From Collybiopsis luxurians FD-317 M1 (taxonomy: Eukaryota; Basidiomycota; Agaricomycetes; Agaricales; Omphalotaceae): a DNA stretch of 64,000 nt. Location: the NCBI GenBank assembly GCA_000827265.1, contig KN834757.1, forward strand, positions 1,051,554 through 1,115,553, in the 5' to 3' direction. The notes below the pieces were generated by a model that worked only from the letters and a program-made list of their open reading frames with translations, made no database searches and was not told the DNA's origin. The first letter of the stretch is position 1. Each line of letters opens with the position of its first letter. Of the stretch, positions 1-64,000 are shown in pieces. The translations under genes and the position numbers were made by a program.

Positions 1-270
1 GCGTTTACTCTTTTCAACATTGCGTTCGATGCGAGATTTGTGAGCCTCCTGGTCATCCGAGACATTCGGTACATTTTTGGATTCGTCAAGCTCGTATAGC
101 GTTACGGCGGCAGTGTGCACGCTTTCCCGTGCTTTAAGCCCCGAGCTATGGCTAGCACCCAGACGGACGTTGGATGAAGAACGGGTTGAAGAACTTCGTA
201 GTGTCCTTGTAGTCGGAATTGCGACTGCGGCTGCTTTTGGCCTCGAGCCTGTGGCGAGAGGTCCAGTCAT
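1..270 (-). CDS. Unrecognised protein, N-terminal part (cut by window edge)
   Basis: An uninterrupted minus-strand frame starts at an ATG (268-270) and stays open to base 1, giving 90 residues with no stop. It begins MTGPLATGSRPKAAAVAIPT and is rich in Ser, Arg and Ala, followed by a charged stretch (DDQEAHKSRIERNVEKSKR) that may lead into a helix. I do not recognise the family. It lies 148 bp downstream of the stop codon of the sacsin-like gene and in the same orientation. The low-complexity start suggests a disordered N-terminus. The start is simply the first ATG of the frame, and the rest of the gene is outside the window. Confidence 0.5.
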   Translation of the reverse strand, partial: MTGPLATGSRPKAAAVAIPTTRTLRSSSTRSSSNVRLGASHSSGLKARESVHTAAVTLYELDESKNVPNVSDDQEAHKSRIERNVEKSKR

Positions 271-418
271 AACGACGCGTAGAAACCACGACTTAATTTT
301 GTAGAGAAGAGTGTAGGCGTCTATTTTAACCACCCGAATCTCCTGTGCCCAATCAACACCGAATCCAAAGATTATCATTAGGTAGACTCTACGCGTACAT
401 ATATATTATACATTATTG

Positions 419-3400
419 TTACTTAAAATCATCCAAGATGTCCGCGTTCTTCTCAGCAAAATCTTTGCAAGCTTGGGCAAGCTCTGTTGCGTGGTGTTCT
501 TCAGCTTCCCTTCGAACTACGAAAAGTGAGCGAGGATAGTCAGGAAAGAAAAATAAACTTACTCATATCGAGCGTTTCCGGTTGAATGAAGAGGTATTTC
601 GTAGTTATAAACCAACCAAGTTTCTTCCTCAGTGCGGGCAGATCCCAACTATCAGCCACCGGCAGCATCTCTAACAAATTTTTCAGCAGTTCCATAGCCT
701 GCTCTTCGTTGTCTGTGCGTTCAGCTTGAATATCACCAGTGTAAACGATATCTAATAGTCCGATTATGTTGAGTGAACGTCAAAACGCTTTCCAAACCAA
801 GTTCGCTTACCAAGGAACGCACGGGCGCCAAAGTATGTACCCGGAAATTGTAACACTCGCTCCGTGGCCTCATTCCAACCGGTCAGTGCATCTTCTATGT
901 GTGGAACATGGGCAGCAAGGTAGGCCGCGTGCGCTTTAAGCCGCAAACGATTCGGAGATTCATCTTCTTCGAGATGCTCAGGATCCGGCCGCAATTCAAT
1001 ATCCAACAGCTTGCCGCTGGCTCGCAGTCTTTCGAAATCCTCGTCTCCAAATACCGCCTCGTCTTCATATGTAACATCCACCCGTTTACGAGCCCCAGTC
1101 GCAAGTAGCAAATCCTTGAAGGCGTGCAAAAATGGCTGAATTGTATAAAATCTCCCTGAATCATACGCAAGATTGAGGACGAGCTGACTGGCCGAGCGCC
1201 ACTCCCAAGGTTCAAGAGGATCATCGATATCGGCAACATTCAAGAAAATGGGCTCGTTTTGGTGCCCTCTCAAAACGGTTTCCGCAGCGGATCGATTATC
1301 CTGGAGCCAATCATACGTCGCGTTAAGGTGGCATATAAGGCTTGGGTCGTGAGCATGGTCTCTAGAAACCTGAATTGCGAGGACTCTGAGATGAGCGACC
1401 TAGAAAGGAGCTAAAATCAACCCAAGACATTAGACACCTGTGAGAATGAACACTCACAACATCCTCTGCTGTAGGGACTCCAATGTCGGGATAAACAGCG
1501 ATGAGATTCTGTGCTGGTGGAATGTCGAATCTGCAACGTTGTGTCCAGGCGATAGACCAATATTTTTCTCGAAGTAGATCACGGGGGCGCACAACTGCAG
1601 GATATTGTTGAGCGAAATATGGACCTGGGTCATACGAGATGCCCGGTAGGCCAGCGGTGCCACGGGGAATGAAAGATATATCGTCGAGGATGATCCATGT
1701 GTCTCTGTCAGACATGATCTCGCGGGGTAGCTGGTTACTGTAGTGGTCATACACGATGGTTGCTCTTTCTCTGAGGAGAATCTCATCGAGTTGATCTCGA
1801 AGCAAATCTTGCTGGATTACCTGTGCGCACTGTAGAAAGACATCGATCGTCACACGGCGTTGAACATCTAGATTTTCCTGGAGATCCTGGAAATCTGGAT
1901 GAACAAACATGACTTGTTCGCTGTGATGAAACGCTGCTCTGAACAACGGTTGGGAGCTGCTAAAGAGTTCTTCAGGGGATCTCAGCACGAGACCGCCATC
2001 TGGCACCTTCAAACTAGTAGCCCTGCCATCGATGAGTTTCTCTACAAGATACTTGTAGTCGTCTATGTCGTCCTGAGAGAGACAGTATGGTAGCGAAAGC
2101 ATTGCGGAAAGGTCCGTGCGTGACGATGTTCGATTACGGTCGTCTTTCAGAGCAAACCATAAGCTCTCCAGCTCCCTCGAATGTTGAGCAACTGACTGCT
2201 CTGGGTCCAAGAACCGGCTAATTCTGGATAATATGATATCAGATGGAAGTTGTCGGAGCTCTTTCGCGCTTGACCGTTGAATAAGGCCATTTTTGGCGGC
2301 TTCCCATAATGGAAGTGTTGTGAGAAAGTCTAGATGGGTGGAATCTAAGTCACCCAAGCCGAACATCATTCTTTGTACAATCCAGCGAGCGAGCCAGTCT
2401 GCACTTTCTCCCTTCAAACGTGTAAACGGGTTTCTACAATTTTGAAACAAACACTGAAGGAGCTTTTTGAAGGAGAACTCCAAACGTCTATCGTCGGAAG
2501 AGAGGATGGGATGTTCTCGAAGTATGAAGATATCGAGTTCATTCATCAAGGCTCGCAACTCTGGGACTTTGGGATCTGGAAGCACCACACCAGAATGGCA
2601 ACTTGCCAGGGAAACGAAAACTTGATCATCCTGGGTTGCGAATAGAGGATATTCGTACAAATGATCAAGCTTCAAGCCAAACGGAAGTCGGCTCGGCTTC
2701 AGGAATGTCTTCCAGAAAAGATTTATCCATGCGATAGTTTCGTCAGAATGACGAGCATTGCTGGATGGACGTCCGACGCAGCGCTGAATGAACGACAGGG
2801 CCGTCTGACTATCAGAATCTTGTACGCCATATGAAGGGGATGCAATCAGGAGCTGGGCAGTTTCTCGGGATATAAAATTCGATAGGAATCGTGACTTTGG
2901 AAAGAGCCCGTCGGGAAAGCTCGAGACGGATTCGGAGAAATAGATTGGGTCCCCGTCGTTGAAGCGGCGTAGAATCAAGTCTTCCGTGACTAGAAGTGGG
3001 AGATTATATCCAGTTGTCAGCTTGGCTTCGAGGATGAAGCATAAAGTCGAATCGATCATGGAAATCAGTTTCATTAACTCCGTAGCTTCAGTAGCTTCAG
3101 TAGGTCGTCCCTCTAGTTGTTTAGTATGTGAATCCCGTCTGTGACTGAATAACTCGTACAACCGCTGTTCGACGTCGGCCTGTTTCAGGATATTGACTAG
3201 AGACTCTGCATCAAGTATGGAGAAGCCAGAGTCAGGCAGGTAAGAAGTAGCACTCCCCAGTGTCACAAAACGGGAAACTTTAAGGAAAGTGAGTAGTTCC
3301 CGTATGTGCACTGGTTCTTTGGAAGATACGAGGGCATCTTTGGGACATATCAACTCTCCAGTTACGGTAGGGAAGATTGCATAGTCGGTTGTGGGCAGCA

Positions 3401-6400
3401 GAGTATAAAATGCGTTAGAAAGTGCTTCAGAAATGGGCCCTTTGTTGGCCTTTTTCGGCCACCAATGAGTACCCTTCCTTTTCTGAAGTTTGGAGAGAAT
3501 ACTCTCCAAGCCACGTAGATATAAGGGTGGGAAAGCTTGAGACAGTAGCCACATATTATATTCAGATTGCAGTGTGCGCCTCCCGTTACCGTCAGGGGGG
3601 TCAAATCGAATACCGCGACGATCACTGGAGACCGCGAAAGCGCTGTTAAGGTGAGCAGGAATCATCGAAAGCACCTCGGGGAGTCGTAATCCGGAAAAAA
3701 GATGATACTGAACACCCGAATCAGAATCTAAGCAGAACGCCAACGAAATTTCGATTCCTGCATCAGCCTTCAGCTGTTCAACCACTGGGTGGAATTCAAC
3801 AGGGACTTGATCCATTGGAACACAGTCTGTGATAACGAGCCATCGCCGTTGCGACGACTCATTTACGGAGTACGAGAATACGGACTTCTCTGGAACAACG
3901 CCGCCCGAGGCTGTTTGAATCTTTGCCGCCGCGACTGACCAGAGCTTCACTGTTTCATCTCCTAGACGTTCTTGAGCAACAATGAGTCTCAGGGAGGTGA
4001 AGAACAGCGCGCTCTGTGCCAGTTCGTGGTAAGACCCCATTATCAATTCTCGGCAACGAGAAAGCGACATTGCATTATTCGATAAGCGAGATGGAGAACC
4101 TGCTGCGGATCCTCTCAAAGGAAGTCGTATCAAGGTCTAGAGAAATGTTTAGGAAAAAGTGAACAAAGGTGGAGTTCCGTTCACATACCCCGCGGTACTC
4201 GTCCATGTCCATCGAGAAACCGTTAATCCCATGCAGGGGAGCCAGATGACCGTCATATGTTCTAAGACTGCCGTCAACAACAACAATAGCATTAATGAAG
4301 TAACATGAATTCACCAACCTGCGGAAATTTTTCAACTTGCGCCAAATGGAACGCCTCATGATTTGGCCACGACGCTTAGGCAGATACGACGCCGAAGGGT
4401 CTAAGATCATAATATACTCTCCGGATACAATGAATGCAACCTGCAAATTGTTCATTATTTTGCACGACGCGCATGCATCGACAGCCGAACTGACCTCTGA
4501 AAAGTGGTAGAAAGATAGAGCTCCCAGGCCGAATTTTCCGATAGTGCCGCTGGAGTCCTGCTTCCCTCCTTCGCCAATGTTCCGGACTCCTCTAAAGTCA
4601 TTGTCGGAAAAGATAGTATCGTTGAAAAGAACTAAGGCTGGACCCTGCTGAAAAACGCTCATTTGTGGACATAAAATACGAGTCGAGTTGCACGGCTTTG
4701 TATCAAGTAGGATCTCGAATTGACATGCCTTTGCATCCGAAGCATTTGCCAAGAACTCGTTCAAGGAGTATTGTATATCGTATTCAACGAGAGTCTTCCT
4801 GATACGCGTGACCAACGACTCAGATATGTCCTCATCGTCGATGTCAAGATCATCTTCATCGTCAAGTCGTAAAGAGCTGAGAGATGGAATGCGCAGTCTC
4901 TCTGCAACCATTCTCGAGATCGCCGGGTGAGCTGCGAAAAGATCGTCTTTCAATGTCACAAAGGTGGAATCACTGCCCAAATCGTTGAAGTAAACTTCAG
5001 ACAGTTTGCGCACCGCAACGTCTTGATCTAGAACGAGAATGCGCTCGCGTTGGTCATCCGAAATTTCCTCCCCTTGCAACGACAACTCCGATAAGAGAAG
5101 TTGCATTTCACTCACAGAATCAGGCTTGGAGAAAACTTCGGCGAGGGTTTCTATGAGGATATCTACAGTTGGCCTGAACGAATCTCAGAAAGACAGTACC
5201 AGAACCAAAGCACCATTGCTCTTACCGTTCACGGCAGCCCATTGCCTTGAGAAAATCCACATAGCTACGCTCTTGAAGTTCCAACGGTATGCAGTGGAAG
5301 GATCTCCCAATCTGAGCATCAGCCAAAAGGGTGTATCGAGTTGACGCAATGCTAGAATGAGACAGAGGGATCCATTCCCGGTCTCGAACCATATCCTGTA
5401 ACACGCAGAGGTTGGCAGATGCTAAAGCCCCCTTAGAATACTGCTTCGCCAGGTACTGAATAAGGCGAAGCAACCGACCAGAACGATGGGAGATATCAGG
5501 CCGGTCAAGGGTAGCTTGAAACTGCTGCTCCAGTATTTCGAATTCAAGGGGGATCCCCCATCCGAGCGCTTTCCGCATGTGGCCAGAGATTGGACGGGCG
5601 ACGATGGAAAGTACCTCGTCAAACAGGAATTGATGTTCGTCAGGCTGTAAATCACGGCATTGCTGCCTAGGTGCCAAAGTACCATGGTCAGTCGGGATCC
5701 ATGACGTCTGGTCATCAGTCTGCAGTTTCTGGGCGTACGAGGGATCCCATTCTTCTGATAACAAATCCAGCAGCCTCCTGGCCTTTTCAAAGCGGACAGC
5801 ATCGGCCGGGGCGTGAGAAATATGTTTGATTCGCTCATCAAGCATCTCGGACGAGAGTTGAGTGCGAAGCAGATTCGCAGATTGCATCATACTCAAATTG
5901 GACGTTTCGGAATATGGATCCGCAGGGAATCGGTCAGTCTCGTCCTCATATAGGCCTGCGATGGAGGAATGGGGGTCTATAATGTCGGCTGGGCAGGCGA
6001 GAATGCGAGAATGAGCGGTAGGAATACATTTTTGATGGCGCAGCTTTTCTCGAGCTTCCTGTGTTAGCAACATTAGCCAGGGAATGATTCGTCGTAGCAG
6101 CAGATCCTGGAGAGATTCCGGCTGATTTGAGATATTTTCGGCAGCAAGATTCAGAATTTCTACCTCTCTGAGGACACTGGATAGAGGTTCGAGAACCTGA
6201 AGCAGCACTGACGAAGTTTTCGAAACGTCCATGAAAGTGATATCTTCGAGAATAGGCAGAGGAAAGTCATCAGCGACGTTGACGAATTGCAAACAACGGC
6301 CTGTGGCGGTATTCAACTCGGTCTTCGGCGAGGGTACGCTGGGAATGCGAGTCGGGAAGATAGGCAGACGACAGAAATCCATTTGCTGTTGACGATTCAG

Positions 6401-8954
6401 TGCAGGCTTGACCTGCAAGCACTGAGTCAGATGGTTCTGAAGTATGAGACGATCCTCATGTTTCGGAATGTCAGGATTGATGAAGCCTACGAGTTCCGGG
6501 ACGTTTTCAATGGATAACGCCATTGCATGAATGGTAAGTGTGCCCGTAGACGTCAGAGAAGGGTGCAGGAATGGAACGTTCGCATCTCTAAGCATTTTCA
6601 ACAGTTCTTCTTGTACAGGAGACGAGAGAAATGCCTTTTTCGATACCTGGCGCAGGGTATCATCGAGCATAGGAAGAAGACAGAAGGACGATGCGACCAC
6701 GAAAAATGGATGAGAATCGGGCAGGCTTAGGCTATCCATCCAATTCCAAAAAGCACAGCACCACGAGACACTGGGCGAAGACGACAAACAGACTCTTCGT
6801 AGATAATTCTCCATAATTTCTGGACTGAAGTCAGTAACATTGAGATAGTCTCGACTGAAGGATTGGGCCAGCTTGTCACGAGCAATGTTCGGTAAAGCGG
6901 AGATGTCGATGATGTTGGCGTCGTAAGAACGAAATAACTCTGCCTCAGCAGCTGTAGCCAAGATGTATCGGGTAGATACTACATTAGGCGCGGAAAGGGA
7001 AATGCGATCACCACCGACAGTTAGAATCAAAGGGAGTTCGACGATGTACGATGGGGAACTTGAGATGAGATATTCCAGAATACGATCCTTATCTGGATTG
7101 CCAAGGTTTCCCAGTTGAGGTATTCGCGGCTAAAGGCGCAATCAGCTTTTGTGGGAACATCGATCATGAAGCGAAATCTTACTCGAAGAAGGGAGTGCAA
7201 ATTGTGGCCATCGAAAGAGTAGAGGCAGCCCTGCTGCTTGGAACGGAAATCGGACCGTTCGAACGCTATAAAGATAGGTGAAGGAGGGGTTACAACAGAA
7301 ACTCCAGCCATCGATACAGCATGGACTAGCTCCCTATCGAAAGATGCTGCAGCTGCTAATGCCGTTTGGCCGGATCCTATGAATGTGCAACGTCCCTGTA
7401 TGAGAGCAGGAAAGACCTCCTCGCAGTTCTCCAAGACGGTGTTCATGACAAGAGCAAGTGAAGCAGGAGCCAGCGATGAATTTTCCAATGGCCAAGCGGA
7501 CCAAATATCTTCTACATGCTCCTCTTTCACAAGGATCCGAAGAAGTAATGACCAGGCCATCGGAAGGAAATCCTCAAATATCATACGATTCCAAAATACA
7601 AGAAGCCTGTCAAGATATCAAGAAGTTCACGTAGCCCACAAAGTAACAAGAACCATTACCTTTCACGCGATTCGTCCTCGATCCCCAGCTCATTTGGATT
7701 TCGGAGGTGCTGACGATCAGAAGTTAGAGCGAAAACTCCGTGGACGTGAAGAGGAAATCCAGTCCAGATAGGAAGCGGTAGAAGAGTGAAAAGCTGTCCT
7801 TTAACATGCTGATGTGACAGAGGGAATGCCAGAGCAATATGTGATGACAACTTGTCCTGTTTAAGACGGTCATCCACATTATAACCAAGACGTTGTGATA
7901 TTTTCGATTGAACCGATGCTTCGTCGTCTACAACGTGAACAATCCGCCATTTGTGAACAACAGAGCGGTCAGAACCGACTGTAGAAACGATATCCAGTCT
8001 GTAAGTCTCGGAACGACAGACGTTCCCGGGCACGAAAGATCTCAATGGAGCAACCTCCGGATTTGATACAGTAACTGTGGCTTTGACAGTCATACTACCG
8101 TCCACTCCGATTTCTCGAAGCTCGATAAACATGACATGCTTCAAAAACAGGAGTGCAACGGGGAGCTCATTCTCTATAAAACCGTGAAATAGACTCCGAA
8201 TGTGATCGATCCTCGTTTCAACTGGCTTGATTCTGCTGCGCTGAGCTTCGGCATGTGTACGCAATGGCAGACGCACGACTGTACCCTCAAACGGGACTTC
8301 AGTGAGTGCTCCGCGAAAAGCGTCAGTTTGGTCTTGGAATCGGTTCATCTCGTCTTTGATTGAAATTGAAACACCGCCTTCAAACTCGTCGAACTCTCCA
8401 TGAGGATCAAAGATGACGAGTTTGTCTCCAGAGAGGATGTGAATGTTGTCGGTTATCTTGGAAGTAATGCTCATTCAGCGAGTGGCACAGCACATGCTTT
8501 GAATACATACGTGATAACAGGCACGAATACCCAACCCATATTTGCCAGTTTTTCTAGAGATAATTCATTATTTCACCCCGACAAAGAGGAGAGGGTCACA
8601 CACGTTTCATCGGCCGATTTGTTTGAACCATGAATAGTCCTGACGGCCTCCCAATCGCTTTCGGTAAACATGCTATCGTTTACAGCAAGAAGAGATGGAC
8701 CCTGGGTGCGTTTGAGGACGTTTTCAATTACGCTCTGGTCTCCATGTTGACGACAATCGAGGATGAAAGTCTGTCATTGAAAACAAGTCAAAAATGGATT
8801 TCATTCAGTTTGTTATTTCATGCACCTGCTTAGTGGCCCCTGCATCATCCGAGTTCTGCAGGATCTCTCGTAAAATAGAATTTCCCGGATAGCTATCAAG
8901 AATCCCACTGATGGCGGATGCCATATCGACCCGTTCACGCCAACTGGAAGGCAT
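419..8954 (-). CDS. Giant sacsin/Hsp90-like ATPase-domain protein with C-terminal BTB-like domain
   Basis: Thirteen exons join in frame (8826-8954, 8604-8770, 8511-8553, 7660-8456, 7183-7606, 5226-7129, 4495-5173, 4319-4440, 4189-4267, 1458-4136, 811-1399, 563-751, 419-516) to 2,632 residues. Residues 1-130 carry a sacsin-type GHKL ATPase: ILREILQNSDDAGATKQ (N-box), LLAVNDSMF, then KTGKYGLGIRACYHITDN. A second, degenerate copy follows near residues 1,250-1,440 (LNEFLANASDAKA, GPALVLFNDTIFSDNDF, GTIGKFGLGALSFYHFSE). The last 200 residues look like a BTB/POZ fold (LLDIELRPD, RLKAHAAYLAAHVPHIEDAL, FGARAFLDIVYTGDI). Sacsin-family proteins are thought to be Hsp90-like co-chaperones, and BTB domains often dimerise or recruit Cul3. 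A chaperone-linked ubiquitin role is therefore inference. Start chosen: ATG 8952-8954, two codons' reach upstream of the ATPase fold. Introns 4441-4494 and 4268-4318 are multiples of three without stops, so their retention is possible. Confidence 0.85.
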
Positions 8955-9412
8955 AGCGAATGATATGGAAAGTTGAAACAGTCAGAAGGAAAGAGCTCAA
9001 ATGAGGATCAAGCACAAAGAAACTCAAAAAGGGAATCCAGCTGCGCCACAACAGGAGAGCCCACCGGGATGACGCCTGTAGAACCCATGGCCCACGGAAC
9101 AAAATGAAATCTCGTGCCATTCAAAGCCGGAAAGAGATAGAGATGGATAGAAGATAAGAAAGGCTTTGATTGGCATTTTGAGAACCAGAACCGCACGACG
9201 ACAACAAAAAGTCGCCATTTGCCGTGATTCATGGCCGAGACGGAGAAGACAGTCATTGGAAATAGTGGCTTGAGCAAATTACACGTCGTACAGAGTCTGG
9301 ATATGCGAAAACTTGGAGATGACTGCAAGTAAAAGTGTCGGTGAGATTGAAAGAGACAGGGAAAACTGCAGCGTCAGGCGCTTACTGAGCGCTTCGCAAC
9401 TTGACCCGCAAC
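8955..9412. promoter_or_regulatory. Divergent intergenic region, sacsin-like gene / SNF8
   Basis: 458 bp separate the two start codons, so both promoters must lie here. I see no clear TATA box or tRNA. Open frames on the minus strand (8935-9328) lack family resemblance and overlap the presumed 5' leader. Confidence 0.5.
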
Positions 9413-10183
9413 ATGCACAGACTCAATGGCGTTGGTCTCGCCGCCTTTGACCGCCATACTTCTACCACTCAATCCTTTGCTGCTCTTTCATCTACACTCT
9501 CTCAAACCCAAATATCTCACCTTCAGACTCAGCTAACTTCCTTTCGTTCCGCCCTTACAACTTTTGCGACTAATCATAGAGAAGACATTCTTTCCGACCC
9601 CTCTTTTCGCCACAAGTTCACTCAGATGTGCTACAATATTGGCGTGGACCCTTTGGCTGGTCCACGCAAAGGCGGATGGTGGGCAGAGTTATTACCTGGA
9701 CTGGGCGATTGGCAATACGAGCTGGGTGTACAGATTGTCGATGTTTGCGTATCGACGAGGGAGAGGAATGGTGGAATGATTGAATTGTCAGAGCTTGTAC
9801 GGCTTGTACGAAAGCTCCGTGGAGTTTCTGACGGCCAAGCTGGTCAAATAACTGAAGATGATATTATCCGTTCCGTGAAGACTCTCCAGCCTTTAGGGGC
9901 TGGCTATCAGATTATTACCCTCACAGATGGCAGGAAGATGGTTAGGAGTGTGCCAAAAGAACTTGACGAGGATCAGACCGTCATTCTGGCTATAGCACGT
10001 ATGCCTGGCAAGTATGGGAGGGTGACGGAGGAGGATCTCGTGCAGGAGAAGGGATGGACAAGAGAGAGGGCTCGTGGGGCGTTGGAGAATATGCTGATAA
10101 GGGATGGGCTATGCTGGGTCGATGAACAAGATGAGGTCTATGATAGAGTTTATTGGGTTACATCGGCGATGAAATGGGATTAG
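9413..10183 (+). CDS. SNF8: ESCRT-II subunit SNF8 (Vps22/EAP30)
   Basis: A single-exon gene of 256 residues, the usual size for this family. It starts MHRLNGVGLAAFDRH, like the short basic N-terminus of Vps22 proteins. It contains the family core FRHKFTQMCYNIGVDPL, followed by two winged-helix segments (around residues 110-170 and 180-250, with IITLTDGRKMVRSVP and GRVTEEDLVQEKGWTRERA). SNF8 is the central subunit of ESCRT-II, which joins ESCRT-I to ESCRT-III on endosomes during sorting of ubiquitinated cargo into multivesicular bodies. The frame is open a few codons upstream of the ATG, but those codons offer no other ATG. The lack of introns is unusual among its neighbours. Confidence 0.93.
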   Translation: MHRLNGVGLAAFDRHTSTTQSFAALSSTLSQTQISHLQTQLTSFRSALTTFATNHREDILSDPSFRHKFTQMCYNIGVDPLAGPRKGGWWAELLPGLGDWQYELGVQIVDVCVSTRERNGGMIELSELVRLVRKLRGVSDGQAGQITEDDIIRSVKTLQPLGAGYQIITLTDGRKMVRSVPKELDEDQTVILAIARMPGKYGRVTEEDLVQEKGWTRERARGALENMLIRDGLCWVDEQDEVYDRVYWVTSAMKWD

Positions 10184-10844
10184 GTCAGTGTGCCCCTGCC
10201 TGCTATACTCGCTTCACGCCCAGTAACCGTGCAGTTTGTCACTAGCTTCTATCGCGGCCGACGAAATAAGCCGCAAATATAACAGGGTAAGCTCAACCTT
10301 CGTTCGAGTTCCCGGTCGCCCTCAACGCATTCAAAGCTATCTTACTTTGAGCTCGAATCCACAGATCGAGGCAATAGTCTTGCCCTCGTCGTGTATCGAA
10401 TATCGCTGCCGTCATCCGAAGCTATGCTTTTAGACTTCTGCGCATCATGATCCTGTCGAGCAATAACAAAATACCTGAGGGCTGATCTTATTTCTATGTT
10501 TTTCTGATGCGCCGTGTGCGAACCCCAAGAGATTGGTGGCAGTATGGAGGCAGCTGTTCTGCTCATAGGTTGGGATCTGGGACTGGAATATCGATAGCTG
10601 ACAGAAGACAGGCGAGATAGGTCGTTTTCAATGCTTTCGTTACACCTGGCAAAGCGACTGTATAATCCGGAGGAGATTTTTTGAATCGAAATAATCCGAG
10701 TCAAGGGAAGGAGATGTGTCATGAATCTTTTCTCAGCTCAGTCTTTCGATATAGTTGAATTACAATGTGAGAGGTGGTGACGGGAATGTGGTGTCGAAGA
10801 CCTATTAGACTATCAGACTGTCATCACACGCATTCCTTCTTGGC
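10184..10844. other. Intergenic region downstream of SNF8
   Basis: 661 bp with no recognised gene. A 126-codon minus-strand frame (10342-10722) begins with ATG and has a plausible length. It is Ser/Arg-rich, has no known motif and no splice support, so it is not called. Confidence 0.4.
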
Positions 10845-10932
10845 GTCCCTGTCGATTAGTGGTCAAATCATCACGTTGTGGTTACAACTGCTGCATACCG
10901 TGAAGCCGGGAGCTCGAATCTCCCCAGGGACA
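10845..10932 (+). tRNA. tRNA-His(GTG), intron-containing, copy 1
   Basis: Acceptor GTCCCTG (10845-10851) pairs with CAGGGAC (10925-10931), discriminator A. Anticodon stem TCACG (10871-10875) pairs with CGTGA (10899-10903), and the loop carries GTG at 10878-10880. A 16-nt intron follows position 37 (10882-10897). T-arm GGGAG/CTCCC with a CTCGAAT loop. The exonic sequence is identical to two further copies at 18172 and 20661. Confidence 0.93.
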
Positions 10933-12874
10933 ATATCAAGATTATTATGTCATTAATGATATGTACAAGAACTTTCTTTTCTGCTAAATTCTATCTGCAT
11001 ATGTACTCTAATTTCATCTGTCTTTTTGAAAAGTAGGTTCTTGCTCTAAATTCTAGTTCGATAGACACTAAATATAATATTCCAAATTCCCAATGATAGA
11101 TATTTCTGACATCCAAGGCAGAGCAATCCTCATTAATCATGGTGCACAAAAGCTGACTACCCCTTTCAAGTTCCAACTGGCAACCGACGCTTCCCTCTTT
11201 TTCTCGTACCTTCTATTGCTCTGTAAGATTGGAATACTGAGTAACTCAGATCCGTTCCTATCTCCCGCAAAGGAGCAGATCCCAATCTCCGGATCAGACG
11301 CCTTTGGTCATCCTTGGCACTTGCAGCCACAACTACTACGTACACTCTTTTCTTGACCGAACGCATCGATATTTTGATTCTGATTCATCCCGGAGGACGT
11401 GAAGCCGATCTGCATTTATAAGGTGGCGTTAAACGTTGACTTTTTCATCTCCGATGCCTGTCGCGGTTACCACGGTTCCGAAGATCTAACGGATGTTGTG
11501 CTCGTCAAGCTGTTGTTTCAACCTTTCCCAGAAATCAACTAGCTAGTGATTCAAACTTCAAAGTTCCAACACACCACGCTTGCGACCGCTGGCTCGTGCT
11601 GCCCTGTTTCTTGCCGATGCTATATAATTTTGATAAGAAGATCTGCAATGTGAATTCTATGGGGCACGTTCCAAGTTGTTAGAGCTCTCTAAAATCGGAG
11701 CAAGCTTTTACAAGAAAGCCAGGAGAACAAGAGATTCGAGGCACGACGAATCCAGTAGCTGTGCAAGCGCTGCTGCATTGTTTCACGCGTCTGTTACACA
11801 TTTAGATCGCGTCTCGACGCGCTTGTTGGCTACCCGTCCTGCCCGAGCAGAGACGTGAATAGGATACTGTACTTCGGGTAGCAAGGTGTAGTATACAAAC
11901 ATATGGCATCGGCCGCGGAAAATGATTTCAAAGCTGACGAAAAGTATCATTCGCGGGGAGGTCGAGTATTTTCGAGCAAGGCGGGACATCAAGCATCAAG
12001 CATCACTCCTGTTTATCAGTCTCGAGAATATCGACGCTTCTGAGCGCATCGAATAACAACACGGATTCAGACAACTTTGGGGCTACATTCTCCTACCTCG
12101 GAGCGGGAGATGATATATCATGAGACTTAATCTTTGGAAGATCTTATGGAAAGCTGAAATGTCAAGGTTCAAGAGTGGCGTTGAAAACGGCGGAATGAAG
12201 GCACCGGAAACGAATCAAGAATCACAGGTACGCGCAATCAATTATCCGATTCAAGGTGACGATTTCGAAGGAGGAAACCGCGTGTTCATTGAGGTAAATC
12301 CCATTTGGCCTAGTTGTTCCATCACGCAGCATTTTGAAATCTATTGGGGTCAAAGATAACCTCTCATCTATATCATAGGAAGGGGGTCCTAGGAAGGGGG
12401 TGCTTGAAATGGTGAATATGATCTCGGTAAAAGCTAGGAAGGGCCTGGAAGCTCGTATCTTTTAGCGCAGCTTATTTTCAGCGAAGGGTTCAGAAATAGC
12501 AATCTTTTATGTGGGATCAGCTGAGACGATATTTTTGCCTCCAGTACCACATCCAAGTCCCTGGAGCACCGCAGACATAACGTCTGAAACCGCGAGAAGG
12601 GTTGAATATATGCACACAAGGATAAGCACTGCCTGCCGCCGGGTATATCAAAGGTACGTTCAGGGCTACAATTGATACTCATGACGAAAGGGGTTACTGT
12701 CGCGGTACTCCGTTGCAACAAAAATTGAAGCCGACATATCTCGGCTCACGGTGCCTGATACCGTGACAGGCTTGGAAATGATAAATAGCTGAGCTTCGGT
12801 CTCCGGAGAAATTTGTAAAATTCTGTCTTTCCCTTCTCGCAGCTTGCAGCTTCTCTTCACAAACATCTTTCACT
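10933..12874. other. Gene-poor stretch upstream of the repeat-peptide gene
   Basis: About 1.9 kb with no recognisable coding exon, tRNA or transposon. Short frames on both strands lack homology and splice support. The 3' end must hold the promoter of the repeat-peptide gene: an AT-rich ATAAATA at 12781-12787, about 90 bp before its ATG, is a weak TATA candidate. Confidence 0.5.
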
Positions 12875-13246
12875 ATGCGCTATTTCTCCTTAGCTAGTGC
12901 TATGGTCGTTTTCTCGATATTACTTTCCTATTGCAGTGCAGTCCCCCTCGATGTATGTGTTTTTTTAACCAAGGTATACGAATACTGATGATCACTTCAT
13001 ACGTCTTAGTCGCGATCCGGGACTGGAGAAGCAGGTGCAGCTGATTGGAGACGTTCCGGCACTGGAGAGGCGGGCGCTGCCGACTGGAGACGATCCGGAA
13101 CTGGAGAGGCAGGTGCCGCCGATTGGAGACGCTCCGGAACTGGAGAAGCAGGTGCCGCTGACTGGAGACGTTCCGGGACTGGAGAAGCAGGTGCCGCTGA
13201 CTGGAGACGTTCCGGAACTGGGGAGGCAGGTGCTGCTGACTGGTAG
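12875..13246 (+). CDS. Secreted kexin-processed repeat-peptide (KEP) precursor, six 13-residue repeats
   Basis: Two exons (12875-12952, 13010-13246) joined by a 57-nt GT-AG intron in phase 0 encode 104 residues. Residues 1-22 form a classic signal peptide (MRYFSLASAMVVFSILLSYC, small residues SA before VPLD). Exon 2 is nothing but six copies of a 13-residue unit, (R/S)RSGTGEAGAADW, ending at a stop directly after the last Trp. Units 2-6 start with Arg-Arg, the signal for Golgi Kex2 protease; unit 1 starts Ser-Arg. Cleavage and trimming would release an acidic peptide of about 11 residues, SGTGEAGAADW. Nine codon positions vary between units and every change is silent, so the peptide is conserved, not just the DNA. 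This architecture is that of fungal KEPs, a class that includes mating pheromones, Ustilago repellent and ustiloxin-type RiPP precursors. The peptide itself matches none I know, so its function is open. No tailoring enzyme (for example UstY-like) was seen beside it. Confidence 0.8.
13010..13243 (+). repeat. Six tandem 39-bp units encoding the peptide repeat
   Basis: Units start at 13010, 13049, 13088, 13127, 13166 and 13205 with no spacers. They differ from each other at third codon positions only, apart from the first codon of unit 1 (Ser instead of Arg), which abuts the splice acceptor. Confidence 0.95.
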
Positions 13247-15001
13247 CGGGATCGTGTCATGCGAGTGGTCCGCCACAGCTAGACCCAAATATTCATCTGG
13301 GCCCTCACAGTCGTTTGCACCAAGAACCTCACATTCATTCGACATCGGCTTGAATTGTTGTATCATCTTTCTCCGTTGACTTCGCTTTCGTTATCGTTCT
13401 GCACGGGAACACATATTTTGAGGGGTTGGATTTTGCTACCCGCATAACTCTGGACCCTTCAAAAGCCCATATCGTTTCGAATCGTGCTTCTTGTTGGGGT
13501 TTGCCGCGAGGAGGTGACGTGGTCAAAGGTCGGGCAGTCTGCAAGAATTTCACATCGCTTCCTTACTGTAATGACTGTTACGACTTCAAGGATTTTTGCT
13601 TTCGTGTATCGTTTGGTGTATCTTTATGGATTAACTTTGTCTTCCACTTGGGATATAAAATGCGTCTTTACTTTTTTAGAACTTAACAAGATGATCTATA
13701 ATCCGCGGTCTTCTCCCCGAAAGTTTCCAATTCCCATTCCATCGGGTTACCCGAATGTGTTATTGTTTTAGTGTTCTGCTATCCCAATCATCAGAGCATC
13801 GTTTTCTGATACTTACCACAACTAGGTACGCTGCTGGTTGGCTTTTTCTCGTGTCTCTATCCACGTATGGTAGGGCATTCCTACATCAGCATTCGAGCCT
13901 CGAGAACTCTCCCTTTGATATTCACGGTCTTGTACATTCACACTTCTATTTGAGCTATTCTCATCCTTCTTTCCCATGCTTCGGCGGGTTCGTGTACTTA
14001 TTCTGACCTTGGCCCGACATGCTTACCCAGGACTACCCAGGACTACCCAAGAGCGCTCAAACTTCCCTGCTTCGATATCCTCGGAAGTGAGGTCTTTTCG
14101 CAAAATATGCCAAAATGCTTTGACAATAGCATGAGATGAGAAGAGAAGCGTTCGGAGCGGCGCCCTTTACGAAACATCGGGTATAGACAATCAATACCGT
14201 TTAGGACTTGTAGATGTATGCTGTGAACATCACTTTCCGAAATAAACAATCTATTGAAGGCTGGCATAGGTTCGAGAAATTGCTGTGCGCGCAATGCGCT
14301 ACTTGTATCGGCCTAACATCGTCTGTCAGAGTAGACGTGAACAAAGGACAGCCAAGGCAAGTCAAGTCATTCGATGATTAATGGTCCGGCGAGAGAGAGG
14401 CCAAGCCGGTGCTCTGGAAGTGAATATGAACGAGGAAAAGCGGGAATTCTTTCTCGTGGTAAGTACCGCTACCTTGGCATCTAGTATGCCGGTGCAACGA
14501 CGAATAAATTCGTCAGTTAATTCAAGCGGTTAAAATTCGAACGACGCAGGGTATGTGAGAGTCACAGTTGATGAATGCTTGCGTGGGTGAGAACTCGCTT
14601 AGAGCGTCGAATATCCTTCTGAGTAACTCACTTGGCGGAATTTGCAGATGTCCCCAAGCACTGTTACTTACCCACCAAATGTCTGCGAGAGATCCGAGGC
14701 GCAAGAGCTATCGTTCGAATGACGTTCGAATGACGCTCAACCTTACCAGTCATCCATGCAACTATAATTTTGGGTATGCTGAATTGCACGGAACGCCTGG
14801 GATAAAGCTATGGGGGGAAGGAAGACGCAGACATGTATAGTAATCCATGGCCGCCTGAGGAATAAGCGTGAGTGATATTCTGTATTCTGACCGCAAAGCT
14901 CACGGGATCCTCTTTCTAGTCGATTTGTGTCGAAGTCAGATTGAGGTTGTTTGAAGTGAGTCAGCACACACGAGCATTTATTGATTTGTATACTTATCGA
15001 G
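13247..15001. other. Intergenic region without recognised gene
   Basis: About 1.75 kb. Small frames at 13755-14006 (+), 14043-14294 (-) and 14743-15090 (-) have no family resemblance, and the last overlaps the 3' end of the serine hydrolase. A short direct repeat, two or three copies of GGACTACCCA, lies at about 14029-14049. Confidence 0.4.
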
Positions 15002-17118
15002 TCAACACCGATCGAACCACACCTCCGCTCTTTCCTTAATGCTGCTGCCTTGAGGCTTCCCAACACCAGAAGCCCCCCAGAAATTACCATCTAAAGCAAA
15101 TCCCACAGCTATACCATCCCTTATCACAAACTCGGCGGTCATGTCCTTCCCCGTTATCTCGTAATTCATCCAATAGGGCTTGGATGAATCGTTAGTTGGC
15201 TAAACAAACATTCAGTCAAGATTTCGGTATCTGTCTCTGTTCTCAAGCTCACCAGACTTCGAGGAAGTAAAACTTTGAACGTATCCCGCTCCATGTGGGT
15301 CAGGACAATATGGGTCGTCCATACTCTGTCCCATCTCGCCCACAAGAACGGCATATCAATTTCCGTCAAATCAGGGAGTTCCTCCACCTTTTGGGTTGCC
15401 AATGAAAAAGTGAGTGTCCCATATGCGGGATTGTTATATTTACCCTCCGCAAGCTGAGAAAAAGGAATAGAAGGAGAGATTCGAGGTTCAGATATGAATT
15501 TACGAGCTTCCTTTTGAGAGTTGAAGGATGAAATGACTTCCTCTTTATATCTACGCGGTCGCTTGTAGTTAATTCGCAAATTTAGAGAGTATAGGTACAT
15601 GCCTACCTTGTATTCCAATCGATCGTTTCGAGCCCAAGTATGGTATCCACTAGGTGGTATTTAATTATCTCCATAATGTAACTTCCCATATCACCATCAT
15701 TTGAGAGAACCGCAATTCCAAGATTATCATTTGGGAATCGGGACACGACAGCAGTGAAGCCTGGATTGTCTCCTGTGTGCTAAAAACCGATTCTGCCGTT
15801 CAACAAGTGCCTGCATTGACGGCAGCAAGACATACCTCTATTAATACTGGGGGAATTGCACGTGAGAGACAAATCAAGCCTTGCAGAAAGACCAAGCGTA
15901 CAATGCCCTCGATAAGACTTGGTAAATAACCCGGCTCCATATACCGACGGAGAAAATTCTGGATATTGACTAGAGCTTCACAGTCAGCTAGTATGAGAGC
16001 TACAGCCTAGAAACTCACATAGGAGCCGTTACAGCTGTGATGCTACTGGAAACTTTCTTGATAACTTCTCGAGGAATAATTTGTTCTCCGGTGAGCGGAT
16101 GGCTTCCTTCAAGGAGCAAAACTTGAAGCCATATCGCCTGTTCAAATAATCAAATGGATATCACGACAGAATTACTTATCGCCTACCATATCAGCGGCAC
16201 TAGTAATTACTCCGCCAGGGCCCAATCTAACTATAAGCCCAGGTCGGGATTGAGGTCATCACATTCTGAAGAAACATGCGTACTGCTATTGGCCTCTCCG
16301 CTTGAAGGTGCAGCATGAGGCATTGCCCTTGGCGTACCCCCGAATACATCATCTTCACGTCTTGTACTGTGGTCCTTCTTGAATCCATCTGCCAAAGCTG
16401 GGCGATTCGTTGCATAACTTGTCGCATTCATGCCCAGAGGATTAAAGATCTTTTCCTGAACAAACTGAGGGAACGGTTTCCCATACAATACTTCTGGAAG
16501 ATAAGAAACGGTCATGTACATGAGGTTATTGTACTGCTGTGTCTCGCGAAATTCTGAAGAAGGGCGTAAATGTTTCATTTTCTCCAGCTGTAAGTCGCCA
16601 GCCGTTCAGGGTTAATCCATATGGAATTTTTCAGGTAACGTACTAAGGATGCCCTAGTATCATCGAGCGCATACACATTTTCGTGCCGAGGAAGACCCGT
16701 TCTATGGCTGAGCATATCAACGATAGTGGTTTCTGACGACGCAATAGGGTCTTGAAGCTTCCATTCGGGTAAAATTGTATGAATCTTCGAGTTCCAAGAT
16801 AGACGAGGAGACAATGTCTCATCCGATATCAAGATACCAGTTGCGATGGCCGTAACTAGCTGATAAAAATGACTATCCAAATACACATAGATCCCTGATG
16901 TAACGAACCTTGGAATTCGAGGCAATAGCAAACAGAGTATTTTCGTCTACTTTGGTGCCGTCTGATTTGGCTGTACCATAACCTTTGGTCTCTACAGTCC
17001 AAGCACCGCTGTCGTCTCTTCGAACAAGCGCGATGGAGAGTCCTCCTGGAGACTTCCACTCACGAAGGATGTCCTGAATAAATTCATCTACGGCAGATGC
17101 TGAAAGGATGGACTTCAT
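15002..17118 (-). CDS. Beta-lactamase-like (class C/AmpC fold) serine hydrolase
   Basis: Ten exons (16909-17118, 16644-16859, 16284-16587, 16187-16230, 16019-16137, 15902-15969, 15836-15846, 15607-15779, 15253-15550, 15002-15199) sum to 546 residues. The SxxK nucleophile motif is ASNSK (Ser68-Lys71 region), split across intron 1. The second motif is YNN in ETQQYNNLMY. The third region reads SYRGHLLIEHTGDNPGF, where HTG replaces the KTG triad, as in esterase-like members. SPSVYGAGLF is also typical. About 150 residues after the catalytic domain form the C-terminal domain common in fungal members of this family. These proteins hydrolyse esters, amides or lactones; the substrate cannot be read from sequence. 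No signal peptide, so probably intracellular. Exon 7 is only 11 nt (15836-15846), needed to join SYRGH to EHTG. Confidence 0.87.
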
Positions 17119-18171
17119 CGCGTTCTCGCGGCTTCTTGATGATTACACTACGAGGAATAGACCACTGAGGCCCAGTGGAAGTATTCAATTAACGCGTGAT
17201 ACTTCGGGCCGAAATTCCGGATACGCGTCCTGAACGCGTTTTATCAAGGATACATCCTGCAGATTTTTGCCCTTATTTTACTACTGTAGCCAGCTCCACG
17301 CATGTAGCTGATATTCAGAGCCATGTGGTAATTGTTCGGTGCAGAGAGCCGCAGAACAATCAGGCCTCAGGTTCAACACCTACGCCTCGCGAGTCAAAGA
17401 GTCAACTGACAGTCTCCGGAGCCGGTCGTTCTTCTTTGTCCGTTTCCTCGACCTTAGGCTTGACTACCTCTTCATCGGCCTAGGAAATCCAGAAAGGCAG
17501 TATTCACAGTAACTTCGTCATCTCATGATCATCGGAGAGTCGCATGCATGTTATAGCCTAGTACCTCGTCGGCTGGGGTTTTTATGCGACGTTCTGAAAG
17601 TAAAACGTCCCGAAGATCGAATCTTTTATCCTTCTACTTAGTCACATCTTCTTGGCTTGGGATTTTCTGGGTCTTCACTCTTCTTCTCGAGTCCGAGTCT
17701 GTGGACTGTGGCTGCACTTGCAAAAGTACTCCTAGTCTGGTATATAAAATTTTGGGAGGGACTGATTGAAGATATTCTCGTGTTCCTTACCTCGGAACGC
17801 CCAAAGTCTATTCTAGGAATTCAAAGTCTCGATCGGAGCAAGTCAAGATCTTGAATTTTCGAGCCAGTGGTCGTCACCTGGTAGACTATCCAGTCCCAGA
17901 GGATGCGCGAATCAGACTTCTTGAACATTCAAGTTGGGTCGGGGGTCACTTTTGGAACTGGAAGGATTTCGCGACGACATCATAACACAGTAGGTACTTC
18001 CACGGTCTGGGCATCATAGGTAGATTGGCTTGCCGTGGTTGAGCATTGAGATCTTGAGACTAGACTCCAAAGACATTCTTCATTCTTAAGACCGGAAATC
18101 CTAAAATCATAAGAACCCGGTCAAAAACGTATGAAAAGGTCCAGGTTGACATGCACCTCGACATAACTAAT
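17119..18171. other. Intergenic region, no recognised gene
   Basis: About 1.05 kb between the serine hydrolase start and tRNA-His copy 2. A frame at 17196-17483 (+) is Ser/Thr-rich but shows no motif. The serine hydrolase promoter must lie just above 17118. Confidence 0.4.
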
Positions 18172-18262
18172 GTCCCTGTCGATTAGTGGTCAAATCATCA
18201 CGTTGTGGTAACTAACGCAGCTGCAAACCGTGAAGCCGGGAGCTCGAATCTCCCCAGGGACA
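18172..18262 (+). tRNA. tRNA-His(GTG), intron-containing, copy 2
   Basis: The exonic sequence is identical to the copy at 10845 (GTCCCTG/CAGGGAC acceptor, anticodon GTG, CTCGAAT T-loop). The intron after position 37 is 19 nt and differs in sequence from copy 1. Confidence 0.93.
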
Positions 18263-18535
18263 ATGGATGGGTACTGTTTTCGGGTTTTTTATTTTCTCGC
18301 CATGGCCTCGCAACCTTTTTAGCTAACTCGTTAAAAGTGCAGAATGATTATCCGGGTATATAATAGGTAAAAGGTAACGTCGTTACTGACGGCACACAAC
18401 CATCGAGGTGCTCGCGAAAGAAGCAGACGTAGAATGAAAATGAAAACACCCGTATATCATCAAATGTCCTTTCACGATCGAGGTAATTAAAGTATGAAAG
18501 AAAAAAAGTCCGATTCAAACAAAATCTCCATCTCC

Positions 18536-20083
18536 TTACGAAACAATCAATGCAACAGTACCCAAGACTAAAGCTCCCATCATCCCAAGCACTACACTAG
18601 CTCCGCCCTTTACACCTTGTGCGGCATTGGACGATGAACCCGAGCCCGAGCTCGTACCGCTAGTGCTAGAAGATGAAGAGCCTGAAGCAGACTTGGTGCC
18701 CGTTGCCGAGCCGGATGACCCAGCGGATGAAGTAGGTGCGACCGAGACGAGGTTCTTGACTGTGGACCACGAGGCGCTAGAGTCCGACGAAGAGTTGGTA
18801 TACGGGATCCAGTTGACTGCGCCAGAGGAGGTCAGTTGAACGATGGCAGCGTCCGAGGCAAAGTAGGTTGCGGAAGAGTCTTTGGTAGAAGGTCCAGCCA
18901 TTGAAGTGGTTGTATTCGACTACAGAATGAATTAAGGGATGGGTATGGAGGAAATGAGAAATGAAACTCGTACGATAACGTCAATGATATAGGTGGCGGA
19001 TCCGTCGTCAGGGATGAAAGCGAAAGCTTGTTGGACCTGTACGAGAACAGAGTTCTAGGCTGCACGAACGACCATAAGGAGAAATTGCATACCTGTCCGT
19101 TGGACGTGGGCTGGAAGATTGATGCCGTCTGACCATGTTGAGCGGGGAAGTTGCCATATGGCTGAGATTGCGGCTGGAAGTACGAGACTGCAGGGAGAGT
19201 TCGTAAATGCGGCGATGTAAAAGGACGGGTAGTCCCAGAACCCAGGTTACTCACAGTGAATAACAAAGATATCTGCGCTACCCGCAGCCACACCAGGGAC
19301 GTCTAAGAAGTGAACGTGGTTGTTGGCAAGAGCCATGACGGGTTGGTAGTTTGTAGTGTCAAAGCCGGCTTTTTCAACATCGGTCCAAGCGATGCTACTA
19401 GATGAAGCGGAGGTGGTAAGATTGGTGAAGCTGAGGAACCAGAGTTCGCCAGCGTCGGATAGGGCATCTGGAAGGATTAGGAATAAGCTGGAAGAAGACG
19501 GGCCCAAAAAGTTGCTCACAGAAAACGTTTGTATCGTGGTCAAGAATAGCAGAGAAACCATCGGGACCACCGGTGGTAGTTTGGGTAGTCCATGATTTTT
19601 TGGAAGGGTCAAAGATGTGCACATTGTTCGGGTTGGAGTTGTCACCGTTGAGGACGTAGATTGCGTTGTAGAACTGGAGTATGAAAGTGAATACGGGTCA
19701 AGCTGGATTAACAATGGCAATACCTGAGAAAGATAGCAGGTGGTATTGGAAGCGTCGAAAGGTCTGCAAAAAAGAGCCAGTCACTGAACAGTCCCCTGAA
19801 TGGAGCATTACACTCACGGTCTCCCAGAAGCAGTGACATCCGACGCAGTGCCTGACCGACGGATAGTGAGTTTCAAGAATGAATTTCATGACGGACAAAA
19901 GACATTACCTGAGCCCCATGAATCTGAAGTACCAGCATTATAATCCTTTCCGTTGAAGCCAAAAGCGTACAAGTTGAAGGAAGCGTCAAAGGCTACACAA
20001 GGAGTTGCTTGGGCATTGTGAACGAAGCCACTGAAAGCAACGAAGAGGGGCAAAAGAGAGACGAGGGTTAGCAGGCGGGACAT
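18536..20083 (-). CDS. Secreted, probably GPI-anchored protein of unknown function
   Basis: About eight exons give roughly 385 residues. The N-terminus is a signal peptide (MSRLLTLVSLLPLFVAFSGF, cleavage near NAQA-TP). The body is secreted-type, with N-glycosylation sequons (NTT, NLT, NTT, NSS) and short stretches such as AIYVLNGDN, NNVHIFDPSKKSW and GELWFLSFTNL, which resemble beta-propeller (kelch-like) strands. The end is a Ser/Gly/Thr-rich stalk followed by a hydrophobic tail (ASVVLGMMGALVLGTVALIVS), the signature of GPI attachment or a C-terminal membrane anchor. I know no function; a cell-wall or surface role is inference. Junctions such as FSAILDHDTNVF/YALSDAGELW splice cleanly with GTGAGC/CCAG sites. 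Confidence 0.78.
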
Positions 20084-20378
20084 GGGTGGGGTTGGAAAAA
20101 AAAAGAGTGGAGTGTGTAGAAGGAGTGAAAGAAGCGTAACGCCGTCACCACACCTGAATGATCGCCGTTACTCATCGGTTAAAAATAGACTAAGAAGAGT
20201 ACACAACCTGGTTCAGAGATGGTCGTTGAGGTCGTTGAGAGAAAGCTAGTACAGTCTATCTATAGCTTTTTAACGCCAATGCCAAGTGACATCCAGGTAC
20301 TACCGTCAATCCATTGCCTAGTCAAAAAAAGGGAATTTATATTCATAGCAGACAGCTAATAAAAACACTCGTCCTCCT

Positions 20379-20471
20379 CGTCACCTGTGCGATTCGAACA
20401 CACGCGGGCAAAGCCCAACCGCTGGACTGCTAAGTAGCAGGCGATCCCGTTAACCACTCCGGCAAAGTGAC
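20379..20471 (-). tRNA. tRNA-Ser(GCT), intron-containing, copy A
   Basis: Acceptor GTCACTT pairs with AGGTGAC. Anticodon stem ATCGC pairs with GCGGT, and the loop reads CTGCTA before an 11-nt intron (CTTAGCAGTCC), giving anticodon GCT. A long variable arm (TTGGGCTTTGCCCG) is diagnostic of Ser. The T-loop is TTCGAAT. Confidence 0.9.
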
Positions 20472-20660
20472 CCTATACTGCTCAAGGGAGCGTTGAACAC
20501 TGCCAAGAAGGAATGAATACCTGACGATAGTTGCGCCAAACACAAGTAAGACTGAGGATTGAACATCCTTCGCGTGATTACGGAAAGTGGTAAATGAGTC
20601 GGAGCTTATGCGTTGCTTCCAGGGTGGTCCAAAAAAAAAGGCTACTCAAAGAATATGCAT

Positions 20661-20744
20661 TGTCCCTGGGGAGATTCGAGCTCCCGGCTTCACGGTTTGC
20701 AGCTGTACCACAACGTGATGATTTGACCACTAATCGACAGGGAC
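20661..20744 (-). tRNA. tRNA-His(GTG), intron-containing, copy 3
   Basis: Exonic sequence identical to copies at 10845 and 18172, on the opposite strand. The intron after position 37 is only 12 nt (TACAGCTGCAAA), the shortest of the three. Confidence 0.93.
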
Positions 20745-21201
20745 ATTATTGAATGGTGTCAATGTATCTATGGGATCCAAGGCGGCAAATTGCTAATGTA
20801 ACGGAGAGAATTCCACATTCAAATCAATATCCTCGAGCTCTAGACTTGAATAGTTTCATTTATTGCAAAAAATCATGACAAGTCGTAACAAGTCGTGAGG
20901 GGTTCGTTAATACAAATGAAAAAACTCCAAGACCAAAAAGGTAAAAACAGTATGCCACACAATACACAAGCCATGGAAAGGTAGAAATAGGTAGCAACAG
21001 GTTGGAGGAGGGATGAATGGCACAATTGTGGAGCGGTGGCGGCAGGATGGGAGTTGTTGTAAGATGGTGACGATGATGAATGCAGATGATAAATAATGCA
21101 AAAAAGCAAAGGCCGCAAATACAGGACAGCAAAAAAATAACAAAGCATGATGGAATGGGGCAAAAAGTCGAACGCGCATTAAACATTCGGTGGTTTATTT
21201 A
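20745..21201. other. Intergenic region, no recognised gene
   Basis: 457 bp between tRNA-His copy 3 and the stop codon of the small minus-strand gene. Overlapping minus-strand frames here (20860-21186) are pyrimidine-rich low-complexity shadows. The segment probably contains the 3' UTR of the small gene. Confidence 0.4.
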
Positions 21202-21785
21202 TTATGACCTTTCCTCAGCGGAACTGGGTGGCCGTGAGTTTGCACCTCCTGCGCTTTCGCTTTGCCCTCTCGGTCTTGCATCTGATAATGCGGAAGGTGA
21301 CCTTTTCGGTAATGATAAATCATCTTGCGAGCCTTTGGAGAAAAAATCGTCTTCGCCTTCATAGGGTGACGATGATGCATTTATCTGAATAGCGAGACAG
21401 GGTTGGAATAACCACAAAGCGAAGACGACGGACATGAACGTACCCACTGCCCCAAAACATCAGCAACCCTCGCAGCCTCTTCTGGACTAAACCGACATTC
21501 TGTTCCCTTCTCCGCGTGTAGCCTCAACAATTCACTCAGAGACCTCTTCCCCTTGGCTCCATTCTTCGGTGTTGCATCGACGCCATCAGCCGCGTCGCCT
21601 TCAGCTGGAAAGGCTACCGAATTTCGTGGTGTTTTTGTCGAAAGATCAGCTATACTAAGATCACCCTCATTCAACATGAGTGACCGATCCCAGTCCTCGC
21701 TTTGTGAGCCGTTGGAGTGAATAGATAGTTGTGACATGGAGCGGGAAAAGTCAGAGGAGGCGTCGACGTCTAGCAAGGAAGGCAT
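21202..21785 (-). CDS. Small unrecognised, probably disordered protein
   Basis: Two exons (21444-21785, 21202-21384) with a 59-nt GT-AG intron in phase 0 give 174 residues. The only non-disordered part appears to be SLSELLRLHAEKGTECRFSP running into VADVLGQWINASSSPYEGED, which bridges the splice site. The pattern suggests a short conserved helical motif in a Ser/Asp-rich regulatory protein. The N-terminus is Ser/Asp-rich (MPSLLDVDASSDFSRSMSQL) with possible phosphorylation sites such as TKTPRNS. I do not recognise the family. The splice is supported because reading through the intron gives a stop-terminated tail of unlike composition. Confidence 0.65.
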
Positions 21786-22164
21786 GATAAGAAGAGTGGT
21801 GAGGCTCGTGAATTAATCGGGGTGGAGAGTGATAAATTCGTGTCCAGTCTGGCAGCTGAATAAGACTTCTAAGTCAGATATCTAAACTGAACAAGACATG
21901 AGTGGCTTGGAATGGCGATGAAAGGACAGAAAGCTGACAGAGATTATTATAAAGTAAAGTCATAAAATGAAATGCTCAAAGTCAAAGACGACGAGCAAAT
22001 AGAGAGAATGGGAAAAGGGACGAGTAAATAAATGCGCTGGTGGCGGTTTTGATTCCGACAACTCTCACGCGAAATCAACAAAAATGCTATTATGGGCGCT
22101 TTGTCACGAGTATACATAAGCGCCCATTATGTTCAGTCAGGTCAAAGTTCGAATCAACACCATA
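21786..22164. promoter_or_regulatory. Divergent region with GGGCGCTT/AAGCGCCC inverted repeat
   Basis: Upstream of the small minus-strand gene and of tRNA-Ser copy B. It holds an inverted repeat (ATGGGCGCTT at about 22092-22101, AAGCGCCCAT at about 22117-22126) with a 15-nt spacer. No gene seen. Confidence 0.45.
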
Positions 22165-22257
22165 GTCACTTTGCCGGAGTGGTTAACGGGATCGCCTGCT
22201 ACACAGCAGCTCAGCGGTTGGGCTTTGCCCGCGTGTGTTCGAATCGCACAGGTGACG
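22165..22257 (+). tRNA. tRNA-Ser(GCT), intron-containing, copy B
   Basis: The exonic sequence is identical to copy A at 20379-20471 on the other strand. The 11-nt intron is CACAGCAGCTC, sharing only the AGCAG core with copy A. Acceptor GTCACTT/AGGTGAC, long variable arm, discriminator G. Confidence 0.9.
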
Positions 22258-22470
22258 ATTTGGCGATGGCGTTGTAATTTTTCCAATTTTTTTTCAATAA
22301 TGAATTATCAACATCTGACCAGCTGAACTTCCTCAATTGCCTTTTCTGCCGTCCAGGACCTCGTGTACCATCAATTTCACAGTCCTAGTTCGACATCCAA
22401 TGTTTTTGTGATTCATGTACTAAGTATACAACGTCAAGTTTATCAATCCACGTATCAACTTGTCATCCTA

Positions 22471-23886
22471 CTAAGGCAAGCACTGGCTGTAATACGCGTT
22501 AATCACAGTGCAAGTCGTACCGGCAACGCAAGCCGTAGGTCCTGTCCAACCGATCCCTCCGCTACATGGTGTTCATCAGACAGGAAGTAACAAATCTCGC
22601 GAGACTTACCATTGACCCCATTCAGCTGAGGTTCCCCCCGTACCAGTACCGCCTCCTGTACCAGTGCCGCCTCCCGTACCTGTGCCACCTCCAGTACCCG
22701 TACCACCTCCAGTACCTGTACCACCCCCCGTACCAGTCGACCCGCTATGCAGAGGATAAGTGGCGTTCCAAAATAATACTGCAAGCTACATACGTGATAC
22801 CGAACCACGCCAAATCGATAGTCTCATGAACCGGGACAGTATGACCAACCCCAGCGGCCGAATATCCGACGACTTGAGACCCGTACGTGGTCATCGTGTA
22901 TCCACTTTGCGGATCATTAGCCGTGGTAGTAGTCGCTGTTTGCGATAAACCAAAGACATTGGTCCATTCTTTGATTTCTTCGCCATAGTTGGGGTAGTAG
23001 AGCGTCGTATCGGCTGTTCCGTGCCAGAGCATCATCTTTGGACGTGAGCCTATTAATTAATCAAGACATCAATGCGAGAAGTAGGTTGTTTGGAAAGGCT
23101 GCCTCACCTGTGTAGCCAGAATAAGCAGCTCGGACTTGGTCACCCTATATATTCGTTAGTTCTCTGCCGATTATCCCTGTTAAGAGCGTCCTTACCCATT
23201 GCTGAGCAGTCTTGATGAGTTGACCTTCGGCACACTGCGAGTTCCAGTCGCTTGATCCCGCGAAACATCCAAACGGTACACCAGAGTATGCAGAGGCGGC
23301 CGCGAAAAGTTCTGGGTAAGAACCAGCCATGACATTGGTCATCATAGCTAGGTACTGTAAGTCAGCCGCACATTTTTCAAATAATCAGAGTACCTACCTC
23401 CAGAAGAAGTTCCAGTGACAAATACTTTGCTCGCGTCTACTCCGTAGTGACTAATCTATTGAAAATGTACATTAATGCTTCTTTCAACGCCAGTAAGTTA
23501 CTTACAGCGTAGGTGACCATCGAAGCGATACCTTGCGAATCGCCTCCACCATTGTGACTCAACGTCTGAGGTGTATTGACGTCGAAACAGCCTCCACTTC
23601 TCGGAGAGTTGGGATAGATGACCAAGAATCCGTACTGGTCTGCGAGGTTGGCATACTGGGTGCCCTGGAAGTACGCTTGGGCTGTTCCAGTACAGTAGTG
23701 AATAGCGACAATGAGAGGCAGAGGAGAAGCAAGTTTGGCGGGTTTGTACAGGAACATGCCCACATTATTGGGATTTGCACCGAAAGTACCACTTGCTATC
23801 TGCGTCAAGGGCTGCGTAGCGCCATTGACGAAAGTGGTCCACGATGAGAGGAGCACGGCCAAAGCAGGAAGAGCAAACCTAAGCAT
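22471..23886 (-). CDS. Secreted CE1 acetylxylan/feruloyl esterase with C-terminal CBM1
   Basis: Seven exons (23506-23886, 23398-23455, 23196-23347, 23108-23144, 22794-23049, 22610-22744, 22471-22561) sum to 369 residues. Residues 1-22 are a signal peptide (cleavage near VNGA). The esterase PHB-depolymerase-like domain has [14 protein letters not shown], the nucleophile elbow GTSSG ([10 protein letters not shown] follows), the Asp region [13 protein letters not shown] and the His in [11 protein letters not shown] Gly/Thr linker of about six GTGTGG units leads to a CBM1 ([20 protein letters not shown], ending YYSQCLP) with the conserved Cys and aromatic residues that bind cellulose. The enzyme removes acetyl or feruloyl side groups from xylan outside the cell during plant cell-wall breakdown. 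Exon 4 is only 37 nt. The CBM1 splice (TG/C) restores the first Cys. Confidence 0.92.
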
Positions 23887-24312
23887 GTTTCCTTCGATGT
23901 TTGTTGGATATTGAGCGACATTTTATACTACAGCATTTTCCTTCGTCCATATCGATGTTCCACCGTTCACGACGCGCCAAGACTTCCAGATAGATCATCT
24001 GAGCGTGCAATACTGTAATAATGAACGGTTTACTCGCGTGAACTCCGCCAAGCGAACGCTTGCAGCGTTTAATTCCCATTAAATCAACATAAACTAAGGG
24101 GAAGAGAATATAACGGCCTTTCTTCGCGTACTTCCGTTTCCGAAGTTTTGCAAGAAGAATGGCCTCGAAGGAGAACATCAAGCGAACAGCCGGTGCAAAT
24201 CAAGCTCCCTGTCAAGCATTCTGTGGCTGCAAAACCGATGAGTGAAAGCCTGCCGGGGTCTGGCGAAAACTTGGAGAATCGAACAGCGTAAAGCATCTAT
24301 TTCCCTTTGCAT
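23887..24312. other. Intergenic region, esterase promoter and TSR3 3' end
   Basis: 426 bp. It contains the esterase TATA box and presumably the 3' UTR of TSR3. No other gene seen. Confidence 0.4.
23921..23927 (-). promoter_or_regulatory. TATA box of the CE1 esterase gene
   Basis: TATAAAA on the minus strand, about 35 bp upstream of the ATG at 23886, implying a very short 5' leader. Strong TATA boxes are typical of regulated secreted-enzyme genes. Confidence 0.5.
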
Positions 24313-25728
24313 CTACTCATCATCCGAATCAGATAGCGGGGGCTGTTTTGAAGAGACTTTCTCCGAGATTGCTTCCTCGACATACTCTCGCTTTCCCCCG
24401 CATACCCTTGATCCGGAGTCATCTTCACTTCCAGAAACACTAGTACGTTTTTCTCCATCCTCATCTCCATCCTCACCATCGTCATCTTCTCCTGAGCTTT
24501 CCTGCCGTCGATGATTTGGGTTTTTGAATAAGAGATCTTCACCATCAAGACCGAAGTCGGACGAGTTGATATGTGCGTCTAGCGTAGGGAACGTCTGCAT
24601 GAGCCAAACACGGTAAAGAAAGAAAAAGCACTGACTCTTCTCTCTCCTCGATTCCTCCCAGCTATTTTCCAACTCATCGATGACCTGATCCTGAGCCGCG
24701 CTAACTTCAGCTGCGGTGGTACATTTTTTATATTTTTCCAGAAAAGGTCTGAGTTTGGCTGGTTGGTAAGGAAGGACGAAAAGTCAAATTTTTACCCACC
24801 GATTAACCTGATAAAATGACCCTCCCCATCCAAATCCAGCCAACAACGTCTCTGCATAAGAATCAAAACCAGTGATGTAAAAAGCTGCAGCGAGAGCTTC
24901 AACACAGTTTAACCTCCATGGTTTACCATAGTTGGTGGGATTAGTTGCGATGAGGTAAGGTACTAATATAATGATATTGGCATTAGGAAGAAGCAGGACA
25001 GTCGCAGGTAAAACTCTCTCCAAAATTACGCACATAACCTTTCGTGAGGACTAGCGATCTTTCCAAATGGAACGTCGTCTAGACGTGCCCAGGAGCATTC
25101 GACGACAGCGAGACCGCTTTGAAATATGATATCTCGGTCTGAAGGGGAAATTACTTGAGTTCCCTTAGGTCTTTAGGAATCATCGAAGCGAAGGGTCAGA
25201 GATCAACGTGAGTAACGGAAAGTCGAAAACTCACGTAACGACGATGCCTCTGAACCTTCCCTGACCGACTTTCATTTCTTTTATAAGTCCTAGTCTCGCG
25301 AGTTTCTTGCCTGAACATCTTCGTGGGTCACAGTGGTCGAAATCCTAGATAGATACATTACCCGGAGCACTGCCAATCATAAGTCATACTCACCCACATA
25401 GCTACGGGAACGTCTATTCGCCTTTTTCTGGGTGAGGAATTTTTATCCAAATCGGAGGCTGGAAGGAAGAAGTGAAATTATGCCACAAAGCGATAGATGG
25501 AAACGTACAGCTTGTGCTAGCAGTTGTATCCTCATCTGAAGAATCATTGTTATCATCGATAATACTCTCCGGCTTTCCGTCATTATCAACATATCGTTCA
25601 TATCGCTCCGTCACACCTCTGGTAGTTCCACTGTGTCCTTTTCCTTTTCCTCTTCCCCGTCCACCTCGTCCACCTCTCCCGCGTCTCGACGGGATTGCTG
25701 TGAAATCGGAGTTGTTTTTACGACCCAT
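24313..25728 (-). CDS. TSR3: 18S rRNA aminocarboxypropyltransferase TSR3
   Basis: A multi-exon gene of roughly 300 residues. The first exon is an RG-rich basic tail ([20 protein letters not shown]). The conserved domain begins [20 protein letters not shown], followed by [33 protein letters not shown] and [17 protein letters not shown], with [20 protein letters not shown] and FGWGGSFY further on. These are hallmark blocks of Tsr3, which uses S-adenosylmethionine to finish the hypermodified m1acp3-pseudouridine in the 18S rRNA decoding region during late 40S maturation. The C-terminus is an acidic, Ser-rich extension ([16 protein letters not shown], ending SDSDDE) with CK2-type sites. Exons join through standard GT-AG sites. 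Confidence 0.92.
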
Positions 25729-25764
25729 TCAATAGACAGTCGTGGTGAAGAAAAACCGGCTGAA

Positions 25765-25776
25765 ATAAGCGCTTAT
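25765..25776. promoter_or_regulatory. ATAAGCGCTTAT palindrome upstream of TSR3
   Basis: A perfect 12-bp palindrome centred about 42 bp upstream of the TSR3 ATG. It shares the GCGCTTA core with sites upstream of RPL4 and ARB1. Confidence 0.4.
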
Positions 25777-25824
25777 CAATGTAGAGTAGTGCAAAAACAA
25801 AAATTCAGACAATCAATCAGAACA

Positions 25825-25920
25825 TACACCGTTCGGGAATCGAACCCGAGCCGCTTGCTCACGTGTGTGGTGTGGCGTCCGCATGGAAGGCAAGCATGAT
25901 AACCACTTCACCAACGGTGT
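25825..25920 (-). tRNA. tRNA-Gly(TCC), intron-containing
   Basis: Acceptor ACACCGT pairs with ACGGTGT, discriminator A. Anticodon stem CTTGC pairs with GCAAG; the loop CTTCCA gives TCC at positions 34-36, followed by a 24-nt intron. T-arm TCGGG-TTCGATT-CCCGA. The 5' base is A rather than the more common G of tRNA-Gly. Confidence 0.88.
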
Positions 25921-26107
25921 ATAATTTTATATGACTGTTTTACTGAATACCTGTTAATTCAGCAGTGACTGTTACGAGTAGTATATATACGTCAAATATA
26001 CATCAAGCAGAAATGGTAAATTCGAACTAAAGTAAAAGAGGAACCGAGTTACATGGCAGTCAAGTCTTTATCTAGACTATAATTACCTCCCCCCAGAAGA
26101 AAAAGAA

Positions 26108-28775
26108 TTACTGCCTCGCCTTGATCAATATGGGCATTTGTTTGCCCTCTGTTGAGCAGACTTGTCAGTCTTGAGCTTCACCACCAACCGCACCGTAAGA
26201 CTTACCCTTCCACTTGTTCCTCTTCATTGGCAAGATCAGACCGAACGGTACCGCTTGGACTTCGTCCAACTCTCCGGAAGGCGGGGGTGAAATCTCAAAC
26301 TTCTCAAGTAGGCCGAACAAGAGGGCTTGAAGTTCCATGATGCTGAAGTCGTGAAAAGATGAGAATCTTACAGTGAGGGAGTTTGCAAGATGACTTGCGC
26401 GAAACGCCATCCAATGCAAGCCCGGATGCCTGCGCCTAGCACAATCAGCATGGTCAGCTAATGAGATTCTCTTTGGCATTCGACTGATCCCTCACTAAAA
26501 GTCAACCTGTTATGACGGTAAATAACTAGCTTTCAAGGCGAAGGATATTTATTGTATGGCACCCACAAATTGGCATAAACACCCAAAGTAGTGGTCTTCC
26601 TGGATGGTTCGAGGAATCGTTCTGGATTCCAGATTTCCGCATCTTGACCCCAAATCTGAGGGAGTCTAAGGCGCACCAGTCAACCTGATGATCTCGCAAA
26701 CAAAGGAAACCCTCAGGCTCACTTGTTATACATGGCAATGTTAATGGTTATTCTCTGTGCCTTGCTGATGGGGATCTGAGAAATCAAGTCTCCCGAAACG
26801 CTGGTCACTGGGAACTCAAGGGGAATGACGTCGTCCGACTGGGCTTCGCGAGTGAGATTCGAAACCTATAGCCAGATATAAGCAGTAGAAGTATACGAGA
26901 ACATGAAAGAGCTTACAATAGGGTAACATCTCAGGGTTTCCTAAAATTGATGGTCAAAGCCAAGCTTTAGTCGCCACGACTCCAAAAAGTACCTTGATAA
27001 CCGCATTGAAAAACGGCATGGAATCCAGATCCTGTGCAGTGGGATCGTTCACTCCAATGCGCTCACGCGTTTCTCGGATTTCCTGATAAAGGCGGGCTTG
27101 ACACTTGGGATTCTTGGCAAGCTCGTACAGTATCCATGTCTGGATTTTGCGTCAGTCTGATTTTAAAACTCGTTCGGGAGGTTTTTACCGTCGTGCTAGC
27201 GGTCGTTTCGTGTCCTATAAGCAGCGTTCAAACAATGAGCATTTCTTCAAATTAAAAGAAGCCTGCTCGTTACCTGCGATGATGAAAGTGCTGAATCGAT
27301 AACGTGAGGATCATGGTCATTGATAGACGCTGTATGCTGCTTACGCTATTTGGGAAAGGACTTCATGCTCGCTCATTGCTTTCTTCTCATCGTCCTCCTG
27401 ATTAGCGCGGACAAGAATGCTCAGAATATCTTTGTTATCCTCTTCGGCAAGTTTTTCCCTGGTGCCTCTCTCGAGAATAGGCCTGCCGACTCTCTTCGAT
27501 GCGTTCAAGAAACCCAAAAATCTTTTCTCCTCTTTCGAAGGAAATTTCAGGAGGAAATTCGCGAGGGGTTCGGGTAGATCGCGGCGGAAGGCCCGGTATA
27601 GCAGTTGCCGTTTCCGAGGGTGAAGACGAGAATCAACACTGGGTTCAAAATAAGATACCCCTACACCATTATCAGGTGGGGGACGTACAATAACTTTTCA
27701 AAGATCGATCCCAGTTCTGTCTCGTTTCCATCTAGCGCTCCAAACTTGTAACCAAACGCACCTGAAAATGTGCAGATTAAAATCCATGAATTAGGGAAGG
27801 CAAAATAACCGCAGACTTTCTCCTATGACATCCAAAGTTATTTTTGGAAGCCAGCTCGAGACATTGATAACAGTTTCCCCATTGGCAGCACCTTCGATCT
27901 GCTGCTGCCATATTGCCGCCAGCTGGCCAGCACAGATCTTTAGTTAGTAACAGACGGAGGATTCAGTGAATCAAACTTGCCCTTGAAGTAGAACGTTGAA
28001 ACAATTCCAGAAACTGCCTTAGCTGCTTCGCAGAAAATGCTGGATTGAGAGCTTTCCTTTGCCGGTTATGAATTTCGCCTGAGAAAACAATGAGGAAAGC
28101 ATATATTTATTTAGAAAGTGATAACATGCCGTCGACGTTCACAATGCCGTGTCCAAGCAGATAGCTGGTGATCTGCTTCATGTCCTGGGGCTTAGGGAAA
28201 CGGTACCTTGATAAGGAGACGGATTTCAGATGACCACTGACGTGCGTGAAAAAAGGCCCACCCGCTGGTGTGAAGTATATATTGTAGAGCTAGAGCTGGA
28301 CTTTAGACCATACTTCTTTGTCCCTGAACTGATAGTCGAATTACCTCGAGGATCAGATATCATTAGCATATCTTCCTGTTTCGCTGTTTCATCATTCATA
28401 AATTAACTGCAATGTGAATTTCCACTTACGGAAAAATAACTTTTGCATCGGAAAGCAGTTCCGTATTCCTTAAACCACTTGGACTCGAGGTGACAAAGCT
28501 CCTGTAAGTAAGGTATTAAAAAAGTATAAGATGAAAAAGAAGATTGAATGAACCTCTTGGTAAAGTAGTTCATAATCCGCCCCTAAAATGCTAATGGTCA
28601 GTGATACGATAGACAAGAACGACAAGAATGTACCCAGGAAGATCGACTTTCTCGGGGGACCTCTGAGATACTTCAACGATTTGCGCAGATGCCGATAGAT
28701 TAGGCCACAGTAGAAGATATAGGCGGTGGGTATCAAAACAAGTGCAAGGATGGCGCGAGTGGTAAAGGAGAGCAT
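26108..28775 (-). CDS. Cytochrome P450 monooxygenase (microsomal, basidiomycete type)
   Basis: A gene of about 540 residues with more than ten introns. The N-terminus is a membrane anchor (MLSFTTRAILALVLIPTAYI) followed by a Pro-rich hinge (RGPPRKSIFLG). The I-helix oxygen-binding motif reads GHETTAST, the K-helix region contains LYQEIRETRERIG, and a PERF element appears as NPERFLEPS. The heme ligand region is GVYANLLTFSAGIRACIG, with Cys as the thiolate ligand. Three splice choices are dictated by this motif: a donor inside VYANL, an 11-nt exon (26496-26506), and a GC-AG intron (26343-26398) after GWRFA. The C-terminus ends QMPILIKARQ. Such enzymes hydroxylate secondary metabolites, xenobiotics or lipids with a CPR partner in the ER; the substrate is unknown. 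No biosynthetic cluster partners are visible next to it. Confidence 0.9.
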
Positions 28776-30337
28776 TTTGGGAACTACGAACAAAGTGAAC
28801 TTCCCGAAACATTTAAATATCTCGATGTTGTGGGAAGAGAAGACACTTCCTTGAAGGAAGTACGGGCGCCGAGAAGTAAGCCATCCTACGTGAAAATAGG
28901 AGAAAAGGCGCGTTACAATGTACAACGCGGGAAAGATTTCCAAGGTGGAGACTCGAATGCATGGCACGACGTGATCTTGACGGTACCTACTGCCCGGTGA
29001 TATTTTAAGTGACAAATAGAAAAAGAGTCCAGAACGACTTTAGGATTCCCGATTGACGTCTGAAATTCTGTAAGTAGGCATAGTAGGAGCAAGCACTTGG
29101 TCTATCGGTTCATGCATAGATCTATCCATATGTCTACCCCACAATTTCAAGTCTTTAGTTTTGTCATTTTCTTTGATCCAAGTTCACTTCGAAGCTGGGG
29201 AGGATATTTCAGGAAAGTGGCAGTTTTGAAAATGGATGCAATGATGACCTGGTCATCTCGATTGTGCCATGTCCTTACCGTGTCCTTACGTTGAGGCGCA
29301 GCATCGAGGAATCTTGGGCACTGATGTGCTTGAGCTGTCACTGATAATTTCGAATGTTACGGGAAAAGTGAAGCCGTTACAATTGGTAATGAGGTAATCG
29401 TTATTTGACAAAAATGAGACGAAATTCAATGGGATAAGATAGGTCGATTCGGAATAGAAGAAATGGATAATCAAAGGATTATGTTTAATCCTAGTTTCCG
29501 AGTGTTTGGCTGAAGCTTGGCTCCGGTCACAGGCGGTTTTCCAATCCTGGAGTGGACGGTTCTGAACCAAACGCTGAGTATAGGTGTGGGTGGGTCGGAG
29601 ACGAAAAGTACACAATGTACGCGAGTTGCTCAGCGCGGTGGTGGGAGTTTGTCAAGAGTTTGTGCCTAATTGCAACCTAATTGGGCGGTACGTTACATAC
29701 TTCCCACCACCGTATCTTATCTAACATCTTATCCTCTGTCAAGGCTGCTTTGAGGCTGCCTGTCTATACATGAATGGAGAAAGGCCCGAGCATGTCAGCC
29801 ATCCGGGCATACACGGCCGCCACGACTGGAATCTGAGCTTTCACAGCTTTTCTTGAGCTAAAATTAAGGGTGCAGAAGGTGCATGATAAAAATCATCCTC
29901 CCATTCTCTCTCTCTCTTGCCCCTGGCCTCAACTTTATAAAATAGAAATCGCTCGCTCATCCGCAGACATAGATCAAGCCGAGGTGTGCGGAACGTAACC
30001 GACTCGGAGGTGAAGCATACCGTAGCATCATCACTGCTTTCGGGCGATGTATGAAGTAAAGATTTTGGAGGCCTTTGCTTACTTCTGTTCCGACAGGTTC
30101 GTCGCTTGAGTGACAGTTTACATTCGTACTCACAGGAAATATTAACCGAACAATCAAAATGAACTTTTGGTAATACTTCTTGAAAAGCATCATCAAAAGC
30201 ACCAAAAGATCTCCGCAAAGATTACAGCATGTCAAAGCGACCTCTACGATGTCAACTATAGACATTCAGTTACCACAGAGATAATATATAGTGACCGCCA
30301 ATCCAGTAAACATTAACCTACTGCTGACATGGATGGG
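28776..30337. other. Intergenic region between P450 promoter and ARO2 3' end
   Basis: About 1.56 kb. It includes the P450 promoter. A minus-strand frame starting at 30265 (MSIVDIVEVALTCCNLCGDL) is hydrophobic/amphipathic and could be the first exon of a small protein, but no splice combination gives a convincing product. No tRNA or repeat seen. Confidence 0.35.
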
Positions 30338-31848
30338 TTAAGAGCTCCCTCTTGTAGCCTTTGCACCGCCAGGCATGACCATGGTCGGTGGCAAAGTCGT
30401 TATCGGGGGCAACAACGCCGCTGCCGTCGTTCTCGCATTCTGAATCAGCAGATGATCCATTACGACCAGTGCAGCCATCGCCTCGACTATAGGCACTGCG
30501 CGGGGAACGACACAGGGATCGTGACGGCCGCGAGCAGCGAGGGATCCCGGAGTACCGTCGTATTGGGCTGTGGCCTGGGCTTGAGAGATAGTTGCTGGAG
30601 ATTTGAAGCCGATGCTAGGGAGAGACAGCAGTTGAGAGGGGGGGAAAGGCTTCGACGTGAGCATGTGCAACTGACCGGAAGTAAATATCCTCCCCGTTGG
30701 TGATTCCGCCTTGAACACCTCCGCTCCAATTGGTCTCCGTCCCTAGCCTACCGTTTTCACGAACGACAAATAGATCGTTATGTCTGCTCCCAGGGACTTG
30801 AGTACCGCGGAAGCCTGAACCAATTTCGAAAGCTTTGGTGGCGGGTATGGAGAGCATAGCATGTGCGAGAGTGGCTTCGAATTTGTCGAAACATGGTTCA
30901 CCGAGACCTGATGGGACATTGCGGATGACACATGTGACGATGCCGCCAATGGAATCTGAGGCTTCTTTGGCTCGAATAATTCGCTGGAATTGAATGTGAG
31001 AATGTACTAGACAAACAAGAGGATGAACATACTTGAGTCATTCGCTGAGCAGTCTCTGGATGTGGACATCGAATAGAGTCCTTGTCCACCTGCTCCCTAG
31101 TAACAGTGGACAAGAGTTTTCGGAATTCCTCGCTTAGTGCATCCTCGACTTGGTCATCATCATCGTTTGCAGATGATGGTGTATGGACATCAGTCGAAGG
31201 AATACTGATTTTGCCTACGGATGATACGAAAGCGACGATCTCTATTCCATAGGCTGTTTTTAGGTATTTTTCAGCTATGGCTCCGGCAGCGACTCGACCT
31301 AGATCGAAGTTGGTCAGAGGTAGGGATACCCGGGGTTAGGGAGTGAGTATACCGATTGTTTCTCTGGCACTACTTCTCCCTCCGCCGCTGCTGGCTTTGA
31401 TACCGTATTTTTCGAGATAGGTGTAATCCGCATGACTCGGCCGCGGGTACAAGTCCGTTTCAGAATAATCGTGGGGACGTTGGTCTTCGTTCTTGACCAT
31501 GAGAGCTATGGGGGTTCCAAGAGTAACATCTTGCTCTAAACCACTCTGGAGAAGGACGCGATCTTTCTCGTTCCTCTGAAAGTATTATCAAGAAGCGATC
31601 GAGTTGGATGGCGGGAATGGATACGAACGGGAGTTGTAAGATTGCTCTGCCCTGGTCTTCTTCTATTGAGTTGGATTTGGATGTCTTCTGCGGTCAGTGT
31701 CAAGCCCTGAGATGTGTATGAGTCGATGATAGAACGATACTAGATTCGAAATACTTGCTGGAGGACAACCATCTATGATAGCGCCCACTGAAGCGCAGTG
31801 ACTTTCGCCAAAGGTTGTAACGCGGAAAAGGTGGCCAAAGGTGGACAT
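30338..31848 (-). CDS. ARO2: Chorismate synthase
   Basis: A multi-exon gene, near full length for the family. Signature 1 is [18 protein letters not shown] with the catalytic His; further blocks are [62 protein letters not shown], and [18 protein letters not shown]. The C-terminus keeps [20 protein letters not shown]. The enzyme removes phosphate from EPSP to make chorismate, the last step of the shikimate pathway, using reduced FMN; fungal enzymes also reduce flavin with NADPH. The first intron (31707-31758) must be GC-AG: only the GCAAGT donor joins GCPP to [10 protein letters not shown]. It lies head-to-head with an unknown gene, 175 bp apart. Confidence 0.95.
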
Positions 31849-32023
31849 TTGTGAGGGAAAAGTGGGAGCAGAGTTGAGATTTTATAGGAGAAAATGGAGC
31901 ACTGCTATGGGCTGTACGCCCGCGGCCGCGTCTCGAGTGAGTAAAAGTAAAAAATATGTAGAATAGACGCCCACCCTCCCATACAGTCGTGGGCGCTTAT
32001 TATCTCTATACACTGCAACCTCC

Positions 32024-32735
32024 ATGTCCGCCACCGCCCAGCCAACATCTAATCGTTCCAGATATCAGAACAGGAAAAAGGTCAACGAGGACGCTTCATA
32101 TGTTGGCCCTGCCAGCTCCAGTTCAGCTGGGGTCAAGAGACAGGCCCAAGACAGACTTGACGACTCTTCCCGAGTCAAGAGGAAAAAGGTCGAGCCTGTT
32201 CCTCTTGTGCAGAACAAAGTCCTTGAGGTTGAGCACAGAATATCTATGGTGTGTCCCTCTTCAAATTCATATTTTTTGTCTAATTTGACCCCCGCCACAA
32301 TCTCAGGTCGATTTCGTCAAAATGCCCTCCCCTTTCATCCACAGATATCTACACACCTTTGACCTTATACCTTCCATTCGCCCTCTTCCAATCTCTGCAA
32401 ATGAACCCCAGCCTCCATACTCACTTGGTCCTGGATACCACCAACCGTCTCGCCCGCCTTCCCCTACAGCCGTAACACCCGCCAATCGACCCCGACGCGA
32501 CCCAAATGCTAAAGACCCGGCGCGTAGACGGAGCTCAAGGTTGTCTGAAGAGGAAATATTCTATCAACGAACTCCCATACTCGCCGACGTTCACGATCTT
32601 CACATCGTGCTCGCTGGCGTGGCGGAGAAGCATTTCAGGGAAATGGCGCCTATTACGGGCAGAGAGGAGGTCGATACTCTTGCGGCGTTTATGTGTGCAA
32701 TAGAAAATAAGAAGGGTGCTAGATGGAGTAGATGA
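32024..32735 (+). CDS. Unrecognised protein with basic, nuclear-signal-like N-terminus
   Basis: Two exons (32024-32248, 32307-32735) with a 58-nt GT-AG intron in phase 0 give 217 residues. The N-terminal half is disordered and basic (RYQNRKKVNED, RVKRKKVEP, a likely nuclear localisation signal). The middle is Pro-rich. The C-terminal 60 residues (RRSSRLSEEEIFYQRTPILA, then HIVLAGVAEKHFREMAPITG) look helical and ordered, ending KKGARWSR. I do not recognise the family. The promoter region shared with ARO2 holds a GGGCGCTTAT element at 31991-32000. An in-frame ATG at 32024 with a reasonable context is used. Confidence 0.65.
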
Positions 32736-32969
32736 CTATCGGTTCGTCCTTCCTTCCATGACATTCGATGTAGATTGCTCACTGTCCCGCTGTCATAGCT
32801 GTTTGTTTATTCCTACGCGTTATTCCTTTCTGCATCTTGTACAAACTGTAATCATACAAGACATCGCTTCATAATCATACACGACAGTTTCTTCAGGATG
32901 TCCGTTTGGAAATCGAAGCCGCATGCAAGGCAAGACTTGGTCATCCCTCGCGGCAATAAGGCATTCGAA

Positions 32970-33690
32970 TTACGCCTTCTTTACATGCCTTTCAAACTTC
33001 TTTATCATCGCTTGTTTCTCTGACTCCTCTACTCCCTCGAACAAATTAACAAGCACCTCCATTGTTAAGAATTTATGGTCTTCCCAGTGAAATCCGGGAA
33101 CAACAACCTCAGTTATCAAGCATCCATGGCCTGATTCGAGGTTCTTTGGCAGAAGCTGAGACATTTTCCATACTCCAGTTCCAACGAGGAGCAGGCGGGC
33201 CTCCCCGGCACTGACATTGGTCCCCATGATGCGCTTTTCGATCTTGGGGGAATGAGTTGGGTGGATAAGGGTGTATTCTGCACGACCTTGGTGTAGAACG
33301 TGGTATGTCTGGAAAGATTTCCTTGATGCATCTATAGCTTCCAAGGGAACGGACGTACGACTGATTTGTTCATGTGGATGACACCGCTGGGGCTGTCTTT
33401 TGTGAGGAGATAGTAGATTGAGGTTCCCAACGAGCGAGGCTCGTTGTCTGCAAGTACAGTATGTACAGCTCAAGTACGATAGCGGCAACTTGCGCAAAGA
33501 ATGCTCACTGGAAAAGGGCGATGGAACCTGCGCGGTCTGTTGGTCCGTTTCCACAAAGTAACCTGTAGATAGAAAGCACGAGCGATGAGAGCGGGGTGTA
33601 CATATCATTCTGCGACGACTAAACACCTCCTTCCGGATGTTCTAGTAGATTTAACTCTTGAATAAGAACGTCCGTTGGCTTCCAGCTCAT
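32970..33690 (-). CDS. Cupin_5 (DUF985) domain protein
   Basis: Starts at ATG 33688-33690 (MSWKPTDVLIQELNLLEHPEG). Four exons join as HPEGGYFVETDQQTAQVPSP, then EPRSLGTSIYYLLTKDSPSG, then MNKSTYHVLHQGRAEYTLI, then the long last exon with GEARLLLVGTGVWKMSQLLP and ITEVVVPGFHWEDHKFLTME. These are the family blocks of Cupin_5, a beta-barrel family of about 170-200 residues, with E, H and H residues placed as in sugar- or metal-binding cupins. The biochemical role is not established. Reading without introns gives a longer frame whose N-terminal half is spurious. Confidence 0.88.
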
Positions 33691-34811
33691 GGTGGTGGAT
33701 TTGAGAAAGATATAATGGGCGATGACACAGTGAATGCAGGGTATTATCACCCGAGATCACTGCAAAGAGTTTTGCTTATCTCCAACGCAAACCGGTGCCT
33801 CATCTCTCACGATTCCCGAGCCACGGTCGAGCCTCGAGTTCCGACTAATCATCGTAGTCGTCCAACGACTCGGACGCGGCTCGGAAGTCACGGTCATGTG
33901 ATACTTAGTGCCACCTCGAATTTCTAAATTCTGAGTAGTTACAGATGCTCACGATGCTTATACTCACCCCGTCAAATCTAGCATCTAGGAGCTCGATTCG
34001 AATTTTTACTGAAGGAACGTCTAGCTTTTTTGTTCCCCATGTGCACTCAGTATTAATGTCGAAGTCGTCTCAGACTCATAGATCATAGATGAGAGCGGCC
34101 ACGGAGCCCGTAGCGACTTCTGCTATGCTTATATTCTGAATTGCATACGATACTGAAGTGGCCCCAACAATCTACTTGAGTATCAGTGGCCGTTGGAACA
34201 GGCTTACCAAATGTAAGAATTTATACTCATTCATGTTGTTCGCTTCGATGGATGCTACTAGCGAATTGGTATTTTATCTTGACTGGTTGTCTCAGGAGTT
34301 TATCCTTCTCCTCGACCAACTGTTATCTCAAGATGCTGTGAGTCTACGTGGATATCACACTTATTTCTGCGACTGAACTTGATAAATTTCCTTAAATAGT
34401 CTGTGCATTAGCCAGTTAGATCTTCTATGGATTAGTTTTAAATACAGAAATAACACATACGGCACATACGGACAACTTACGGAATGTCTTTTCGAAGGTA
34501 GCCGCCGGTTCCCACGGGCCAAAGCAAGTTATCTCAAGCGTTGAAGCAAGGATTGCCAGCAAGTAGGCTATAGGATTCAGATGGGTAGATGAGGGGAGTA
34601 TCTATGTACACAGATGCAGGTATATGTACATGTAGAATTGAAGAAATTCGAGTCAGAGTACCACCATTCTCTCTTACTCAGTTAAGTATCCAAACACTTA
34701 AGCGCCCATGGTCAGGTGGTTCTATACAGCTTATTCTCATGGTCTCGTGACTAACCAAAAGTTAGGCCTGCAACATCGTCCAGCAACCTGAATTCAACGC
34801 CGCCGCAAGTA
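33691..34811. promoter_or_regulatory. Intergenic region upstream of RPL4 and the cupin gene
   Basis: About 1.1 kb between two divergent start codons. A TTAAGCGCCCATGG element lies near 34698-34711, about 105 bp before the RPL4 ATG. No gene or tRNA recognised elsewhere in it. Confidence 0.45.
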
Positions 34812-36208
<1,397 letters not shown>

Positions 36209-37162
36209 ATTGCTTGACAGTAGTGTTGTCCTTGGAAGTTGATGGATTGCGGGTTATGTGTACTACGTCCTCATGTTCTTACCCATGCGATAAAAATTAT
36301 GGTCAATTACGTCGCATGCTATTTCTCATCATTGCGAGTGAATGTAGTCCCTTAAGTTCCTCTATATTATCGGAACATTACAGAATCTTCATTCAAACTG
36401 CTTCTCCAAGTATTCCCGAATCATAGCTTGGAGTTCTCGACGAACCGGCAACGGGAGACCTTGAGAAATACTTGGTCAAACTGGGCAATACTTCAAAGTA
36501 TTTACAATTCCGTACATTTGTGACCCTCTCCTGACAAATCTTCGAAAAGATTCTGGAAAGAAAGTTGGTCCATGTCATTTGCGCGTTCTGCAAATGTTTG
36601 TCAGTTCAATACAGCCTCCCCTGTTTGGTTAACGAGACGAACCAATGCCTTTGTCCTTCATATCGTCCATCCAGCCGCTGACATTGAGCTTTGGCCCAAT
36701 CGCGGCTTTCATTCTATCCCATTCTCCACTTTCCACAAGACGAAGCTTGATCTTGCGATAAAAGGACTCAACTTCGGCCATGGTGGTAGATCAAAGGGAG
36801 AATGGGCGCTTATGTCAAAGCGGCGTCTAACGCGTGACGCAATTGCAAGAGCTTTTAAAAAGACGCGATGTTGGAACGACTAATTAAATATTGTAAAGCT
36901 AACTAAAATCACTCCAGAAAGCGACAAAAATAACACTAAAATCCGGTTCCTGAAACCAAATGATGACAACTATTGAGGGTATATATTTACAACTAGCGAA
37001 GAGGTTGATTCCACAAGATGGTAATGAGAAAGATGGAACCAAGCTGTAGAAGATTAGAGGATAGAAATATGCAAAGATTCACTAAGGAAAACACATGGGG
37101 GATGCATAGCAATGACAGTGTATTGATGTTCAAGCAAGGGGGGAAAGAAAAAGTTCCAGTGT
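36209..37162. other. Convergent intergenic region RPL4 / Upa2-like gene
   Basis: 954 bp between two stop codons, so mostly 3' UTR. A plus-strand frame (36572-36883) is not supported by motif or splice sites. A GGGCGCTTAT element occurs at about 36804-36813, away from any start codon. Confidence 0.4.
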
Positions 37163-40100
37163 TTATGACCACCACCCATCCTCGTCGACAGTAGGCGCCA
37201 AGGACACCGTACTGGGCGTCGGGGAAGCCATAGATGATCTAGAGTATGGTATACGGGGTTGGGTTGAGCTGCGACTTAAAGAGGTTGGGTACCGTCCAGT
37301 AGGTGTATGTACAGTGGTGCTCTGATATGGTTTCGACTCATAGCGCCCGTTCTTGCTAGGGGTAGCTTGTGGGGCGTGAATCGAGTCCCAAACAGATGGG
37401 GAATGACTGGGAGGGGTGATGCTTCGAGTGGTCGGCGTTCGGCCGTTAGGCGTCACAGACCGGTCAACGAAGACGGTGCTGGCGCGAGAGTCTGGGCGAG
37501 AGATGGCGGTATACTTCGGCCCATTGGTGATTTTTTGAGAGGGGATGCTTTTGGTAGACATTCTGGCCTTTTCCAGTTCGGATTGTAGAAGCCTAGTCTT
37601 ACTTTCCAACGCGGAAATTTCCTCACGAAGTCTGGTTTCGCGGTCCTGAATAAAGGAGAACTTTTAGTTTCCTACATGACTGACCACTCGAGAACACTTT
37701 ACCTTCGCTAGGCGGTCGTTGGCTTCTCTGTCTTCGAGCTGCATTTTAACGACTAAATAGTCAGCATCGAGCTGCGAGTGGGTTTGCTCGGCCTGCTCTA
37801 ATTGAGTTGTTGTTCTCTCCAGCTTGGCTTCGCTTTCCTTGGCCCGCTTCTCCCACTCAGATGCCCGTGCTGTCGCCTGAGCAAGGCTCTGCTTGATAGA
37901 AGCAGTAGCCTTCTCATTGGCCGCTGCGCGATTCTCCTGTTCCTTGAATCGTTTCTGCAAAGCCGTGTGTTCTCCTTCCAGAATTTTGCTGTGATCCCGA
38001 ATGTGACGAAGCTCATTCAACTCTGCATTATCTGTCTGAGCCATGAGGTTCGCCAACTGTTCGACTTGTTCGGCCGTGCGGCGCAAATCATCCCAGTGCG
38101 TCTGTTGAGAAGCGAGTTGATCATATTGAGTTTGGATTGAAGAATATGCTTGCTCGGCATTTTCTTTGTCTCGTACAGCAAACGTGGCTTTGAGTTCCAA
38201 AGAATCAACCTGGAAAAATTGTCTTTAATAACAGAATAAGCTTATGGCATAAGTACTGGCAAACCTTGATCTTCAAACTCTGTCTCTCAGCCGCCATCTC
38301 CGCATTCGCCTTTTCTAATGCCACAATTCGGTCCATGTTGGCCTGTGTAGCGACGTCGGAGGCCTGTAGCCTGCCGAGCGCTTTCGCAAGTGCTTCCTCC
38401 AGATCGGAATTCTTGCCTTCGACCTGAGCGAGCTCCAGAGTTTTGGACTCAACCGTATTTTGCATCTCTTTCATCTGTGCTCTGAGTCTTTCCCGATCGG
38501 CTTCCAGAATGTTCAACTTCTCATTCAACATGTCTTTCTCAACGCGGATCTGACCATGGGCACCACGAGCTTTGTGAAGTTGGACCTGGAGATCGGTATT
38601 GGACTTGCGCAGGTCTTCGAGTTCGCGCTTAGTCTGGTCGCGGGTGAGAAGGAAGTCAGAGTGAGAAGTTTGGAGAACCGTAGCAGCGTTAGTTATAGAG
38701 TCGGGTAGAGTGGAAATTCTCGAAAGCAGATCTTTTGACAGCTGTAGCAACTCTGTACTATGACCAGCAAGGCTTTGTTGAACAGATGCAATGTCTCCGA
38801 GAACATTTTTGACGTCGAGAATATTCTGGTCGGGTACAGCTGGCTTCTCGGCTTCAGCCGCCGGTTTCTGCGCGTCGAGAACGGCTTGAATTTTGTCCGG
38901 AAGACCCATTACAAGGTCCGCTACATGCTGATGAGCATTAGACAGATCGGACTGCTGACCTGCTAGCGACTTCTGTCCTTCCAAAATATTAGACAGATTA
39001 GCTGCCCAGGTATCGAGAGGGCTGAGCAGTTCCGCCACATTTTCCGTGATTTTCCCGGAGACCGTGTCAACGTTGAATGCCTTGTCCCGAACAGCAAGTC
39101 GTGAATTGAGCCTCTCCACAACCAGATCTGCAACTTGCTCTTTGATCTCGAACGCATCAATGGGGGCGATAGCTTTCCGAACCTCGGTCGTCAGCTGAAG
39201 AGCGATAGCACCGGTGTCAATTTGAGGCCCGGAGTATTGCTGAAGAATGGGCAAAAGGACGGGCAATAGACTATCGACTATCAACCCAGCCGTTTCTCTT
39301 TTATCAGAGGCTAGATCAATGATCTGTGAGATATGCGGCTTTACTGCCTGGCTGAGTTTGTTAGTGAGGAAATCATAGTCGACAGATTCTGGATGAATTG
39401 CATTGAAAGCTGGATTCAAGGCAGAAACAACAGCATCAACGAGCTGATCATGGTCTCTAGAGGGCGCGCCACGAGTAATAGTCTCAAGGCGCGTGGACAG
39501 TTCCGATACAGCTTCTACCACCGCATTTATTGTACGTCCAGAGTAGTGTTCAAAGGCCTGAGAAAGGTCAGGTTGAGATGCACTGTCTGAGCCCGTTGCA
39601 CCACGCAATTGAGCCTGCGCCTGGAAAGTGTTCAACTCCCTGGTCATCAGGTCCAATATCTTGGCGTGGCCTTGTTCCACTACGTCTTTGATCAGTTCAA
39701 AGTCCAGTTCTCCGCGGGCGTCGAGATGCGACTCGTCTAATCCTCGAGCGGCACTGTCTGCAAGCTGAGTACGGAACAGGGAGACGACGTCGGAGATCAT
39801 CTCTTCTGCCTTCGGGGTTAGGCCTTGCTGGAAGCTAGAATTGGAAATGGACGTCTTAAGATCGCGAGCCAGGCCGGTCAGTTTCTGATCAAGCAAGGTC
39901 TCAAGTCTATCTTCGTAGCGTCGCATTTCGAGGCGAGCGTTAAGATCTTTGGATACAGGTCCAGCGAGCGGCGAAGTTACCGACATAGAATCGAGTGAAG
40001 AACCCGGAGATCGTGCTTCATAACGCATGCTCTCGATATTATCTGGTAACGAGGATCTTCTTCTAGCATGTTGACGTATTGAAGCGGTTGAAAACACGTC

Positions 40101-43100
40101 CTCCTAACAAAGTAAGTATTAAATGGGTTTGAGCAAAGAGAATAAATGATTAAGCTGACCATAGGAGATACAACAGCAGGAATGGGCCGTCCTGGATCTG
40201 TCACCAGTCTACTTCTTGACACCTTATGTGATATAGCAGGCATATCAGCACCCAAATCATCCAAAGATGGCCGTTGACTGTGTCCTAGCTCATAAAACTC
40301 CCGATCTCTCTCTCGTTCGAGCTCGCGACCAAATTCTCTGGGTTTTTGTTCTCGAGAGCTAAGCCGCGACCGAACAGTGGGTCGCGTACGTTCATCCATA
40401 GAGTTGGAATTTGAATGGTTCGCGAGGGCTTTGAAAAGTCCGGCAGGGACAGTGTTGTTCGATATCGTATGCTTAAAGTCCAGCGGAATGGGGGCACGCT
40501 TCGCCTTTGCAGATGAAGGGACGGTAAACACATCCTCGACACCGAGGTTGGCGTTGTTTTCCTTGTCTTCCTCGTCATCATCGGTAATCTCAGCTTTGGC
40601 AGATTGAGCATCTTCCTCAGCGAGGCCGCCAATATGTGGCAAGGTGCCAAGAGCATTCGAGAATCCGGCAAAGGTAAATGGTTCCGCAGTCGGATTTAGG
40701 GAGACTGAGAGTTTGCTGGCGCTAGTGAGAGAACTCGGGCCACGACCGTGTCTATTCTGTCTTGGTGAAGGGGGGACACCAATCCTCAGACTTGCCGGGG
40801 AATTAAACGCAGACGGGAAACGGAACGAAGCCATACTATCACCTTCGACAACGTCGGCGTCAGATTGCGCCGGAGATTCATCGCGTCGTTGGCGTTTTTC
40901 GCGTCCTTGAACCTTGAACGGTGAACCTTCGTCTACGTTCATAACGAAATCCAAGTCACCTCTACCACTGTGGGGAGGTATAGGCAGAGGTCGGCCCTCT
41001 GCTTGGATTTGAGGGACAGGGAATGAAGGATTGGGCATCGGGAATGAAGGCGCAGTTGCTGCCACTGACGGAGTGGAGAAGGGTGCTTTGAAAGAAAATC
41101 CACCAGGACCCCCAGGCTTAAATTCGGCAGCAGCGGCATTGAGCTTGGACGAGAACCCTGAGCTGGGTAGCCGAGAATGAGCCATTGGAGAGGCATTCGG
41201 TGGTACTGCGCTGAAAGTAAAACCTGTACCACTAGCTCCGAAAACAAACGGCTTTGCATTGGGATTGAGGTTGGGTCTCGCTGGCTGAGGGGTTTCTCCA
41301 CTGGCTTCAATCGGCGAAGGGACCCGCGAATGAGCCCGGGCAGGATCGTGTACTGAGTCAATTCCACTTTGTGAACTAGGTCTCGGGGAATGTCGACCAG
41401 GTACGGGAGGAAGTGGCCTCGCGTTCGTACCACCTGAGGGAGGATATCGCATATTGAGACCGAGATAACCAGCGCGCTCTTCTTCAGAGGGATTGGAGAT
41501 GATATCATCATCATGAGGGTGCATCAATCGAGGAACGATGATAGTGTTATCGGGGGGACGAGGGAATTGAGGCAGCTTGCGGGGTTGTTCGGATGGTATT
41601 TGGAGACTTCGTCTTCGTATGCGAGCGTCCACACGAGCTTGTCGAGCTCGTTCTTCGTCCGAGGGATTGGACCATTCACCAATACTCTGTAGGATGGGTC
41701 AGTAACGAAGAAAAGAAATATGTTCAATAAAACAACGCACTTCATCGTCGCTGCCTACATCATCATCAGCATGCCCGTATCCATCAACGTCTTCACTTCC
41801 AGTCCATTCGTCCAACTCTTTATCTCGGCCTTGCAGTAGGTGGAAGGGAACTTGGCTTCTTTCAGGTTCAGGCGCTCCGGTTGCGACAGCCGAGCTGGAG
41901 ATCGGTCCTAATGAGGCACTATCCGACTGTATTTCTCCCAGTCGCTCATTTAATCCGTCAGCAACAAGACCGCCAAACGAACGCAGAGATAGAGCGGCAG
42001 AAAGCCGTGAAGCATGCCTAGAATGGTGCCGAGACTGGGGTTCCGTCAAAAGACCGTTGCTCTCCATTTCGTGACGTTCTTCTTCGTCCAAGCTCATATC
42101 CTCTGCACCTGCGTCTTCATCCTTTTCAGAACCCGAATCTACATCATCTTGTTCATGTTCATCCACGTCTCTACGCTGTGCCCAGCTCGGTATTTTCTCT
42201 TCTTCCTCCAGACCTTCTTCGTCTGCCTCCTCGGGAATTTCCAAACCAAATCCTCTAGCAAAATCGGGGCGGGAGTCTGTTCGCACTGCACTTAACGGAG
42301 GCGCCAAGTTTAATGCACCATTGGAGACCAGAGAAGACATTATGACCGGCTTTCGTCCTTGAGGAGCGTGTATACTTGCATCTACACCTGTATCGATTTC
42401 AGGTAGCGAAGGACTGAGGCTATTTATGTGACTTTGATCATTTCCAAGGACAGCATCGGGACCGAACGGATTTGATGTTGCACCAGTGCTCGGTGTCCTG
42501 AAAAGACCAGCACTCAAGTTTGCTGAAGGAGGCTGAGCGAGGGATAATGAGTGTCCATGTCGATTTGTGATAAAACGAGGAATTGTGGCGCTGTTTGTGG
42601 GACTCGGAGAAAATCCAGTTGCGCTGAGCGGAGGATTTAAGAACGGTGGTTGAGGAGAAGTAGCCAGAGAGTTTCCAGCAGAGGACTGTTGAGCTTGATG
42701 TAGCTTATTCAACTTGAACATCAGTAGGGCAGGATCTGCCGGTGATGATATCTACCATGCGAACACGTCAGTTAATTCGTTTAAGGTGTGTAAAGCGATT
42801 AGAGATGAAGAAAAGCAAGCCATGTGTGGTACACGGATTGACGGAGACACTGTCTTTTCAGTATAGAGAATATAGGCGCTTTAAAGCGCAGTGGTGAAGA
42901 AGGAAAATTGACCGGAAACAAAAAAAAAAACTCACCGAGGCGGCTCTTCCATGCGGAGCATGGACTTGTACAAATGAGTTGGTACTAGAGTTTCCGCCGC
43001 GTTCTACACCAAGCTTCTCCAATTTATCCTCAATGTCAGCTTGTTTTAGAGTCTGCCAGGCATGCTGTGATACAAAGGGTAAATGATAAAGAAGAGAATA

Positions 43101-43921
43101 GAACGAGAAACAACACGCACCTTTCCGGGTAGAAATACATCAACAGTGGGAGGAATATGATGCCTGAACACTTCGGTCGGAAACTCTGCGCAAGTCAGCG
43201 TCTCTGGATACATGATTTCCACATCCTTAGCGACCTCCTCTGGCTTCAAAGGAACCCTAGCAAACGGTGCCTTCGTGGCCGAGACGCCCTCCTCTTCTGA
43301 TGGGATAGTTTCCTTGGGAAGATTGACAACAATCTTTTTCGTCTTTGTAACAGGAGCAGAGGTGGGCCCCGGTGGACCAGAGGGTGTAGTAGATCCACTA
43401 ACGCCGGTAGAAGCGGCGTTGCTGGAAGCAGGGGGATTGGGACTAAGTTTACGCTGAGGGCCACCTAGGGCAGCTTTAGGAGGACCTCCAATGCTCAATT
43501 GGCGTCTGTTTCGATTTGGGAAAGGATTGTGAGGAACTGGTATACCCCCGGGGAAGCCGGCCATGGACTGTCTTGGAAAGTGACCGGCCATGGGTGTTAT
43601 AGGAAAGCCATTTGGGGGATGTATTCCTGCGGCAGCAAGCTGAGCCACACTAGCTATATTCATACTCTGCTGACCAGCTCTATGACCAGGGCGTGCGGGA
43701 GCACCAGGGGGTACCATCTGGGCTGGATTGAAAAAGGGTTGCATGGGAGTCTGTATAGCACTGTGGGGAATTGGGGGGTGAAAACTTTGCTGTAAAGAGG
43801 TTGGAAGAGCAGGAGAATAGACTGTGTGCATTCCAGGTTGTTGTAGAGCCAGTGAAGCAGGAATATTCGGAATATTTAAGCGAGGAAGTTGTCCGCGCGG
43901 TTGTTGAGTAGAAGCTGCCAT
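37163..43921 (-). CDS. upa2: Upa2-like endosomal mRNA-transport scaffold (PAM2 motifs, coiled coil, C-terminal GWW)
   Basis: Seven exons (43121-43921, 42936-43064, 41741-42751, 40160-41686, 38265-40103, 37703-38209, 37163-37645), all in phase 0, give 2,098 residues. The first 1,150 residues are disordered and Pro/Ser-rich. Three PAM2-type motifs lie at residues about 786-795 (NLNPNAKPFVF), 827-838 (SKLNAAAAEFKP) and 976-985 (SLNPTAEPFTF). Residues about 1,200-1,960 are a long heptad-rich coiled coil. The protein ends DEDGWWS. This order of PAM2 motifs, coiled coil and terminal GWW is that of Ustilago Upa2, which dimerises, binds poly(A)-binding protein by its MLLE domain and anchors mRNPs to moving endosomes through GWW. 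I infer the same job here. Sequence outside the motifs is not recognisable, so orthology rests on architecture. Confidence 0.72.
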
Positions 43922-44259
43922 TGTGCCAGGCTACAAAGGCAAGCTATAAAGGAATTTTGAGGGCAATCACACTGGCAGGTGTAATCCCTACCAGAGCTAT
44001 CCGCTTGAGCAAAGGCGCCCAGTGAAATGTCGAAAGACAGGGAATCAATTGCCCTCGTCCGGGAAAATCACGGCCACGTGCGCCAATTGATGTGGCCCCG
44101 GAGCGGCCGGGTATACACCGTACAGAATCATAAAAATTATTCAAGTAGCTGTGCTACAAAACGTCTATAGATACTGATTGGTTCTGGAAGTACAGGAATA
44201 AATGATGTATGTATACACAAGGGACAGCATGTATAGTAACCAACGGTCGCAATGATCAA
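43922..44259. other. Intergenic region, Upa2-like promoter / ARB1 3' end
   Basis: 338 bp. It holds the promoter of the Upa2-like gene and the 3' end of ARB1. No further gene seen. Confidence 0.4.
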
Positions 44260-46747
44260 TCAAGTTTTACCCTTGGGTGCCGTCTTGCTGAACAATTTGG
44301 CTTTCTCAATAGCAGCAGTACCTGGTGCACACGCACATCAGTGACCGCGCAGAAAAAACATCATTTCAAAAACGTACTGGCTTTCATCAAGTTCTTCTTG
44401 TAATCCACAATTGAGATATCTTCTCTTGTCAAGTTGCGGATCTTCTTGTCTGCGACTTCCCATAGCTCTTGAGCTACTTGAGAAATAAGACCTATTGGCA
44501 AGAAACTCAGTTATTCGAGCAAAACCTTCATACTCGCCACTCACGGAAGTCGTGCGAGACAATGACAACTCCACCCTCAAACTCGTTAATCGCTTTCGCT
44601 AAAGCATCAATCGACTCCATATCCAGATGGTTAGTAGGTTCGTCTAAGCAATAATCAGCTGGAATCTAAACGAATCAACACCCGACGTACCCAGCAGCAA
44701 GATATGAGGGTACTCCATAGCCAATTGAGCAAACACAACTCTTGAAAAAATGCATCAGTCCCTTCAATCCATCAGTCGGAATGCCAACTCACCGGTTTCG
44801 AAGTCCGTCACTCAGCTGCTTGATGGGAGCTATCTGATGGGCACCACTAAGCCCAAACCGACCAAGCTGCGCTCGCCACGCTTGAGTATCCTTGTCTGGA
44901 AATTTCTCAGAAAAGAGCGATTGGAAGTATTCTATACGATGAGGAATATCAAAATGGAGCAAGGAACTACGACAAAGGATTCGAGCATACCAATCGGCGA
45001 CTTTTCATACGGCAACTGGTCTGCAGAATGCTGCGAATACTTGGCGAGCTTAAGAGAGACGTGTTTGGATAAGGTACCCTCGACAGGCTGTAAAGCACCA
45101 GTAATAAGGTGTAACAAGGTAGACTTTCCAGCTCCATTTGCACCCAAAATGGCTATACGTGAGTCCATGCTAAACGAAGCGGGATTAGATTTCGAAGTCG
45201 CTCGTAAATATGTTAAACGCACTCAATACCAAAGCTCAAGTTTTGGTACAGATAATCCTCCTTCTTTCCAGAATATGAGAAGGCAACATCGTCGAATGCG
45301 ATGATAGGAGGAGGAAGTTTGCGGATGTCCTCGAAGTTGAAGCGAAGCTGTTTCGCTAGAGAGACAGGTTAGTATTAGTAAATTGTTCCTCTCACTGGAG
45401 ACTTACGAGCCTCAACTTTCTCAACCAGACCCGCTGCTTCCATCTTGTCAAGGATTTTCTGCTTCGACTTTGCTTGACGCACAAGATTGGCGTAGGTACC
45501 GGCAGAAGCGATGAATCTCAAGAAATCTGAGACTTTGTACAGTATCTGAAAAGACCAGACGTACTTTTTGATATGCTGTATCTCTTCTTGCTGCTTGTTG
45601 TATGCCTTCATTTGATTAACTTCATTTTCCTTCTTCGTACGAACATAGGTTGTGTAGTTTCCAGTGTAGTACACCTGGTTTGATTATCAGAACGATATCC
45701 ATTGTTGAATAACAGGACTCGTACAAGTTTTTTCTTCATCGTAAGGTCCATGATATTCGTACAAACGCTGTCCATAAAATCCTAACATTAAATGGTGAGG
45801 GGATAATGTTAAACAAGAGATCAATAAACTCACTTGAGAATGGGACGTAATAACCAGAATGTGGTTGTACGTTGACAAATAAGCTTCCAACCACACGACA
45901 GCTCCGAGATCCAAGTGGTTGGTCGGTTCGTCGAGCAGTAAAAGATGTGGCTTCACGAACAAAGCTCTGGCTAGAGCTACACGCATCCTCCATCCACCAC
46001 TCATATCCTTTGTTGGCTTCTTCATCATCTCTTGACTAAAGCCCAAACCGTGAAGAATACTTCCGGCTTTCGTCTCGAATGTTGACGGGTCAAGGCTCTC
46101 CAGTTCTTCGTAAGCCGCATCTAAGGCAACTTCGGCATCTGGATCATCGGAACCTGATAAGTCTTCGATACGTTTCTCGAGCTTCTCGACTTTTGCCTTT
46201 GCAGAGGCGACAATGAACTCGACAGCATTAACATCCGAGGGCTCAACTTCTCCTCGAACGAGATAGATATCGATATGGTCGGGAATCTCGATGTCGCGCT
46301 CTGCGATGGATTGAAGAAAGGTTGACTAATTTTCATTGTTGAAAATGTGAATCAACTGACACAATTGAAACAAAATACCTTTCCCGATCCGTTTTCCCCC
46401 AACAATCCGTACCTCTGGCCGTAGTTAAGCGCAATTTCTGCACCTTCAATCAAGAGTCTTCCGTGGAAACTGAGAGTGTACTGATCGATTTTGATGTCTC
46501 GGCCTTTGACGTCGGAAACGAGCACTCCAGCAGCACTTCTATCTGTAGCAATCTTCAACTTTGCCATGCTGTTTAAATCCTCTACGGAAGTCGCAGCGCT
46601 GACGCTGGTCATTGGAGTGTTGAGCCCGTTTGAGCCATTGACGCTGCCAGTGGGCGTCGAAGTCGAGGTTGACGCATCCCCACCGCCGGCAGCTTTTTTG
46701 GCAGCCTTTTCTGCGAGTCTTTTTTGTTTAGAAGCGGAAGGGGCCAT
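44260..46747 (-). CDS. ARB1: ABC-F ATPase ARB1 (ribosome biogenesis)
   Basis: A multi-exon gene of roughly 620 residues. The N-terminus is Lys/Ala-rich ([20 protein letters not shown]). The first ABC domain has Walker [12 protein letters not shown] (split by an intron), signature [16 protein letters not shown] and Walker [14 protein letters not shown]. The linker is a helical arm ([20 protein letters not shown]). The second domain has [18 protein letters not shown], signature QLSDGLRNR (LSDG in place of LSGG) and [20 protein letters not shown], then [24 protein letters not shown] proteins have no membrane part; Arb1 acts in 40S/60S biogenesis and ribosome quality control. The degenerate second signature is normal for this subfamily. 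The C-terminus ends KTAPKGKT. Confidence 0.94.
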
Positions 46748-47423
46748 ATTCTGATTAGTAAATGACTATGGATCTATAGAAGAGTCAGAGAGGAGATGCA
46801 CAGAGGAAGTGCAGATTATGAAGAATTAGTTCAAAGAGCGAAAGACTCAATCGATGGTAGTAGAGTCCAGACGATGCGATTTCCGATGCCGCCGCTGCAA
46901 AAAAATTTCAAGTCACCACTCGTGATGTCATCGTCACGTGAAGGCGCTTATACTCACTGGCGCTTGTTGAAAAAGACGCCGACGCGACGCGACGCGTCTT
47001 TACCGCCAACTACCTGCCCGTCCATTTTCGTCCAAATGAGACCCGTTTCAGCCTCTGGCTCACATGAACGGGTTACTCCACCTCTAAATTCTTATTTAAT
47101 TCAAGCAATTCTCGTATTTGCCGAGTGCATCTGTCGGTAAGTAGGTCGCATTATTTCCTGGACGTTATTGATTTACAATTGAGATCCTGTATGCTCGACA
47201 TCTCATCTGTTTACACTTTGACGTGCCCTTTGGTCCCCGGATGAGTCGTGGGTAACTATTGCTTCCACCCTGAGGATTCGTTCATAGAAATTTAGGGATT
47301 GCTGTACTCGGTTATTCCATATTTTCAAGGCCACCCTGCTGTGGAACTTTATAAAACACTATATGCAGCGACGCTTCTCTCATTCCCGTTTTCTTGTATC
47401 AATTCCTTCACACACTCTTTGCC
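46748..47423. promoter_or_regulatory. Divergent promoter region ARB1 / aspartic protease
   Basis: 676 bp between the two start codons. AAGGCGCTTATAC at 46941-46953 lies about 195 bp upstream of the ARB1 ATG. On the other side a TATAAAA (47350-47356) lies about 70 bp before the protease ATG. Confidence 0.55.
47350..47356 (+). promoter_or_regulatory. TATA box of the aspartic protease gene
   Basis: TATAAAA about 68 bp upstream of the ATG at 47424, in the usual position for fungal promoters with short leaders. Confidence 0.55.
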
Positions 47424-49632
47424 ATGAGATTGGCACAATCTCTGTACGGTCTTTTCTCCCTCTCCTATATCACCTCTGCGGGCGCAGTTTCTCTGCATGT
47501 CAGAGGAAGGCGCGATGAGGTCCCCACACTCGTGAAACGTGACGATGCCCCCAACTCTTTAGGGAATGGAAGTGTTTCCTTACAAGATATGTCCGACACA
47601 CTCTATTTCTCCAACATCACATTGAACGGGCTTGACTTTGAAGTTTCTATCGATACTGGATCGTGAGCCTCCCGATTTCAACTATCTCATCCGCTAAGCT
47701 GAGCAGATCCCGGATTCGACAGAGCCGATTTATGGGTCAGTTGAATTGTGTTTGCACCGATCCAACTTTTCAATATTGAAGCAAGTCCCCTTAGGTCGTT
47801 GGCAATGTTCCTCGAGCACTCAATACTTCGGTCCACGCAAACTTGACATACGGGCGGGGTTCTGTTGCAGGTTCGCTTTGTTGTTCGGTCAACTACATAT
47901 AGTTAATCTGAACCCTTACTCTAGGGTTTGTAAACGCCGCCAATCTCGTCTTTGACGACTTCGAAATTGAGAATCAGGTCTACGGTAAGTACTGAACAAC
48001 AACTTTTCCTTTGATCACCTTTGAACCTTGCTTTAAACAGTTCATGCTGACGCCGTCATCGAAATGCCCGGAAATTCGGGCACCGGAATGATTGGTTTAG
48101 GCCCAAGCAAAGGATCCCTTCTACGTTTCTTGCTGGAAAACTCGACCAACGTGTCTGGGGATCCACCTCTTGACCGTATTTTCCAGCGGAATACAACTAC
48201 ACCCAACGTACTTACAATTCTGCTCGGGCGCGACGAACAGTATTCAACGACGCCCAATACGAGCAACACGCTAGTTCCTCTCCTTGAAGAACAGTCGGGA
48301 CAAATTACTATTGGAGAGGTAATTCCTGAATACGAGAAGGTCACACAGCAGGCCAAGTTGCCCGCGCTGGTGGACAGCACTGGCCTCAACCAACATTGGA
48401 TGACCGTGTTAAATTCCAATGGTATCATTGGGCCTGACGGAAAACAACTCAATACGACGTCAACAAGTGAGGACCGGTCACAAGGAAAAAACGATCAACT
48501 ACGAGTGGTTTTCGATAGCGGGTTTACCTTCCCTCAGGTATGTCGCCGCTGTAGTCTCGACTCTGTAACTGAGCCATGGTGGCCTCAGGTACCTGCAGCA
48601 GTTTCCGATGCCTTTTATGGCCGGGTGCCGGGGGCTTCTTTCAATACAGAGTACAATCTCTGGCAAGTTCCTTGCGATTACGAACTCAACGTGTCGTTCA
48701 TCTTGGCGAACAACGAATATCCCATTCATCCATTAGACCTCACTGTACTTGCGGGTTTGAATGAAACAACCGGGGAAGATATTTGCGCGGGTTGGGTAAG
48801 TATTTGACGACCTTCTTAACGATATTTGCCCTGAAATTACCGTATTGTACTAGTTCCAACCAATCGCAGAGAGTATCGCTGACTCTCCCGCGTTTGGCGC
48901 TTTCGATGCTATACTAGGCGTTGCGTTTTGTGAGTTACAGTTATAATTTACCTGCGAACGATTTTGATAGCTTGGCCAGTGCGAAGCACGTATCTATTGA
49001 TTGATTTTGGAGACTTTGTCGACAATCCCAACTCCTCTGTGGCAGATCCCTACATCCAGTTACTCTCAACGGTCAATCGGACAGCGGCACATATGGATTT
49101 TGTCGATGTCCGACTCGGTGGCAAAGATATAACTGGCTTCCAGAAGCCGCTTCTGTCACCCAAAGATGCTAAAACTTCAGGCAGGCAGAGCCAGGATCTT
49201 ACCAAATCAGCTCTTCTTTCAGACCAGTATAAGCCTGTTTATCATAGGATCTGGTTCATCGTTGTTGTCAGCGTCGCGGGAGCTATTGTGCTCGCCTCAG
49301 TTGTATGGATTGTTTACATGCTCACTCGACGCGCTCGTCGTAGTAAGATTCGTTCTGAGAGCGCTTTCGTGCCTCCTATAGGATCTTACAGAACCCTCGT
49401 CATGAGAGAGAACCCCGGCTTAGAGGTAAAGGTCACATTAACTCATCATAGTGACTATGAATCTGGCTCTATCGGTTATCGCTCAGACAGTCCCTTCGAG
49501 CCTCCTATGGGATCCTACAAACCCTCAGTGATGAAGGATGATAGTGAAGAGATTAAAACAGCTTTAAACAATGAATCCGGCTCAAGTACTGGATATCATG
49601 ACCCTTATTCCGATAACCCTCGCAGCCATTGA
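47424..49632 (+). CDS. Membrane-anchored pepsin-like aspartic protease (family A1)
   Basis: Starts at ATG 47424 with a signal peptide (MRLAQSLYGLFSLSYITSAG). A pro-region precedes the first catalytic motif, DTGSADLW, assembled across an intron. Typical pepsin blocks follow: NLTYGRGSVAGFVNAANLVF, GNSGTGMIGLGPSKG, GQITIGE. The second catalytic motif reads VVFDSGFTFPQVP, with Phe where Thr or Ser normally stands. FDAILGVAFLRSTYLLIDFG closes the domain. Then comes one transmembrane helix (IWFIVVVSVAGAIVLASVVW) and a cytosolic tail of about 95 residues with a duplicated PP(I/M)GSY motif. Many N-glycosylation sequons are present. It probably works at the plasma membrane or in the endomembrane system; the substrate is unknown. 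About eight exons, all GT-AG. Confidence 0.86.
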
Positions 49633-49868
49633 TGATTTCTCATGTGTGGAACTTGGCATTTCTGTAGATAGACTCTAGCACTCCTTTTAACTTATTTCTG
49701 ACTATTAATCACAAGCCCTCAGGCCTCAGCTGAAGAGACATGAGATGTATCAGGGAGAAGCATAAGTAAAATACTACAGGTGAGTAAAAGTAGGTGAACA
49801 ATGCAACACAAGTGGGTGCCGGAAGTAATCGTGACTATAACTTATTAGATGCCGAACTCGAAGTAAAC

Positions 49869-52800
49869 TCAGTCATCGTCAACGAACAAAGAACCATCGC
49901 CTTCCTCATCGTCAGACGCGATATCAACGTATGCTTTCGCTTTGCCTCGAGCAGTTCTTGAAGAAGTTGCGCGAGGAGGAGGTTTTGGGAGATCGTCATA
50001 GTCCATGTCTTCCTCCGAGTCCGACTTGATGAGAGTGGGCTTAGCTTTTTTCGCTTTCGGTGGGGAGGCAGGTTTCATGCTTTTCGAAATCTTCCGAGCT
50101 TGGGGAGCAGCTTTGGCTTTCGTATCTGAGGAGTTTTTCGATGAGCCAGCCGACCCCGAAGCAGGAGAGGCTTTCTTGAAGAACCCATCGATCGTTTTGG
50201 CCTTTTTAGCAGGTCGAATGATCTCTAGCTCATCGTCATCGTCGTCGTCGTTGAGTCCGGAGCTAAAAGTGGTTTAGTACGAATACAGCAAACAATGAAG
50301 GGAGAATACCTCTTTCTCTTTGACGCTGGTTTCGCCTTAGCTTTCTCCCGGGCTTCTGTACTTTCCGTCATCTCCACGTCCGAATCTGAATCTAATTTCT
50401 TCGCGGCCGGTTTCGCCTTGTCCTTTCCTTTATCCCGAGCTGTACTTTCGGTCATCTCTATATCCGAGCCTGAATCGACCTTCTTCCTAGCCGTTTCCTT
50501 CTTGGCGGGTGCTTTCTTAGCAACAGGTATGCCGTCAAAGTCGAAGTCACTGTCGCCATCATCACCGCCGTCATCATCGTCGCTCTCTTGCTTCTTCTGC
50601 TTAGCCCTAGGAGCAGGTTTGATGGCTGGGGCGGGTGCTGCTCGCTTTTTTGCCGGTGCCTTGACGGGTTGGAAATCATCATCAGAGTCGCGACCGCCGC
50701 GTCTACCTCCACCGAGAGATTTGCGAGTCTGCAGGACGCCCTGTTTGCGCTTGCCTTTCTTAGTGGCATTTGAGCTAGCGTTCATCTTCATCTCGAACTC
50801 TTCTTCGGTTTTCTACAGCGCACTGAGCAAGCGACGGTCAAAAAATGGGAAGAACTCACATTCCACTCTGCTAAAAACTTGTCCAAATCCACATTCCACA
50901 GGTCCTTTGGCGACTTTTTAGACAGAACTATAATTTCCGTTTGCTGGTCGTCGGCTTGTCGACGAAGTTTCTCCATCTGAAAATGTATGGGTCAACGCAA
51001 TCGCACAGTGATAAGAAAAAAACGAAGTCACCTTTTCCTTCGTTAGGCTGTAGATAGGCATGCTCAACAGATAATCATAGTCGCTGGTAGATGTTGAGTC
51101 TCCCACGTCATCTTCCTCGTCCTCGCCTTCAGCTTCAGCCGCGTTTGAAGTAGCAGCAGCCTTGACCTTTTTGGGGATTGGAACAAACTTGTGAGCTTTC
51201 AAATCCGTGACGATGTCGGCTTTCTTTCGCGCGTTAACCGACAGTTTCTTGTCGACGATCATCTGAATGAAACGAGCTTGCTCAGAGAGGCGTTCATGGA
51301 CTCTTTGCATCGCTCCCAGCAAGTGGTCCTGCACGAGGATAGTAAAAAATCCATCCTAGCGGACTAGACAAAAATTATTCCTACCTTTCGCTTCTGATAG
51401 TATGACAGTCGAGAGGGATAAAACTCTTCCAAGATTGCTTCTGGTGACTCATATTTCCGAATTTTCCCGTCCAGGTCGAAACAAATCATGTTACCGGTAG
51501 AGACTTTGGAGATCAGTTTGAAGTATTCGAGGAGCCCCTTCTCTTCGGCTTTCGCAACTTCCTTAGCATCCATCTGGACTACAAAGTGGACGTTCTCGTT
51601 GGCATGATGTTCTTGGTAGTTCTACAGCAGTCAATTCAATAATGATAAAAAATTAATAAGATTTGAACAGATACCTTGACCGATCCATCCGTTTTTTCGC
51701 CGCCAGCCATCATAGCCTCAAGTTCACTCTTAAAGGTCTGTGTCCATTTGTGAATTGGAAGTTCGGTAATCTCTACCGTGGTATCATCGAGCTTGGTAAT
51801 AACACCTGAGACGTCGTACTTGTTTTTTGCGGTTTGCTTGATTTCGCCTTTGAATCCTCGCCACCACGGATGCATAGGGACAAGTTCTTCATCATTCATG
51901 AGGCGTCGGATGTTTGAGACGATATCGACGGGGTTAAAGCTGGGAATGTTTGTGCTCCAACCTTGACGTCAAGTCAGCGAGAACGTGAGGTCACGAAAGA
52001 ATCACTTACCAGTTCCTATACCTTCAGCCCCGTTGATGAGCACCATGGGAACAACTGGCATATAAAATTCGGGCTCAATGAGTTGATTGTCGTCGTATTG
52101 AGGGTTAAGTAGAGGGTCGTCATCAGGATGGAAAATTGTTCGAGCGATGGACATGGGCAGGGTATTAATGTACCTGCCCGAGGCATGATCTTTGCCACCT
52201 TGGTCCCTCGTTCCGAACTGACCACTGGGGAACATTAGATTCAAGTTGTTACTGCCGACGAAGTCTTGGGCGAGCGCGACAATTGTTTGAGTCAAGCTCA
52301 TATCACCGTGGTGATAAGCCGCGTGCTCTGCGACATAACCAACGAGTTGCATGACCTTGAAGAGTAGAAATTAGCATCTCAAAAGCTGCAGGTAATATCT
52401 GAACCACAAAACCTTAATCTCCTTTTTGAGATTCCTCTTGAAGCAAGCCCATATAATCTTCCTCTGGCCGGGTTTCAATCCATCAGCAACGGAAGGAATG
52501 GACCGAACATTATCAGCCATCGAGAACAGGATGAGCTCCTTGTTGACAAACTCGGAGTATGGGATCTCCTCGAGTCGATGGTCCAAGAAGGTGCCGGGCT
52601 ATGCCAGGACAATCTGAGTAAGAGTCAAAGGTAGGGAAGCCTGGGGGAAACTTACCCTGAACTGTCGAAGCCATTCCTTCCGGTCGTCCGCCTTCTTCTT
52701 GCTAAAAGCCAGTTCGATCAACTCTCGGTCTCCTTCCTGGGTGGGGGCGAAAGGGATGACATGCTTGGCCATATCACTAAAGTAGCCACGGGCATCGGCA

Positions 52801-55297
52801 TCGGTACTTGTACCCAATCCCTGGAACAGTCTTGAGTAGGAGAAGATACGAAGGATTTGGATTCTTACCTTGAAATATTTACTCTCCCATTTGTCGGAAC
52901 CGGGGGTGTCTTTTAACCACTGCTCATACTCTGGAATGGTGAAAAAGTCTTTACGTTGCTTCCCTTTCGAAACCTAAATGACCTGAAATCAGAATCAGAA
53001 ATAACAAAATGTCATACAACTCACCCGAACAATAGGCGTAACAAATTCCACCAAAAAGTCAGGGACCTTGAGGAGCGATGGATAGAAATGGTCGAGGAAG
53101 TTGATCAACAAGCCTTTAATATGGGAACCATCGTGATCCTAAGTAGATGCAATCAGCGAAAGCATAATTTTGCAACATCCGGAACCATACCTGATCGGTC
53201 ATTATCATCAGTCGCCCGTAGCGTAGGCTCGATACGTTCGAGTAATCCTTGTTGTGCTGCAATCCCATAATCTTCTTGATGTTCTGGATTTCTTCGTTCT
53301 TCATGATTTGATCGTGTCGAGCCTCTCGTACATTCAACAATTTGCCTCGAAGGGGAAAAACTCCAAAGTTATTACGTCCAACAACACCTAGACCTGCGAT
53401 AGCAAGTGCTTTCGCAGAATCTCCTTCGGTGAGAATCAGCGTGCAATCTTTCCCGTTCTTTGTCCCAGCATTGTTCGCATCGGAAAGTTTCGGGAGCCCA
53501 GTTAACCTGAGCAGGGCGTTAGTTTAATGCCGAAAGACGGGCGTGGATCACCTACCGACTACGCTTGCTTCCGTCAGTCTTCTTGATTTGCTGGTCAGCT
53601 TTGAACTTTGCCCAGTTGAGGATATTCTCGACGATTGGAGATTTTTGAACTGCAATAAAAGTCAGCAACAGATCAATGCATCTCTATCAAGATATCTACC
53701 TTTCTTCATAAAATCATCCGAAAGCACCGGTTTAGTTCCAAACTTGGAAGCAGGCAGCGTGAGCGTCTCCTTCGTCTGACTATCGAAAGTGGGGTTTTCA
53801 ATCAAAGAGTTGATAAAAATCCACATGTGGTTCTTGATCTGACCCGCTTTAACAGTAGCGGCCTTGTTCTTCTTTCCGATAGCAGTGATGAGGTTCTTCG
53901 CTATCTGGTCCGCCATGAGGTTGACGTGGGTTCCACCTTTGGTGGTAGAGATGGAGTTGGCGAAAGAGACTTGCATAAAGTTGCCATCGGACACGGCAAA
54001 CGCAACTTCCCAGCGAGGATGAACCTGCTCATAAATGACCATCTGCTTCATTTGAGCAGCGCCGCCCGACTGCTCAGCAGCTTCAGCCGAGACTGAGTTG
54101 AGATACAACTCCACATAAGACTTGAAGTTTTTGACCTTCAAGCGCTCGTCATTGAGGAACACCTTGACGTCCTTTACCGTACCAGCCATGTCGTAGACGC
54201 GCTTTCGTAAAAGTCCAGCCGTGTCGTCGTCAATCGAGTCCATGCCGAACCGTTTAAGGTCGGGGCGAAACGTAACACGAGTGAACTCCTCGCCCTTGGA
54301 GTTCTTCGTGATCTTTGCCTTTCCGCACTTGCTCATATTGTCTGTCCACGTCTGCTTGTACTTTTGGCCGGTATTCTTGTCCGCGGTTTCGATAGTGAAT
54401 TCATGGGAGTAGATGTTGGCGAGCTTGGCTCCATAACCATTACGACCACCGGTGAGTTTCTTCTCGTCATCGTCATAGTTGGAACCAGAAAGAAGATGAC
54501 CGAAAACGAGCTCGGGAATGTAGATCTTTTCGGTGTTGTGAATTTCGATAGGAATACCCTTTCCGTTGTTATACACCGAGATGATGCCTTCGTTAATGTC
54601 AATGGTGACCTTGAGTGTGTCCATGTTGGAGTCGTTGATCTGAAAAAGTGGTCAAGTTGAGGGCTAAGTATGCAATAAATGGCGCACCTTATTATCGGCA
54701 GCGTTGACGAGAATTTCATCTACAATTTTGAAGAAACCCGGAACGTATCGAACCTCACGATGAACCATACGCTTAGAGTCGGCATCGTAGGTCCACATCA
54801 TCTGTGTGATGGTCTCGACACTGCCAATATAAGAATCGGGTCGTTTCAAGATGTGTTCGAGTTGAGTCAACTGCAGGAGAGTCAAGTCAGTAGGATGACA
54901 ACAAAAATGTATAATGACGCACCTTCTGGTATGTATCGGAGACGGTCTTCTTCTTCTTCGCGGGAGCAAGGTCTTCTTTCATCGGAGGCACTTCATCATC
55001 TATCTCTCCACTCTCGTCCTCATTCACAGCATCTTCATCTGCATTGTCATCGTGGTCAACAAGGACCTTCTTCTTCGGCGCAGCTTTAGATTTCCCAGTC
55101 GCTTTCGTCGTCGCCGCCTTTGTCTTTGGTGCGGCAGCGACTTTGGTGGTCTTGGGTTTCGTAGTCTAGAGAGCCTATTAAATCTCATGTCGGAACAGCG
55201 TTTAGATTCGTACCTTCTTGGGGGCAGGTCTATAGTCGTCAGACTCGCTGTCGCTAATATCATTCATACCGAAATTTTCGCCCTCTGAAGAGCTCAT
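49869..55297 (-). CDS. TOP2: DNA topoisomerase II
   Basis: About 17 exons and roughly 1,500 residues. The start MSSSEGENFGMNDISDSESD precedes a basic, Lys-rich N-tail. The ATPase domain has LEHILKRPDSYIGSVE, VDEILVNAADNK, ISVYNNGKGIPIE and GGRNGYGAKLANIYS. The TOPRIM domain has LILTEGDSAKALAIAGL and MIMTDQDHDGSHIKGLLINF. The cleavage domain has SVADGLKPGQRKIIWACFKR and GGKDHASGRYINT, with the catalytic Tyr that attaches to DNA. The C-terminal 250 residues are a disordered Lys/Asp/Ser tail with nuclear signals and a duplicated SD(I/V)EMTEST motif. Type IIA topoisomerases pass one duplex through another, untangling replicated chromosomes. It is essential in fungi. Confidence 0.97.
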
Positions 55298-56257
55298 GGT
55301 GAAAGTTCGTGCAAGAGTGGGATTCAAGATCAACCGTCGTGCGAGTCGCGTTGACTGGGTTGTCACGTGCCTACGCGTTATTCCCACCCACAAGCACACC
55401 GCACGCGTTCCAACTATCAGCATTCAGCTCGAACGCGGTCACGGTCAAGCAGAGTCTATATCACTTTTTTTAATATCACGGCCCGTCCCAACAAGGGCCA
55501 TGGACTATGAAGTTACAAAGTCCACGCCGCTCATCTTCCGTAGGTATTCAGGGTCAGAGGTATACAAGACTAATTTCGAGTCTATAGTAATCCTATAAAC
55601 GAGTTCCCTAAGCCCATGCCTACCTACACACCCATAAAACACAGATAAGACCAGAGTATAGAAACGTCCAAGAGGAAGAAGAGGGGAGAGAAAAGCAATG
55701 AGCCGTTGAGCATGCAAACCCAAAACTAGGTATAGTATAGTAGAATAATAAATATCCGTGATTAAAGTCCATAAACGATAGTGATACACCGAAATGCGAA
55801 AAGGAGCGTGGAGCGGGAACCCTGATAAAAAGAAATTGGGAGAACGCTGGGTAGAAGCCAAATGGGAGAAAACCCTTGAAAGTAACAGAAAGGAACGTGG
55901 AGCGGGAACCCGTAAGAACCGGGAGAACGCTAGATTTGTGAGTGAAACCCAAAAGAGTGTGGACGTATGAACAAGAACAAGGTCACAAAGATCATAACGG
56001 CAAGCGGAGACAAAGGGAGCGCAGTATTAGAGGAAGAAGGACTGCAGAGTATGGGTGTGGCAGATGTGCAAGAGGGGCTTGGTGGTCAATGGATAAGTAG
56101 ACTGCGAGTCAGTCCGAATAGATAAAAAGAAAAAGAATAATAATAATAAACGAGAGGATCAAATCTAGTCAGAAAGCGAAAGATGAAGCGAGAAAACTGC
56201 GAATTATAATGAAAGATAACAAAATGATAGGATGAAGGAAAGCATGTCGAAGAAAAG
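55298..56257. other. Intergenic region TOP2 promoter / PIP5K 3' end
   Basis: 960 bp. The right part is the 3' UTR of the PIP5K gene and the left part the TOP2 promoter. Minus-strand frames at 55505-55952 show no motif. A pair of diverged direct repeats lies at 55802-55932. Confidence 0.45.
55802..55932. repeat. Two diverged direct repeats, GCGTGGAGCGGGAACC ... GGGAGAACGCT
   Basis: Units at about 55802-55850 and 55890-55932 share GTGGAGCGGGAACC near the start and GGGAGAACGCT at the end, with different middles. Not coding as far as I can see. Confidence 0.6.
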
Positions 56258-59097
56258 TTACACGAATTCCTGTGGATCGCCTTCGCCGCCTCTCATTATT
56301 GCCTTCATAAACTTGAAGAACCGTTCGGCGTACTCGACCGGAGGAACAGGAGAGATCTTGTGCTGCGGCACAACTATGTAAGAAAGTAGATCAAACACCC
56401 CAGGGGAAATCACTTACTCGATCTGCGCTCAGACCCTTCCAAAAGTTTTCAATCCTCTTCCCTGTCCCCCATGGCGTCAGGATATCGATAACTCCCAAAT
56501 AATAAATGGTAGCCAGGTCCGTATTCTCCTCGTCTGTTGCTCTCAACCCTCCTTCGTCCTGATAAAATATAAAGTTTAACCGGTTATCTGCACCTCTAGG
56601 TCCACCAAAATCCCCAGGAGTTCTTGGAGAAGAAGGCCCAGCGTTTAGCGAGTCAGGAAGTAGAGAAGAGTTCGACGGGAGGGAAAGCGCTTTAGGATCC
56701 GAGGACCGCATAGCACGACGCATCGCTATAGCCTCAGGTGTGGAGGTATACCCTCCGCCTTTGCCAACGCTGTGTACGTGATGTGTGGACAAACTTTTAC
56801 TCATGCTTAGAGCACCTGTGCTACCTCCAATTCCTCCATACCCTCCGTACCCATGTGTACCCACAGCTGACACGCTCCGGGCCAGTTCCTTTGATATCGA
56901 AGGTTCAAATACTTTGAGCGTCCGTCGACGAACATTGTCTCGGTTCCCACGTTGCATGTTGTGAATGCCGACCAGCAGTGAATAATCCATGACTGAAATA
57001 GTCTTGAGGAATTCTTTGTCTCTCTGAATAATCGATCTCAGTAAGGGATCGATTCAAGGGTGGTCGGCACTTACTCTCAGTTGCTCAGTCAACAACGCCC
57101 TCTTCTCCGGTCCAAGCTCAAGCTTGTGGTGTGCATTGATCCAATTCAGATCCTTCAGGACAGGGCTCGACTTTTTCTTTTCCTTTTTCCGCTCCTTTTC
57201 CGAATTCGTCGTCTCTGTCTGCGCATCTTGCCCAATACCATCAACTCCCGGAGTCTTTGCTTTCCAAAGCCGTCCAACCGTACTTCCTTTCAGGTCATAT
57301 GTCTCGTGGACATCTTTGTGAGGCGGGAAGAGATTGTTCATGATGACGAAATGGATCTTGCGACCACGAGGAAGTTTTACTCGATGAAGGCCGTAGAAGC
57401 GGGAAATGAGTGTATGAGGGTTGTTTTGGACATGATTATAGTAACTGAAAAGGTGTTACAATGAGGTTGGTCGATGAAGTAGTAAATTTCACTCACTCTT
57501 TCAGGACATGCAACAAAAATTTATGTTCTTTGTGATGTATCGTTTTAATGATGAACCGATAGTCTCTTGAAAAGTAGAAAAAGCTACCGCTCTTCCCTGG
57601 ACTGCCAAGTTCTGATAAGATGTATTTGGACGTCAAAGAGAGCAGATAGTCGGCCGGGTCGAGGTGAAAATAGTCCTCTCTGAGGGAACGAAATACCCAT
57701 GGAGCATAATCTTTGAACTTGAAGTCGTACTTGGCCGACGGTGTCAATTCATTACCAATGCTGCACGACGATGAGTATCACACAAGCTGGGATCATGGGG
57801 CACGTACATATCGAAACTGAATTTATGTTTTGCAGTGAAATCTTCATCTGTTAAGGGACGCTTGATTTTTGCTTGGCATCGGGATACCTGGTAGAGACCG
57901 TTGAGCCAGTCGTAGACAAGATCAGGAGATACGCACCCCGATACGAATACCAGTCAACATATTGTACATCAACACATAGTTGACATGATCTTCCCCGATT
58001 AAATTGCCCACAAGAGGAAAATCTTCTCCCTTCCTCGTTGCTTCCCGTTTCAACCCAATCCTGCTCGCCTCCCTTGTTAACGCGGCTTCCGCTTCCGCCT
58101 GTTTCGCCCGTTTCTCTTGCCTCTCCCTTCGAATCTTCTCAGCGTGAGCCTGGATATCATCCTCGACGTCATCCTCAGGCTCATCCTGTTGATATGGAAA
58201 ATACGACTGCGGTTGAGAGGCAAACTGAGTATGTTGTGAAGTCAGAGATGAACGTGTTGTGCGTGAGGGCAGAGTGCCGGCGGGAAGGGGGGCAACAGAG
58301 CCGGTTGTGTTGCGGCGATGAGGACGATGTATGTTATGGGCGGATATTGGTGGTGGTTGGAGATACTCGGTCTGAGGAACGCTGAGGGGAGGTTTTGAGG
58401 ATGAAGATGGGGATAAAGGAGGAGGTTCAGACTTTGCAGTATGTGAGGTTTCCGTGGATGTGCGGATATTGGGGACTTGGGTCCTGGCAGAGGCGCTGGA
58501 CAATCTCCGGTCTCGTTCAGTGGAAAGCTCGTCGCCGCCCGCTTCATCGCTTGCCGGCGGTGAAGGCGGTGGTGGCCCTTTCGTATCCTGCCCCAGCGTT
58601 TCTATGCAAGCCAATCCCTTCTGCGCGACCCTCTTTGCGAATGAATCCTGCATTGGCCCGGACTCTACATGGACTGTATCTGAAGTTACCTTAACTACAT
58701 GAATTTCCTGGTGAGGCATGGAAGTGCTGAGAAGATGCATAGGGTTTACTGCTCTGTCTTGGCGGAGGTCGTTGGAAGATTCGTTTGGGTGCTGCTGAAG
58801 GGTGTCGATAGATTCTGAGCTTGCCCGAGCTCTGGATGGAGCTCTTGACTGCTGAGCAGAGTCTGGACTATGAAGAGGTGCTGTACGGAATGAAGTGGCA
58901 GAGGAAGAAGCTAGGCTACTTCTGTTAGATATGAGACTGTGCCTTTGAATATTAGATTCGGAAGGCGGTGAATGTGGATGGGAACGGGGTGAAACAGGAT
59001 TTATTGAATCGGACGTTGAGGAATACGATGAGGAGGGTATTGAGGACGTTGTCGTGAGTGACATTGGCGGCGGTGTAGGCGCAGCTACGGTCGCCAT
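56258..59097 (-). CDS. MSS4: Phosphatidylinositol-4-phosphate 5-kinase (Mss4/Its3 type)
   Basis: A multi-exon gene of about 800 residues. The first 370 residues are disordered and Ser/Pro-rich, with a charged helix ([20 protein letters not shown]). The catalytic domain follows: [40 protein letters not shown], the ATP-binding Lys in [39 protein letters not shown], and [13 protein letters not shown]. The activation-loop end and C-terminus are [20 protein letters not shown]. The enzyme makes PI(4,5)P2 at the plasma membrane, controlling actin, endocytosis and Rho1 signalling. A long Ser/Gly-rich insert (TGALSMSKS and neighbours) interrupts the kinase between VGIHNM and [15 protein letters not shown] core, as in other fungal enzymes. 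The last splice uses the third available AG (GCCGCAG) to keep frame. Confidence 0.94.
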
Positions 59098-59437
59098 CGA
59101 TGTCTTTCTTTGAAGGGGGACAACGTTGAAACGAAAGGAGTTATTCCGACCCCGCCCTCCCGGCTTCTTTCTCCCGCCGGCGCGTGCTCACTCTCACACA
59201 TTCAACCAGCAAAAAGTTTTTTTTTTCAAACTGTAACCGGATGTACATCTACTAATTATACTCGTAGATACCACAACTAGATATCAATGAGGATAGGGAT
59301 AGATAGTGTCACAAGAAAAAAAAAAACTTACAAAAGTCGTATACACACGCATTTTCTTGACAGCTTCAACGTCAACGGCAGCGTACACCCGTTGCTCTTC
59401 ATAGCATTTTCAACCAGAGTCCGTGTTCCATCACTTC
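59098..59437. other. Intergenic region PIP5K promoter / MAGO 3' end
   Basis: 340 bp. Contains homopolymer runs (T at about 59217-59226, A at about 59318-59327). A pyrimidine-rich stretch just upstream of the PIP5K ATG may be part of its promoter. No gene seen. Confidence 0.4.
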
Positions 59438-60179
59438 TTAGATAGGCTTGATCTTGAAATGGAGCGAGATCAAGGAAAAGACGAAACACTGAAACCATAT
59501 GATAAGAATTCAACTAGACCAAAAGCAACATTCCACATACCCTCAGATCCTGGATGAGGTAGTAAAATACTCGCAACCCTTCTGGGTCTTCACTGTCCTG
59601 AATATCAACAAGCGAGCCAATTTTAGCCGTCTGTGATATCCTGCGTCAGCATATAGATTTTAACCAGTTGAATAGAACATGCCTCGAACGCAATATGGTC
59701 ATTTCCGATCCGAATCTCGAGCTCCTGCTTTCCAACGATATTTTTCTTGGGCCAGTTTGTGTCGTCTTCCCTGTATGGAGTTAGTGTACTGACAAATTGA
59801 ATGGCATTTAACGCATTCACTTGGTAATCTCGCTGGATTCGATTATCCTCTTGAATTCCTTGACCACGAGCGGACTAACCCACACTGCATGCGGTCAATA
59901 AGAATCCCATCCTTGCTCATAACACTCACTCTCTTTGCGGATCAAGCTGTCGTTTCGGTAATTCGAGTTGTTTGCATATCGCAAACGGCCATGAGAGTAT
60001 TCAAATTCCAGGAATTCATGGCCATGTTTACCCGAGTGTCCGGTGCTGAGAGCCTTTAGATTGTGTGAATAAAACTGAGATCATACATACTAGTAACTGC
60101 AGAATACCGTCAGTCATCATTCATTGACCAGATAAAGCACTTACCGGAGGTAAAAAGGATCGTTGTCTTGAGAGGACAT
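59438..60179 (-). CDS. mago: Mago nashi, exon-junction complex core protein
   Basis: About eight exons giving roughly 150 residues, the fixed length of this family. The blocks read [91 protein letters not shown] and the end [16 protein letters not shown]. Mago pairs with Y14/RBM8A and locks eIF4A3 onto spliced mRNA. Two odd splicing features are forced by conservation: exon 2 is only 6 nt (60091-60096, TTACTA), and the intron 59631-59682 is GC-AG (donor GCATGT). Without either, YYTG or FETAKIG cannot be formed. It is divergently transcribed from thymidylate synthase, only 102 bp away. Confidence 0.95.
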
Positions 60180-60281
60180 GAGGGAAAACAGTCAAACTTT
60201 GTCACAGTCACATAAAGTCACACTACTTTCCACGTTCAGTCACGCGATTGTCACGTAGATCCTTCTCAACATTCAACAACC
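60180..60281. promoter_or_regulatory. 102-bp bidirectional promoter MAGO / thymidylate synthase
   Basis: Five GTCAC pentamers occur on the plus strand (60201, 60207, 60217, 60239, 60250) between the two start codons. One is embedded in CAGTCACGCGATTG, whose CACGCGA resembles the SCB/MCB cell-cycle elements that drive thymidylate synthase in yeasts. No TATA box. Confidence 0.5.
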
Positions 60282-61267
60282 ATGGTCGCTCAGCTCAACG
60301 GACATTCTGGCACCTCGACGCGTCCTCACGATGAGCACCAGTATCTGAATCTCATTAGACGCGTCCTTGACACCGGAGACGTTCGTCCAGACCGTACAGG
60401 CACCGGTACCATCGCCCTCTTCGCGCCAGACAATCTTCGCTTCTCCCTCGCTGATTCGACCCTTCCTCTCATCACAACAAAACGAACCTTTCTTCGAGGA
60501 ATCATCGAAGAATTGCTCTGGTTTGTGCACGGCTGCACAGATTCTACACTCCTGTCCAAAAAGGGCGTCAAGATCTGGGACGGCAATGGCTCCAAAGCCT
60601 TCCTCGAAGGTCGCGGACTAGGTCACAGACGCGAAGGTGATCTAGGTCCCGTGTATGGTTTCCAGTGGAGACATTTCGGTGCAGACTACACGGACGCCGA
60701 TGGCGACTATACTGGCCAGGGCGTTGATCAGCTCCGAGAATGTATACAAAAAATTAAAGAGAACCCCACCGACAGGAGGATTATCATGAGCGCGTGGAAT
60801 CCAAAAGGTAAACTGTCGCGTCCTATGCAGATCCTAACCTAACACCTTGCATAGATATTCCCCTCATGGCTCTGCCACCCTGCCACCTCCTCTGTCAGTT
60901 CTACGTCAATCTCCCGCCACCGGACAGCTCTGAAAAACCTAAACTGTCCTGCCTAATGTTCCAACGTTCCGCCGACCTTGGCCTCGGAATCCCATTCAAT
61001 ATCGCGTCCTATGCTCTGCTCACACATATGATCGCCCGAGTCACCGGAACTGAAGCTCACGAGCTTATCATCCAACTCGGAGATGCGCATGTCTACCGCG
61101 ACCACGTTGAGGCGCTCAAGACTCAGCTTGAGCGTGAACCGAGGCCGTTCCCGAAATTGAGATGGGCGAGGGAGGATATTAATGATGTTGAAGATTTTGT
61201 GTACGAAGATTTTGTGGTTGAAGGATATAATCCTCATTCTTCGATTGCGATGAAGATGAGTGTATGA
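60282..61267 (+). CDS. TMP1: Thymidylate synthase
   Basis: Two exons (60282-60807, 60855-61267) give 312 residues, the normal length. Blocks: [78 protein letters not shown]. The catalytic Cys is in [13 protein letters not shown], preceding the folate/dUMP-binding [19 protein letters not shown] and [11 protein letters not shown]. The enzyme methylates dUMP to dTMP with methylenetetrahydrofolate and is required for DNA synthesis. The 47-nt intron falls just before the catalytic block. Confidence 0.97.
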
Positions 61268-61382
61268 GTGTAGATGTATTATTGTATCTGTACTGCTGGC
61301 TGCTGGCTGCTGTATCAAAGTATTTCTGTAAATTCAAAGTGTGACACGTGACAAATTTTGCTGTCGCACATCGACGACGACC

Positions 61383-62374
61383 ATGGCCGACTTTCTTTCC
61401 TGTATGCTGTACCACTCATTATTCACATTCAGTACAACTCAAATACTCTCCTTCTAGCTCCCACTAACGATGAAATTGACTTTGACCGCGCTGCATCTGC
61501 CTTTCCTGACATTTCACTCGATGGTTCAGGCGACTTTCCCTCCTTCTCCAATGCCACGTCTCCTGTCGCCCCCATTCCAAGCAGCACAGGCTTCTCCTTT
61601 GACGACTTTGACACTGCACCAACCCCTGCTGCTCCCCCAGTGAAAGTGACCGGTGACGATGACATTGAAAAGTTTGAAAGCGAATTCCCTGATATCGACA
61701 TTCCTGTCCGTTTCTTTTTGCGTTTATACGTTTCCCTAACTAATCCGTCCTTTCAGTCATCTCCTCCAGCATTGCAGCAACAATCTTCACAGCCGTCATT
61801 TGGCTCTGCCTTTGGTGCTCCTCAGCCCAAACCATCAGCTGTCCTCTCAACGCCTACTTTTACTCAGGAAATTCCAGAGGAAGAGCCCGAGGTTATAAAG
61901 TACGTGCTTCTTTACATCTCATGCAACTCATTTACTCAAATATTGTATATCTAGGGAATGGCGTCGCAAACAAGCGGAAGAAATTGCTGCCCGTGATGAA
62001 GCTTCTCGGAAACGCCGCACAGAAACTATCGCTAAAGCAGAAAAGGCGATTGATGATTTCTATGAAGACTATGCTGCGAAGAAGGAGAAGAACATCCGCG
62101 AGAACAAGTACATATGCCTTCTTTCAATCACGACATCAATCTAACTCTATGCCTTTGCAGGGACAACGAAGATGAATACCTCCAATCTCTTACCCAATCT
62201 CTTTCCGCAGGTACCACTTGGGAACGTATCTGTAAACTCATTGAACTCGAAAACTCGCAGTCCAAGACTATTGCGCGCGCCGGTGCTGGCACTACAGATA
62301 TCACTAGGTTCAAGGAGGTGCTCTTGAGGCTTAAAAGGGAAGGAGATATGGCGCCTGGAGCTGCTGGATACTAG
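61383..62374 (+). CDS. CLC1: Clathrin light chain
   Basis: Five exons (61383-61401, 61458-61705, 61757-61899, 61955-62107, 62161-62374) give 258 residues. The N-terminal half is acidic and Phe/Asp-rich ([20 protein letters not shown]), with the conserved [13 protein letters not shown] near residues 75-90, where light chains bind endocytic partners. Next is the heavy-chain-binding coiled coil ([40 protein letters not shown]), and then the C-terminal block [20 protein letters not shown] with [17 protein letters not shown]. Light chains regulate clathrin coat assembly at the plasma membrane and trans-Golgi. Exon 1 is only 19 nt. Transcribed in the same direction as thymidylate synthase, 115 bp after its stop. 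Confidence 0.95.
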
Positions 62375-62783
62375 ATCATGCCCTCAATGGCTAGGACGGT
62401 TTATGACTACTTTAATAGCTCTTTTGATTCGATTGCTTTGTTTCCCTTTTGAAAATATACTTAGTTGGTCTTCATCCCTCACTCGTGTCGCAAAGCGGAA
62501 CACTCTAGAATCTTCCAATTTTGCAGAAAATCGTCTGGAAAATAAGTACGAATTTAGGCAATGACGAACTCCTGGTTCCAAGCTTAGCAGCTACCTCACT
62601 CGACTATCTATACTTCATGTGGAGAGAGCGCGACGCTACGCTCACCTTAGGATGGATGTGGAACCTCTCGCAAAACAAGTACCTATACGTCAACTGCACA
62701 TTTTGAGAACCTATTGGTACTATGGTACGGCTCGAAGACTGTTCCCTGTTATCGCAGTGAAGGGAGATATAGACAAGCCATGC
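62375..62783. other. Convergent intergenic region CLC1 / COG8
   Basis: 409 bp between two stop codons, presumably overlapping or adjacent 3' UTRs. No gene recognised. Confidence 0.45.
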
Positions 62784-64000
62784 TTAGCTTGTTTTGGTGA
62801 CGCTCTCGACCCAACCTCGCCAGTCCTTCTGAAGTTCAACGAATTCATCGAAATCGCTCGCTTCTGTACCATCCACCTCCGTTTTCTCCGGCAGCCCAAA
62901 TATACCTTGAGCAATCGCCATTATTACCCATGGGCCCCACGTTTCGAAAAATGCCCGAGAAAAAGCTATCGCTACAGCGAAATCGCGTGAATGTTCTGTC
63001 GGTGCACTTGCCGTTTGCTCGCCGTCGATGACGGCTTTGACATATTCAAAAACGATCCGACCTTCCCTGGCGAGAGATCGATCCAGAAGCTTGAGCAAAC
63101 CTATACCATCGTCCGAAGATTGGCTTTCGTCAAAAGACGTGTATCCTCTTGCAGCACTGATAGGTGCACAAGCCCGGAGAGAGTTGAGAACTTCGATAAC
63201 CTCGTTGGCATGTATAGCCAGTGGTAAATACGAAGTCAGAAGTGAGGGTGGATTGTGGGATGGAACAGTGGAAGACGAAGAGGGGAGATGATTCGACTCT
63301 AGAGCTTCTTTGGTTAGGAGCCAAGCGGAGGGAGAACGAGGGTTGACTTTGCGCTCAGCAGTCGGCGAGTCGAGAGTGTCCCGGCTGTTTTTCATTGGCG
63401 TGTTCCGTTCAAAGTTTGAAATGAAACGATTCTCAACGATAGAGATATCTCGGTTGAATATATATATGACCGCATCGTTGACGCAGCGAGCTAGCGTTGA
63501 GCGGAACTCGGCACCGACGCGTGCGAGGGCGGCGGCACAGTAGGTGAGTTGGGTTACGAGTGAGGGAAGAGCAGACATGGGAAGAGAGGTTATTGGGGGT
63601 TGAGAAGAGTGGATCGAAACAAGGAGAGGCGATAGCTGCGTTCTGAAGACATGCGATACGTATGTTGTCAATAAAGCGTGCAGCTTCATCGGGGACGCGT
63701 CTTGCGAAGGATGAGTTAGAAAGATGGACTCGTACTGGGTGATCAGGTCATATACGCCCTCTCTCCATAGCCCAACATATTTTCCTAGATATTTTGCTAG
63801 ATCTTCCTGATCCCTTGACGAAAGCTTCCCCTCGGCGTCTGTGATGCGGAAGATATCCCTTCTGAGACTCTCCAAGGAGCCTTTGAGACACAATTCCCTC
63901 CCGCTCAAAAAGGAAAGCGCAATTTCCTCTTCCCCCCCGAATGCGCCCTCCATCTTTCGTAAAAAGTTGACAGCTTTCCACAGTGCTGGGAGCTTTTTGT
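62784..64000 (-). CDS. COG8: Conserved oligomeric Golgi complex subunit 8, C-terminal part (5' end outside window)
   Basis: An open frame runs from the window edge to a stop at 62784-62786, giving about 405 residues in a single exon. The family core is KLPALWKAVNFLRKMEGAFG at the edge, then EEEIALSFLSGRELCLKGSL, then LKLLDRSLAREGRIVFEY-like helices typical of Cog8. The C-terminus reads WRGWVESVTKTS. COG tethers intra-Golgi retrograde vesicles; Cog8 belongs to lobe B and links to Cog1. The internal Met at 63951-63953 is not the real start because the conserved frame continues upstream of it. Confidence 0.88.
   Translation of the reverse strand, partial: KKLPALWKAVNFLRKMEGAFGGEEEIALSFLSGRELCLKGSLESLRRDIFRITDAEGKLSSRDQEDLAKYLGKYVGLWREGVYDLITQYESIFLTHPSQDASPMKLHALLTTYVSHVFRTQLSPLLVSIHSSQPPITSLPMSALPSLVTQLTYCAAALARVGAEFRSTLARCVNDAVIYIFNRDISIVENRFISNFERNTPMKNSRDTLDSPTAERKVNPRSPSAWLLTKEALESNHLPSSSSTVPSHNPPSLLTSYLPLAIHANEVIEVLNSLRACAPISAARGYTSFDESQSSDDGIGLLKLLDRSLAREGRIVFEYVKAVIDGEQTASAPTEHSRDFAVAIAFSRAFFETWGPWVIMAIAQGIFGLPEKTEVDGTEASDFDEFVELQKDWRGWVESVTKTS

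Follow-up and report, generated by a model that had tools for sequence, protein, structure and literature searches.

The window analysed here, a stretch of 64,000 nucleotides from Collybiopsis luxurians FD-317 M1, contains a short repetitive locus that raises three questions: whether it is a gene, what it would release, and whether its product is new. In this study, we found that the locus is a real gene encoding a 104-residue precursor of the Kex2-processed repeat protein (KEP) type. The spliced frame, its 57-nt intron and the six units running up to the stop codon, which had been proposed in a first-pass annotation, were all reproduced from the sequence, with the following layout.

12875-12952, plus strand: exon 1, 26 codons, reading MRYFSLASAMVVFSILLSYCSA and then VPLD
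12953-13009, plus strand: predicted phase-0 GT-AG intron of 57 nt, GTATGT...CTTAG
13010-13246, plus strand: exon 2, consisting of six 39-nt units and the stop codon and nothing else
13010-13048, plus strand: unit 1, SR-SGTGEAGAADW, led by a single Arg
13049-13243, plus strand: units 2-6, five times RR-SGTGEAGAADW, 39 nt each
13244-13246, plus strand: stop codon TAG, immediately 3' of the last Trp

When the exons are joined, they translate into 104 aa with a signal-peptide-like start followed by repeats up to the stop, and 13010-13243 falls into six 39-nt units with no remainder. Independently of the gene model, Tandem Repeats Finder reports a 39-bp array of 5.8 copies at 13016-13243. The leader is hydrophobic as judged by hydropathy (11-residue Kyte-Doolittle mean up to 2.47), is presumably cleaved after SYCSA according to the -3/-1 rule, and can be aligned with the starts of two relatives described below, a paralogue on contig C17 and the database protein P0001, the latter trimmed to an inner Met. 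Within the intron, ACTGAT is a plausible candidate branch site. The six 13-residue units had been described as identical, which holds for all the cores and for units 2-6 as a whole, but unit 1 starts with S instead of R. This is the sole amino-acid difference among the six units, and thus SR, which is not a dibasic site, precedes the core of unit 1. KEPs are defined by three or more repeats in tandem, each 8 aa or longer and lying between KR, KK, RK or RR (Umemura 2020, PMC7329392); here, the 11-aa cores of units 2-5 are flanked by RR pairs, and unit 6 lies between RR and the C terminus.

We consider it highly probable that this is a KEP gene of the KEP 2599 family, and that a linear 11-mer is released from its precursor by Kex2/Kex1-type processing and secreted. 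The spliced precursor would enter the secretory pathway via its putative N-terminal signal peptide, Golgi kexin (Kex2) would cut after each RR, and both Arg would be trimmed by a Kex1-type carboxypeptidase. Linear SGTGEAGAADW, an acidic peptide of mildly hydrophilic character (pI 4.05, GRAVY -0.47), would then be secreted in five or six copies. Cleavage by Kex2 at the lone Arg that leads unit 1 is less sure. Since Vogt et al., who expressed C. cinerea KEPs in Pichia pastoris, saw products there that appear to arise from cleavage after a single Arg (PMC9769878), unit 1 may be released as the 11-mer too; otherwise, it would leave as VPLDSRSGTGEAGAADW. The calculated [M+H]+ values are 1021.42 for SGTGEAGAADW, 1177.52 for its form with an extra Arg, 1688.79 for VPLDSRSGTGEAGAADW, and 1035.44 and 1065.45 for the products of the C17 paralogue. 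The genome searched comprises 64.3 Mb in 200 contigs, among which the window contig is C9. It contains a kexin-type gene on C23, with Peptidase_S8 and P_proprotein in one frame, and a second P-domain match on C38, the putative functions of both being read from their domains. S10 carboxypeptidases gave 26 matches in the genome, none of them assigned to Kex1. Matches to DPPIV_N (Ste13-type) at three adjacent places on C45 represent one DPPIV-type locus, and no site in the window precursor calls for an enzyme of this type.

The peptide had been called previously unseen, a claim that does not hold at the family level. KEP 2599 of Lentinula edodes encodes seven copies of SGTGEASAADW, and this peptide was confirmed by mass spectrometry in shiitake fruiting bodies (Vogt et al. 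2022, PMC9769878). When the cores alone are compared, 10 of 11 residues are equal; KEP 2599 has seven copies and S at core position 7, whereas the window gene has six copies and G. The shiitake peptide lends support to the earlier proposal that a Kex2-processed repeat precursor releases an acidic 11-mer ending in Asp-Trp. Judged by sequence, the window gene is a new member of this known KEP 2599-type family (SGTGxxxAADW). Homologues of KEP 2599 have been reported in Gymnopus luxurians, G. confluens, Rhodocollybia butyracea and an Auriculariales sp. (PMC9769878); one of the homologues in Fig. S10e of that paper may be the window gene itself, and it is possible that the gene is already known in this sense. 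The occurrence in Lentinula and in the four other taxa just named (PMC9769878), together with P0001 and the C17 paralogue in the same genome, argues against the earlier view of the locus as lineage-specific. The unit had also been said to match no recognised peptide. The exact string SGTGEAGAADW is indeed absent from the main texts of the literature searched (a search of main texts, as distinct from supplements and figures), as are EAGAADW, AADWRR, AADWKR and SGTGDSSAADW, but SGTGEASAADW, found in PMC9769878 alone among these main texts, differs from it by one residue. The -AADW end is common to the L. edodes and Pleurotus peptides (PMC9769878). Pleurotus ostreatus KEP 1091723 and P. eryngii KEP 1439342 share this end and the KEP layout with the window gene, and their detected products are MSGVAADW and SGVAADW, with LSGVAADW in P. 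ostreatus only (PMC9769878). Unlike the window units, however, the Pleurotus KEPs have a shorter core and Ste13 XA/XP dipeptides.

A protein-database search with the window precursor returned two matches, of which one, P0001 (E 1.9e-16; 117 aa, source jgi, from a single contig of 1,011 bases), is a real homologue. From an inner Met, P0001 reads MRVNSVLAGAMVLLSMLVAHSQAAPIE..., followed by three SGTGDSSAADW units with KR, KR and RR after them; its listed start lies 39 residues ahead of this Met and was trimmed for the leader alignment. The lead before its first unit is GR, a single Arg as in the window gene (SR) and the C17 paralogue (AR). The swap of RR for KR keeps the Kex2 site, which suggests from the sequence that the dibasic pair between units matters. 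A search with a three-member profile returned one protein, P0001, already a member. Both searches scored only the candidates sharing most words, 7994 for the sequence and 7990 for the profile. The second match of the sequence search, P0002 (E 2.5e-9), reads as low-complexity sequence rich in DWRR, in which no unit recurs regularly, and was set aside as a probable chance match.

A genome search with the window precursor gave six matches, two on C9, two on C17, and one each on C25 and C72. The C17 matches belong to another gene of this type in the genome, longer than the window gene and with 80-81% identity to the window precursor across the repeat.

C17:102600-103201, minus strand: paralogue, whole gene, 12 units
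C17:103201-103127 and C17:103070-102600, minus strand: its exons, with a 56-nt phase-0 GT-AG intron between them

This gene encodes MRTYSLLAGAMVLLFAVHSQAAPIE, then AR, then 12 RR-joined units up to the stop, and its intron lies after PIE and before AR, matching the intron place of the window gene. Intron place and phase, unit length and the single-Arg lead are thus common to the two genes. Its cores are AGTSEAGAADW in eight units and AGTSEAGTADW in four. The T-bearing units form two adjacent pairs (units 4-5 and 8-9), which suggests block duplication within the array. The C72 match is weak (E 1.0), and the C25 match (E 0.03) reads as an unrelated frame.

The pattern A-D-W followed by two mostly basic codons occurs at 105 places in the genome, compared with 75 in a reversed control, and among the matches listed (100 of 105) it clusters on C9 (at least 5), C17 (at least 11) and C41 (at least 4). 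The C41 cluster marks a more distant gene.

C41:179034-179524, plus strand: KEP-like gene with ADW-ending cores before KR/RR

Its precursor has a signal-like start, the cores SGAPTADW and GMRTADW, a DPEPQP stretch and an IPSW end, and its splicing is uncertain, with 71 open models. The DPEPQP stretch resembles a Ste13 signature and seems to be one, and the gene resembles alpha-factor-like precursors reported from basidiomycetes. Pfam gave nothing above its curated cut-offs for the three precursors; sub-threshold matches to an EMC1 propeller (E 0.018) and a defensin propeptide (E 0.1) were regarded as fortuitous.

The predicted layout of signal peptide, repeats and dibasic sites is also that of dikaritin precursors (PMC9769878), including those of the ustiloxin type, in which UstYa-family enzymes cyclise or oxidise the units into a cyclic product. 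UstYa exons do exist in this genome. However, the matches to UstYa (PF11807), at least eight in an exon-by-exon search that yields minimum counts, are found on C1, C29, C64 and C89 and none on C9, and no UstYa turned up in the Pfam scan of window frames of at least 110 aa, which covered 40 of 96. Furthermore, 22% of the KEP genes in the Umemura survey have UstYa neighbours (PMC7329392), and the detected KEP peptides of C. cinerea, L. edodes and Pleurotus are described as linear and minimally modified (PMC9769878). That no UstYa match was found on C9 fits a linear peptide. A cyclic product from the window gene is unlikely, and we regard a dikaritin-type RiPP as very improbable. Marginally less probable still is a structural or surface peptide with an amyloid-like, hydrophobic-surface role: the KEP layout is the same as in Ustilago Rep1 (PMC9769878), but the 11-mer, with the pI and GRAVY given above, is acidic and mildly hydrophilic and has, by eye, no long hydrophobic stretch. 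The cyclic RiPP and the surface repellent, both offered as options in the first-pass annotation, found no support in these comparisons.

The preferred reading, a linear secreted 11-mer, also invites comparison with the alpha-pheromone precursors of ascomycetes, which have a signal peptide, a repeated short linear peptide and Kex2 sites (PMC9769878, PMC6339444), as the window gene is predicted to have. Unlike these, the window gene lacks Ste13 dipeptides after RR and gave no match to a Pfam pheromone family; the residues after the dibasic pair are SG in the window gene and AG in the C17 gene, neither being of the XA/XP kind. Basidiomycete mating pheromones are of the a-type (PMC9769878, PMC6339444).

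Codon comparison bears out that nine codon positions (1, 3 and 5-11, counted from 0) vary among the window units, all silently, and in units 2-6 all nine variable sites are third codon positions. The synonymous/nonsynonymous check between units that had been proposed gave, in pairwise comparison of 11 core codons across the six units, 62 synonymous and 0 nonsynonymous differences, with ~8.7 synonymous and ~24.3 nonsynonymous sites per unit core. At least ten changes are required in the window core, all silent (0.263 to the 10th, ~1.6e-6, a figure that assumes independent changes and no transition bias). In the C17 gene, the inter-unit core differences are 339 synonymous and 46 nonsynonymous, all 46 in the single A/T codon. 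Other open frames run through the window repeat, one of 114 aa in sense and two of 124 aa and 84 aa in antisense, the last being open from an ATG (13006-13260, minus strand). This 84-aa antisense frame, with QSAAPASPVPERL repeats, is itself nearly invariant at the window locus, because its third positions fall on the third positions of the sense frame. Silent variation is therefore a weaker argument for the strand than it appears, and silence alone leaves the strand unsettled; judged on the sequences, what settles it in favour of sense is the remainder of the gene, with its signal-like exon and intron, together with the homologues. That the true gene lies on the opposite strand, or that the array is a non-coding minisatellite, is scarcely credible: the antisense frame is nearly invariant in C17 as well as in C9, but it varies in E/D in C9 and in L/R and A/V in C17, whereas the sense units vary only in S/R at the unit 1 lead in C9 and in A/R at the unit 1 lead and A/T in the core in C17, the signal-like exon and intron place on the sense strand are common to both genes, the sense precursor has a homologue with an alignable start (P0001), and a near-identical sense-frame peptide was confirmed in shiitake (PMC9769878).

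KEP peptides are common in fungi, but the agaricomycete KEP peptides examined by Vogt et al. yielded no specific function: knockouts of six C. cinerea kep genes were without phenotype, and the synthetic KEP peptides tested lacked antibacterial activity (PMC9769878). The strict conservation of the core points to a product with sequence-specific binding. The window peptide might act as an extracellular signal to the fungus itself, or as a signal to the biotic surroundings of the fungus; we hold the two roles about equally likely, and each falls somewhat short of an even chance. Hormone- or pheromone-like roles have been proposed by Le Marquer et al. for Ste13-bearing basidiomycete KEPs (PMC6339444), the signature of which is absent from the window gene and seemingly present in its C41 relative. 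One genome contains three ADW-ending kinds of KEP, namely SGTGEAGAADW on C9, AGTSEAG(A/T)ADW on C17 and SGAPTADW/GMRTADW on C41. More speculatively, and in our view doubtfully, the -ADW end may be what a receptor recognises in an alpha-factor-like hormone system, with the paralogues as distinct signals through a putative receptor. If true, this would be a mushroom alpha-factor-like secreted hormone system separate from the a-type mating pheromones. A search for the STE2 receptor found none in this genome and none in any of 14 control genomes (14/14) either, so that the absence here is uninformative. When five 11-residue cores are compared, namely those of the window gene, of the C17 gene in its A and T forms, of P0001 and of the published shiitake peptide, G2, T3, A9, D10 and W11 stay the same, and tests of receptors or of activity could begin from these residues. 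With the window locus, a peptide already known from an edible mushroom gains another variant.

The setting of the gene had been described as gene-poor. This is true of its immediate surroundings, where few genes bear a name in the 2.7-3 kb or so to each side (the nearest Pfam-named frames are EAP30/Vps36, ending at 10183, and a beta-lactamase, from 16231), but the wider window contains conserved genes, with named ones including a sacsin-domain gene, an EAP30/Vps36-family gene, a beta-lactamase-type hydrolase, an esterase, chorismate synthase and ribosomal L4. There is no sign of a biosynthetic cluster among the window frames scanned with Pfam; of the 96 frames listed at 110 aa or more, the scan took in 40, and small or split genes may have escaped it. 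At gathering thresholds, Rfam identified three tRNAs in the window. On the minus strand, 4075-8474 contains long frames with two sacsin-domain matches, perhaps representing one large sacsin-like gene. Tandem Repeats Finder also reports an imperfect 18-bp tandem repeat of 5.4 copies at 22637-22737.
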